Assembly (NCBI GenBank): GCA_027622555.1
Contig: JAQBYJ010000040.1
Coordinates: forward strand, 1-42,964
DNA: 42,964 bases
DNA from: Verrucomicrobiota bacterium
Lineage (GTDB): Bacteria; Verrucomicrobiota; Verrucomicrobiia; Opitutales; UBA2995
Direction of reading: 5' to 3'
The position numbers were made by a program, and so were the translations under genes. Positions 1 through 42,964 of this stretch are shown here, in pieces; position 1 is the stretch's first letter, and the number at the start of each line of letters is the position of its first letter. A model generated the notes under the pieces. The model saw only the letters and a list, made by a program, of their open reading frames with translations. It was not told the DNA's origin and made no database searches.

Positions 1-70
1 CCCAGCATGATCTAGGTATCCCATTCCAAATGCTCGTCAATCACCGTGCCAAATAAAAATACCGTGGGAG

Positions 71-826
71 TTGTCATTTGATCGGGCGGAGTTCGGGGTA
101 ACCTTTGGCACTTCCAAATACCTGAAGTGGTTGGATCTGACTATGGACGCTGTTTACACATTCGAATCCCTCGATGCACGGGTCAATGATCTGGGGACTC
201 CATTGGCAGGACCTGATCGAGTAAGGTCGGGAAGTTTTGAAATGCGAATTGGCCGTGACAAGCGAAACAATCCCCTGAATCCAGAATCCGGCTACCGCCT
301 ATTTGCTGACATTGAGTGGGGCTCCGAGGCATGGGGCGGCGAAGTGGATTACCAAGCCGCCGATTTAGGGTTGTCCTACCACAAGGAGATCAAACGCGGC
401 CTCATTTGGCACGGATCCATTTCCCATTCTGTGGTTGGCTCGCTCAACAAATCGCAATCTCAGATCCCCAACAACAAGCTTCTGTTTCCTGGTGGAGAAA
501 ATTCTATTCGTGGGTACCAACGAGGAGAAGCTGCACCGAGGGATGCATTTGGAGACTTTGTCGGAGCCAAGTCCTTCATGCTTATGAACCTCGAGTTGGA
601 GCAACGACTTACCGATAGCATTTCAATAGTTGGCTTCTACGACGGCCTTGGAATGACCGCTAATATCGACGATTATCCTTTCGACGAATATTTATCTTCG
701 GTCGGGCTAGGCATTCGTTTTAGAACTTTTATGGGGCCTGTTCGTTTGGAATATGGTCACAACCTGGACCAGCGCATCGAAGATCCGGATGGAACATTTC
801 ATCTTTCCCTGGGCTTCCCCTTTTAG
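71..826 (+). CDS. Omp85-family outer membrane beta-barrel, C-terminal part (BamA/TamA-like), 5' end broken or missing
   Basis: Outer membrane barrel of the bacterial surface antigen (D15/Omp85) family, whose members insert or export outer membrane proteins. About 250 residues of the C-terminal barrel are visible. The diagnostic loop Ser-Ile-Arg-Gly-Tyr lies near residue 146, followed by alternating hydrophobic strands, and the last residue is Phe, the usual beta-signal end. Family members normally have POTRA domains ahead of the barrel, and none is present. The frame has a TGA at 8-10 and the other two forward frames also stop before position 57, so the gene cannot simply continue leftwards in one frame. 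The TTG at 71 is only the first possible start and already lies inside barrel-like sequence. Either a frameshift (natural or sequencing) separates it from an upstream part, or this is a remnant. It converges on the tautomerase gene. Confidence 0.8.
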   Translation: MSFDRAEFGVTFGTSKYLKWLDLTMDAVYTFESLDARVNDLGTPLAGPDRVRSGSFEMRIGRDKRNNPLNPESGYRLFADIEWGSEAWGGEVDYQAADLGLSYHKEIKRGLIWHGSISHSVVGSLNKSQSQIPNNKLLFPGGENSIRGYQRGEAAPRDAFGDFVGAKSFMLMNLELEQRLTDSISIVGFYDGLGMTANIDDYPFDEYLSSVGLGIRFRTFMGPVRLEYGHNLDQRIEDPDGTFHLSLGFPF

Positions 827-857
827 GATTCTCAAGCTACCTCCCCAAAAGTCGGGA

Positions 858-1226
858 CTACTTCATCAACTTACCACCATAAGCCACACGACCGATGGCA
901 TCCGCCTCGTACTTAATGTGTACGTTTTCGTGCGGCCGATCAAGAATACCGGCGATCACACGGGTCAACTCAGTTATTTCAGCTTCTATTAAATCAGATG
1001 GAGGAACTTTTCGTTTGAGTACATTCACCAGTACCGGACCGATATAGGAGTCCAATGATGTTTTGTTCTCTGCCCAGTAATTTCTGGGCACGGGATTGAT
1101 CTTCACCCAGGTCTTGCCCGGAGGAGTATCAAAAACTTTTCCAACACCATCGGCCAAACGCTGTACGGCATCCCCTTTCAGGGTTTCATTATTGCGAAAA
1201 ACTATGTCTATATCCAATTGAGGCAT
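858..1226 (-). CDS. Tautomerase-superfamily (4-OT/MIF-like) protein
   Basis: A 122-residue protein related to the 4-oxalocrotonate tautomerase/MIF superfamily. The chosen ATG at 1226 gives Met-Pro at the N-terminus, so removal of Met leaves the N-terminal proline that acts as general base in this family. The frame is open further upstream, but that start would bury the proline, which decides the start. The chain has two beta-alpha-beta-like halves (N-terminal strand LDIDIVF, later VHIKYEA), consistent with the fold. The substrate cannot be told from sequence. It is transcribed toward the end of the barrel gene and downstream of the rhodanese-YceI gene on the same strand, about 65 bp away, so the two may share a transcript. 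Confidence 0.7.
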   Translation of the reverse strand: MPQLDIDIVFRNNETLKGDAVQRLADGVGKVFDTPPGKTWVKINPVPRNYWAENKTSLDSYIGPVLVNVLKRKVPPSDLIEAEITELTRVIAGILDRPHENVHIKYEADAIGRVAYGGKLMK

Positions 1227-1290
1227 CGGATAAAGGAACCACAGGGATACTTCCAATTCGAGAAACAGAATCAAATAATTCTATTTTCTC

Positions 1291-2190
1291 TTAAATTTGA
1301 CAGATCAACTGAAAGCTCACGCTGATTTTGTCATTTACCACGTGCTGACCGAGTTTTTCGAAAATTTTGCCGCTGCCGTAAACAGAACCGAATCGAGTCC
1401 TATCGACATCAAACTGGCCTTGAAGTCCCAATTTGCCATCAAGATAAGCGATTTGAGCATTGAACTCAATAGCTTGGGATTTTCCCCGCAACATAAGTCG
1501 GCCCTTAACAAGCAGATTGAAATCTCCCGGAGCGGACTCTGCGATTGCCTCGCAAGATTCCATCCTGAATTCGGCGGTGGGAAATTCTTGAACACTAAAA
1601 AAGTCATCCGTAGCCAAGTGACCAATTAACATCGCTGCAACACTTCCATCCTGGATGTCGGTGCATGTTATCCGGGTCATATCAAGAATGACGTCTCCCG
1701 ATGCAAGATGTCCGTCTTGTATTTCTAGCTTACCGGACTGAAATGTAATTCGACCATGGTGTTGGTTAAATAAATTACGGCCGGTCCAACGGAAGACGCT
1801 GTGATCAAGATCAATGACATATGTACCGTCGACCGCCTTCAAAGGATTTCTGCCTCGCCCTTCGACTGAAAATCCGGACAACACCCAGGCATCAAGACCC
1901 CCTTCAAGCGTTTGGACATTTTCATACCCGGCATTCTGGAGGCGTTCCAAAGCCAAGCCGCTGGCTCCAAACTTGTCGTTCATCCCATACACAACAATGT
2001 TAGTGGATGTGTCGTTAACGAGCTCAGAAACCGCATCCAGGAAAGCGACTTCGTAAACACAGGCATGCTTAGAGCCAGATATTCTTATCTCTTCAAAAGC
2101 TTCGTCAGACAACAGATGGAGGAGAACAGGCGGAGCCTCAGATGAAAGTTGGCTTTTGAGAAGCAAGGGGGTAATTTTTGAACTTTTCAT
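1291..2190 (-). CDS. Rhodanese-like domain (catalytic Cys missing) fused to a YceI-like domain
   Basis: Two-domain protein of 299 residues from the ATG at 2190 (a TTG at 2226 would add 12 residues). The first ~110 residues match the rhodanese fold: a strand reading IVVY, then the active-site loop, then the GYENVQTLEGGLDAW segment typical of the family. The loop begins Tyr-Gly where sulfurtransferases have Tyr-Cys, so the persulfide-carrying Cys is absent and sulfur transfer is unlikely. Residues ~120-299 match YceI, a lipocalin-like barrel that binds long isoprenoid or lipid ligands, with the features DFFSVQEFPTAEF and FDVDRTRFGSVYGSG. No signal peptide is visible, unlike periplasmic YceI. 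It is probably a cytoplasmic lipid- or quinone-binding protein with a structural rhodanese module; the exact role is unknown. Confidence 0.8.
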   Translation of the reverse strand: MKSSKITPLLLKSQLSSEAPPVLLHLLSDEAFEEIRISGSKHACVYEVAFLDAVSELVNDTSTNIVVYGMNDKFGASGLALERLQNAGYENVQTLEGGLDAWVLSGFSVEGRGRNPLKAVDGTYVIDLDHSVFRWTGRNLFNQHHGRITFQSGKLEIQDGHLASGDVILDMTRITCTDIQDGSVAAMLIGHLATDDFFSVQEFPTAEFRMESCEAIAESAPGDFNLLVKGRLMLRGKSQAIEFNAQIAYLDGKLGLQGQFDVDRTRFGSVYGSGKIFEKLGQHVVNDKISVSFQLICQI

Positions 2191-2285
2191 TATACAAAGG
2201 GAGTTGAATCCTGCGGTTTGAGGCAAAACATTTGATTTGAGTTACATGTAATCTTCCAGAGTTCGAGAAGTCCAAGAATTAAAGG

Positions 2286-3332
2286 TTGTTAGCAAAGTCC
2301 GCTTTTCCCAATAATGAAAATATCTTAATTAATTCAAATCCCAATCGACTGAAAACATATCCCACATCATTCCCGGCCCGTATTCGGACTGCTTTATTTT
2401 CACTCTTTGTTTTAGGCGTTTACGGTAGCACTTCATTAACCGCAGCCTATCCAGAAAAACCGATCAAAGTGATCGTACCGACCAATGCCGGTGGAGAGAC
2501 TGATGGCCTGACACGCTTACTGCAAAGAGCGATCGCTGAGAAAAAACTGCTGCCTGAAAAAATGGTGGTGGTAAACCTTCCGGGTGCGGGCGGCACCCTC
2601 GGAACCAGAAAGATCAAACAAGCAGAACCGGACGGCTACACCATCGGCCTTTGGCATTCCGGAATCGTCACCTCCAAAGCAATGGGGATTGTCGATTACG
2701 ACCACAATGATTTCGAATTGATCTGTATGACCGGCTATACGGAACTCCTACTCGGGGTCACTGAAAAATCCAGGTTTGAATCGATCGAAGGTCTCCTGGA
2801 CATCGCCCGCGCTGATCCCCGTTCAGTAAAAGTCTCAACCAACGTAGGCTTACCGGTACACCTCATACCATTGTTATTTGCAGAAGAAGCCGGTGTCGAA
2901 TTCCGGTTCATACAAACGGGTGGCGGCTCCCCACGGCTAACTTCCCTGTTAGGCGGCCACAGCGACATGACCATGCTGTCTACCATGGCATTTGTAAATT
3001 TCAGGGATTCGGGGCTCAAACCCCTTGTCACCTTTTCCGGGAAGCGAGACCCCATGTTTCCGGAGGTTCCGACGGCCAAGGAAATTGGAATCGACGTAGA
3101 ACTCGTTGAAATACGAGTCTGGCTGGCTCCCAAAGGAACTCCCGAACCTGTTTTGGAAATGATCCGCAACGCCCTTGAATCGGTCATGACGGACCCGAAA
3201 ATCGCCGAGGAAATGAAAAGCCTGGGTGTAGTACCCGAATACGGCGGTCGAGAAATCGCCCAACCGCTGCTGGATGTTCTCCTCGAAAAAGTGGCTCCGT
3301 TGGTAGGGAAAGCACGTAACATGGATCGTTAA
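2286..3332 (+). CDS. tctC: Tripartite tricarboxylate transporter substrate-binding protein (TctC/Bug family)
   Basis: Periplasmic solute receptor of the TTT (TctCBA) importers, which capture organic acids and hand them to the TctA/TctB membrane pair. A hydrophobic signal segment at residues ~36-54 is followed by YPEKPIKVIVPTNAGGETDG, the Bug-family start with the first ligand loop. The second ligand loop NLPGAGGTLGTRK and the motif EPDGYTIG follow. Length is normal for the mature family. The N-terminus is uncertain: only a TTG (2286) lies upstream of the signal segment in frame, it has no properly spaced Shine-Dalgarno, and it gives an unusually long n-region. The gene opens a tight operon, with tctB starting 10 bp after its stop. 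The ligand cannot be predicted. Confidence 0.88.
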   Translation: MLAKSAFPNNENILINSNPNRLKTYPTSFPARIRTALFSLFVLGVYGSTSLTAAYPEKPIKVIVPTNAGGETDGLTRLLQRAIAEKKLLPEKMVVVNLPGAGGTLGTRKIKQAEPDGYTIGLWHSGIVTSKAMGIVDYDHNDFELICMTGYTELLLGVTEKSRFESIEGLLDIARADPRSVKVSTNVGLPVHLIPLLFAEEAGVEFRFIQTGGGSPRLTSLLGGHSDMTMLSTMAFVNFRDSGLKPLVTFSGKRDPMFPEVPTAKEIGIDVELVEIRVWLAPKGTPEPVLEMIRNALESVMTDPKIAEEMKSLGVVPEYGGREIAQPLLDVLLEKVAPLVGKARNMDR

Positions 3333-3342
3333 GTTTGGGTCT

Positions 3343-3822
3343 ATGAGATCACTCTATAGTTCCATCCAAGACTATGTTATCAGTGTCTTTACGATAGTAC
3401 TTGCCGGACTGGTCCTCTGGGCAGCGCAGGACATTCCACCACCCTTTTTTGATCCACTGGGCTCAGCGGCCGTGCCAAAGGCATGTGCCTACCTCCTAAT
3501 CATCCTGGCACTGGCCATCTCTGTAAGAAATTTTTTCAGGAACAAAGCCTCAGCCAACTCGAGTACCGAAGATGAGGGATTCAAACGCGAACCGATTCTC
3601 GGTATTGCTGTAGTCGCATTGTCGGTACTTTACATCTTGTCCATGGGAGCTGGTTGGGTTGGTTTCAGATGGGGAACTATTCTGTATATAGCCATCACCG
3701 GATCTCTATTAGCCAAGGGCAATAAACGAGTCATGTTGATCAGCCTGGCATTCGGACTTTTGTTTGGTTTCGGAGGTCAGCACTTGTTCACCGATTTCTT
3801 TTATATCGATCTTCCGCAATAA
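3343..3822 (+). CDS. tctB: Tripartite tricarboxylate transporter small membrane subunit TctB
   Basis: A 159-residue inner membrane protein with about four hydrophobic helices (near residues 14-30, 46-62, 86-104 and 112-150), the size and topology of the small TctB subunit. The second half ends in a glycine/phenylalanine-rich helix and a short polar tail. TctB associates with TctA and is needed for transport, though its precise function is less clear. It lies between tctC (10 bp upstream) and tctA (13 bp downstream), and its assignment rests as much on this position as on sequence, because TctB diverges quickly. Confidence 0.88.
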   Translation: MRSLYSSIQDYVISVFTIVLAGLVLWAAQDIPPPFFDPLGSAAVPKACAYLLIILALAISVRNFFRNKASANSSTEDEGFKREPILGIAVVALSVLYILSMGAGWVGFRWGTILYIAITGSLLAKGNKRVMLISLAFGLLFGFGGQHLFTDFFYIDLPQ

Positions 3823-3835
3823 TCGCTTCCCATCC

Positions 3836-5326
3836 ATGGATCTGCTTCAAGCCTTTCAATACCTCCTGACACCTGAGCCAATGATGTGGCTTATGATAGG
3901 TGTCGCCAGTGGTATTTTTGTTGGAGCCATCCCCGGACTGAATGGGGGTATGTTGATGGTGCTCACCGTGCCACTTACCTTTTCGATGGACTCCACCCAT
4001 GCCGTACTCCTGCTGATGGGTATGCATGTGGGGTCCGTTTCCGGAGGTCTTATTAGCGCAACGCTGTTGAAAATGCCGGGGACGCCATCAGCCATGATGA
4101 CCACCCTCGACGGTTATCCCATGGCGCAGCAAGGAAAGCCAGACGTGGCTTTGAGTCTGGGAATTGGGGCATCGTTTTTGGGTGGTTTAATTTCGGCGGT
4201 TTTCCTGATTATCCTGGCACCTGCGCTGGCAACCCTGGCATTGAAGTTCGGGCCCTGGGAGTATTTCTCCCTGGTGCTAATGGCCTTAGTTCTTATATCG
4301 ACCATCTCCCAAGGAACGATGCTGAAAGGGTTACTTTCAGCCATGCTCGGAATCACGGCTGCACTTCCGGGTCTCAATGCTTCGGACGGACAACTACGCC
4401 TGACGTTTGGCCAGGAATCCATGACCGACGGGTTCAACCTGCTTCCCGTTTTGCTCGGAATATTTGTGATGAGCCAGCTCATTAAAGACACGGTTGAGCT
4501 GAATAAAAAAGCAACGAGTATATCGCTGAAAAACTCACGCTTGTTTCCAAAGTTAAGTACCTGGAAAAAGCAAACGACCAACCTGCTCCGCTCGTCCATC
4601 ATTGGAACCTGGATTGGAATATTGCCCGGAGTTGGAGCAAGCATTTCCTCGATGGTATCCTATGGTATAGCCAAAGCTTTTAGTAAAACTCCGGAAAAGT
4701 TTGGCACCGGTCATGACGAAGGTATCGTCGCTTCCGAAGCAGCCAACAACGCAAACGCAGGCGGCGCACTCATCCCGCTGATTACCATGGGGATTCCCGG
4801 AGCACCCGTGGACGCCATTCTCCTCGGTGCCATGATCATGCACAATATACAACCTGGGCCGCTATTGTTTCAAACAAACGGATCGTTGGTGTGGGCGCTG
4901 ATGGGAGGATACCTGGTAGCCAACATTTTGATGTTTTTGATCATGCTCTTTTCAACCCGAATCGTGGCCAAGGTGATCAACATCAACCGAGCTTATCTAG
5001 TCCCCGTCATATTTGTGTTCTGCCTGATTGGAGCGTTTGCTGAGAGCAATCGTTTATTCGATGTATGGCTGGTTATCGTTTTTGGCCTTGTAGGATTTTT
5101 TCTGGATAAGGCCAAGTTTCCTCTAGGCCCATTCGTGATTGGCTACGTTCTTACCTCATTTCTGGAAGAGAACTTGCGGTCGGGATTGCAGTCCTCAGAT
5201 GGTTCCTACCTACCCTTGCTAACTCGTCCCCTATCTTTGGTTTTTGTGCTCGTTGCAGCAGCGTTTTTATTCCTTCCGTTTTATACCGAATGGAACCGGA
5301 AAAGAAAACAAAGGCTGGTAGACTAA
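3836..5326 (+). CDS. tctA: Tripartite tricarboxylate transporter large membrane subunit TctA
   Basis: A 496-residue polytopic permease, the normal TctA length. Two family hallmarks are present: an N-terminal IPGLNGG loop near residue 35 and an internal ILPGVGASISS loop near residue 265, each preceding polar, conserved stretches. A long Ala/Asn/Gly-rich motif (SEAANNANAGGALIP) is also typical. The ATG at 3836 was chosen because it gives the usual short N-terminus before the first helix. An upstream in-frame ATG at 3764 would overlap tctB by 59 bp. It closes the tctCBA operon. No regulator for this operon is in the window. Confidence 0.93.
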   Translation: MDLLQAFQYLLTPEPMMWLMIGVASGIFVGAIPGLNGGMLMVLTVPLTFSMDSTHAVLLLMGMHVGSVSGGLISATLLKMPGTPSAMMTTLDGYPMAQQGKPDVALSLGIGASFLGGLISAVFLIILAPALATLALKFGPWEYFSLVLMALVLISTISQGTMLKGLLSAMLGITAALPGLNASDGQLRLTFGQESMTDGFNLLPVLLGIFVMSQLIKDTVELNKKATSISLKNSRLFPKLSTWKKQTTNLLRSSIIGTWIGILPGVGASISSMVSYGIAKAFSKTPEKFGTGHDEGIVASEAANNANAGGALIPLITMGIPGAPVDAILLGAMIMHNIQPGPLLFQTNGSLVWALMGGYLVANILMFLIMLFSTRIVAKVININRAYLVPVIFVFCLIGAFAESNRLFDVWLVIVFGLVGFFLDKAKFPLGPFVIGYVLTSFLEENLRSGLQSSDGSYLPLLTRPLSLVFVLVAAAFLFLPFYTEWNRKRKQRLVD

Positions 5327-5430
5327 ATTTCCGCCGACTCGACGGTTCTCAAACAAATTGGGGCAACAATATTGAAAGTCTACACCCAGAGCAATCGCCA
5401 AGACTGTTTCGGCCTTGAAAGTCCTTAGGT

Positions 5431-5507
5431 GGTAGGGCAAGGGCGTCCCGGCTATGCCGTCACTATCCCAGAAATACACGGCGCAGCGAGGACGCTGCTG
5501 CCCTACC
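5431..5507. repeat. 77-bp imperfect palindrome, candidate dispersed repeat
   Basis: The outer arms read GGTAGGGCAAGGGCGTCC (5431-5448) and, as reverse complement of 5490-5507, GGTAGGGCAGCAGCGTCC. They match at 15 of 18 positions. The GC-rich arms and AT-richer centre resemble REP/BIME-type elements that occur many times per genome, but only one copy is in the window, so its repetitive nature is inferred. Confidence 0.5.
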
Positions 5508-5565
5508 CTCCAATTGGCGAAGTGATCGATTACATCCCGCATTATTGTTTCACCCATAGTTGGTA

Positions 5566-5586
5566 ACAAGCTTTCCCAAAGCTTGT
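5566..5586. repeat. Perfect 9-bp inverted repeat (hairpin)
   Basis: ACAAGCTTT and AAAGCTTGT are separated by CCC, forming a perfect 9-bp stem with a 3-base loop. It lies 240 bp after tctA and 93 bp before the next gene. There is no clear U-tract, so an intrinsic terminator role is doubtful. It may belong to the same repeat unit as the palindrome 60 bp to its left. Confidence 0.5.
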
Positions 5587-5678
5587 AAAACCTTCTACCG
5601 TGCATTAAGAATTACTCGAAATATTTTTATACGGAATAAGCTCTTATCTATTTATCCATCGTATTCCCAAATCGAACC

Positions 5679-6548
5679 ATGAACGCTCTGCGAATTTCCA
5701 GAACCCTGATATTAGTAGTAGTTTTCATTTCGGCGACGGTCGGATTAAACGCCTGGACCTCGTATAAGAAAGTTTATGTTCACACCGATGCGAGTCCTGA
5801 GTATCTGGCACAACGGTCCCCGGACAAACCGGAAAGTTACTACTTCTTTGAGGGCATGTATTTTGGCGGGCGTATCAATGACAAGAGCCTAAAGAAAGTG
5901 GAGTTTATTGAAATTGCTCAGGGGCTGGCACCCCACCTGGCGAAACAGGATTACTGGCCAGCACAAAGCAAAGAGACCTGCGACCTGTTACTCATTGTTA
6001 GTTGGGGAATCACCGAAGTGGACGCTTTTAAGGACATTTATTTGGATTACCTCAATGACGGTTACTTCGATAACTTCATATCCACCTCATTTTTCCACGA
6101 TCAAAGATACTCCTACGAGACAGTGCAGGCAGCCAAGCTAATAGGATTTTATCCACACCTGAACTGGGATCGTTACGACATCATACCTCACTTTCGTCAC
6201 CAGGACTATGAGTTGAGGGAAGCTTTGGACACTGAACGGTATTTTATGATCGTAACCGCCTTCGACTTCCAGGCACTGGTAAGCGATAAGCAATGGAGAC
6301 GCGTTTGGTCCACGCGTTTCAGTATGCGTTCGCCGGGCACAAATTTTTACAAAGCGCACCTGGCACTCAGTAAAGCCGGGGGAAATTACTTCGGGAAAAA
6401 CCTGGATAAGCTCGGAAAAGAACGAGCCGATTTTGATCCTATAATCGCAGATGTTGAAATAGGCGAAATCGAAGTGCTTGAAACCATCGATTCCCCTACT
6501 CGCAGGGGAATAATGAATTCAATTCGTTTGTCAGAAGATCGCCGCTAA
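5679..6548 (+). CDS. Exported protein of unknown function, paralogue A of a tandem pair
   Basis: I do not recognise this 289-residue family. Residues 1-25 form a signal peptide (Arg-containing n-region, hydrophobic core ILVVVFISATVGLNA). The mature part opens with Tyr-Lys-Lys-Val-Tyr-Val-His and is rich in aromatic residues. Blocks shared with the downstream paralogue include PESYYFF, DYWPAQSKETCDLLL, an IVTAFDFQ strand, KQWRRVWSTRFSMRSPG and a C-terminal VE.GEI.VLETID. One cysteine is conserved. The middle (residues ~110-160) is the least conserved region. The mix of beta strands and charged loops suggests a compact periplasmic or surface domain. No catalytic motif is evident. Confidence 0.75.
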   Translation: MNALRISRTLILVVVFISATVGLNAWTSYKKVYVHTDASPEYLAQRSPDKPESYYFFEGMYFGGRINDKSLKKVEFIEIAQGLAPHLAKQDYWPAQSKETCDLLLIVSWGITEVDAFKDIYLDYLNDGYFDNFISTSFFHDQRYSYETVQAAKLIGFYPHLNWDRYDIIPHFRHQDYELREALDTERYFMIVTAFDFQALVSDKQWRRVWSTRFSMRSPGTNFYKAHLALSKAGGNYFGKNLDKLGKERADFDPIIADVEIGEIEVLETIDSPTRRGIMNSIRLSEDRR

Positions 6549-6677
6549 GGCCTGATTTTTCAAAAGGAAGAATATCTTGTAGTTTATTAACTGGAGGGAC
6601 AGACTTAGGGCGAAATAAGTTAGTTCGTTGTGACCTCACATTTTTTTAGGATCTCAAAAAGGACACCAAAGTACCCC

Positions 6678-7547
6678 ATGAAACAAAGGATTCACTCACG
6701 CCCCATCCGGAGCCTGGTTTTTGTAATCGGGCTTGGTTTGCTTACGCTCAATCATGCTGATGGCTACAAGCGAATATATATCCATTCTGATGCCGAGGAG
6801 GACTACCTCGCCCAACGATCATCGGATCATCCAGAGTCATATTATTTCTTTAAGGGTGTTCACTTCGGTGGTTATGTAAACGACGCTTCCCTAAAGAGAA
6901 CTCAGTTTATCGATATCGCCAAAGGAATGGCCCCGCACCTGGCGCAACAGGATTATTGGCCGGCCCAGAGCAAGGAGACTTGCGATCTCTTATTGGTCGT
7001 AAGCTGGGGCACAACCAGTCCCAACATGCATAGGGACGTATCCAATAGTATTTTCAGGGACACCTTAGACGGTGAGTATTACGATAATATCGCAAACGAA
7101 GATTATGACGAATCAGATTTTCGTTGGTTTGGACAGCAAAGAAATTCGAAGCTGCTTGGATTTTACCCTTACATCCGTAGAGACCGAATGATTCGCATAA
7201 GCCCTCAGGAAGAATACGAGCTTCGGGTAGCCATGCGTGATCAACGCTATTTCATAATCGTAACTGCCTTCGATTTTCAAGAGCTCCTGAACAATAAGCA
7301 GTGGAAACGCGTATGGTCCACTCGTTTCAATATGCGTTCACCCGGGATCAGTTTTGAGAATGCCCATATGGCATTGAGCAAAGCAGGTGCCTCCTACTAC
7401 GGCCAAAAATTAAAAGATCTGGAACATAAAAAGGCAGATCTTGATCCATTCATCGCGGAGGTCGAAATGGGCGAGATCCAGGTCCTGGAAACCATCGACG
7501 TTCCTCAGGGACCCGGCATCCTGAATTCACTCCGCTTACCTGAGTAG
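6678..7547 (+). CDS. Exported protein of unknown function, paralogue B of a tandem pair
   Basis: A 289-residue paralogue of the preceding gene, 129 bp downstream, by eye about half identical and with the same length. The ATG at 6678 is preferred over an in-frame GTG at 6630 because it puts a conventional signal peptide (basic n-region, core SLVFVIGLGLLTL) at the N-terminus and restores equal length with paralogue A. It shares the blocks PESYYFF, DYWPAQSKETCDLLLV, YFIIVTAFDFQ, RVWSTRFNMRSPG, AH.ALSKAG and VEMGEIQVLETID. The pair differs mainly around residues 110-160, where B has an Asp/Glu/Tyr-rich insert-like stretch. Function is unknown; conservation with a variable centre suggests a common scaffold with a diverged surface. 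Confidence 0.75.
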   Translation: MKQRIHSRPIRSLVFVIGLGLLTLNHADGYKRIYIHSDAEEDYLAQRSSDHPESYYFFKGVHFGGYVNDASLKRTQFIDIAKGMAPHLAQQDYWPAQSKETCDLLLVVSWGTTSPNMHRDVSNSIFRDTLDGEYYDNIANEDYDESDFRWFGQQRNSKLLGFYPYIRRDRMIRISPQEEYELRVAMRDQRYFIIVTAFDFQELLNNKQWKRVWSTRFNMRSPGISFENAHMALSKAGASYYGQKLKDLEHKKADLDPFIAEVEMGEIQVLETIDVPQGPGILNSLRLPE

Positions 7548-7617
7548 AAGCGATAAGTTCCCTTATCAACGCTACGAGGACACGATTGAATCCACGCTGG
7601 ATGAGGTTTATTTAAGG

Positions 7618-7950
7618 ATGACCCACGAAGAATTAGTTCCAATAAAAAAGGCCATTGAGATCCGCATGACGGAGCTAACGAGCATCCTTCAAACCAAGAC
7701 CGAAGACACAAAACCCATTGAGCCCGATGTTTCCATCGGCCGATTGTCGCGGCTCGATTCTATGCAGATGCAGCAAATGGCTCTCGAGCAAAGACGAAGG
7801 AAGGAATCCGAGCTGCAAAAACTTAAAAATGCACTCAAACGAATGGAGGACGGCAGCTACGGAACCTGCATGATGTGCCGTCAACCCATTGCACCTGCTC
7901 GATTGGAAGCACAACCCGATGCGATTCTTTGCATAAACTGTGCGCCGTAA
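7618..7950 (+). CDS. DksA/TraR family C4 zinc-finger protein
   Basis: A 110-residue protein: an N-terminal coiled-coil hairpin (residues ~1-78, Glu/Lys/Gln-rich) and a C-terminal zinc finger with Cys-X2-Cys (TCMMC) and Cys-X2-Cys (CINC) about 20 residues apart. This is the layout of DksA/TraR proteins, which enter the RNA polymerase secondary channel and modulate initiation, often with ppGpp. It is shorter than E. coli DksA (151), and the coiled-coil tip lacks an obvious DxxDxA acidic signature, so it may be a DksA-like rather than a canonical DksA protein. The ATG at 7618 is preceded directly by AAGG. Confidence 0.85.
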   Translation: MTHEELVPIKKAIEIRMTELTSILQTKTEDTKPIEPDVSIGRLSRLDSMQMQQMALEQRRRKESELQKLKNALKRMEDGSYGTCMMCRQPIAPARLEAQPDAILCINCAP

Positions 7951-8035
7951 GGATTTTGAATCCATTCGTTACTTCTACAAAATTACAAAGCAAAGAGTGC
8001 TCACCCTTCCTCCAGCCCAAAATATCAAAGAAAAG

Positions 8036-8059
8036 CCCCGGCCTGAATTCAGACCGGGG
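8036..8059 (-). terminator. Intrinsic terminator of the TonB receptor gene (possibly bidirectional)
   Basis: CCCCGG, one unpaired base, then CTGAATTCAG, one base, then CCGGGG form a 24-base near-perfect palindrome. Read on the minus strand it is followed by CTTTTCTTT, a U-rich run, 34 bp past the stop of the TonB receptor. It may also stop transcription arriving from the DksA-like gene on the plus strand, where an AGCCAAAAGCTTTT stretch follows. Confidence 0.75.
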
Positions 8060-8092
8060 AGCCAAAAGCTTTTAATAATAATCAATATTTAT

Positions 8093-11000
8093 CTAGAGAT
8101 CTATATCCACACTGATGATAAATTGACGTGGTGTCTTCCGTGCAACCCGGAGGTTGTTTCCTACAACTGACTTAATTACCGGGAATGTACCCGCGTCATC
8201 AAGAATGTTGCGGATCGTTCCTTGAATGCGGTAGTTCCTATCTCCGAATAGCTTGATTTTCCCACGATAGCCCCCAGTTAAGTCAAAGGTCATATCGACG
8301 GCTCCAGAAAGTTTTTTATCCAGATCAGGCGACTCAACGCCCGCGACGATAATTTCTTCGTAACCTACCGTTGGGGCATCGCGCCAGCGCATAGCACCAC
8401 CCAAATTCCAACCATTTAATTTTCCTTCAGTAAAGCGGTAGTTCACGTTGAGGTTGGCGGACTTGGCCCGGTCAAATTCATTCGCTTTTCCGTCCAATGC
8501 CTTGATCAGAGTGGCCCCGATCGGTCCGTTCACAGTGACGTTCTGGTAATACTCCGATATGGTCCCATTATTCAGGTTATTCTCATTTTGCCAGGCCGTT
8601 TCCCAGGTCCACGCAGGAGCACCAGGATCAATGCCCCCAATTAAGCCATCGCCATCGAGGTCGCGAGGATTGCCTACTCCCCCTTCAGGAACGCTGAATT
8701 TGGTCCATGAATCTTCCAGGCGCTCCTCGATCCACTGAAACCAGATGTTACCAATATTGGATTCAACCGCCTCCCGACTGGTATAAGTTAAACGAATGTT
8801 CAATCCTTCGATGGGACGGGCGGTAATCTGAATTTCCTCTCCGGTTGAGGTGTTGTCACTCATCACCCAGTAACAACAACGACCGCGTTCGCGGAAACCA
8901 CCGGTTCCTGCACCAGGATAATCATCCACGCCGGTTAAGGTACGGTAACGATTGGCCACGTCCCAAACCGGATCACGCCAGCGATTGAATGGAGTATTTG
9001 CCGCACGGCTGGGACTAGAAGAAAGTTCGAAGTCATTGTATTTTATGGAAAGCTTGTCGTCAAAGAGATCCAGCCTGATACCTAGATCCTGTCCCTGTCC
9101 TTGGGCACCAGGATATTCTGTTCCATAGGGATCAAAACGACCAATATTTGGCTGGAAAGTATCGGACTCATTCCAGAAAAGGCTCAACCAGGGTATCGGA
9201 CGTACTACAGCCCCTTTGGTGCGAGTGATACCACTTTGTGGGGCTTCCCATTCACCAAATACGGAGTCATCCACATGCGGGTAAAGCCCGGTTCCTCGCG
9301 TGCCATTCGGGTGAGCACCGGCACTATTGGAGTCGTCTCTATCCACATCGATGAAATTTTTTGCCTTGGCGGTATCTTTCCTCCAACCAAAGGTGGTGAC
9401 GATTCTATTTTCCCAGAAAAACCCTTGGTAGCCAAACTGCCTGGTATCCAATTGCGTATTAATTCCTTGTGGAGCATTATTAGATACCAATCTTTTTCCT
9501 TGAGCGTCAAAGTAACCTGTGTTGTTTGGATCAATCGTCCAGGACTTCCCGTTTTCATCCTGGATAGTGATAGGGCGACCATCAAAAGTGAAATCAGTCG
9601 GTTGAGCTATATAACCATTCTCTTCGGTCAGGTACATACGTGCGCCTAACCCACGAGCGCCCGTATCCGCCCAACGTCTACCAGTCAAACCATTGGCAAA
9701 GTCTGAATTTGCGAAGGAGGGTTCTTCCAAAGTATTTATATCTGGAAGAAAGCGATACCGATAGCCTTGTTGGCCTAGGCCGGTTAATGCCTTGTCGCTA
9801 GATTTAAGAGCGGCAACCCGATGCCGACCAAAAAAACGAAGGATGCTATCAAACTTCGCCTCAAAATCAAACTCGTAGGACATGGTGGCCCGCCAGTTTT
9901 CACTCGTGTTCGTGTTGTTTTGCCATGAAGGAACACCGTCGACATAAAAATCTCCTAAATGAGGATTCGGAGTAACTCCGTCGCCAAGGAACAGATTGGG
10001 GTCTACTTTCACAGTACGATCTTCAATTCCCTGGTCCCATTCTTTAACAATTTGATCCTCTTTGTGAGCTCCTAACTCAATGTACCAATTCTCAGCCAGC
10101 TTCTGTTCAATGAATACGTCATAAATGTCAGCTTCGGAAGAATGCCGTTCTACAGCACCAGCCATATTCACTTCCAATGCGCGCGGGAAAATCGAGTTAT
10201 CGAGTAAGGTATAGCCGTCCGCTTCAAAGTTAACCGCAGACACTCCTGGCAAGTTATGTGGCGAGTCGATGGTCGCCATGGTCCTATAGGTTGTGGTCGG
10301 TTGTTGAAATGTACCGTCATTATTGATCAGAACAGTCGGTTGCGCGGGACCATTATTATAGATCAGCGGCAATCCGCCTAGCTGGCCATTGCTTCCTATA
10401 AATGCCCCATTATCAAAGCCGGGCTTCCCCCAACCAAACCAAGGTGAGACGTTGTCATAAGGCAGAAAGCGATTTACTCGGGAAAAATCACGCTCAGCGT
10501 GCTCGAAGTGAGCCATGATAGTCGTATTTTCAAACGGCTTATAAGTAATCGTCGCATAGACCCGCTGATCTTCATCAAAGTTCGGTTTCCAATCCTGTTT
10601 GGTATCCTTGTTTAACAGCGCGACACGAATAGCCAGCTTATCTTCAATCAATACCTTGTTGTAATCCAAAGCGACACGGTGACCTTCAAAGGAATCGACC
10701 TGAAAACTGATTTTGCCAAAATCTTCGCTGATTTCAGCACGATTCAAAGTCACGTCTAAAACACCAGCTGGTTGACCAGTTCCGAACAGAATGGACTGTG
10801 GACCCGATGCAATCGTAACCCGTGACACATTGTAGTTCTCCGAATTGGTAAAGGCCTGGAAAAAATTTCGCGATACGGTTCCTTCCCCGACTCCACGAAT
10901 CTGTTGGGCAACTCCGGCAGCCTGGTTTCCAAAACCATCTCCATTACCGCTTACACGGTCTTCCGCGTTGGCCACGTTCAGGGAATAAATGAGGGACTCC

Positions 11001-11287
11001 TCCAGAGAGTTGATGGCATAGTCTTGCATGAATTCCATGGTGAAAACTTCAACCTGGGCAGCCACATCCTTAAAGTTCGTTCTAAGACGAGTTCCAGCGA
11101 GAGTCTCGGTGGCAACCCAGCCTTCTTCCGGTTGGATGGTGAATGGGGAGAGTTCAAAGATATCGGCGTCATCTTCTTGAGCGAAGACGGCGGCTGAGGC
11201 AAGGAACCCAATGGGCACCAGTATGACAGGCAATCGCATCCACTTTTGGAATAGACCGTTGGTAACAGTTTTTTGAGAATTAATCAT
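8093..11287 (-). CDS. TonB-dependent outer membrane receptor
   Basis: A 1064-residue receptor for energised uptake of a large nutrient across the outer membrane. A signal peptide ends near residue 36 (AAVFA-QE). It is followed by FELSPFTI (44-51) and TLAGTR (62-67), a start I associate with Opitutia receptors, then the plug domain, with AQVEVFTMEFMQDY leading into strand-rich sequence. The rest is a long beta-barrel ending FIISVDIDL. AAGGA (11297-11301) sits 9 bases before the ATG and is one of the better ribosome sites in the window. It is divergent from a LacI-type regulator, 232 bp away, which points to control by a carbohydrate. Substrate unknown. Confidence 0.92.
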   Translation of the reverse strand: MINSQKTVTNGLFQKWMRLPVILVPIGFLASAAVFAQEDDADIFELSPFTIQPEEGWVATETLAGTRLRTNFKDVAAQVEVFTMEFMQDYAINSLEESLIYSLNVANAEDRVSGNGDGFGNQAAGVAQQIRGVGEGTVSRNFFQAFTNSENYNVSRVTIASGPQSILFGTGQPAGVLDVTLNRAEISEDFGKISFQVDSFEGHRVALDYNKVLIEDKLAIRVALLNKDTKQDWKPNFDEDQRVYATITYKPFENTTIMAHFEHAERDFSRVNRFLPYDNVSPWFGWGKPGFDNGAFIGSNGQLGGLPLIYNNGPAQPTVLINNDGTFQQPTTTYRTMATIDSPHNLPGVSAVNFEADGYTLLDNSIFPRALEVNMAGAVERHSSEADIYDVFIEQKLAENWYIELGAHKEDQIVKEWDQGIEDRTVKVDPNLFLGDGVTPNPHLGDFYVDGVPSWQNNTNTSENWRATMSYEFDFEAKFDSILRFFGRHRVAALKSSDKALTGLGQQGYRYRFLPDINTLEEPSFANSDFANGLTGRRWADTGARGLGARMYLTEENGYIAQPTDFTFDGRPITIQDENGKSWTIDPNNTGYFDAQGKRLVSNNAPQGINTQLDTRQFGYQGFFWENRIVTTFGWRKDTAKAKNFIDVDRDDSNSAGAHPNGTRGTGLYPHVDDSVFGEWEAPQSGITRTKGAVVRPIPWLSLFWNESDTFQPNIGRFDPYGTEYPGAQGQGQDLGIRLDLFDDKLSIKYNDFELSSSPSRAANTPFNRWRDPVWDVANRYRTLTGVDDYPGAGTGGFRERGRCCYWVMSDNTSTGEEIQITARPIEGLNIRLTYTSREAVESNIGNIWFQWIEERLEDSWTKFSVPEGGVGNPRDLDGDGLIGGIDPGAPAWTWETAWQNENNLNNGTISEYYQNVTVNGPIGATLIKALDGKANEFDRAKSANLNVNYRFTEGKLNGWNLGGAMRWRDAPTVGYEEIIVAGVESPDLDKKLSGAVDMTFDLTGGYRGKIKLFGDRNYRIQGTIRNILDDAGTFPVIKSVVGNNLRVARKTPRQFIISVDIDL

Positions 11288-11437
11288 CTTGTAGTTTCCT
11301 TATTAAGAATAATGAGGTTGTAGTTTTCTAGAGGCATACCAAAGGCAACGCCATGGGAAGATCAAAGGAAGATAGGGTTATTCACTTATTCGGTGTAATT
11401 CGCAGGTGAGCTCTAGTGAAAATCTGCGGATTTTGCT

Positions 11438-11473
11438 TGTCTATATCGACAGGCATCACAAGTTACCCGTAAC
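11438..11473. promoter_or_regulatory. Two palindromes in the receptor/LacI divergent region, candidate operators
   Basis: TGTC-TATATC-GACA (11438-11451) pairs at 12 of 14 positions. GTTAC-CC-GTAAC (11462-11473) has perfect 5-bp arms. Both lie 47-82 bp ahead of the LacI-type regulator gene, in the 232-bp intergenic region with the TonB receptor gene. LacI-family dimers bind short palindromes of this kind, so autoregulation and receptor control are plausible, but no consensus core lets me choose between them. Confidence 0.35.
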
Positions 11474-11519
11474 AATTTTGGTAAGATTAATAAGACCCAG
11501 TTGTTAAAAGAAAGAACCC

Positions 11520-12560
11520 ATGCCCCGCCCCACTCTACAAATAATAGCCGATCGTGCCGGCGTCTCCAAAATGACGGTGAGCCGGGCGCTGCGAAACCAC
11601 CCGAATTGCGGCAAGGAGACAATCGCAAGAGTGAACGCCATAGCCAAGGAGCTCAATTACAAGAAGCACCCGCTTGTATCCGCGCTCATGACGGATCTGC
11701 GATACAAAAAGAACTATGAATTCAAACCCATTGTGGCTCTGCTTCACCTGGATCAGCGAAAGAAACAACTGCATCCCAATTTGAAGCGGATGAGATCCGG
11801 AGCGAAGGAAAGTGCAAATCAGCAAGGCTACGATGTGGTGGAGTTTTACTTGACCGACGAAGGGATGACAACCAACCGCATGGTCCAGATTTTCAATGCA
11901 CGAGGCATTCACGGAATCATTTTTGTACACTCCGCACGACCAAACATCGAACTGGAGATCGATCTTTCCAAATTTGCCTGTGTAGCTACCAAATACTGCA
12001 TTACAAAACCGGCACTGAACCGTATCGAAACCAGCCAATTTCAAAGCGTGCTTCTGTCGATTGAGAAGTTGAAAGATTATGGCTACAAGAGTTTCGGTTT
12101 AGTCACACTAGGCGATTCGGAATCCATCAGCCAATACCGTCGCACCGGCGCCACCCTACATGCGCAACGGAGCTTTCCCGAAGAAGACCGCATCCCCATT
12201 CTCAATAAGGAAAAACTCGACGGAAAGACGCTCACCCGTTGGATAGATCGGAATAAGCCCGAAGTCATCCTGTCGCAAAACCACGATGTATATGAACTGC
12301 TCATCGACCAGGGTTATAAGATTCCCGAAGATGTAGCATACATTTACTTGGGTCTCTATGAATTCGACGGATGTATAGCAGGCATCAACCCCAACTGGAA
12401 TGAGATGGGGCGCATTGCCGCCAACCAAGTCATCGACCAGCTTAACCGAAACGAGGTCGGAGTTCCCGAGCACCCCATCGTGACTCCAGTCCAGGGAGAT
12501 TGGGTCGATGGAGCAACACTGCCGAATCGAGTGCTGGAAGCAGTGAGCAACGAGGCCTAG
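11520..12560 (+). CDS. LacI/GalR family transcriptional regulator
   Basis: A 346-residue regulator with the family's N-terminal helix-turn-helix (LQIIADRAGVSKMTVSRALR, residues ~6-25) and hinge helix region, then a two-lobed periplasmic-binding-protein-like sensor domain (residues ~60-340). The fit to the helix-turn-helix signature is close, and the ATG at 11520 leaves only five residues before it. Divergent placement beside the TonB receptor gene suggests that it controls uptake of a sugar. The sensor ends with PVQGDWVDGATLP, where LacI proteins usually have a substrate-contacting strand. Ligand unknown. Confidence 0.93.
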   Translation: MPRPTLQIIADRAGVSKMTVSRALRNHPNCGKETIARVNAIAKELNYKKHPLVSALMTDLRYKKNYEFKPIVALLHLDQRKKQLHPNLKRMRSGAKESANQQGYDVVEFYLTDEGMTTNRMVQIFNARGIHGIIFVHSARPNIELEIDLSKFACVATKYCITKPALNRIETSQFQSVLLSIEKLKDYGYKSFGLVTLGDSESISQYRRTGATLHAQRSFPEEDRIPILNKEKLDGKTLTRWIDRNKPEVILSQNHDVYELLIDQGYKIPEDVAYIYLGLYEFDGCIAGINPNWNEMGRIAANQVIDQLNRNEVGVPEHPIVTPVQGDWVDGATLPNRVLEAVSNEA

Positions 12561-12771
12561 CTTAGCCACGGGCGAGTGCCCCGCATTCGATTAAGCGACA
12601 GTAAAACTGAGCGGACCACAGCGAAGCCCTGCAAAGACTGGTCCCAATAGTACCGTTAAAGATGAACCCTTTGAAATCAGTCCAGTATCTGGCCACATAC
12701 TCCCCTAATACATGAGCACTGACATCTTCCAAGTTCAGCGCTGTTCTGACTTCAAATTTATGATTTCTGCC

Positions 12772-14181
12772 TTAAGACAATATCCATCCCTTCGGGTACT
12801 CCTTCTTCAGGAACTGGTTTGCTTCAGGAATATTTGTTACCTTCATCTTTTTGGCATCGTATTTGACTTCTGCCTTCGCGCGAATGGCCACGTTACCCAG
12901 CAGACCGACCTCAGAAAGCCCAGAAGCGTAATCCCAGTTTGAACAAGCCTGGCCCTTTTCCTTGATAGCGCGACACCAGTCACCTTGGTGGCTGCCCTTC
13001 ACCCGAGGAATTGTTTTGGCAGGAGGATTCTTTTTGATCTCCGCAAAACGCTCCTCAGGGAGAATACGAACCGTACTGGTGTAGGTGTCGGTCATCATGT
13101 AACCTTCATCTCCGATAAACATTGTTCCGCTCTTGTCACGACTCAGCATGTCCTCGTGGGTCAAACCTTCCGGCGCCGGTGGCAACAATCCGCCATCCAG
13201 CCAGTGATAGGTTACGGGGTCAAACTTACCGCGCTTTGGAAATTTATAGGTAATAGCGGAAGCATTGGGTGCACTCTGGTCATTGACGTTGGTCGCCATC
13301 GCTGAAATCGATTCTGGCAAGCCGAGATCGAGACCAAAATAAGCCGCGTCCATCACATGACACGCCATGTCACCCACCGCACCGCAACCGTAGTCCCACC
13401 AGTTGCGCCAGCTAAATGGCAGATATGCCGGGTCATAAGCACGCTTTGGCGCTACTCCCAACCAAAGATCCCAATCCAATCCTTTCGGAACCACCGGGAT
13501 AAATTCGTTGTGCTTCGGTTTGTTCAAGCCTTGCGGCCAAATAGGACGATTCGTCCATGAGTACACTTCACGAATCTGGCCAATCACACCGGCGGCAATC
13601 CACTCCTTGGCCAAGCGAACCCCTTCGTTGGAATGACCCTGATTACCCATTTGTGTAACAATGCCTTGCTTGCGTGCACCTTCTGCTAACATACGCGCTT
13701 CTTCAACAGTGTGGGTGAGCGGTTTTTCGCAATAGACATTGATGCCCAAATTCACAGCCGACATCGCGACTGGAAAGTGCATGTGATCAGGAATCGAGAC
13801 CACTACTCCGTCCATTTTATCCCCGATCTTCTCAAACATGGTGCGGTAGTCCGTATACCACTGTGCGCCCCTGGATACTGCATTATCTATGACAGCTTTA
13901 AACTCAGCTCCTCCCCGTGCGTTATTGTAGGCTTTCGCGATACTGCGTTCATCGACATCGCACAAGCCGATGATGTTGTGGCCGAGGTCGCTCAGTGGCA
14001 TGATCGAGCTCACGCCTTTTCCGCCAACTCCGACAAAAGCCAGGTTGAGCTTTTCACTCGGAGCGCTTCCATGGTTGGCACCGGTCATAATATGCGGAAA
14101 AGCTATCAAGCTCGCTGCCGTGGCACCAGCTGCAGTTTTCATGAAGGAACGACGATTAATTCCAGGGATATTCTTATTCAT
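12772..14181 (-). CDS. Tat-exported Gfo/Idh/MocA family oxidoreductase
   Basis: A 469-residue NAD(P)-dependent sugar dehydrogenase-type protein. A Tat signal (RRSFMK, residues 10-15, then an alanine-rich core) directs folded export, as in glycoside-processing oxidoreductases. The Rossmann loop GVGGKG is at 51-56 and the family signature CEKPLTH at 151-157. The C-terminal half matches the GFO/IDH/MocA alpha-beta domain, including WWDYGCGAVGDMACHVMD with the catalytic-region His. Length is typical for planctomycete and verrucomicrobial members. It lies downstream of and convergent to the LacI gene and could act on a sugar taken up by the nearby receptor, but that link is only positional. Confidence 0.93.
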   Translation of the reverse strand: MNKNIPGINRRSFMKTAAGATAASLIAFPHIMTGANHGSAPSEKLNLAFVGVGGKGVSSIMPLSDLGHNIIGLCDVDERSIAKAYNNARGGAEFKAVIDNAVSRGAQWYTDYRTMFEKIGDKMDGVVVSIPDHMHFPVAMSAVNLGINVYCEKPLTHTVEEARMLAEGARKQGIVTQMGNQGHSNEGVRLAKEWIAAGVIGQIREVYSWTNRPIWPQGLNKPKHNEFIPVVPKGLDWDLWLGVAPKRAYDPAYLPFSWRNWWDYGCGAVGDMACHVMDAAYFGLDLGLPESISAMATNVNDQSAPNASAITYKFPKRGKFDPVTYHWLDGGLLPPAPEGLTHEDMLSRDKSGTMFIGDEGYMMTDTYTSTVRILPEERFAEIKKNPPAKTIPRVKGSHQGDWCRAIKEKGQACSNWDYASGLSEVGLLGNVAIRAKAEVKYDAKKMKVTNIPEANQFLKKEYPKGWILS

Positions 14182-14263
14182 TGTTCGGGTAGTTAAATGA
14201 AGATTTAAAACTGATTATTTCATCATTTATTCGTGTTTCCAGCTACCCTTCAAGCACGTTCTC

Positions 14264-14283
14264 GGAATAAGCTCATTTATTCC
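14264..14283. repeat. 7-bp perfect inverted repeat between two minus-strand genes
   Basis: GGAATAA and TTATTCC are separated by GCTCAT. It lies 27 bp beyond the stop of the subtilase gene's neighbour region, upstream of the oxidoreductase gene. It is too AT-rich for a strong terminator and could be a regulator site. Low support. Confidence 0.25.
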
Positions 14284-14309
14284 ATTTAACAGTTTTTAAC
14301 TCGTTTCTT

Positions 14310-15158
14310 TTATAGCTTATCCTGAAACAACAAACTCTCCGCCTCCGACTTACTACTCTTTGGGCCGGGAATATTTTTCACTTTTCCCACTTCACTGTTT
14401 TCTATCACCCACTCTTTAACCTGAGCAGGTGTCGCCTGGGGCTGTTCTTCCAAAAAAGCCGCCACAGATCCAGTCACCACCGCAGCAGCTATCGAAATAC
14501 CTGAATCGCGGGTACGATCTGTTGAGCTCTTGCTCCCAGGCCCTGAGAGATTCTCTCCCAAGGCATAAACATCCACGCCATTACCATAATTCGAGGAAAT
14601 TAATCGAAAATTAAAGGCCGAAGTCGCACCCACAGATATTACCGAATCAAGAGCGGAGGGAATACGATTCTCGACATCCTCCCCCTCATTGCCCGCTGCC
14701 ACAACAACGGTCACTCCATCCTCAACCAATTGATTGATAGCACGCGTCACCAACTTTTCGATTCTAGGATCCTTTGGGACGCCACCCAAACTCAAATTCG
14801 CGATCGCCGGTTGCCCAGCAGGGTGGTGATTGGTTATCCAATGAACACCCTTCAAAAAAATCGACCAATTACCCGAACCATTGCCTTGCAAAGTCCTAAC
14901 CGAAATCAGCTTCACTCTTGGGGCACGCTCCACAATCAACCCTGCCACCAAAGTTGCATGATCATCAAATGCCCTTGGGACAGTCAACTCGGGCAAACCT
15001 CCAAGCATATCGACAACCGCTGTTTCGATTTGGTTAAAAGCCACATGATCAGTCCGGACACCGTTATCCATAACGTAAACCGTGACGGCGGCCTGAAGAA
15101 GGGTACCATTTGAAAAGAGTAACCCATAGATGCACACCATTACTCGCTTCCTGATCAT
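14310..15158 (-). CDS. Exported subtilisin-like (S8) serine protease, short form
   Basis: A 282-residue S8 family peptidase. An N-terminal signal peptide (residues ~1-24) leads straight into the catalytic domain without a recognisable prodomain. The triad can be placed at Asp31 (VMDNGV), His67 (DHATLVAG) and Ser222 (GISIAAA), with the oxyanion Asn157 in AAGNEGE. The serine motif is altered from the usual GTSMAAP (Ile for Thr and Met, Ala for Pro), so activity is likely but not certain. It is small compared with most secreted subtilases. Expected location is periplasmic or secreted; substrate unknown. Confidence 0.88.
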   Translation of the reverse strand: MIRKRVMVCIYGLLFSNGTLLQAAVTVYVMDNGVRTDHVAFNQIETAVVDMLGGLPELTVPRAFDDHATLVAGLIVERAPRVKLISVRTLQGNGSGNWSIFLKGVHWITNHHPAGQPAIANLSLGGVPKDPRIEKLVTRAINQLVEDGVTVVVAAGNEGEDVENRIPSALDSVISVGATSAFNFRLISSNYGNGVDVYALGENLSGPGSKSSTDRTRDSGISIAAAVVTGSVAAFLEEQPQATPAQVKEWVIENSEVGKVKNIPGPKSSKSEAESLLFQDKL

Positions 15159-15396
15159 ACTTTGCTGTAGCTGTGTTTAGGTCGAAGGGAAAAGTCTTAA
15201 AAAGTTAAGGTTAACCACCCTAAACTCAAAAACACAAAGATTTTGCTAAAAATATATTTTCCCTCTGAGCCTTCAAACCATGATAAAATCCCAAACCAAA
15301 GTTGCCTTTGCAAATCCTACCATTTCTAGGGCTTGCCATCCGGGAACCAAGATTCAAGGCTGGCTACTAATTCCCTAAATCACTCAGCTAAATCAC

Positions 15397-17373
15397 GTGT
15401 TAATCCTTGTTAAAATATCCGGTTGGATACTAACCACCATGCCACGGCAGTTTGCCCAATTCTTGTCAGTGATCATAGGCGACCTGGTTTACTTCCTCCC
15501 GACAATAAAACGAAGAACCATCCTATCCAACCTACATCATGTTTACCCGGATAAACCGATGTCGAGGCGACGACGTCAGGCACGAACCAGCTGTCGGCGT
15601 ATGGTTGAGATGTACTTGTTCAAGCTTGCACTTCCTCATTTTTCCGAAGGCCGTCTCGACAAAACATTGATCGCCACCCAAGAGACAATCGAGCTGCTGA
15701 AAAACTATGTCGATCCCAATAAACCGGTCATAGGTGTTTCCATCCACAACAGTATGATGGAAGCCTGCACGCTTATTCCTCGTTGCCTCCCATTCGACAA
15801 TCCGGAAATCGGACTACTTTATTGGCCTCTCAACAAAAAGAAAATCGTGCAATATGTGAAGGATACCAGAAGTAGAAACGGGATAACCTTGATCGATCGC
15901 CTCAGTGGCCTTCATGAAGCACGTGAATTGGTTAAAAACAACAACTGGATGATCTTCGTTTTTGATCAAAACGTTGGAGATGCAGGCTACCTTACATTCT
16001 TTCTCGGCAGAGCAGCCACTACGGCTGGGTTTCATCAGATCCTTTCACATGATTACGACGCGGACGTACTGAGTTTCTACGGAGAACGCACAGGATTCTG
16101 GGAAGGCAAGTTACACGTTGAAAAAATTTCGGGAGGAGGTAAAGAGGAGCCGGTAATCTTACAGGCAAACCATTGGTTGGAAGAGAAACTCACAACGGAT
16201 GAAAGGTTCTCTGCGAATTGGATGTGGATTCACAACCGCTGGGAAGGTCAAAATCACCATTCGCAGAATCTAAATTTAAAGTTCCCAAATAGCCTTCTGG
16301 ACGAGACTAAAAAATATAATAATTGGAAAAGCCTTCCGAAAAATAATCGTATTTGGATTCGGATGCCGGAGCATCTTGGTGAGGTCATTAAATGGATCCC
16401 GCTTATAAAGAGGATTGGAAATTCAAGGGAAGACGCGGAGATCACTCTGCTTTCCAATCGAAAGTTCAACTCCCTACTCGAAGCCCTTCAGGTAGCAGAC
16501 CACATAATTTGCATCCCCAAACGAAATACCGGTTATTATCAGAAGTTTTTAAAGTTAAAGACCTCCTATCCAGACACCTATTATCAACTTACAGATTCTT
16601 TTGTTGCTGACCTTGAATCGAGACTTATCAATGCGCCACGTCGTTATGGGATTTGCTATCCGAGAACGAATCGCCCATTGCTCACGCACAGCTTCAAGGT
16701 TGATCCGGGATGGGATGAAAGAAAAACGCACCAGGTCGAACTCTGGGAGGACTTCTTTCGCTACTTTGGACTACAAGGGGAAGTCGATTACAGTCCATTG
16801 CGCCTGGCACCGGGCTCTGACGTAATCAATCCCCTTCGTTGTCTGCAAACACAGTCACTCAACGCACCCTACTTTGGCTTGATATGCGGAGCAGGAGACA
16901 AGCCGGAGAAATGTTGGCCCGTGGATTATTGGGTGGAATGTATAGCAGGGCTCATGGATCTTTATCCCGACAGCAATATTTGTTTATTTGGTACTTCAGC
17001 GGACCTTCCGGTTAGTCGACAGATTATCGAACAATTCGAACCTGGTTCTATTCACGACTTCACTGGATCCACCACCTTGATGCAATTTGTCATGGCTCTG
17101 AATTCCTGCTCAGTTGTTATATCGAACGATTGCGGAGGCTTGCACTTGGCAAATGCTTTGGGCGTCCCGACAGTCGGTCTGTACGGCGTTACCAACCCCG
17201 TAAACACAAAGCCAGTCTACGACACACCCTTGCAGATTGTTCAGCCAATTAATTGCCCCAAACACGGAGGTGTCACCTCTGCCGAGATTTGTTTATCCCA
17301 AGTACTGGAGGCAATTTCTGAATTGGTAAAGCAACCCGAACCTGCTCCAAAAGAAGCGTCCCTGATTAGTTAA
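15397..17373 (+). CDS. Lipid A acyltransferase (LpxL/HtrB-like) fused to a GT9 heptosyltransferase-like domain
   Basis: A 658-residue fusion. Residues ~1-300 match the lysophospholipid/lipid A acyltransferase family: an N-terminal membrane-associated segment, the HX4E catalytic pair His117/Glu122 (HNSMME), and FDQNVGD in place of the family's Asp-Gln motif. Residues ~310-645 match glycosyltransferase family 9 (ADP-heptose:LPS heptosyltransferases): GLICGAGDKPEKCWP and the nucleotide-sugar site VISNDCGGLHLANALGVPTVGLYG. The two activities usually sit in separate proteins of LPS inner core and lipid A assembly; joining them would couple late acylation with core sugar addition. The start is a GTG at 15397, giving the hydrophobic N-terminus expected of LpxL. 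Confidence 0.85.
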   Translation: MLILVKISGWILTTMPRQFAQFLSVIIGDLVYFLPTIKRRTILSNLHHVYPDKPMSRRRRQARTSCRRMVEMYLFKLALPHFSEGRLDKTLIATQETIELLKNYVDPNKPVIGVSIHNSMMEACTLIPRCLPFDNPEIGLLYWPLNKKKIVQYVKDTRSRNGITLIDRLSGLHEARELVKNNNWMIFVFDQNVGDAGYLTFFLGRAATTAGFHQILSHDYDADVLSFYGERTGFWEGKLHVEKISGGGKEEPVILQANHWLEEKLTTDERFSANWMWIHNRWEGQNHHSQNLNLKFPNSLLDETKKYNNWKSLPKNNRIWIRMPEHLGEVIKWIPLIKRIGNSREDAEITLLSNRKFNSLLEALQVADHIICIPKRNTGYYQKFLKLKTSYPDTYYQLTDSFVADLESRLINAPRRYGICYPRTNRPLLTHSFKVDPGWDERKTHQVELWEDFFRYFGLQGEVDYSPLRLAPGSDVINPLRCLQTQSLNAPYFGLICGAGDKPEKCWPVDYWVECIAGLMDLYPDSNICLFGTSADLPVSRQIIEQFEPGSIHDFTGSTTLMQFVMALNSCSVVISNDCGGLHLANALGVPTVGLYGVTNPVNTKPVYDTPLQIVQPINCPKHGGVTSAEICLSQVLEAISELVKQPEPAPKEASLIS

Positions 17374-17394
17374 ATAATCTTCCACCAACGTCGT

Positions 17395-18345
17395 TTAACC
17401 CATTTCAAGCATAGCTCTCAAATGTTGCTCGACGCCGCCGGATAATCCTTGCAAGTCATAACCACCTTCGAGCACCGATACCACCCTGCCCTTACACAAG
17501 CTATCAGCCGCCTGCAAAACACCGCGGGTCAACCTATAAAAGTCCTCGTCTTCCAATTGAACACCAGCCAAGGGGTCAAGGCGATGCGCGTCAAATCCAG
17601 CTGAAATAAGAATTAGCTCTGGTTGAAATTCTCGCATGGCAGGAAGTATTTTCTCGTCGAGAAGCGACTGATACAAATCACCACGAGTGCCGCTCGGCAC
17701 AGTGAGATTTAGAGTAAAGCCCGCCCCTTCGCCAATACCGGTTTCGTTGGACAATCCCGTCCCTGGATACAATGGGCTTTGATGAATACTACAAAAGAAG
17801 ACGGATGGATCATCATAAAAACTCTCCTGAGTTCCATTCCCATGATGCACATCCCAATCGAGAATAAACACCCGCTCCATTCCATGTCTCTTTAACGCAT
17901 GACGCGCACCAATAGCGACGGAATTAAAAAAGCAAAAACCCATCGCTGCGTTTGGCCGAGCATGATGTCCCGGTGGGCGATTCAAGCAAAAGGCATTATT
18001 AGCATCCTTTTTCACCACCGCATCAATTGCCTCAACACAAGCCCCGGTCGCCCTCAATGCCGCTTTGTAAGACTCAGACGAAACCACGGTATCCGCATCC
18101 AAAAATCCACCCCCAATCGCAGCCAACCGTTCTACGCTCTCAATATACGCATTTCCATGATTGGATAGAATTTGCTGCTTAGAAGCCGGCTCCGGTGTGA
18201 CCCACAAAAACTTATCTGTTATCTTTAAGCTATCCAAATGATCCAGTACCGCTTGGATTCTAGCCGGACGTTCCGGATGCCCCATCCCTGTATCATGCTT
18301 CAAAGATAGTGGGTGGTAAAAGATGTGGGTTTTAGTGTTTCCCAT
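17395..18345 (-). CDS. Histone-deacetylase-like zinc amidohydrolase (AcuC/HDAC superfamily)
   Basis: A 316-residue protein of the arginase/HDAC fold. Family landmarks: NRPPGHHARP with the His127-His128 pair, the zinc ligands Asp165 and His167 in DWDVHHGNGTQ, Asp252 in SAGFDAHRLDPLAG, and GGYDLQGL near the C-terminus with the region of the transition-state Tyr. The bacterial group includes acetoin utilisation AcuC and acetylpolyamine amidohydrolases. Sequence alone does not decide which acetylated amine or lysine is hydrolysed. Length is typical. It converges with the acyltransferase-GT9 gene, with 21 bp between stops and no terminator hairpin visible between them. Confidence 0.93.
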   Translation of the reverse strand: MGNTKTHIFYHPLSLKHDTGMGHPERPARIQAVLDHLDSLKITDKFLWVTPEPASKQQILSNHGNAYIESVERLAAIGGGFLDADTVVSSESYKAALRATGACVEAIDAVVKKDANNAFCLNRPPGHHARPNAAMGFCFFNSVAIGARHALKRHGMERVFILDWDVHHGNGTQESFYDDPSVFFCSIHQSPLYPGTGLSNETGIGEGAGFTLNLTVPSGTRGDLYQSLLDEKILPAMREFQPELILISAGFDAHRLDPLAGVQLEDEDFYRLTRGVLQAADSLCKGRVVSVLEGGYDLQGLSGGVEQHLRAMLEMG

Positions 18346-18594
18346 TGAAGCTCAAATCAGAACACTATCGTTTCTGTAAGCAAGATTTCCTATAAAATAT
18401 TCCTGTTTTCAAAGAATATGGGGGTTGGATCGAGTAAGACCATGAGAGATGAAAACATATAAACCAGTATATTCCTCACCCATTGAGAAATCTAATACGA
18501 AAGTACACTCCTAAATTCATTTTTGACCCGATCAAGGCGCTTTACGATCAAGTCAAAGTGCTGAAAGCAAGGATCGTACTTTTAAACATTGAAA

Positions 18595-19266
18595 ATGATT
18601 ACACAATTAATACCCAAAGCCATTAAAAGACGACTACTTGAGAAATTCCGATCGGACGAGCGCGCCGTAAGAGAGGCTGAGACTGCCAAGTTCCCCCGTA
18701 CATATCTGCAAGAAAAGCACATGCGAAATTGTCAGTTAGTACTCAATCGCTCCAAGTTGCTAGAGCGTTTGGGAAAACAAAATGTTGTAGCTGAATTGGG
18801 CGTAAATCGTGGTGAATTCAGCGAGGAAATTCTGGCAGTCACCCAGCCATCCCTTCTTCATCTCGTGGATATCTGGGAATCAGCTCGATACGACAAAAGC
18901 CTGTTTACCGAGGTCAGCCTAAAGTTTAAAAAACAAATCGAAGATGATAGAGTCAGGATCCACAAGAAACCGTCCATTGAAGCTGCGGTTGATTTCCCGG
19001 ACGATTATTTCGACGTTATATATATTGATACCGACCATTCTTATCAAACGACTCGAGGGGAATTACTGGCTTATGCTCCGAAACTAAAAAGCGGAGGAGT
19101 CATAGCTGGCCACGACTACAAAATGGGAAACTGGAAAAAATCCTATCGCTATGGGGTAATAGAGGCAGTTCATGAATTTTGCAATATGCATAATTGGGAG
19201 CTGTGTTATTTAACCTGTGAACCATTGGAAAGCCAAAGCTTTGCCATACGAAGAATTCAAAATTAA
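18595..19266 (+). CDS. Class I SAM-dependent methyltransferase (Methyltransf_24-like)
   Basis: A 223-residue protein with a Rossmann methyltransferase fold. Motif I is seen as AELGVNRGEFSEEI, the acidic second strand end as LVDIWE, and motif IV/V as VIYIDTDHSYQTTRGELLAYAPKL followed by GGVIAGHDY. This arrangement is typical of O-methyltransferases linked to surface polysaccharide or secondary products. A basic N-terminal helix (KAIKRRLLEKFRSDERA) precedes the domain. The ATG at 18595 is preferred to a TTG two codons earlier. Substrate unknown. Confidence 0.85.
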   Translation: MITQLIPKAIKRRLLEKFRSDERAVREAETAKFPRTYLQEKHMRNCQLVLNRSKLLERLGKQNVVAELGVNRGEFSEEILAVTQPSLLHLVDIWESARYDKSLFTEVSLKFKKQIEDDRVRIHKKPSIEAAVDFPDDYFDVIYIDTDHSYQTTRGELLAYAPKLKSGGVIAGHDYKMGNWKKSYRYGVIEAVHEFCNMHNWELCYLTCEPLESQSFAIRRIQN

Positions 19267-19360
19267 AACGTATTAGAAGTCGCGGTAGAAAGCTTAAAGC
19301 TTTTCGGAAACAGGTAGTAAGCTTTCCATAAACACATCACGGAAAACAGCTATTATTCTT

Positions 19361-19897
19361 ATGTCAATAAAACCGAAATTAATCGTCCTTATAATTGCCT
19401 TTGGATTATTTGGCCTAAACGGAAATTCGCAAAGGATCCAAATCGACCCTTTCATCTCAATCGATGTTGATGGCGAAGACGCAACTTATCAAGTAGTCCC
19501 AGCACTCGGTGAAAATAATACATTCTGTCTATGGGATGGAGATTCGCTACAAGCATTCTTCATCACCGTTCAAGAAGAGTACGATGGAAACCTCGATTCT
19601 GTGGCAAAGAACACGATCAAAGGAATGAAATCCGAAGGGGCAAAAAATATTAAAATTCTCAACGAAGAGTCGTTTAAGAATGGGGATGATAAGGAGGTTC
19701 GTTCTCTTGCAATTCAATTCACAGCTGACGGAATAACTCACAAACAGATGTTTTATGTAACGGAGATTAAGAACGCCTGCGAAATAGTAATTGTGACTAT
19801 AACCGATCCGTCATTTTTCGATTCGATCAAAGAAAGATCCGACAAGTTAATGAGATCTTCCAGTATCAAGGATGAGCCAGAAGGTGTCAGCCCTTGA
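19361..19897 (+). CDS. Small exported protein of unknown function
   Basis: A 178-residue protein that I do not recognise. An N-terminal signal peptide (core LIVLIIAFGLFGL, cleavage likely near NGNSQ) is followed by an acidic domain predicted to alternate strands and helices. Residues ~50-165 resemble in outline small periplasmic alpha-beta domains: a strand, a helix DSVAKNTIKGMKSEGA, strands KEVRSLAIQF and KQMFYV, and a final helix. No catalytic residues or lipobox are evident. It is 94 bp downstream of the methyltransferase gene. Confidence 0.65.
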   Translation: MSIKPKLIVLIIAFGLFGLNGNSQRIQIDPFISIDVDGEDATYQVVPALGENNTFCLWDGDSLQAFFITVQEEYDGNLDSVAKNTIKGMKSEGAKNIKILNEESFKNGDDKEVRSLAIQFTADGITHKQMFYVTEIKNACEIVIVTITDPSFFDSIKERSDKLMRSSSIKDEPEGVSP

Positions 19898-19915
19898 AAC
19901 AAGAATTTCGCAAAA

Positions 19916-22900
19916 TTAGGGAGTTCCCCATCCCCCTCCCCCTGGAGTTAGTATTCGGATTCGATCTCCAGCCTGGATGTCAACGCGGTCAGTCGGAGCC
20001 AGTTTTTTCGGAGCTTGGTTTTTTCGAATAAGCCATTGCTCACCCTGTTTCCCAGGTAATCCACCGGCCATTCCATAAGGGGCTTCAACTCGATGTTGGG
20101 TTAGGAGAGAAAGAGTGACGGGTTCCGTAAATTCCAATTCGCGAATAATACCATCACCTCCGTCGAATTGGCCTCTACCTCCTGAATTTTTGCGGATGGA
20201 AAACTCGATCAGCTTCACCGGATATTTATACTCCAGTAACTCTGGGTCGGTGATTCCGGTGTTGGTCATATGAACATGGACACCACTCGCTCCGTTAAAA
20301 CCTTCACCAGCCCCGGCTCCACCAGCAATGGTTTCGTAAAAGCTGATCCGGTCGTTACCAAAAATGAGATTATTCATCGTTCCCTGACTACAGGCGACAA
20401 CTTCAAAGGCCAGTAACAGGGTATCGACCAGACGTTGACTGGTCTCCACATTCCCCGCCACGACAGGAGGACATTTCGATGGATCCTCATCAAAGGGAGG
20501 ATTAAGAAGTCCTTCCGGAATCTCGATTTTAACCGGTCGTAAAAGACCTTCATTTAAAGGCATAGGTTCATTCAACCAAACGCGAAGGAAATAGATTACA
20601 GCACTATAAACGATTCCAGGAGTCGCATTAAAATTGAGCGGATGAACGCCACCGCCGTCGTTAAATAAAAGGATGAGGGAATCTCCAGAAACAGTGCCCA
20701 CCACTTTTAAAATCGTTCCATCATCGAGCTTTTGAAGCGCTTCATAACTTCCGTCAGGGAAGTTGCCCAATTTACGACGCAAACTTTTCTCCGCACGGTT
20801 TTGAATGGCGGCCATATATTCACAAACAACGTCACCACCTTTTTCTCGAACCAGGTTTTCAAATTCTTGTAGCCCTTTTTTGTTAGCTGCAATTTGCGCT
20901 TTGAGGTCAGAAATATTCTCGCCCACCCGCCTGGAAGGATAAGGACTTTCCCGTAAGAGTGATTCAACCTGCGTGAGATTTACCTCACCTCCTTGCATGA
21001 CTACAGTAGGAGGAATAACAACCCCTTCCTCTACCAGAGATTTTGCCGCTGGTGGCATTGAACCCGGAGCAATCCCACCCATTTCGGCATGATGCGCACG
21101 GTTCACTAAAAACCCCATCAATGAATTCGAATCTGAGAATATGGGACAAATTACAGTTACATCCGGCAAATGTGAGCCACCCATCGCAGGATGGTTGGTA
21201 ACGAGCATCTCACCTGCTTGCCAAGCGTGTGTTTCGCTCACCGTACGAACGCACATTCCCAGGGCACCCAGATGAACCGGTATGTGAGGGGCATTTACCA
21301 CCAAACATCCATCGGCGTCGAGCAGACCACAGGAAAAATCAAGACGATCTTTTACGTTGGTGGAAACGGCAGTCCGCATGAGCCGCAAACCCATCTCTTC
21401 AACCAAACTCTGAAATCGATTAGAAAATAATTCGATTTCAACTTCCTCCGAATTGTCCGTGTGAGCCCGGGCCTCTTCAGTGCTTGAAAGACGTAATGTT
21501 CCTTCGGTGCCTAATGAAGCTTTCCAACCTACATCCACAAACAAAGTGCTAAAAGGGTCTTGAATAATGGCAGGCCCCGTAACCCTGGATCCTAAACCCA
21601 GGTTCTCCCGAACATAGACGGAGGCGTCCCTCCACTGACCACCGCTAAAAGCACGCAGTTTTTTTATTGGGGAACAGTGTTCATGATAATCAAAAAACGC
21701 TTCTGTAGGATTCACCACCGATGGCGTGGCAACAACAACCCGGTAACAAACCACCTCAATCAAATCCAGATTAGGGCGATACCCGAAGATAGAATGATAA
21801 CGCTCCAAAAACAGTTCAAGTGGTGAGGTGTCTGGAAGCCAATTGATATCAATCGGCATCTCTTGGCCTCTCAATCGCAGACTGACTATCCGCCGACTCA
21901 GACGAGCGAGTGCTCGATCACCTGGATTCAATTTATGAAATGCCTCCGTTTCAAGTTCAGCTGTCAGGTCCCCGGCTTGTTGAAGAAACTCATCATAAGA
22001 GCACAAGGTTTGCCGCTCAACAAACCCCTCTAAAACGGCTTTTGAAAGCCCAACGGCACTTAGCAATCCTGCGTCGCCTGGAAACAGAATAGTTGAAATT
22101 CCCAACTTTTCAGCAATGCCACAGGCATGCTGCCCACCTGCCCCACCGAATGCGACCAAGGCATAGTCGCCAGGATCATAGCCTTCGCCTGTGGAAATCT
22201 TCCGAATGGCATCGGTCATGTTTTCATTGGCAATTTCCAACAGCCCGCTCATTAGCTGATCGGTTGAACTCTCCCCTCCTTCCAACTGTATGCGATACTG
22301 CAAGGCCTGAAGTTGATCTTCACTTTTTCTGAGATCAACAGGAATGCCAAATTGCTCCGGATCCATACGCCCCAAAAGGAGATTCACATCGGTAATCGTC
22401 AAAGGACCGCCTGTACCATAACAAGCCGGACCAGGATCAGCACCAGCGCTTTCAGGACCGACCCGTAAGCGCTCTCCATCGAACATACATATGGATCCAC
22501 CTCCGGCAGCCACCGTTTCGATTTTTAAACTCGGTGCCATGACATGCGCATGTCCCACACGCGTCTCGAATTGATACGCCAGTACTTTGTTGTACCGAGC
22601 CACGTCCGTACTGGTTCCTCCCATGTCAAAACCAATCAACTTGGAATAACCAGCCTGCTCTCCGCAATTAACTGCTCCTACAACGCCACCTGCCGGACCA
22701 CTAAACAAACTATCTTTCGCTCTAAAATGCGCATGTGGCACCAAGCCACCCGCACTGGTCATCACGGACAGCCCATCTTCCCCGAACTGAGCAGCAATCC
22801 GACTGAGGTAAGTATCCAACACCGGAGTCAGGCAGGCATCCACCAAGGTTGTTTCAGCCCTGGGAAGGATCTTGATAAAGGGTGCACATTCACTGGAAGG

Positions 22901-23659
22901 AATCACAGTAAGAAATCCCAGATCTTTTAAGAAACGAACGAGTGAGCGTTCACCACGATCATCCCTAAAGCTATTCATTAAACATATCGCAGCAGTTGAT
23001 ACTCCACGTTCCATGAAGTCCTCAATTTGTTCCGCAAGCTCATCTGTATTCGGCAATCCGGTATTCAAATCGATCTCAACTTCAATCACCGAGTCATAGA
23101 TGGGCTCAGGTCGCTTTATATCCAATGAGAACAAATCAGGTCGTTGCTGCGTATTGATTAGAAGTAAGTCACCGAGGCCCTTGTTAATAATGAAAACAGT
23201 CTTGGCTACCTTCCCTTCCAATAATGCGTTCGTTCCCTTAGTCGTCGCGAGACGCAGTTTCGATTTTGGCAAAGGTTCATCTCCGGGAGTTCCAGTGATA
23301 ACTCGGGCCCCTAACTCCGGTGCTTCGCCGGCAAACTCAATAACAAGCAAATCGCCAACCGTTACTCCGGCAGGAAGCTCCTCTTTCAGTTCCAGTTTCC
23401 GAAGATCAGCATCGTAAGCCACCACGAGATTCGTAGAATCACTGCCTAAAAAACGTGCAAAAAATCCTTTGAAAAAGTTTTGCGGATACGTTTCAGCAAG
23501 ACCCAGGATACAAGAATGTGTGCCCACCTCCTGAATACTTGCCCGAAGTGAGCTATTGCTCAAAACCTTCGCTCGATGGAAAGTTCCGTCAGGATTACGT
23601 CCCAGGCAATCCGTAAATGTGCCGCCCGTATCAATCCAGAATTCCCATTCCCCGGTCAT
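19916..23659 (-). CDS. Fused hydantoinase A/B, 5-oxoprolinase-type ATP-dependent amidohydrolase
   Basis: A 1247-residue protein with both halves of the 5-oxoprolinase family in one chain. Residues ~1-690 are the HyuA-type ATP-binding half: WIDTGGTFTDC (near residue 8) and GFDMGGTSTDVAR are the two acetate/sugar kinase-like phosphate loops. Residues ~715-1247 are the HyuB-type half, starting EIELFSNRFQSLVEEMG and ending in the typical GGGGWG. Eukaryotic-type 5-oxoprolinase cleaves 5-oxoproline to glutamate with ATP and has the same order and a similar length. Related proteins act on hydantoins or acetone, so 5-oxoproline is likely but not proven. The ATG at 23659 is 12 bp after the upstream pseudopilin stop. 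Confidence 0.92.
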   Translation of the reverse strand: MTGEWEFWIDTGGTFTDCLGRNPDGTFHRAKVLSNSSLRASIQEVGTHSCILGLAETYPQNFFKGFFARFLGSDSTNLVVAYDADLRKLELKEELPAGVTVGDLLVIEFAGEAPELGARVITGTPGDEPLPKSKLRLATTKGTNALLEGKVAKTVFIINKGLGDLLLINTQQRPDLFSLDIKRPEPIYDSVIEVEIDLNTGLPNTDELAEQIEDFMERGVSTAAICLMNSFRDDRGERSLVRFLKDLGFLTVIPSSECAPFIKILPRAETTLVDACLTPVLDTYLSRIAAQFGEDGLSVMTSAGGLVPHAHFRAKDSLFSGPAGGVVGAVNCGEQAGYSKLIGFDMGGTSTDVARYNKVLAYQFETRVGHAHVMAPSLKIETVAAGGGSICMFDGERLRVGPESAGADPGPACYGTGGPLTITDVNLLLGRMDPEQFGIPVDLRKSEDQLQALQYRIQLEGGESSTDQLMSGLLEIANENMTDAIRKISTGEGYDPGDYALVAFGGAGGQHACGIAEKLGISTILFPGDAGLLSAVGLSKAVLEGFVERQTLCSYDEFLQQAGDLTAELETEAFHKLNPGDRALARLSRRIVSLRLRGQEMPIDINWLPDTSPLELFLERYHSIFGYRPNLDLIEVVCYRVVVATPSVVNPTEAFFDYHEHCSPIKKLRAFSGGQWRDASVYVRENLGLGSRVTGPAIIQDPFSTLFVDVGWKASLGTEGTLRLSSTEEARAHTDNSEEVEIELFSNRFQSLVEEMGLRLMRTAVSTNVKDRLDFSCGLLDADGCLVVNAPHIPVHLGALGMCVRTVSETHAWQAGEMLVTNHPAMGGSHLPDVTVICPIFSDSNSLMGFLVNRAHHAEMGGIAPGSMPPAAKSLVEEGVVIPPTVVMQGGEVNLTQVESLLRESPYPSRRVGENISDLKAQIAANKKGLQEFENLVREKGGDVVCEYMAAIQNRAEKSLRRKLGNFPDGSYEALQKLDDGTILKVVGTVSGDSLILLFNDGGGVHPLNFNATPGIVYSAVIYFLRVWLNEPMPLNEGLLRPVKIEIPEGLLNPPFDEDPSKCPPVVAGNVETSQRLVDTLLLAFEVVACSQGTMNNLIFGNDRISFYETIAGGAGAGEGFNGASGVHVHMTNTGITDPELLEYKYPVKLIEFSIRKNSGGRGQFDGGDGIIRELEFTEPVTLSLLTQHRVEAPYGMAGGLPGKQGEQWLIRKNQAPKKLAPTDRVDIQAGDRIRILTPGGGGWGTP

Positions 23660-23671
23660 GCCGATCAACAA

Positions 23672-24301
23672 TCAGTAGTCCCAGCTTTGAATTTCGGGGA
23701 AGTCATCTTTCCCTTCATCTGAAGTGTAGATAACAATCCTCTGCCGAAGATTTTTTTCTGGAGAGTTGGGTAAGGCACTCCGATCGATGACTCCATCGAG
23801 ATTGGCATCCATCACCATATAGATGTGCGGATTTCCAAATGCGTCCACCAAACGCTCGGCTCCACCAAATGTTTCAAGCTCGGATAACTGCAATTCGAAA
23901 TAGCGTTTGTATTTGGGGTTGAAATTGCGGATCAAATCGCGGGTTTTAGGATTTTCGAATGCGGAACCGTCCGGTTGGCTGAGGGCGAGTATTTCAGTAA
24001 AACGGGCCCATTGTTCACTATTGTTGAGATTTACGACCACATCACCGTTAGACAAATCACCCAACAAATCCGGATAAGCCCCATTGTCGGTTCGATATAA
24101 AGTCACCGCGTTGATGATCTTCCCAAACAAGGCTTCCGTCTTAGCACGATTCGCTTTTCGTTGGATGCTAAGAATGCTCGGAATCAATATGCCAAGGAGT
24201 ATGACAATAATTGCGATAACCGTCAGGAGCTCGGTCAGAGTAAACCCTCGCTTACTTTTTGAAGCCTTCGCCTCTGAGTATGTCACAGGTAATAATAACA
24301 T
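23672..24301 (-). CDS. Type II/IV prepilin-type pseudopilin, second of pair
   Basis: A 209-residue protein with a class III leader. Basic Lys-Arg precedes the prepilin peptidase site Gly-Phe (RGFTLTELL), Glu is at +5, and a hydrophobic helix runs residues ~22-45, followed by a soluble domain. The domain ends with an Asp-rich loop, VMDANLDGVIDRS, which resembles a calcium-binding Asp-x-Asn-x-Asp-Gly motif (dockerin/EF-hand-like). Verrucomicrobiota carry many such orphan prepilin-like proteins. The gene is 36 bp after the GspG-like gene and 12 bp before the oxoprolinase gene on the same strand, so the three probably form one transcription unit. Confidence 0.85.
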   Translation of the reverse strand: MLLLPVTYSEAKASKSKRGFTLTELLTVIAIIVILLGILIPSILSIQRKANRAKTEALFGKIINAVTLYRTDNGAYPDLLGDLSNGDVVVNLNNSEQWARFTEILALSQPDGSAFENPKTRDLIRNFNPKYKRYFELQLSELETFGGAERLVDAFGNPHIYMVMDANLDGVIDRSALPNSPEKNLRQRIVIYTSDEGKDDFPEIQSWDY

Positions 24302-24337
24302 GGAAGCAAAGGGTCTAATGGATCGATAGGGAAACGG

Positions 24338-24853
24338 TCAATCATCGTACCGAAGATTGTCCTGGTCCAGATGACCGCCGGAATCACCATCAATGGAAGA
24401 TTCACCATCAGGGCCTTTTGAAAAAAGTCGATAAGCAGACTGCCGTGTTTGGTTATCCGGCTGAATGTACCTATAAACATAGGGCTCATCCCAAGGATCG
24501 AGCAGTTCGACGGTTTCACCTTCATCCAAGGAAAATTTTCCAACCTCAAGCATAGGTGGGAACGGTTTATTCAATATAGTCCCGTCCGGTCCCAATTTCC
24601 CTTCCAATGCCTCGAAAAGCTGGTGGGGTGTTTCAACATCGGGATAATCACCAAATCGGCCACGGTAGCTTTCCAATGCGACCGAAATGGCCTGCAGCTC
24701 GGATTCCCCGCGAGCTCGTTCCCCTTTATTAAACACTCCTGTGGCAACTGAAAACAACAACCCAGAAAGGATCGCGATGATTGCGAGAACGGTCAGAAGC
24801 TCGGCCAGCGTAAATCCTCGGTTGGACCAAGGATCCTGATAGAAGGGTCTCAT
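24338..24853 (-). CDS. GspG-like major pseudopilin
   Basis: A 171-residue protein with a short prepilin leader (basic Arg-Gly before FTLAELLTVLAII, Glu at +5) and a hydrophobic N-terminal helix. The soluble part has the GspG-type features LLDPWDEPYVYRY and LFSKGPDGE, followed by an Asp-rich tail that in GspG binds calcium. This suggests the main pseudopilin of a type II secretion-like machine. No ATPase, platform or secretin gene lies nearby. It is first in the minus-strand unit with the second pseudopilin and oxoprolinase. Confidence 0.88.
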   Translation of the reverse strand: MRPFYQDPWSNRGFTLAELLTVLAIIAILSGLLFSVATGVFNKGERARGESELQAISVALESYRGRFGDYPDVETPHQLFEALEGKLGPDGTILNKPFPPMLEVGKFSLDEGETVELLDPWDEPYVYRYIQPDNQTRQSAYRLFSKGPDGESSIDGDSGGHLDQDNLRYDD

Positions 24854-25108
24854 AAAGATTCACTAGTCATTTATTCAGCGGTCTGAGACGAGCTTTTTCA
24901 GAAATCACAAATCAAACTGATGCATAATGTGGTATTGACAGAGCCATATCCGCCCTCAAAGGTTTCTACTTTCTGGTAAAACCAAGAGCTCGTTAATAGT
25001 GGAAGTGAGCCGGTTTATTTCCTCCTCCGGGACCAGATCAACAACCTTGTAAAGGTCCATTATCGCCGCTTTGAGGCATTATCAGTTTTCTTATTATTAC
25101 GATCTTAT

Positions 25109-26233
25109 ATGGATAATCCTGCCGACAATACTGTTGAGGTAGAGGGCATTCTGGAATTACTACAAAACAAGACGGGGCAGTTACTCGATCCGTCTCGCAA
25201 TGGTAAACCGACACCGACCGACCCTTTTGTACCCAGAGAACTGGTAAATCGCTTTAAACTAAAAAAAGGCAATTACATTAAGGGAATCGCATCCTCGGAC
25301 CCCCGCTTTCCCAATCCAAAGGTCAAATTCGTCGAAACGATTGACGGTTTGGGGCCAGAAGAGCGGAAGCGCTGTTTTCAGTTTTCAAGCCTGACGTCAG
25401 TGGCACCTGATGAACAGCTGAATTTGGAAACCAAAGAACACAAGATGACCTTGCGCTGCATCGACCTGTTCTGCCCGATTGGTAAAGGACAGCGTGGATT
25501 GATCGTGGCGCCACCGCGGACAGGTAAAACAACTTTACTTCAGGATATAGCTTTAGGGGTAATTGAAAATCATCCTGAGTGTCACGTCATGATGCTGCTC
25601 GTGGACGAACGGCCCGAAGAAGTGACAGACATGAAACGTACGGTTGACGCCGAAATATTTGCGTCTTCGAACGACGAACCAACCGAGAACCATACCAAAA
25701 TTGCGGAGCTGGCTATCGAACGTGCCAAATGCCTGGTGGAAGTTGGAAAAGACGTGGTAATTTGTATGGATTCGCTCACTCGATTAAGCCGTGCCTATAA
25801 CTCCTCAAAAGGTGGAGGTGGCCGAACGATGACGGGTGGACTCGATATCCGTGCCTTAGAAAAACCCCGGCAACTCTTTTCAGCCGCTCGAAACACTGAA
25901 GAAGGCGGCAGCCTAACAATTATTGCGTCGGCGTTGATTGAAACAGGCAGTCGTATGGACGACCTTATTTTCCAGGAGTTTAAGGGCACGGGAAACATGG
26001 AAATGGTTCTCGATCGAAAAGTCGCTGAACTACGTCTTTGGCCGGCAATGAACATAAATTCTTCCGGCACTAGAAAAGAGGAACTGCTAATCGATCCGAA
26101 GAAGCTGGAAACCATTCATTTCTTCCGTAGAGCACTAGCTCCGTTGAGGATTGAAGACGCAGCGGAAACGATGCTAACTCGTCTTTCGAAAACAACTACA
26201 AATGATGCATTTTTGTCACTAATAAGTCGTTGA
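25109..26233 (+). CDS. rho: Transcription termination factor Rho, short form without N-terminal helical domain
   Basis: A 374-residue Rho hexamer subunit. The ATPase core is intact: Walker A APPRTGKTT (134-142), the DERPEEV region (166-172), Walker B plus DSLTRLSRAY (221-230), and the RNA-translocating loop SSKGGGGRTMTGG (232-244). Two features are odd. The N-terminal helix bundle of E. coli Rho (419 residues) is missing. In the OB-fold RNA-binding domain the segment aligned with GFGF reads Lys-Thr-Gly-Gln, so the aromatic residues that stack on nascent RNA at the primary site are absent. This could be the cell's only Rho with an altered primary site, or a paralogue. Upstream, 255 bp hold no obvious promoter or leader structure. 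Confidence 0.92.
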   Translation: MDNPADNTVEVEGILELLQNKTGQLLDPSRNGKPTPTDPFVPRELVNRFKLKKGNYIKGIASSDPRFPNPKVKFVETIDGLGPEERKRCFQFSSLTSVAPDEQLNLETKEHKMTLRCIDLFCPIGKGQRGLIVAPPRTGKTTLLQDIALGVIENHPECHVMMLLVDERPEEVTDMKRTVDAEIFASSNDEPTENHTKIAELAIERAKCLVEVGKDVVICMDSLTRLSRAYNSSKGGGGRTMTGGLDIRALEKPRQLFSAARNTEEGGSLTIIASALIETGSRMDDLIFQEFKGTGNMEMVLDRKVAELRLWPAMNINSSGTRKEELLIDPKKLETIHFFRRALAPLRIEDAAETMLTRLSKTTTNDAFLSLISR

Positions 26234-26293
26234 CATAGACAGCGCATGATTTCTCATAACACGTTTCATAAAACAAGGCTGATAAGACAATAA

Positions 26294-28048
26294 ATGCAAC
26301 AATTTGCTGAGCAATGCACAGAGATGGCTCGTTCGATGTTGGGCCACAACCTAGCATCAATAAACCAGGACGGAACAATAACTCCTATTGCAGGAGAAGA
26401 AAAGCGATTCGACGAACCCGGGCATGCAGCTTTGGCCATTGGCGAATTTTATAGAGCGACCGGTGAAACCGAACTTGATGGCCATGATCTGATCGATCTC
26501 GCCGCCCGCTGTATAACCGCCCAAACCTTTATTGAACCGATAGCCGAAAACGGAGTCGCTTATGCGGCACTCGCTTTACTTTCCTTTGGTCCAGCAAAAG
26601 ACCGAAACCCTGTCTGGGAACGTTTGGTTGAAGAAACACGTTTGCGTTTGGATCGCCTCCTGCTGGCACGGTCTGACCACGAGAACCATTGGCAGGCCTT
26701 TAACATAGCTAAAGCCGTAACCCGATTCAGTATGGGACTCTCCAAAAAGGACGAAACCGGTAAGCTTATAGACCGTTTCCTCGAGCGGATTGGAGAAACT
26801 AATTCTGGCAATTTCCATGACGATAGCGAAGACGGTAAAGGCGTATACAATATTTACGGTGTCCTCGCCTTCACTTTTATCCGTCAGGCAATTCAGCTTC
26901 ACGCGAATATTCATTTGCGCGACCGCAAGCTTCCAAGTCTACGAACACATGCTGAAAAATATTTGCGCCTGCTTCCCGACTTGGTTCGTGAAGACGGACT
27001 AGGGTGGTCTTTCGGACGTGGCGGTGGAGCTTATGGACAGATGTACTGCATCAGCTTAATCCTTCAAGGATTCCGTGACAACTGGATCGTGCCCGAAAAA
27101 CAGATGCTGTATTTTGATATCCTACGTCGTCTATTTTACTTTTTCTATCTAACTTACCTGGATCAGGAACACGGCAACTTGATAATCAGAGATGGAGAGA
27201 GGGAAACAACTCCAGCCCATACAACACGTATGGCTGACTTCGACGGAGCTCGTTATTTGAGCCAATGGGCGCGTTTGGCAAGGACGGTCAATGCACCTGT
27301 AAATACTGAAACCTTAAAGGCGAAGAATACGAGCCGTTTTGTGATTTTTGACAAATCCTCACGCAAGGAACAAGGCCTGTTTATTTATAAGAACGCTGAG
27401 TCTGGGTTGCATATCAACATACCACTGACGCATACCGACCAAAAGAATACTTCCGACTCACTCGCATTCCCACACAGTCCAGGAATATTCGACTGGCCGG
27501 TGAACAAACAGCTTCCAGTAATGATCCCCGAACTGAAATTCGGTGATCGTTACGTGATACCAAGTTATTATGGCAAGCGCTGCACAACCGGCATGGGACT
27601 ACGCAAATCCATTTATTTCCGCTATGAGCAACCTGACTTGATTGATACCAATCAAGAAATCGTTTCAGGACTAGGCAGTTGTAAGGTAAACTGGACCTTC
27701 AACGGAGGAAAGGTCACGAGCGAGTTTATTTTTACGGTTAAGCAACCTGTCACAATGGAACGCATGCGTTACATGCTGGTTATTGCCTCACCTCACTCAC
27801 TTCACCGAGTTGGCAACACGTTTACTCTTGGACAGGAAGGTCTGCGTTGTACCGTGCTGAAAGACGACTTCCAGGCACAATGGGCAGAAACTGAAGTGGT
27901 GACGGATGATCCTAACTATAAAACGATGTGGGGAAATATTCATTACCTGCAGACGCTTGTTCGGGATCACCCATTAAATATGCGCCCTGGTCAACAATAT
28001 CGCCTATCGGTGGCTTTCGAGCCCGACTTGGCGCGAGCAGACGGCTAA
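26294..28048 (+). CDS. Protein of unknown function, probable helical toroid plus beta-sandwich (carbohydrate-active layout)
   Basis: A 584-residue protein that I cannot place in a family. The first ~330 residues are strongly helical with repeated helix pairs ([65 protein letters not shown]), resembling an (alpha/alpha)6 toroid. The last ~250 residues are beta-rich ([28 protein letters not shown]). This combination occurs in polysaccharide lyases and heparinase-like enzymes, and in the DUF2264 group. No signal peptide is seen, so a cytoplasmic enzyme is expected. It sits 60 bp after rho and 13 bp before hisF; the tight gap suggests co-transcription with hisF. Confidence 0.7.
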
Positions 28049-28061
28049 TCCTTCTGAGATC

Positions 28062-28829
28062 ATGTTATCCTCGCGTATCATCCCATGCCTGGATGTGACC
28101 GATGGTCGCGTTGTAAAGGGGGTAAAATTTAAAGCACTGAGAGACGCCGGTGATCCGGTAGATTGCGCCATGGCTTACGAAGCACAGGGAGCGGATGAGC
28201 TGGTGTTTCTGGATATTACCGCATCGAGCGACGAGCGAAACATTATGCACGATGTTGTATCCAAAACCGCCGAACACTGCTTTATGCCGCTGACGGTGGG
28301 TGGAGGATTGCGCAACACCGATGACATCCGTGCGATGTTGAAATCCGGCGCTGACAAGATTAGCCTAAACACCGCTGCCGTTAATAACCCTGACTTGGTA
28401 GACAAGGCCTCCAATCGATTTGGAAACCAATGTATTGTAGTGGCCATTGATGCAAAACGCGTTCCAGGTTCCGAATCCTGGGAAGTTTACACACATGGTG
28501 GCAGAAACCCTACCGGACTGGATGCTGTCGAGTGGGCTAAAAAAGTGGTGCAGCTGGGAGCCGGTGAAATACTGCTTACGAGTATGGATCAGGACGGAAT
28601 GCTCAATGGATATGACATCGCACTCAATCGACATATCAGTGAAGCCGTCGAAGTACCGGTTATTGCCTCTGGAGGAGCAGGTAACCTGCAACACATGGTA
28701 GATGTTTTGACTGAAGGGAAAGCTTCGGCCGTGCTAGCCGCTTCCATATTCCATTTCGGCACATACACCATTAGTGAGTGCAAAAACTACTTGGCAGAAC
28801 ACAACGTAGCGGTAAGAAAACTTTCCTAA
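28062..28829 (+). CDS. hisF: Imidazole glycerol phosphate synthase cyclase subunit HisF
   Basis: A 255-residue (beta-alpha)8-barrel cyclase that, with HisH, converts PRFAR and ammonia to imidazole glycerol phosphate and AICAR in histidine biosynthesis. The catalytic aspartates fall exactly at the family positions, Asp11 (IPCLD) and Asp130 (VVAID). Phosphate-binding loops are seen as TVGGGLR and IASGGAG. Length is normal. Other his genes are not in the window. It is 13 bp downstream of the gene of unknown function. Its nearest companion downstream, znuA, is 43 bp away and functionally unrelated. Confidence 0.97.
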
Positions 28830-28872
28830 GGGCACCCCTTGACAGAATCTATATAATGTCGGGAAACCTTCA

Positions 28873-29742
28873 ATGAAAGCGCACCGACTCCATAGTATTA
28901 CCGGACTGCTCCTACTATTTTTAGGGCAAGTCACCTTGGTGGGAAAACCAACGATTGTGGTTTCAATACCGCCACAGAAAGCCTTTGTACAGGCGCTTAC
29001 CGGAGCTGAAGTCGATGTAGTTACACTGATTAAGCCCGGGCAAAATCCGACCAATTTCTCACTCACACCGAGAACGCTGGCTGAGATAGCAACAGCTGAA
29101 GTGTATTTTTCAATTGGAGTGCCTATGGAGACCGCATTTCTCCCAAAGCTTCGATCAATCTACCCAAACTTGACGATCGTAGACACGTCGGCAGGCATTC
29201 GTAAACGAAGCTTGGAGTCGCATTCCCACGATGACGAACAGGGAGCCCACGATCACGCGGCAGACCCGCACATCTGGTTGAGTCCTGGATTGGTAAAAAT
29301 CCAACTTCGATCCTATGCGCGAAGCTTGAAAGAACTGCTACCTGATCGAACGAAATTAATTGATGAGAATCTAACCGCGTTTTTTTCAAAACTGGAAGCA
29401 GTCGATACCCAATTAAAAGAAATATTGGCGCCTCACAAAGGCGCTATCGTCTTTGTTTACCATCCAGCATTTGGATACTTTCTGGAACGCTACGGCCTCA
29501 GACAGGAAACAGTGGAATTGGAAGGAAAACAACCAAGCCCCAAACAACTCAATTTTTTGATCAAATTGGCCAAAGAACTCAACGCTCGCACAATCTTTGT
29601 CCAGCCTCAGTTTGAAAGACGCACGGCACATACTTTGGCAAAAGCCATAGGTGGAAAAGTCGAAGTCATAGACCCGTTGGCAGAGAATTACTTGGACAAT
29701 CTGATTCTCATAGGAGAAACCATTGCAAGTAGCTACCGCTAG
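28873..29742 (+). CDS. znuA: ABC transporter periplasmic metal-binding protein (ZnuA-type)
   Basis: A 289-residue cluster A-I solute-binding protein for Zn2+ or Mn2+. A signal peptide (residues ~1-23) leads into KPTIVVSIPPQKAFVQALTG, a usual family start. A His/Asp-rich loop (SHSHDDEQGAHDHAADPH, ~residues 116-134), typical of zinc-specific members, precedes the ligand His in DPHIW. A later ligand His is in VYHPAFGYF and an acidic ligand in IDPLAENY. The first ligand is normally the His of a Pro-His motif, but here the segment reads Asn-Pro-Thr-Asn-Phe. ZnuC and ZnuB follow directly, and the C-terminal His run of ZnuC supports zinc. No Zur box was recognised. Confidence 0.92.
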   Translation: MKAHRLHSITGLLLLFLGQVTLVGKPTIVVSIPPQKAFVQALTGAEVDVVTLIKPGQNPTNFSLTPRTLAEIATAEVYFSIGVPMETAFLPKLRSIYPNLTIVDTSAGIRKRSLESHSHDDEQGAHDHAADPHIWLSPGLVKIQLRSYARSLKELLPDRTKLIDENLTAFFSKLEAVDTQLKEILAPHKGAIVFVYHPAFGYFLERYGLRQETVELEGKQPSPKQLNFLIKLAKELNARTIFVQPQFERRTAHTLAKAIGGKVEVIDPLAENYLDNLILIGETIASSYR

Positions 29743-29745
29743 TTG

Positions 29746-30504
29746 ATGCACAAAACGGATCCGATCATTTGCTTTAAGAAAGTTTCATTGTCCTTTGGGA
29801 AGAATCAGGTGCTTAGCGATGCTGATTTCGATATCGAAGCCGGTGATCCTCTTTGTGTTGTGGGTCCCAATGGAGGTGGAAAGACTACCTTGCTCAGGCT
29901 TTTATTGGGCCTTGTAAAACCGGATAAGGGATCCATTACCGTGTTCGGGACAACTCCCACCAAAGCTCGTTCAAACATTGGCTATATGCCACAATCACTT
30001 CATTATGACCCCAAATTTCCCATCACAGTTAAAGAGGTAGTCGCGATGGGCTTGCTAGAAGGCGGAATGTTCTCTGGATGGAAATTAAGAAATTCGAAAT
30101 CCATTGTCGATGCGTTGGCAGCGGTTGGCATAGACAAGCTTGAGAACTCCCAATATTCAGAACTCTCAGGCGGACAAAAACAGAGAGTCCTTATAGCTCG
30201 GGCCATGGTATCCAAACCTGCGCTGCTGCTGCTTGATGAACCTACAGCCAATCTGGATCTGACCTTGGAAGACAAGTTATTGGAAACGCTCCTTCAATTT
30301 CATCCAAGCATGAAGATTATCATGGTCTCCCATGATCTTGGTTTCGTTTCGGGAGCTGTTACACAAGTACTCTGTGTTAATAAACATGTCCACACACATC
30401 CCACTGAATCCATCTCAGCTGAGCTCATTGAAGAGCTATACGGCTCCAGCCCCCGCCGAATTCTACACAGTGCCGATCTAGGTCATGATCACCACCACCA
30501 CTAA
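29746..30504 (+). CDS. znuC: Metal ABC transporter ATP-binding protein with His-rich tail (ZnuC-type)
   Basis: A 252-residue ATPase of the Zn/Mn ABC importer. Walker A is GPNGGGKTT (40-48), the signature LSGGQKQR, Walker B LLLLDEPTANLD, and the switch His in MVSHD. The C-terminus ends in a run His-Asp-His-His-His-His after a Gly, which could bind metal and sense cytoplasmic zinc. The ATG at 29746 is 3 bp after the znuA stop; a TTG at 29743 abuts that stop. znuB begins 9 bp after the stop. Family position between the receptor and the permease gene is standard. Confidence 0.95.
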   Translation: MHKTDPIICFKKVSLSFGKNQVLSDADFDIEAGDPLCVVGPNGGGKTTLLRLLLGLVKPDKGSITVFGTTPTKARSNIGYMPQSLHYDPKFPITVKEVVAMGLLEGGMFSGWKLRNSKSIVDALAAVGIDKLENSQYSELSGGQKQRVLIARAMVSKPALLLLDEPTANLDLTLEDKLLETLLQFHPSMKIIMVSHDLGFVSGAVTQVLCVNKHVHTHPTESISAELIEELYGSSPRRILHSADLGHDHHHH

Positions 30505-30513
30505 TTCGGATTT

Positions 30514-31353
30514 ATGGATTCCCTAAGGCATATACTATTCGACGATTCCTTGTTTTTCATGAGACAAGCGTTGTTGCTTAGTCTGCTGGCCAGCATTCCT
30601 TTTGGCACAATCGGCACCTTGGTGGTTGCAAAGCGAATTTCTTACCTGGCTGCCGCGATTGCGCACGCAGTTCTTGGAGGGATTGGTTTCTCTCTCTACG
30701 CCCAACATCAATGGGAATGGACCTGGTTACATCCGCTTGGCGGAGCTTTTGTAACAGGAATAATTGCAGCGCTTTTAATTGGTTGGGTTAGTTTGAAATA
30801 TAAAGCTCAAGAAGATACTATCATCGGGGCCATTTGGTCACTCGGGATGGCAATCGGTCTCTTGTTTATTTTCAAGACACCTCAATATGTAGATCCGATG
30901 AGTTATTTGTTTGGAGACATACTCATGATCTCAACTTTCGATATTGGGGTAGTCGCGATTCTGACGGTTGGAGTGTTGTTAATGATAACAGCGGCATATA
31001 GGCCCTTGGTCGCCCTTTGCTTTGATGAAGAATTTGCTTCACTTCGCGGCGTCAGGACTACCCCACTCTATCTTTTTACACTCTGCCTAACAGCAATCAC
31101 CATCGTTCTTCTCGTGAGCTTGGTGGGCATCGTTTTGGTAATTGCACTACTAACTCTCCCGGCCGCGATTGCGGGTCTCTTCTCCAGGAAACTTTGGCAA
31201 ATGATGCTGGGCGGGAGTGCGTTGTGTATGGTTTTCACCTTCACCGGCACATGGCTTAGCTACGCATGGGATCTTCCGACCGGGCCCTTTATCATCATTC
31301 TGGCTGGAGTCACTTACCTGTTTACTTTGTTTCTGAAAAGCAAAGCAGCTTAG
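30514..31353 (+). CDS. znuB: Metal ABC transporter permease (ZnuB-type)
   Basis: A 279-residue permease of the ABC-3 family. About eight transmembrane helices are visible, and the region after VAKRISYLAAAIAHAVLGGIG contains a conserved helix-loop typical of ZnuB/MntB. A second conserved stretch, VSLVGIVLVIALLTLPAAIA, is the family hallmark near the coupling loop to ZnuC. It ends the znuACB unit. 11 bp separate its stop from the stop of the convergent hydroxylase gene, with no strong hairpin between them. Confidence 0.94.
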   Translation: MDSLRHILFDDSLFFMRQALLLSLLASIPFGTIGTLVVAKRISYLAAAIAHAVLGGIGFSLYAQHQWEWTWLHPLGGAFVTGIIAALLIGWVSLKYKAQEDTIIGAIWSLGMAIGLLFIFKTPQYVDPMSYLFGDILMISTFDIGVVAILTVGVLLMITAAYRPLVALCFDEEFASLRGVRTTPLYLFTLCLTAITIVLLVSLVGIVLVIALLTLPAAIAGLFSRKLWQMMLGGSALCMVFTFTGTWLSYAWDLPTGPFIIILAGVTYLFTLFLKSKAA

Positions 31354-31364
31354 ACACTTGTCAT

Positions 31365-32162
31365 TCAGCGTTTCCAAAAAGGATAGATCAGCCGTTTCAA
31401 AATTCCTTTGGGATAACGCTCCATGCCTTCGAAACCAAGCTGCTTGGGTTGCTCTTCGTTTGTTGGCCAATAGGCCGTTTTGAATAACCAATCCCAAATA
31501 CTGAGAACCTGACCAAAGTTTTGACCACCTTTGCCATGGACCTCAATATCATGATGCCACACATGCATCGCCGAGGAATTAAGAATGTACTTTAAGGGTC
31601 CCCAACTGAATCGAATATTTGAGTGATTCAGATCGAGCATTACGGTCCATAACACCGCAATAATGAGCAGCACAGTTCCATCAATCCCGAAAATCACCAA
31701 GGGGAGGTAGGACAAGGTTTTGTAGATGATGATCTCGCCCCAATGAAAACGAAAGTTTCCAATCCAATCAAGTTCCTCAATGCTATGGTGCAATTTATGG
31801 AACTCCCAAAAGAGAGGCACGTTATGCATAAGTCGATGGATGTTCCACTCAACAAAGTCTTTAAGAATAAAGAACACAATAAACTGCACCCATAGTGGCG
31901 CAGAAGCGAGTAGCGCATAATTAGCAGGAACAGGCAGCCCGATGTTTATGAGAAAACCGTTGAACAGCATTACCAATTTCCCAGTCAGAATTGCAAAAAT
32001 CAGTCCCAGGTAGTGGCCATTAAACACCAACCAAAACACATCCTGCCAGAATCCCGTCCGCAGCACTGCCTGTTTCTTCCGCCATGGATGAAGTCGTTCC
32101 AACAAAAAGCAAAACAGAGACGCGGCAACGAGCCAGAAGTAATATTGAAGATAAACAGGCAT
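31365..32162 (-). CDS. Sterol desaturase/fatty acid hydroxylase family membrane protein
   Basis: A 265-residue integral membrane di-iron enzyme. Hydrophobic segments alternate with the eight-histidine motif: HRLMH (109-113), HKLHH (122-126), a further NH around 179-180, and HVWHH (200-204). The family hydroxylates or desaturates sterols, fatty acids, carotenoids or ether lipids; bacterial members are often annotated only to this level. It starts 6 bp after the enolase-like stop on the same strand and is the third gene of the kinase/enolase-like unit, which suggests that its substrate is linked to that pathway. No sterol or lipid biosynthesis gene lies nearby. Confidence 0.9.
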   Translation of the reverse strand: MPVYLQYYFWLVAASLFCFLLERLHPWRKKQAVLRTGFWQDVFWLVFNGHYLGLIFAILTGKLVMLFNGFLINIGLPVPANYALLASAPLWVQFIVFFILKDFVEWNIHRLMHNVPLFWEFHKLHHSIEELDWIGNFRFHWGEIIIYKTLSYLPLVIFGIDGTVLLIIAVLWTVMLDLNHSNIRFSWGPLKYILNSSAMHVWHHDIEVHGKGGQNFGQVLSIWDWLFKTAYWPTNEEQPKQLGFEGMERYPKGILKRLIYPFWKR

Positions 32163-32168
32163 TACAGA

Positions 32169-33446
32169 TTAATTAAATATTTGGCCGCCTTCAAAAACGG
32201 CACGACTTCCGAGATCCCTTTCAATTCGTAATACTTCGTTCCACTTGGCCATTCGCTCACTTCGGGTAAAAGATCCAACCTTCAGCTGTCCTGCATTGGT
32301 GGCAACCGCCAAGTGACTTATAAAACTGTCTTCGGTTTCTCCCGATCGGGCGCTCACAACGGGTCGCCAACCCACAGATTGGGTTAACTCAATGGCACGA
32401 ATGGTTTCGGTCACTGTACCGATTTGGTTGAGCTTAATCAAAACGGCATTGGCAACACCGCGCTCGATCCCCTGCTGGATACGGTCAATATTCGTTGTGA
32501 ACAGATCATCTCCGATTACCTGAAGTTTGGGAGAAACTTGATCTTTAAAAGAAGCCCAGCCTTCCCAATCTCCATCCGCCATCGGATCTTCAATTGATAT
32601 AATGGGAAAGTCGCGGCACCACGATGCCATCAGGGAAGCGAATTCTTTAGACGAATAAGTGTTGTCATCCAGTTTCAACCTATACTGCCCAGTTGATTCG
32701 TCATAAAGATCGCTCGCCGCAACATCTAACGAAATACTGATATCAGCTCCCGGTCGATAGCCGGAGGCTTCAATGGCTTCGACCATGAATTCGAGTATCT
32801 CTAAATGGCTATCAAAGCTTGGCCAAAAGCCACCTTCATCGGCAGCACCGCAATACTTACCGCGAGATCGCAGGAGCTCAGCAGCGGAATGATAAATATT
32901 GAAGGTCATCTCCAAAGACTCGGCGTAGGACTTGGCGCCGTTTGCAATTAATAGAAAGTCCTGAATGTCCGTTCGCCAATCGGCGTGAGCTCCTCCCCCC
33001 ACTAATTGAATTTCCGGAAGAGGAAGTGTGCAACCTCGGCCATTTCCCAAATACTCATACAGAAGCATGCCTTTTGCTTTTGTAGCGGCATTGGCAATCG
33101 CCATGGAAACACCTAGAATCGCATTCGCACCCAGGCGACTTTTATTCGGCGTGCCGTCCAATGCGATCATTTGCTCATCGAGAAATACCTGATCAAATAC
33201 ATCTCTTCCAACCAGCGACTTTGAAATTTCCGTATTCACATGGTTCACGGCCTTGAGCACTGACTTTCCTCGGAGGTAGGAGCTATCACGATCGCGTAGC
33301 TCCAACGCCTCGAATTGGCCAGTTGATGCTCCAGAAGGAACCAATCCGTACCCGCGCATTCCGTTTTCCAAGACTACTTCTCCCTCCAAAGTAGGGTTTC
33401 CACGTGAATCGTAAATCTGGTATGCGGATATGGAACTGATTTTCAT
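32169..33446 (-). CDS. Enolase homologue with altered active site
   Basis: A 425-residue member of the enolase family, close to phosphopyruvate hydratase throughout. The mobile loop SGASTG (38-43), the DEGG motif with Glu204, the Mg ligands Asp241, Glu286 and Asp313 (GDDLF), the catalytic base Lys338 (LIKLNQIG) and the SGETED motif are kept. Two active-site residues differ. The residue matching His373 of yeast enolase, normally in Ser-His-Arg-Ser, is Ala366. The Glu of the Gln-Glu-Phe loop (Glu168 in yeast) is Asp163. The loop after His154 also departs from the usual Asn-rich form. Its neighbours are a kinase and a membrane hydroxylase. Glycolytic enolase is probably encoded elsewhere. Substrate unknown; a phosphorylated hydroxy-acid is expected. 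Confidence 0.9.
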   Translation of the reverse strand: MKISSISAYQIYDSRGNPTLEGEVVLENGMRGYGLVPSGASTGQFEALELRDRDSSYLRGKSVLKAVNHVNTEISKSLVGRDVFDQVFLDEQMIALDGTPNKSRLGANAILGVSMAIANAATKAKGMLLYEYLGNGRGCTLPLPEIQLVGGGAHADWRTDIQDFLLIANGAKSYAESLEMTFNIYHSAAELLRSRGKYCGAADEGGFWPSFDSHLEILEFMVEAIEASGYRPGADISISLDVAASDLYDESTGQYRLKLDDNTYSSKEFASLMASWCRDFPIISIEDPMADGDWEGWASFKDQVSPKLQVIGDDLFTTNIDRIQQGIERGVANAVLIKLNQIGTVTETIRAIELTQSVGWRPVVSARSGETEDSFISHLAVATNAGQLKVGSFTRSERMAKWNEVLRIERDLGSRAVFEGGQIFN

Positions 33447-33485
33447 AACAATAACTCTGACGAAGTTTGTCGGTAGCTTCTAATT

Positions 33486-34481
33486 TCAAGAAATTTCCGC
33501 AAACCAATCTTCAATTAGATCTTCTAACCTCATCGTTTTGGAATGAAGCGTGCGATAAACAAAGCGACGAACAAACTCTTTTTGAGGTTCTTCTGTTAGA
33601 TATTCGACCGGAGACTTTCCGTCCACGCGAGCCAACAATAACATCGCTAATAATCTGCTTCCCCGAATTGAGAATGCCTCACTTTCCCTTGGAGACATTT
33701 TAATAACGGATCCATAACCATCCATGAAACTTTCGACCAGCGGTCGAAGTCCCCCACCTTCCGATCCGTGAAACAAGGCTTTGAGCAACAGATGGTTGAG
33801 CAGAAAACAATAGTCAAAGACCGGATCACCGAAATTGGCTACCTCACAGTCCAAGGCGACCAGGCGACTTTCTGAGACAAGAATGTTCTTGGGACTGAAA
33901 TCTCCATGCACCAGGCATTCCTTGTGATTTCGAAGACGTTTAGCCTCTTCCTCAAACAACGAACTTAACTCAGGATGACGTTTTCCGGTGGTGACTATAT
34001 AAGGTTCAATTCGCAGGTCCCAAAAGTTCTGATCATTATTGAAGCGCTTAGCTGCTACGGCATCTCCTCTCGAAGCATCATGAATTTTGGCTAGTACACA
34101 TCCGGCGGTTTTTGCGTATTCAGCCTCCCAGACCTTTCCGAGTAGTTGTTCCTTCCAATTCTCAAAACCATCACCAAGATATTCCATGGCAAAGTAACCA
34201 TTTCCTTTGTGTAGGACACGTGGCACACATTGGGGAACAATTTGGTACACATACTGAATATAGTCGTACTCCGATTCATTGCGTGAGGTGTCAGCAAACC
34301 AATCATCTTTCACCATCAATTTTCCCAAAGCCTGTTTGACCACTAACCGGGACGCTCCATCCGTAACTAAAAATATCTCCGAGGAAACGCCTCCAGTCAA
34401 CGCCTTCAAAGTAACTGCTGAATGAGTTACCAGGCCATCCGCAATCAGACGGTCGAGCATTAGTTGCATGGATTCGGTCAT
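33486..34481 (-). CDS. APH-fold small-molecule kinase (aminoglycoside phosphotransferase/choline kinase-like)
   Basis: A 331-residue kinase of the APH superfamily. The catalytic loop HGDFSPKN (His192, Asp194, Asn199) is followed by the metal-binding Asp211 in VALDCEVANFGDP, with Lys49 in the N-lobe as probable ATP lysine. Family members phosphorylate small alcohols such as choline, methylthioribose, homoserine or antibiotics. The tail after FDYCFLLNHLLLKAL differs from antibiotic kinases. It is first in a minus-strand unit and lies 39 bp before the enolase-like gene. My reading is a metabolic kinase whose phosphorylated product is handled by the enolase homologue. Resistance to an aminoglycoside is unlikely. 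Confidence 0.88.
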   Translation of the reverse strand: MTESMQLMLDRLIADGLVTHSAVTLKALTGGVSSEIFLVTDGASRLVVKQALGKLMVKDDWFADTSRNESEYDYIQYVYQIVPQCVPRVLHKGNGYFAMEYLGDGFENWKEQLLGKVWEAEYAKTAGCVLAKIHDASRGDAVAAKRFNNDQNFWDLRIEPYIVTTGKRHPELSSLFEEEAKRLRNHKECLVHGDFSPKNILVSESRLVALDCEVANFGDPVFDYCFLLNHLLLKALFHGSEGGGLRPLVESFMDGYGSVIKMSPRESEAFSIRGSRLLAMLLLARVDGKSPVEYLTEEPQKEFVRRFVYRTLHSKTMRLEDLIEDWFAEIS

Positions 34482-34557
34482 TTCAAACGAATCATTTACT
34501 TAAAATATTCGGCTGCCAAATAAGTTCTACTAGAAGATTAGGCATGGACCGGACGGA

Positions 34558-34593
34558 TCAAAAGGGCCAATGGGGTCAAAAGGGCCAATGGGG
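34558..34593. repeat. 18-bp perfect tandem duplication
   Basis: TCAAAAGGGCCAATGGGG occurs at 34558-34575 and immediately again at 34576-34593. It lies just left of the left arm of the candidate MITE. Confidence 0.85.
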
Positions 34594-34765
34594 TCGATGC
34601 TCATATTTCATATTCATAAAATTTTGCCCTATCTCTCAGTAGAAAAGTGAATGAAGTTATACAAATTAATCACAACACTCTACCAAGAACAATCTTGGAT
34701 AATTAGTGGGAATGGGAGAAGAAGTATTCGGAGAGAGCATAAATATGAAATATGAACTTTGACCC
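34591..34765. mobile_element. Candidate MITE: 175 bp with 24-bp imperfect terminal inverted repeats
   Basis: The left arm 34591-34614 starts GGGTCGATGC then TCATATTTCATATT. The reverse complement of the right arm 34742-34765 is GGGTCAAAGT then TCATATTTCATATT. They agree at 21 of 24 positions. The centre (about 127 bp) has no coding capacity. The right arm is part of a 38-bp unit that is repeated directly. No transposase here is obviously matched to these ends, and target duplications are not clear. Other copies in the genome would be needed to confirm it. Confidence 0.45.
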
Positions 34766-34819
34766 TTTTCGCGCCCCTCTTAAATATGAAATATGAACTT
34801 TGACCCTTTTCGCGCCCCT
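34741..34819. repeat. Two direct copies of a 38-bp unit, period 41 bp
   Basis: The unit beginning AAATATGAAATATGAACTTT and ending TTTTCGCGCCCCT is present at 34741-34778 and 34782-34819, identical over 38 bp with 3 bp between. The second copy ends where the 53-bp duplicated LRR tail begins, overlapping it by 2 bp. Confidence 0.9.
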
Positions 34820-34870
34820 ATGTTAGTTTTTAAGACCATATTTTCTTTTTAAAGCATCACAATCAAATTC
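34818..34870. repeat. 53-bp direct repeat, copy 1 (3' end of LRR gene)
   Basis: Identical over 53 bp to 36001-36053. This copy spans the last codons and stop of the LRR gene (residues FDCDALKRKYGLKN plus one codon) and five bases beyond. Copies are 1183 bp apart in the same orientation and bracket the LRR gene. Confidence 0.92.
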
Positions 34871-35878
34871 ATTGTCATCACAATCCAAAATATCTAAAGC
34901 AGTATTTTTACTTACATCCAAGCTTGTGAGTTGATTATCACTACAAAACAATTTAGTTAAAGCAGTATTTTTACTTACATCCAAGCTTGTGAGTTTATTA
35001 TCATGACAATACAACCAAGTTAAAACAGTATTTTTGCTTACATCCAAGCTTGTGAGTTGATTACCATCACAATACAACAAAGTTAAAGCAGTATTTTTAC
35101 TTACATCCAAGCTTGTGAGTTCATTGTCATCACAATACAAATAAGTTAAAGCAGTATTTTTACTTACATCCAAGCTTGTGAGTTTATTATCATAACAATA
35201 CAATTTAGTTAAAGCAGTATTTTTACTTACATCCAAGCTTGTGAGTTGATTACTAACACATCCCAAATAAGTTAAAGCAATATTTTTACTTACATCAAGA
35301 CTGGTGAGTTGATTATTATTACAATTCAAATAAGTTAAAGCAATATTTTTACTTACGTCCAAGTTTGTGAGTTTATTATCATGACAATACAATTTAGTTA
35401 AAGCAGTATTTTTACTTACATCCAGGCTTGTGAGTTGATTTCTAAAACAATCCACATAAGTTAAAGCATAAGCACCGCTTATATACAAGCTTGTGAGTTT
35501 ATTTTTAGAACAACTCAAAGAAGTTAAAACAGTATTTTTACTTACATCCAAGCTTGTGAGTTTATTCCAACCACATTCCAAATAAGTTAAAGCAGTATTT
35601 TTACTTACATCCAAGCTTGTGAGTTGATTACCACCACAATACAATTTAGTTAAAGCAGTAAAGGCTTCTATTCCTTTTAAATTAGAGATATTCAAGTCAC
35701 TACAATCAATAGTGTCATTAAAGGCACTTGCTTCACTTACTTGTATTTTATTATCTCCATTGGAGTTTATGGCTTTATTATTAACTAAATATGCTTTAAA
35801 GTTAGCATCGGGTATGTTTACATTTTGACCAAAGCCAATCATTGGTATAAGGAGTAATAGCAGTAGTAGATTTTTCAT
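34823..35878 (-). CDS. Secreted leucine-rich-repeat protein of Bacteroidetes type
   Basis: A 351-residue protein. A signal peptide (MKNLLLLLLLIPMIGFG-Q, residues 1-18) precedes a region with NIPDANFKAYLVNN (residues 21-34), typical of the start of flavobacterial LRR surface proteins. Twelve tandem 21-residue repeats follow (residues 86-337), each of the form LTSLDVSKNTALTxLxCxxN with a conserved Cys; the third is degenerate (LTSLYISGAYAL). A short tail with two further Cys ends the protein. The repeats form 63-bp DNA repeats at 34868-35623. Base composition is visibly far more AT-rich than the neighbours, and the signal peptide and N-terminal module look like those of Bacteroidetes, which suggests transfer. 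Proteins of this type mediate surface binding. Confidence 0.9.
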   Translation of the reverse strand: MKNLLLLLLLIPMIGFGQNVNIPDANFKAYLVNNKAINSNGDNKIQVSEASAFNDTIDCSDLNISNLKGIEAFTALTKLYCGGNQLTSLDVSKNTALTYLECGWNKLTSLDVSKNTVLTSLSCSKNKLTSLYISGAYALTYVDCFRNQLTSLDVSKNTALTKLYCHDNKLTNLDVSKNIALTYLNCNNNQLTSLDVSKNIALTYLGCVSNQLTSLDVSKNTALTKLYCYDNKLTSLDVSKNTALTYLYCDDNELTSLDVSKNTALTLLYCDGNQLTSLDVSKNTVLTWLYCHDNKLTSLDVSKNTALTKLFCSDNQLTSLDVSKNTALDILDCDDNEFDCDALKRKYGLKN

Positions 35879-36072
35879 AGTTTAATTTTTAAGTTAAGTA
35901 GTAAAGGTATAAAAAGTAATCTCTTAAGACCTAATTATTTCTCAAGAAAAAGAAGTTTAGATTCGTCTTTTATTAGGCTAAATGGAAAGATGAATTGATA
36001 CTATGTTAGTTTTTAAGACCATATTTTCTTTTTAAAGCATCACAATCAAATTCGCCGCGTTTTTTAGTTTTT
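35879..36072. other. AT-rich spacer between LRR gene and IS element
   Basis: 122 bp of AT-rich sequence upstream of the LRR gene should hold its promoter; I see TACCTTTA at a position near the start, close to the Bacteroidetes -7 form TAnnTTTG but with a final A, so support is weak. The remaining part is the 53-bp LRR remnant and 19 bp reaching the IS end. Confidence 0.35.
36001..36053 (-). pseudogene. Remnant of a second LRR gene (C-terminal end only), copy 2 of 53-bp repeat
   Basis: Read on the minus strand this encodes the same C-terminal residues FDCDALKRKYGLKN and stop as the LRR gene, but it lies upstream of that gene, 19 bp from the IS element's end. The sequence upstream of it (right side) is not LRR-like. 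It is best explained by a former tandem LRR gene of which only the end remains, or by a duplication that accompanied insertion. The IS may have removed the rest. Confidence 0.7.
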
Positions 36073-36119
36073 GTCCTAAAATCGAGTTCAATTACACTAC
36101 ATACAATTGGCCTGTATTT

Positions 36120-37160
36120 TTATTTTTTTGTTAACTGATGGTTGATGATTTGTTGGTTTGATTGACGGCGCTTTTGACGTTGAATCTGTTTTTCACGGTT
36201 TCTGCGTTCGACGATTTCTTCCCGCAGACCCTGGTGAGCCTGGTGGGGCGTCACATAATCGATGGCAGAGTGGTAATGCTCGTAGTTATACCAGTCAATG
36301 TATTTGTCCATATAGAGGGTGGCGTCTTCGTCGTCGACAAAGCAACCGGGATACTCCGGGTTTGTTTTGGTGGTACTGAAAAATGATTCCACAAAGGGAT
36401 TGTCATTGGGGGTTCGCGGGCGTGCGAACATTTGAGGCATCTGATGGATTTCACACAAGCGTTTGATGGATTTGGCCTTCATCTGGCGTCCGCGGTCACT
36501 GACGATCTCGGGACGTTGCGACTCGGGCAAATCCAGAATGTTTTCATCACCGAGGGCGCCCTCTATGAGCAGACCGCCCTCATGGGCTGTTTGCCGCCAG
36601 CTAATGCGCCATTGAACGGCCTTGCGTGAAAACTCATCCAGAAGCAAATACAGGTACAAATAAACACCTTTAACCAAGGTCGGCAGATAACTCACATCCC
36701 AGCACCATCGCTGATTTGGACCGGTGAGCTCTTTTCTGTCGGGCGCTTTGGAACGGCCGTTGTGGGCTCTTGCGGGACCGCGCATACTCATCAGATTGGA
36801 GCTTTTAAGGATGCGGTAAACCGAGGAGAAGCTGACATGGAAAAGGCCTTTTTCCCAAGCACTGACCGCCAATATGCGATGAGACAGATCAGCATGAGTT
36901 TCTTCACCGGCCATTTCTTTGACCCGCTCGATTTCTTCGGGCAGGAGCCGGTGCAAGGCATGCCTGGGACCGGGCTTTTCATCGGCCAAAGACAAGCCCA
37001 ATCGCACATTGCGTTTCCAGCACATAACCCTGCGATAGGAGATCATCATAACCGAACAGGTCCGCGCGATTGTCAGTCCGCGATTCTGACTGGTGTCAAT
37101 CAAGGCAATCATCTGCACTTTAATTTGCGATGAAAGGCGTTTGCCTTTTATCGCTCCCAC
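36120..37160 (-). CDS. IS3-family transposase OrfB (DDE integrase domain)
   Basis: A 346-residue frame from a GTG at 37160. It contains the rve integrase catalytic core with the DDE triad Asp155 (CWDVSYL), Asp222 (IVSDRG) and Glu258 (NPFVESFF), with 35 residues between the last two as expected. An HTH_21-like N-terminal part (SSVYRILKSSNLMS) precedes it. In IS3 elements OrfB is made as an OrfAB fusion by -1 frameshifting, and here the frame runs 13 bp into orfA. The basic C-terminal tail (RNREKQIQRQKRRQ) is long. It appears complete and may be active. Confidence 0.93.
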   Translation of the reverse strand: MGAIKGKRLSSQIKVQMIALIDTSQNRGLTIARTCSVMMISYRRVMCWKRNVRLGLSLADEKPGPRHALHRLLPEEIERVKEMAGEETHADLSHRILAVSAWEKGLFHVSFSSVYRILKSSNLMSMRGPARAHNGRSKAPDRKELTGPNQRWCWDVSYLPTLVKGVYLYLYLLLDEFSRKAVQWRISWRQTAHEGGLLIEGALGDENILDLPESQRPEIVSDRGRQMKAKSIKRLCEIHQMPQMFARPRTPNDNPFVESFFSTTKTNPEYPGCFVDDEDATLYMDKYIDWYNYEHYHSAIDYVTPHQAHQGLREEIVERRNREKQIQRQKRRQSNQQIINHQLTKK

Positions 37161-37513
37161 GAACCCCCATTCGTTTTTTTTCGCAAAATCGCCAATTCCA
37201 CTGAAAGATCGGCTAACGCGCGTTCCTTTTGTTCAAGTTCTTCTTTCAGACTGTTGTAGGCTTCCGCACTGATGGTCTCTTTCTTCTTGCCGGGTTTTGC
37301 CTGCAGCCGCTCAAGGGCGCCTTCCTTGACCTGGTTGCGAATCCGAACCAAATCACTGGCATAAAGACCTTCGCGGCGCAGTATCTCGCCTACCGGTTTA
37401 TTGGCATCCTGGGCTTCCAGAAATATCTGATACTTCTTGTCCGCCGCAAGAAACCTACGTTTCTTTTTGGGTTTTTTAGAATCCGGTTCATCGGATGATT
37501 GATTACTTTTCAT
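37148..37513 (-). CDS. IS3-family transposase OrfA
   Basis: A 121-residue protein carrying a helix-turn-helix (GEILRREGLYASDLVRIRNQV) and a C-terminal leucine-zipper-like coiled coil (LKEELEQKERALADLSVELAILRKK), the layout of IS3 OrfA. It binds the ends and, fused with OrfB, forms the active transposase. Its N-terminus is Lys-rich. The stop at 37148 overlaps the orfB frame. Confidence 0.9.
   Translation of the reverse strand: MKSNQSSDEPDSKKPKKKRRFLAADKKYQIFLEAQDANKPVGEILRREGLYASDLVRIRNQVKEGALERLQAKPGKKKETISAEAYNSLKEELEQKERALADLSVELAILRKKTNGGSWER
37174..37181 (-). promoter_or_regulatory. A8 slippery site for programmed -1 frameshift between orfA and orfB
   Basis: On the minus strand the orfA frame reads CGA AAA AAA ACG. 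Sliding back one base on the A run continues into Asn-Glu-Trp-Gly-Phe-Val and then the OrfB start Gly-Ala-Ile-Lys, without an intervening stop. This matches the frameshift signal used by IS3 elements. Confidence 0.8.
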
Positions 37514-37537
37514 ATGGCACTTTCTGTTGGCCTCTTG

Positions 37538-37600
37538 GCTGGTTGATGGCCCTGGCTCCAGTCGCCCTTCGGGCTCCTTCCGCCAGGGCCATCAACCAGC
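37538..37600. repeat. Strong hairpin with 19-bp perfect arms inside the IS, upstream of orfA
   Basis: GCTGGTTGATGGCCCTGGC (37538-37556) and its exact reverse complement (37582-37600) flank a 25-base loop that holds a smaller GCCC-TTC-GGGC hairpin (37564-37574). It lies between the right IS end and orfA. No U-run follows, so it is not a typical terminator. It may block read-through activation of orfA or translation from outside transcripts, as structures near IS ends sometimes do. Confidence 0.7.
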
Positions 37601-37700
37601 ATCTTTGTAGTGTAATCAAGTCTTCTTTTTAGGACGCTAATTCAGAAACAAAGGGAACGCGAATCTGCTCGGACATTTTACCAGATTAAATACAGGCTGG

Positions 37701-39359
37701 TTGGCTATTATTTTTCTGATAATAGGTAATGTTGTCTACTCTCAAAATGGCACCATTGCCTGGGCCAAGCGCGCGGGGAGCCAAAGTATCGACGAAGGCA
37801 ACGGCATCGTGGTCGACGCGGATGGGAACGCATATGTAACCGGTTACTTCAAATTGACGGCAACCTTCGGACAAGGTGAAGCTAATGAGACCGTACTGAC
37901 CGCTTTGAACCAGGACATTTTTGTCGCCAAGTACGCTGCCAACGGCGACTTGGCCTGGGTCAAGCAGGCAAAGGGCTCTGCCTGGGGAAATGCCATCGGC
38001 TTGGACGGCAGTGGCAATATTTACTTGTTCGGGCACTACGGCTCCCAAACCACCTTTAACACAGGACAGCCAGAGGAAATTGTGTTGCCGTCGACCGGCC
38101 AGAACGTGTTTCTTGCGAAGTTCGACCCCGATGGTAAATGCCTATGGGCAAGACAAGACGGCGGAACGAACAACGAATATGGCAACGGCTTGGCGGTCGA
38201 TGCGGCCGGGAACTGTTATGTCACTGGCCGCAATGGTTCGAATCCTGCGACCTTCGGTGCGGGCGAACCAAACGAAACCGTCCTCCCCGGTCTCGGTGGC
38301 AATAATGGGGAAGATATTTTCATCGCCAAATACGATACAAACGGACTGCTGCAATGGGCCAAGAATGCAGGCGGACCGAATGGCAACAATGGCGCGGGGA
38401 TCGGAGTCGATGCTTCCGGGAACTGCTACGTCACAGGACGATTTAGCGGCCCCACGACTTTCGGACCCGGTGAGGCAGGCGAAACCATCCTAGAGGGCGG
38501 AGACGAAGCTTTCGTCGCAAAGTATGGTCCGAACGGAAACCTTGTTTGGGTTCGCAGCGGCCAAGGACAAGCCGCGCGGGACGAAGGCACCGCCATCGCT
38601 GTGGATTCAGATGGCAATTCCTATACCACCGGCACTTATCGGACCCTCCCTCCATTCGGCGGCCAACTCAATCCGACACAACTCAGCCTGGCAGCCTTGG
38701 ACGACATCTTCGTGGCCAAGCACGACACCAACGGCAACCTTCAATGGGTCAAAATGGCGGTCGGTCCAGGCAGCCAATTTTCTCTTGGCATTGCATCGGA
38801 CGAGAACGGCAATTCTTATATCACTGGCTATGGCGGCGGAATTACATTCGGCTCTGAAGAGGATGGCGCGGTCAGTCTTGGCGGCGGAGCTCAGGATATC
38901 TTTGTCGCGAAGTTTGACGACAATGGATTGACGCAATGGGCCAAGATTGCCGGCGGCAGCAGCGACGACCGCGGTCATGGTATTGCGTTCATGTCAGGAA
39001 GCGCATACGTGATCGGTCGCTTTGGCCAAACCGCGACCTTCGGTTTCGAGGAAACTAACCAGACAGCAATCACCTCCAGAGGCAATTTCGACGTCTTTGT
39101 TGCCAAATTTCAATCCGATGAGTCTACGATTCGAGATCTGAAATTCGTCCGAATCGGTTTACTTACTAATGGGAACCCGGAACTCACCATTTCCGGAACC
39201 TCATCGAAAACATTTACCATCCGGCGTTCTGGAACACTCGAAGCGTTGAGTTGGAATACTATCGGAAACATATTCACCAATGCTCAAGGTCAGGCTGTTT
39301 TCGAAGACACAGACGCAGCACTCGTCTTTCCCGCATTCTACGAGGCAATAGGTGATTGA
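37701..39359 (+). CDS. SBBP-type beta-propeller secreted protein, N-terminus uncertain at IS border
   Basis: A 552-residue protein with seven ~50-80-residue repeats bearing the SBBP motif, each with GIAVDxxGNxYVTG then an xIFVAKYDxNGxLxWxK strand. These form a beta-propeller found in surface and secreted proteins. After the propeller (residue ~475) comes a tail, FVRIGLLTNGNPELTISG, SKTFTI and FEDTDAA, that I associate with verrucomicrobial exported proteins. The start is unclear. From the TTG at 37701 the hydrophobic segment lacks the basic residues of a signal peptide, whereas the frame is open to 37641 and includes TRLNTGW upstream of it. The IS end at 37635 lies 6 bp before, so the insertion probably removed the native start and promoter. 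Confidence 0.8.
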   Translation: MAIIFLIIGNVVYSQNGTIAWAKRAGSQSIDEGNGIVVDADGNAYVTGYFKLTATFGQGEANETVLTALNQDIFVAKYAANGDLAWVKQAKGSAWGNAIGLDGSGNIYLFGHYGSQTTFNTGQPEEIVLPSTGQNVFLAKFDPDGKCLWARQDGGTNNEYGNGLAVDAAGNCYVTGRNGSNPATFGAGEPNETVLPGLGGNNGEDIFIAKYDTNGLLQWAKNAGGPNGNNGAGIGVDASGNCYVTGRFSGPTTFGPGEAGETILEGGDEAFVAKYGPNGNLVWVRSGQGQAARDEGTAIAVDSDGNSYTTGTYRTLPPFGGQLNPTQLSLAALDDIFVAKHDTNGNLQWVKMAVGPGSQFSLGIASDENGNSYITGYGGGITFGSEEDGAVSLGGGAQDIFVAKFDDNGLTQWAKIAGGSSDDRGHGIAFMSGSAYVIGRFGQTATFGFEETNQTAITSRGNFDVFVAKFQSDESTIRDLKFVRIGLLTNGNPELTISGTSSKTFTIRRSGTLEALSWNTIGNIFTNAQGQAVFEDTDAALVFPAFYEAIGD

Positions 39360-39492
39360 AAAAGGAGGAGTAGGTTTTTCCATCCCGGTGGCTACACAAT
39401 TCTTCTGTATCCTGAAAGGAAGTTGCCTTCATTAACTCAACATCTAGCTTGGACCACTTGGGAAAGTGAGAGGAGCGATTGAAGCCAACGTA

Positions 39493-40578
39493 ATGAATCC
39501 GAAATTTAAACTACTGGGATTGATTTTAGTAACATCAATGAGTCTCAATCTACTTAGGACGGAGCTCGTAGCACAGAATGAAAAAAACGATATGACCACG
39601 ACATCGCCGATTGAAGGAGTAAAGTTTCACATACTCAAAAGCAATGGGCTGAATATGCGCATTGCTGAAATGGGAGATGCCGGTCCGCTGGTATTGTTAG
39701 CTCACGGTTGGCCTGAGTCCTGGTATTCCTGGCGTCACCAAATAACTGCGCTCGCTAACGCCGGCTATCGAGTAGTTGCTCCTGACATGCGCGGGTATGG
39801 TGAAACGGATGCGCCGCCAGATGTGAACGATTACGACATCGTGCATTTAGCTGGAGATATGGTCGGCATCCTCGATGCTTTGGGCGAAGAAAAAGCCATT
39901 ATGGTAGGACACGACTGGGGAGCCATTGTGGCTTGGCACAGCGTCCTATTGCACCCCGAACGATTTAGCGCCTTGATTGCTATGAGCGTCCCTTACAGCG
40001 GTCGCCCCAAACAATCATTAATGGAGAGATGGAAAGCTACCTACGGTGAAAATTTCTATTACATTCTTTATCATAATGAACCGGGTAGTATAGCAGAAGC
40101 GGAATACGATTCCGATCCTCGCGGCATTTTGAGCCGACTTTATTTATCGCCAAAATCCCCTCGAGAAGCACCAACCATTACCGAGCGCAGTCGCTCGGCT
40201 GGTGGTTGGATTGGTCGCCTTGGTGCACCTAAAGGATTACCAGCTTGGTTAACAGCGGATGACCTCGATTACATCGTGTCGCAATTTGAAAACGCAGGCT
40301 TTCGCGGCGGCATAAATTACTACCGCAATTTCCAACGCAATTGGAAAATCACAGAAAACCTTCAAGGTGTGAAAGTGAAAGTACCAACCCTCTTTATCGC
40401 AGGTGAAAAAGATATGGTCATTGCGCATGCCACTGTTGAAGATTTGACACGAGGAATGAACCGGGCAGTCGATGACCTGAGAGGCGTTGTTTTGATTCCA
40501 GATATCGGTCACTGGGTCCAACAAGAAGCTCCGGAGCAAACCAACACAGAGATGTTGAAATTTTTGAAGGAACTTTAA
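39493..40578 (+). CDS. Exported alpha/beta hydrolase, epoxide hydrolase-like
   Basis: A 361-residue enzyme. From the ATG at 39493 a signal peptide (KFKLLGLILVTSMSLNLL) leads to an alpha/beta hydrolase fold. HGWPESWYSW (71-80) is the epoxide hydrolase oxyanion-hole motif, and Asp141 in VGHDWGA is the nucleophile. A cap Tyr sits in INYYRNF, Asp in AGEKDMV is the acid, and His in GHWVQQE completes the charge relay. The similarity to soluble epoxide hydrolases and haloalkane dehalogenases is clear, but the substrate is uncertain. A GTG at 39466 is in frame but would put nine residues before the signal peptide. Likely periplasmic. Confidence 0.9.
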   Translation: MNPKFKLLGLILVTSMSLNLLRTELVAQNEKNDMTTTSPIEGVKFHILKSNGLNMRIAEMGDAGPLVLLAHGWPESWYSWRHQITALANAGYRVVAPDMRGYGETDAPPDVNDYDIVHLAGDMVGILDALGEEKAIMVGHDWGAIVAWHSVLLHPERFSALIAMSVPYSGRPKQSLMERWKATYGENFYYILYHNEPGSIAEAEYDSDPRGILSRLYLSPKSPREAPTITERSRSAGGWIGRLGAPKGLPAWLTADDLDYIVSQFENAGFRGGINYYRNFQRNWKITENLQGVKVKVPTLFIAGEKDMVIAHATVEDLTRGMNRAVDDLRGVVLIPDIGHWVQQEAPEQTNTEMLKFLKEL

Positions 40579-40611
40579 TCGTCCAATAATAAATACGAGA
40601 TCTTCTTAGCG

Positions 40612-40782
40612 TTAATTCTCAACGGCTTGGTAGGTCATCGAAGCCATATCAGGTCGCGTATTGATCAGCTCAATAGTTTTGGGACTGAGTATACGTGTGC
40701 CGTCAAGCTGGCAGCCTTTCAGCATCATTAGATGGAATCGAAAGTTGTCACGCGCGTAGACACCAATCCGCCATTCACTCAT
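40612..40782 (-). pseudogene. 56-residue remnant of a beta-lactamase-related serine hydrolase
   Basis: A short minus-strand frame encoding residues such as [11 protein letters not shown] and [17 protein letters not shown]. This matches the segment late in class C beta-lactamase-like serine hydrolases, where a helix is followed by LDG.R(I/L)LSPKT.EL. The catalytic SxxK and YxN parts are absent, so it is a fragment. Its ATG overlaps the TAA of the upstream membrane protein (TAATG), so it could be translated by coupling. More likely it is a truncated gene end joined to this operon by deletion. Confidence 0.55.
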
Positions 40783-42113
40783 TACCCAGATTCCTCAAAC
40801 CTCGGTTGTCTTTGGTAGAGGATGGTTAAACTAAAAAATACCGTACTGCCTATGGTTATAAACCAGTGCATAGGAAATCTTCTGATAATAGATCTGATAT
40901 CCATTATTTCTTTAAAGATCCTATATCTGAATACGACCAATTGTTGTGGATGCTCCTCTCCAGATATCAACACTCTTGACATACTGTTACCTGGATCCAG
41001 CCAAACAGTTGGGGAATTGGATCCTTTTCCATTTAATCCGGATAATTTGAGGAAAGCCTGCCCCACTTCGAAACCTGAAAAAGAAAAGATCCTTTCTGCA
41101 TTATCCACCAGCTCCTTACTATTAAACACGTGCTCCTGGTAATGTTCTCCTTGTCGAAGACTCACCGATATCCTGGCACTATTTTCTCTCATATAAGTAC
41201 CAAATTTCAAACCCAGCCCTAAACTCGAAATGGCCATCCCAGGCGTAACTTTTATTTCCTGCAACACCTCCACTCCCTTGTAAAGAGGCAACGGAGCGGG
41301 CACAAGCTCAGTTGAAAAAGTATCTCCTAAGGCGAAGGTGGTTTCAACTGGTTTGTATTTTGTAAATAATACCAGGGACACAGTCGTTGCGGTAAACAAG
41401 CTAATAACTAACGGCCAAAGTAAAAGGGTCCCACCAGACACTCGTCTGGCATTTGGTAAATCAGACGCGTTTATCTTTGATAATAATATAGCCCGTTGCC
41501 CGGAATAGATCAACACGGATAACATGCATGAGAATACAAATGAAAGGAACACAAGACCACCCCAGCCCATTCTGGAAACAACGTAATCTCGGTTGGAAAC
41601 TTTTTTAGAAATCCACAGGTCCACACTTTGATCAGTCGACACTCCATTAATCGACATGGGCGGTGTATCGGCACTTTGGTGACACCAAAGGGTTGCACAT
41701 CGGTCGTATGCTCCACCCAGGCATTCGATTCTCAATGTGGCTTGCCCTGGAACAAGGTCTGAAAAAGGAAAGGAAACAATTTCCCCATCTACCAGACGTA
41801 TTGGATCAAGCGTATGCGTTTGTATTTGTTCATTCTGTATAAGCTGAATCGTAAAAAGGCCAGGATTGATTCGGGCGTAGGTTCCAAACAGCATCCCGAT
41901 AACTATCGTTTCTCCCATATTGTCATCCGGAAATTCGAAGCTCTGTTCAATAACGGTCCTATCAAGTAGTGGGCCTGCGATGACTTTTTCTCCATTTCCG
42001 ATCTGTTCATGAAGAGGAACACTCATGAATCCGGACAGCGCCCAAAACAAGCAAACCGCGGTCACCATAAATGACGAGATGATTGAAACAACCAGTTTTC
42101 CTTTTTCAGTCAT
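40782..42113 (-). CDS. Membrane protein with duplicated extracytoplasmic beta domain, unknown function
   Basis: A 443-residue protein that I do not recognise. It has four hydrophobic helices (near 9-30, 185-205, 230-252 and 415-433) and two similar beta-rich domains of ~120 residues. In domain 1 (residues ~45-150): [22 protein letters not shown]-like [23 protein letters not shown]. In domain 2 (~265-375): [43 protein letters not shown]. The pairing shows an internal duplication. The domains probably face the periplasm. The start overlaps the stop of the upstream membrane gene by 4 bp (ATGA), indicating translational coupling and a joint role. Confidence 0.8.
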
Positions 42114-42964
42114 CTCGATTCAAAAAACGGAATTACCTCCCCGACCCATATACAGTATTCCGCTGCGGTCATCAATAAAGCCAAGGGTAAGGCCAGGAGA
42201 GGTCCTCGCGAAAGCTTCGACAACCCAGGAACAATCCAAGCCAGAAGCAGAAATCCCAATACTGAAAAAAAGTATCTTCCGTGCGTTCCTCTCAATTGGC
42301 CTTTTTCGTTACTAAGATTATATAATTTGAAAAATAAAATGAGTAGAAAGAACCCGCATACGAGTATGGATTCAAATTCAATTCTCTCTCTCCAATCACA
42401 GCAGGGTTTAGTGGTTAACCAAATCCGTGTGCTACCAAACGCAACCGCAAAAAGTATTGAAAACAGGCTGAGGTACAGGATCCACGAAACAAAGAAAGAC
42501 TCCGCGGAGAACAAATCGAACTGGTAAACTGCAACGCTGGTCAATCCTCCACCGACGAAAGAAAAAACAGCCGACTTTTTCCGAAAGAATTTGGACTCAA
42601 GAAACAAGAACCATAGACTTACTGTTCCAAGTAGTGTGACGAGTAACGCGTAGAGAAATTGATAAAAAAGTGGAAGGTGAAAGCTTGTGAGAATCAGGTC
42701 CTGCCCCGAGCCGTACCAACCGAATATCCCAAAAAAGGTTCCAAATAGCTGAGTGAAGAATGGATAGACTGTTAAAAACTCAATTACAGTAAAGTGGGTG
42801 GGTTGACCAGAGAGCTCGAAGTCAATATCGGCAGGCAACCCGTGACCAAGGATTATATAATTACGGATCACCCAACCAAGGAGCGGCAACCATGCCCAAC
42901 AGTTAAAGGATCGTAGATCATCGTAGCATGATCTATGTCCTTTGTTGAACAAGTCCGAGGAGTT
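42110..42964 (-). CDS. Polytopic membrane protein, DUF2142-like C-terminal part, continues beyond window
   Basis: The frame is open to the right edge, so at least 284 residues of the C-terminal part are seen; the N-terminus is outside. About seven hydrophobic helices are present, with a loop WVIRNYIILGHGLPA near the start and a late motif THGRYFFSVLGFLLLAW. The RN...G and GRYF features resemble DUF2142 family membrane proteins, which are often found in surface polysaccharide or glycosyltransferase loci. It overlaps by ATGA with the next gene. Function is unknown; flippase or lipid-linked glycosyltransferase roles are both possible. Confidence 0.75.
   Translation of the reverse strand, partial: NSSDLFNKGHRSCYDDLRSFNCWAWLPLLGWVIRNYIILGHGLPADIDFELSGQPTHFTVIEFLTVYPFFTQLFGTFFGIFGWYGSGQDLILTSFHLPLFYQFLYALLVTLLGTVSLWFLFLESKFFRKKSAVFSFVGGGLTSVAVYQFDLFSAESFFVSWILYLSLFSILFAVAFGSTRIWLTTKPCCDWRERIEFESILVCGFFLLILFFKLYNLSNEKGQLRGTHGRYFFSVLGFLLLAWIVPGLSKLSRGPLLALPLALLMTAAEYCIWVGEVIPFFESR

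Follow-up and report, generated by a model that had tools for sequence, protein, structure and literature searches.

Genes A and B, which lie next to each other in the analysed window (the whole stretch of DNA, 42,964 nucleotides), encode exported paralogues of a family that, judging from profile comparisons, is probably homologous to DUF4136 (PF13590). We read this family as a divergent, multi-copy DUF4136-like branch, enlarged by a variable insert and an additional module at the C-terminus, and thus as a distant relative of the poorly understood DUF4136 envelope proteins. An earlier sequence-only reading had described the pair as of unrecognised family, to be given up if a profile search placed both proteins confidently. 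Neither A nor B gave a significant match in Pfam, NCBIfam, PHROGs or PADLOC, nor any DUF4136 hit; relatives of the two proteins and profile-profile comparison nevertheless point to DUF4136. The word 'unrecognised' is therefore too strong, and 'divergent, below every curated cut-off' describes the family better. The features of the locus are listed in Table 1.

Table 1. Features of the A/B locus in window coordinates.
Feature	Position	Strand	Remarks
tctC-tctB-tctA, tripartite tricarboxylate transporter genes	2286..5326	+	upstream of A
Gene A, exported DUF4136-like paralogue	5679..6548	+	ATG start, 289 aa
Sec-type signal sequence of A	5679..5759	+	27 residues, no lipobox Cys; sequence inspection
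Variable insert of A	6012..6188	+	about residues 112-170; separates two conserved blocks
Gene B, paralogue of A	6678..7547	+	289 aa counted from ATG 6678
Sec-type signal sequence of B	6678..6764	+	29 residues, no lipobox Cys; sequence inspection
N-terminal core of B	6840..7010	+	residues 55-111; YYFFKG...F..IA..LA..L....Y....DLLLVVSWG
Variable insert of B	7011..7187	+	about residues 112-170
C-terminal core of B	7245..7475	+	about residues 190-266; RYFIIVTAFD...W.TR...G..F..A...YYG...VEMGE
DksA/TraR-type zinc-finger protein (cluster c22)	7618..7950	+	downstream of B
TonB-dependent receptor	8093..11287	-	convergent to the A/B pair

As the sequence-only reading had proposed, A and B are a tandem pair of exported paralogues of equal length with Sec-type signals, which were called by eye from the sequence. 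They are separated by an intergenic gap of 129 bp (6549-6677), and BLASTP found 152 of 286 residues to be identical (53%, E 2e-111). The longest open reading frame of B begins at GTG 6630 and encodes 305 aa; the start was placed at ATG 6678, as favoured by the signal sequence and by the L040/L052 orthologue. Identity between the mature chains was 11-18 per 20 columns in the conserved parts and 4-8 per 20 columns in mature columns 81-160 (about residues 108-187). The divergent middle that had been assigned to residues ~110-160 is thus real, and the zone is somewhat longer. Two conserved blocks flank the variable middle across the family. The motifs WPAQSKETC and RVWSTRF, taken earlier as a sign of a shared structural core, were identical in A, B and the orthologue in genome G002 and nearly so in two other close relatives, and in the wider family they shrink to 'DLLivVhwG.T' and 'RYF...AyD...lW.TRyS'. 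A dN/dS of 0.07-0.10 was obtained for B and its G002 orthologue (most other pairs were saturated at synonymous sites), indicating that B genuinely encodes a protein and is subject to purifying selection.

Further copies, a count of which the sequence-only reading had suggested as a check, were found. The source genome contains 10 family copies at six loci, namely the A/B pair, a three-gene array on C31, a pair on C60 and single genes on C141, C229 and C19. When 53 relatives were searched, members were present in 14 genomes, and 55 members were collected from relatives in all. In an evenly drawn sample of the phylum, 29 of 387 genomes contained members, all belonging to one order of Verrucomicrobiota; this search scored the best few candidates per genome, and its copy numbers are lower bounds. 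As far as sampled, the family is confined to that order, and no relatives were found in the viral contigs scanned.

A phylogeny of 53 members united A and B in a clade of five (support 100/100). B grouped with the orthologous genes of G002 (82% identity of the mature chains) and G001 (63%), while A was unresolved beside its nearest relative, L060 (63% identity), which comes from another genus. The A/B duplication therefore looks older than the species, with an exact date impossible. The three-gene arrays L041 and L047 paired 1:1 in the tree, indicating that such arrays are inherited and not constantly remade. Some copies are broken: in-frame stops occur in G006:C11 and G002:C99, and in the single-contig genome G001 a member at L051:7571-8455 is spread over two reading frames, probably a decaying copy or a frameshift.

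The relationship to DUF4136 was visible in the wider family. Six of 38 members matched PF13590 below threshold (best E 6e-4), and in the members shown in detail these weak matches map to one place, comprising a TY.F strand, a helix and a DLL strand. The counterpart of the N-terminal core of B in these relatives matches DUF4136 positions 9-78. The proteins that PF13590 picked up in the relatives were of three kinds: canonical DUF4136 lipoproteins, which exceeded the cut-off, intermediate (bridging) lipoproteins just below it at 23-31 bits (L096-L099, L108 and L110), and members of the A/B family at 19-22 bits. The best family members reached 20.7-21.6 bits against a gathering cut-off of 32.8 bits. 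Because the family stays below this cut-off and A and B lack a lipobox, we describe it as DUF4136-like without counting it as a member.

Comparison with hhalign aligned the family with the bridging lipoproteins at 96.4% over 199 columns when signal peptides were included, and at 94.8% with a score of 59 when they were removed; 60 column-shuffled bridging alignments scored 13.6 on average and 28.5 at most. The bridging lipoproteins matched canonical DUF4136 at 96.8% with signal peptides and 76-90% without. Direct comparison of the family with canonical DUF4136 gave 84% with and 39-56% without signal peptides. Shuffled canonical alignments scored no more than 18.3 in 99 of 100 runs, compared with 35.3 observed; the single run that scored 136 ended at the end of the template and was taken, after inspection, for an hhalign artefact. 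Seventeen unrelated neighbour families gave 1.8% or less. An L-x14-D pair was fully or almost fully conserved in each of the three alignments (L88/D103 in the family, L72/D87 in the canonical set and L74/D89 in the bridge). Used alone, the five-sequence A/B subfamily matched canonical DUF4136 at 0.6% and the bridge at 9.6%, so the DUF4136 assignment rests on the wider family.

These results make it improbable that the family is independent and resembles DUF4136 through a chance combination of a helix and a hydrophobic strand starting with Asp. Such a reading would suit the PF13590 scores, the lack of a DUF4136 hit for A and B themselves, the drop in the direct comparison once signals are removed, and the AlphaFold models, which show no clear fold. 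It is at odds with the near-full-length match to the bridging lipoproteins, far above the shuffled and unrelated controls, with the identical L-x14-D spacing in the three sets, and with the fact that the DUF4136 model matches several members independently. Structure prediction, which the sequence-only reading had suggested as a check, was carried out, but the two AlphaFold models (three input sequences) had a pLDDT of 39 and were too poor to use; the order of elements in both was strand-helix-strand-insert-helix-strand-strand-helix. Foldseek and VIA-align searches with these models gave a best Z of 3.6, which is not meaningful, and the absence of DUF4136 structures among the hits carries no weight. 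A PDB profile search with the family returned nothing significant. A BBE match in A (E 0.025) was rejected as chance, as were other isolated weak Pfam hits, because none recurred across the family.

DUF4136 proteins (PF13590; related PDB chains 4l8n and 4f54) are exported or lipid-anchored, and the A/B family has in common with them an export signal, the order of core elements, the L-x14-D pair and the weak model hits in several members. Unlike DUF4136, A and B lack a lipobox; they also exceed it in length by about 100 residues and contain the extra insert and a C-terminal module with a VExGEIEVL motif. The lipobox cysteine was invariant (C21) in the local canonical set and absent from the signal sequences of A and B; within the family it was confined to a handful of distant members, L073 and L076 among them. 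The bridging lipoproteins, which come from the same order ('CASTYSFKVDAIN...'), align with the family across the two conserved blocks, and this match takes in the C-terminal 'VWS...Y(V/F)G.N'. The C-terminal core of B is shared with them and lies past the aligned part of canonical DUF4136. Unlike A and B they possess the lipobox cysteine, and unlike the A/B family they were not seen in tandem arrays in this analysis. Canonical DUF4136 genes occur several per genome in some genomes of the order (G213, G495 and G509), with up to seven matches in G213. DUF4136 proteins have been listed in outer-membrane or extracellular vesicle preparations (PMC12285230, PMC12893005), and one is encoded in a Burkholderia biofilm operon, where its function was described as unknown (PMC5192318).

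Across 80 members, 33 positions were conserved in more than 75% of the sequences, and they consist of Gly, aromatic, aliphatic, Thr/Ser, Asp and Arg residues. No His, Cys or Glu and no candidate catalytic set was present among these 33 positions, a pattern that favours a role in binding or in structure. Our best explanation as a whole, held with middling confidence, combines a DUF4136-like core with an accessory role in the envelope. A and B would be Sec-exported periplasmic proteins, probably associated with the outer membrane, each predicted to combine a DUF4136-like beta-alpha-beta core with a C-terminal module particular to the lineage and an insert that changes fast. They would derive from old duplications in a multi-copy family of the order, with purifying selection keeping both. 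Somewhat doubtfully, we infer that they are non-catalytic envelope accessories in which the core docks an envelope partner, the insert gives each paralogue its specificity and some copies serve an upstream TonB-dependent receptor. The constant blocks would then hold the fold or the partner, and the A/B pair behind TctCBA would serve uptake of the substrate of that locus.

The same conservation pattern makes it quite unlikely that these are secreted enzymes, acting for example on sulfated polysaccharides alongside neighbouring sulfatases and glycosidases. Sulfatases, GH43, GH31 or sialidase-like genes do adjoin several copies, and the L040 contig, which holds the B orthologue, belongs to KW1-S08_24, a MAG of a Verrucomicrobiota from deep-sea nodule sediment with a CAZyme-type diversity among the highest of its sediment set (PMC10367259). 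However, there is no recognisable active-site set, A and B have no Pfam or NCBIfam enzyme match and no such match recurs across the family, and proximity is weak evidence because sulfatases are so numerous, with at least 150 sulfatase-domain matches in the 6.0 Mb source genome. An association with adjacent, convergent sulfatases at about 11 loci was set aside for this reason and because many of the loci are orthologous.

The genes upstream of A raise another alternative, equally unlikely in our view, that A and B capture solutes as additional subunits of the TctCBA transporter. The order tctCBA followed by a family gene is kept in three genomes, the same tct clusters preceding the B orthologue in G001 and G002 (loci L046 and L052); a c22-cluster gene also follows the B orthologue in G001 (L046). 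Yet TctC, the known binding subunit, is already in the locus (2286-3332; the TctC model PF03401 found it at 6e-33 and gave no hit for A or B), most other members lie away from Tct genes, and the distance from tctA varies between about 100 and 360 bp. Least probable of all is that these are polymorphic surface or defence proteins with a middle driven by conflict with phages or neighbours: the variable insert and the many copies, some of them broken, would fit, but PADLOC gave no match and PHROGs no significant one, the low dN/dS holds over the gene, and the arrays are orthologous between species and not lineage-scrambled.

The receptor link proposed for some of the envelope accessories draws on the neighbourhoods of other members. 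At seven loci (L041, L045, L047, L050, L066, L080 and L070), all from family f1 and G016 (f10), the gene immediately upstream has the same orientation and encodes a TonB-receptor homologue, and at L070 the gap between receptor and family gene is 2 bp. In the source genome three of the six loci touch a receptor. With 47 plug domains found in 6.0 Mb, such adjacency is expected at about 2% per locus (binomial p about 2e-4, from a rough gene count). No receptor stood beside the family gene in 20 loci from other genomes, mostly of family f13, so the receptor link is not general. We consider it a long shot that the order has arrived at a SusD-like solution, in which exported partners with an unvarying core for docking and a variable insert for recognition would each be paired with their own TonB-dependent receptor or transporter and would have diversified by tandem duplication. 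A multi-copy family of polysaccharide-degrading Verrucomicrobiota that profile libraries had missed now has a name and a remote relative, and its receptor-linked copies offer a concrete handle on what DUF4136-type proteins do.

Elsewhere, unrelated genes adjoin the family, including those for Dus, a MacB-type permease, a histidine kinase and PFOR. At loci L041-L080 and L123-L142, about 72% of family gene groups had a convergent downstream neighbour, compared with 41% of other genes in the same stretches (figures from crude ORF calling, with related loci counted separately). Family genes are thus often the last of their transcription unit. Immediately upstream of one family member, and in its orientation, L043:95-4203 encodes an adjacent pair of related proteins (651 and 674 aa), neither with a Pfam match. 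Between tctA and A, a GC-rich palindromic element (GGTAGGGCA...TGCCCTACC) occupies positions 5429-5510; it is a REP- or MITE-like dispersed repeat, of which the genome contains about 20 more complete or partial copies that are 76-98% identical.
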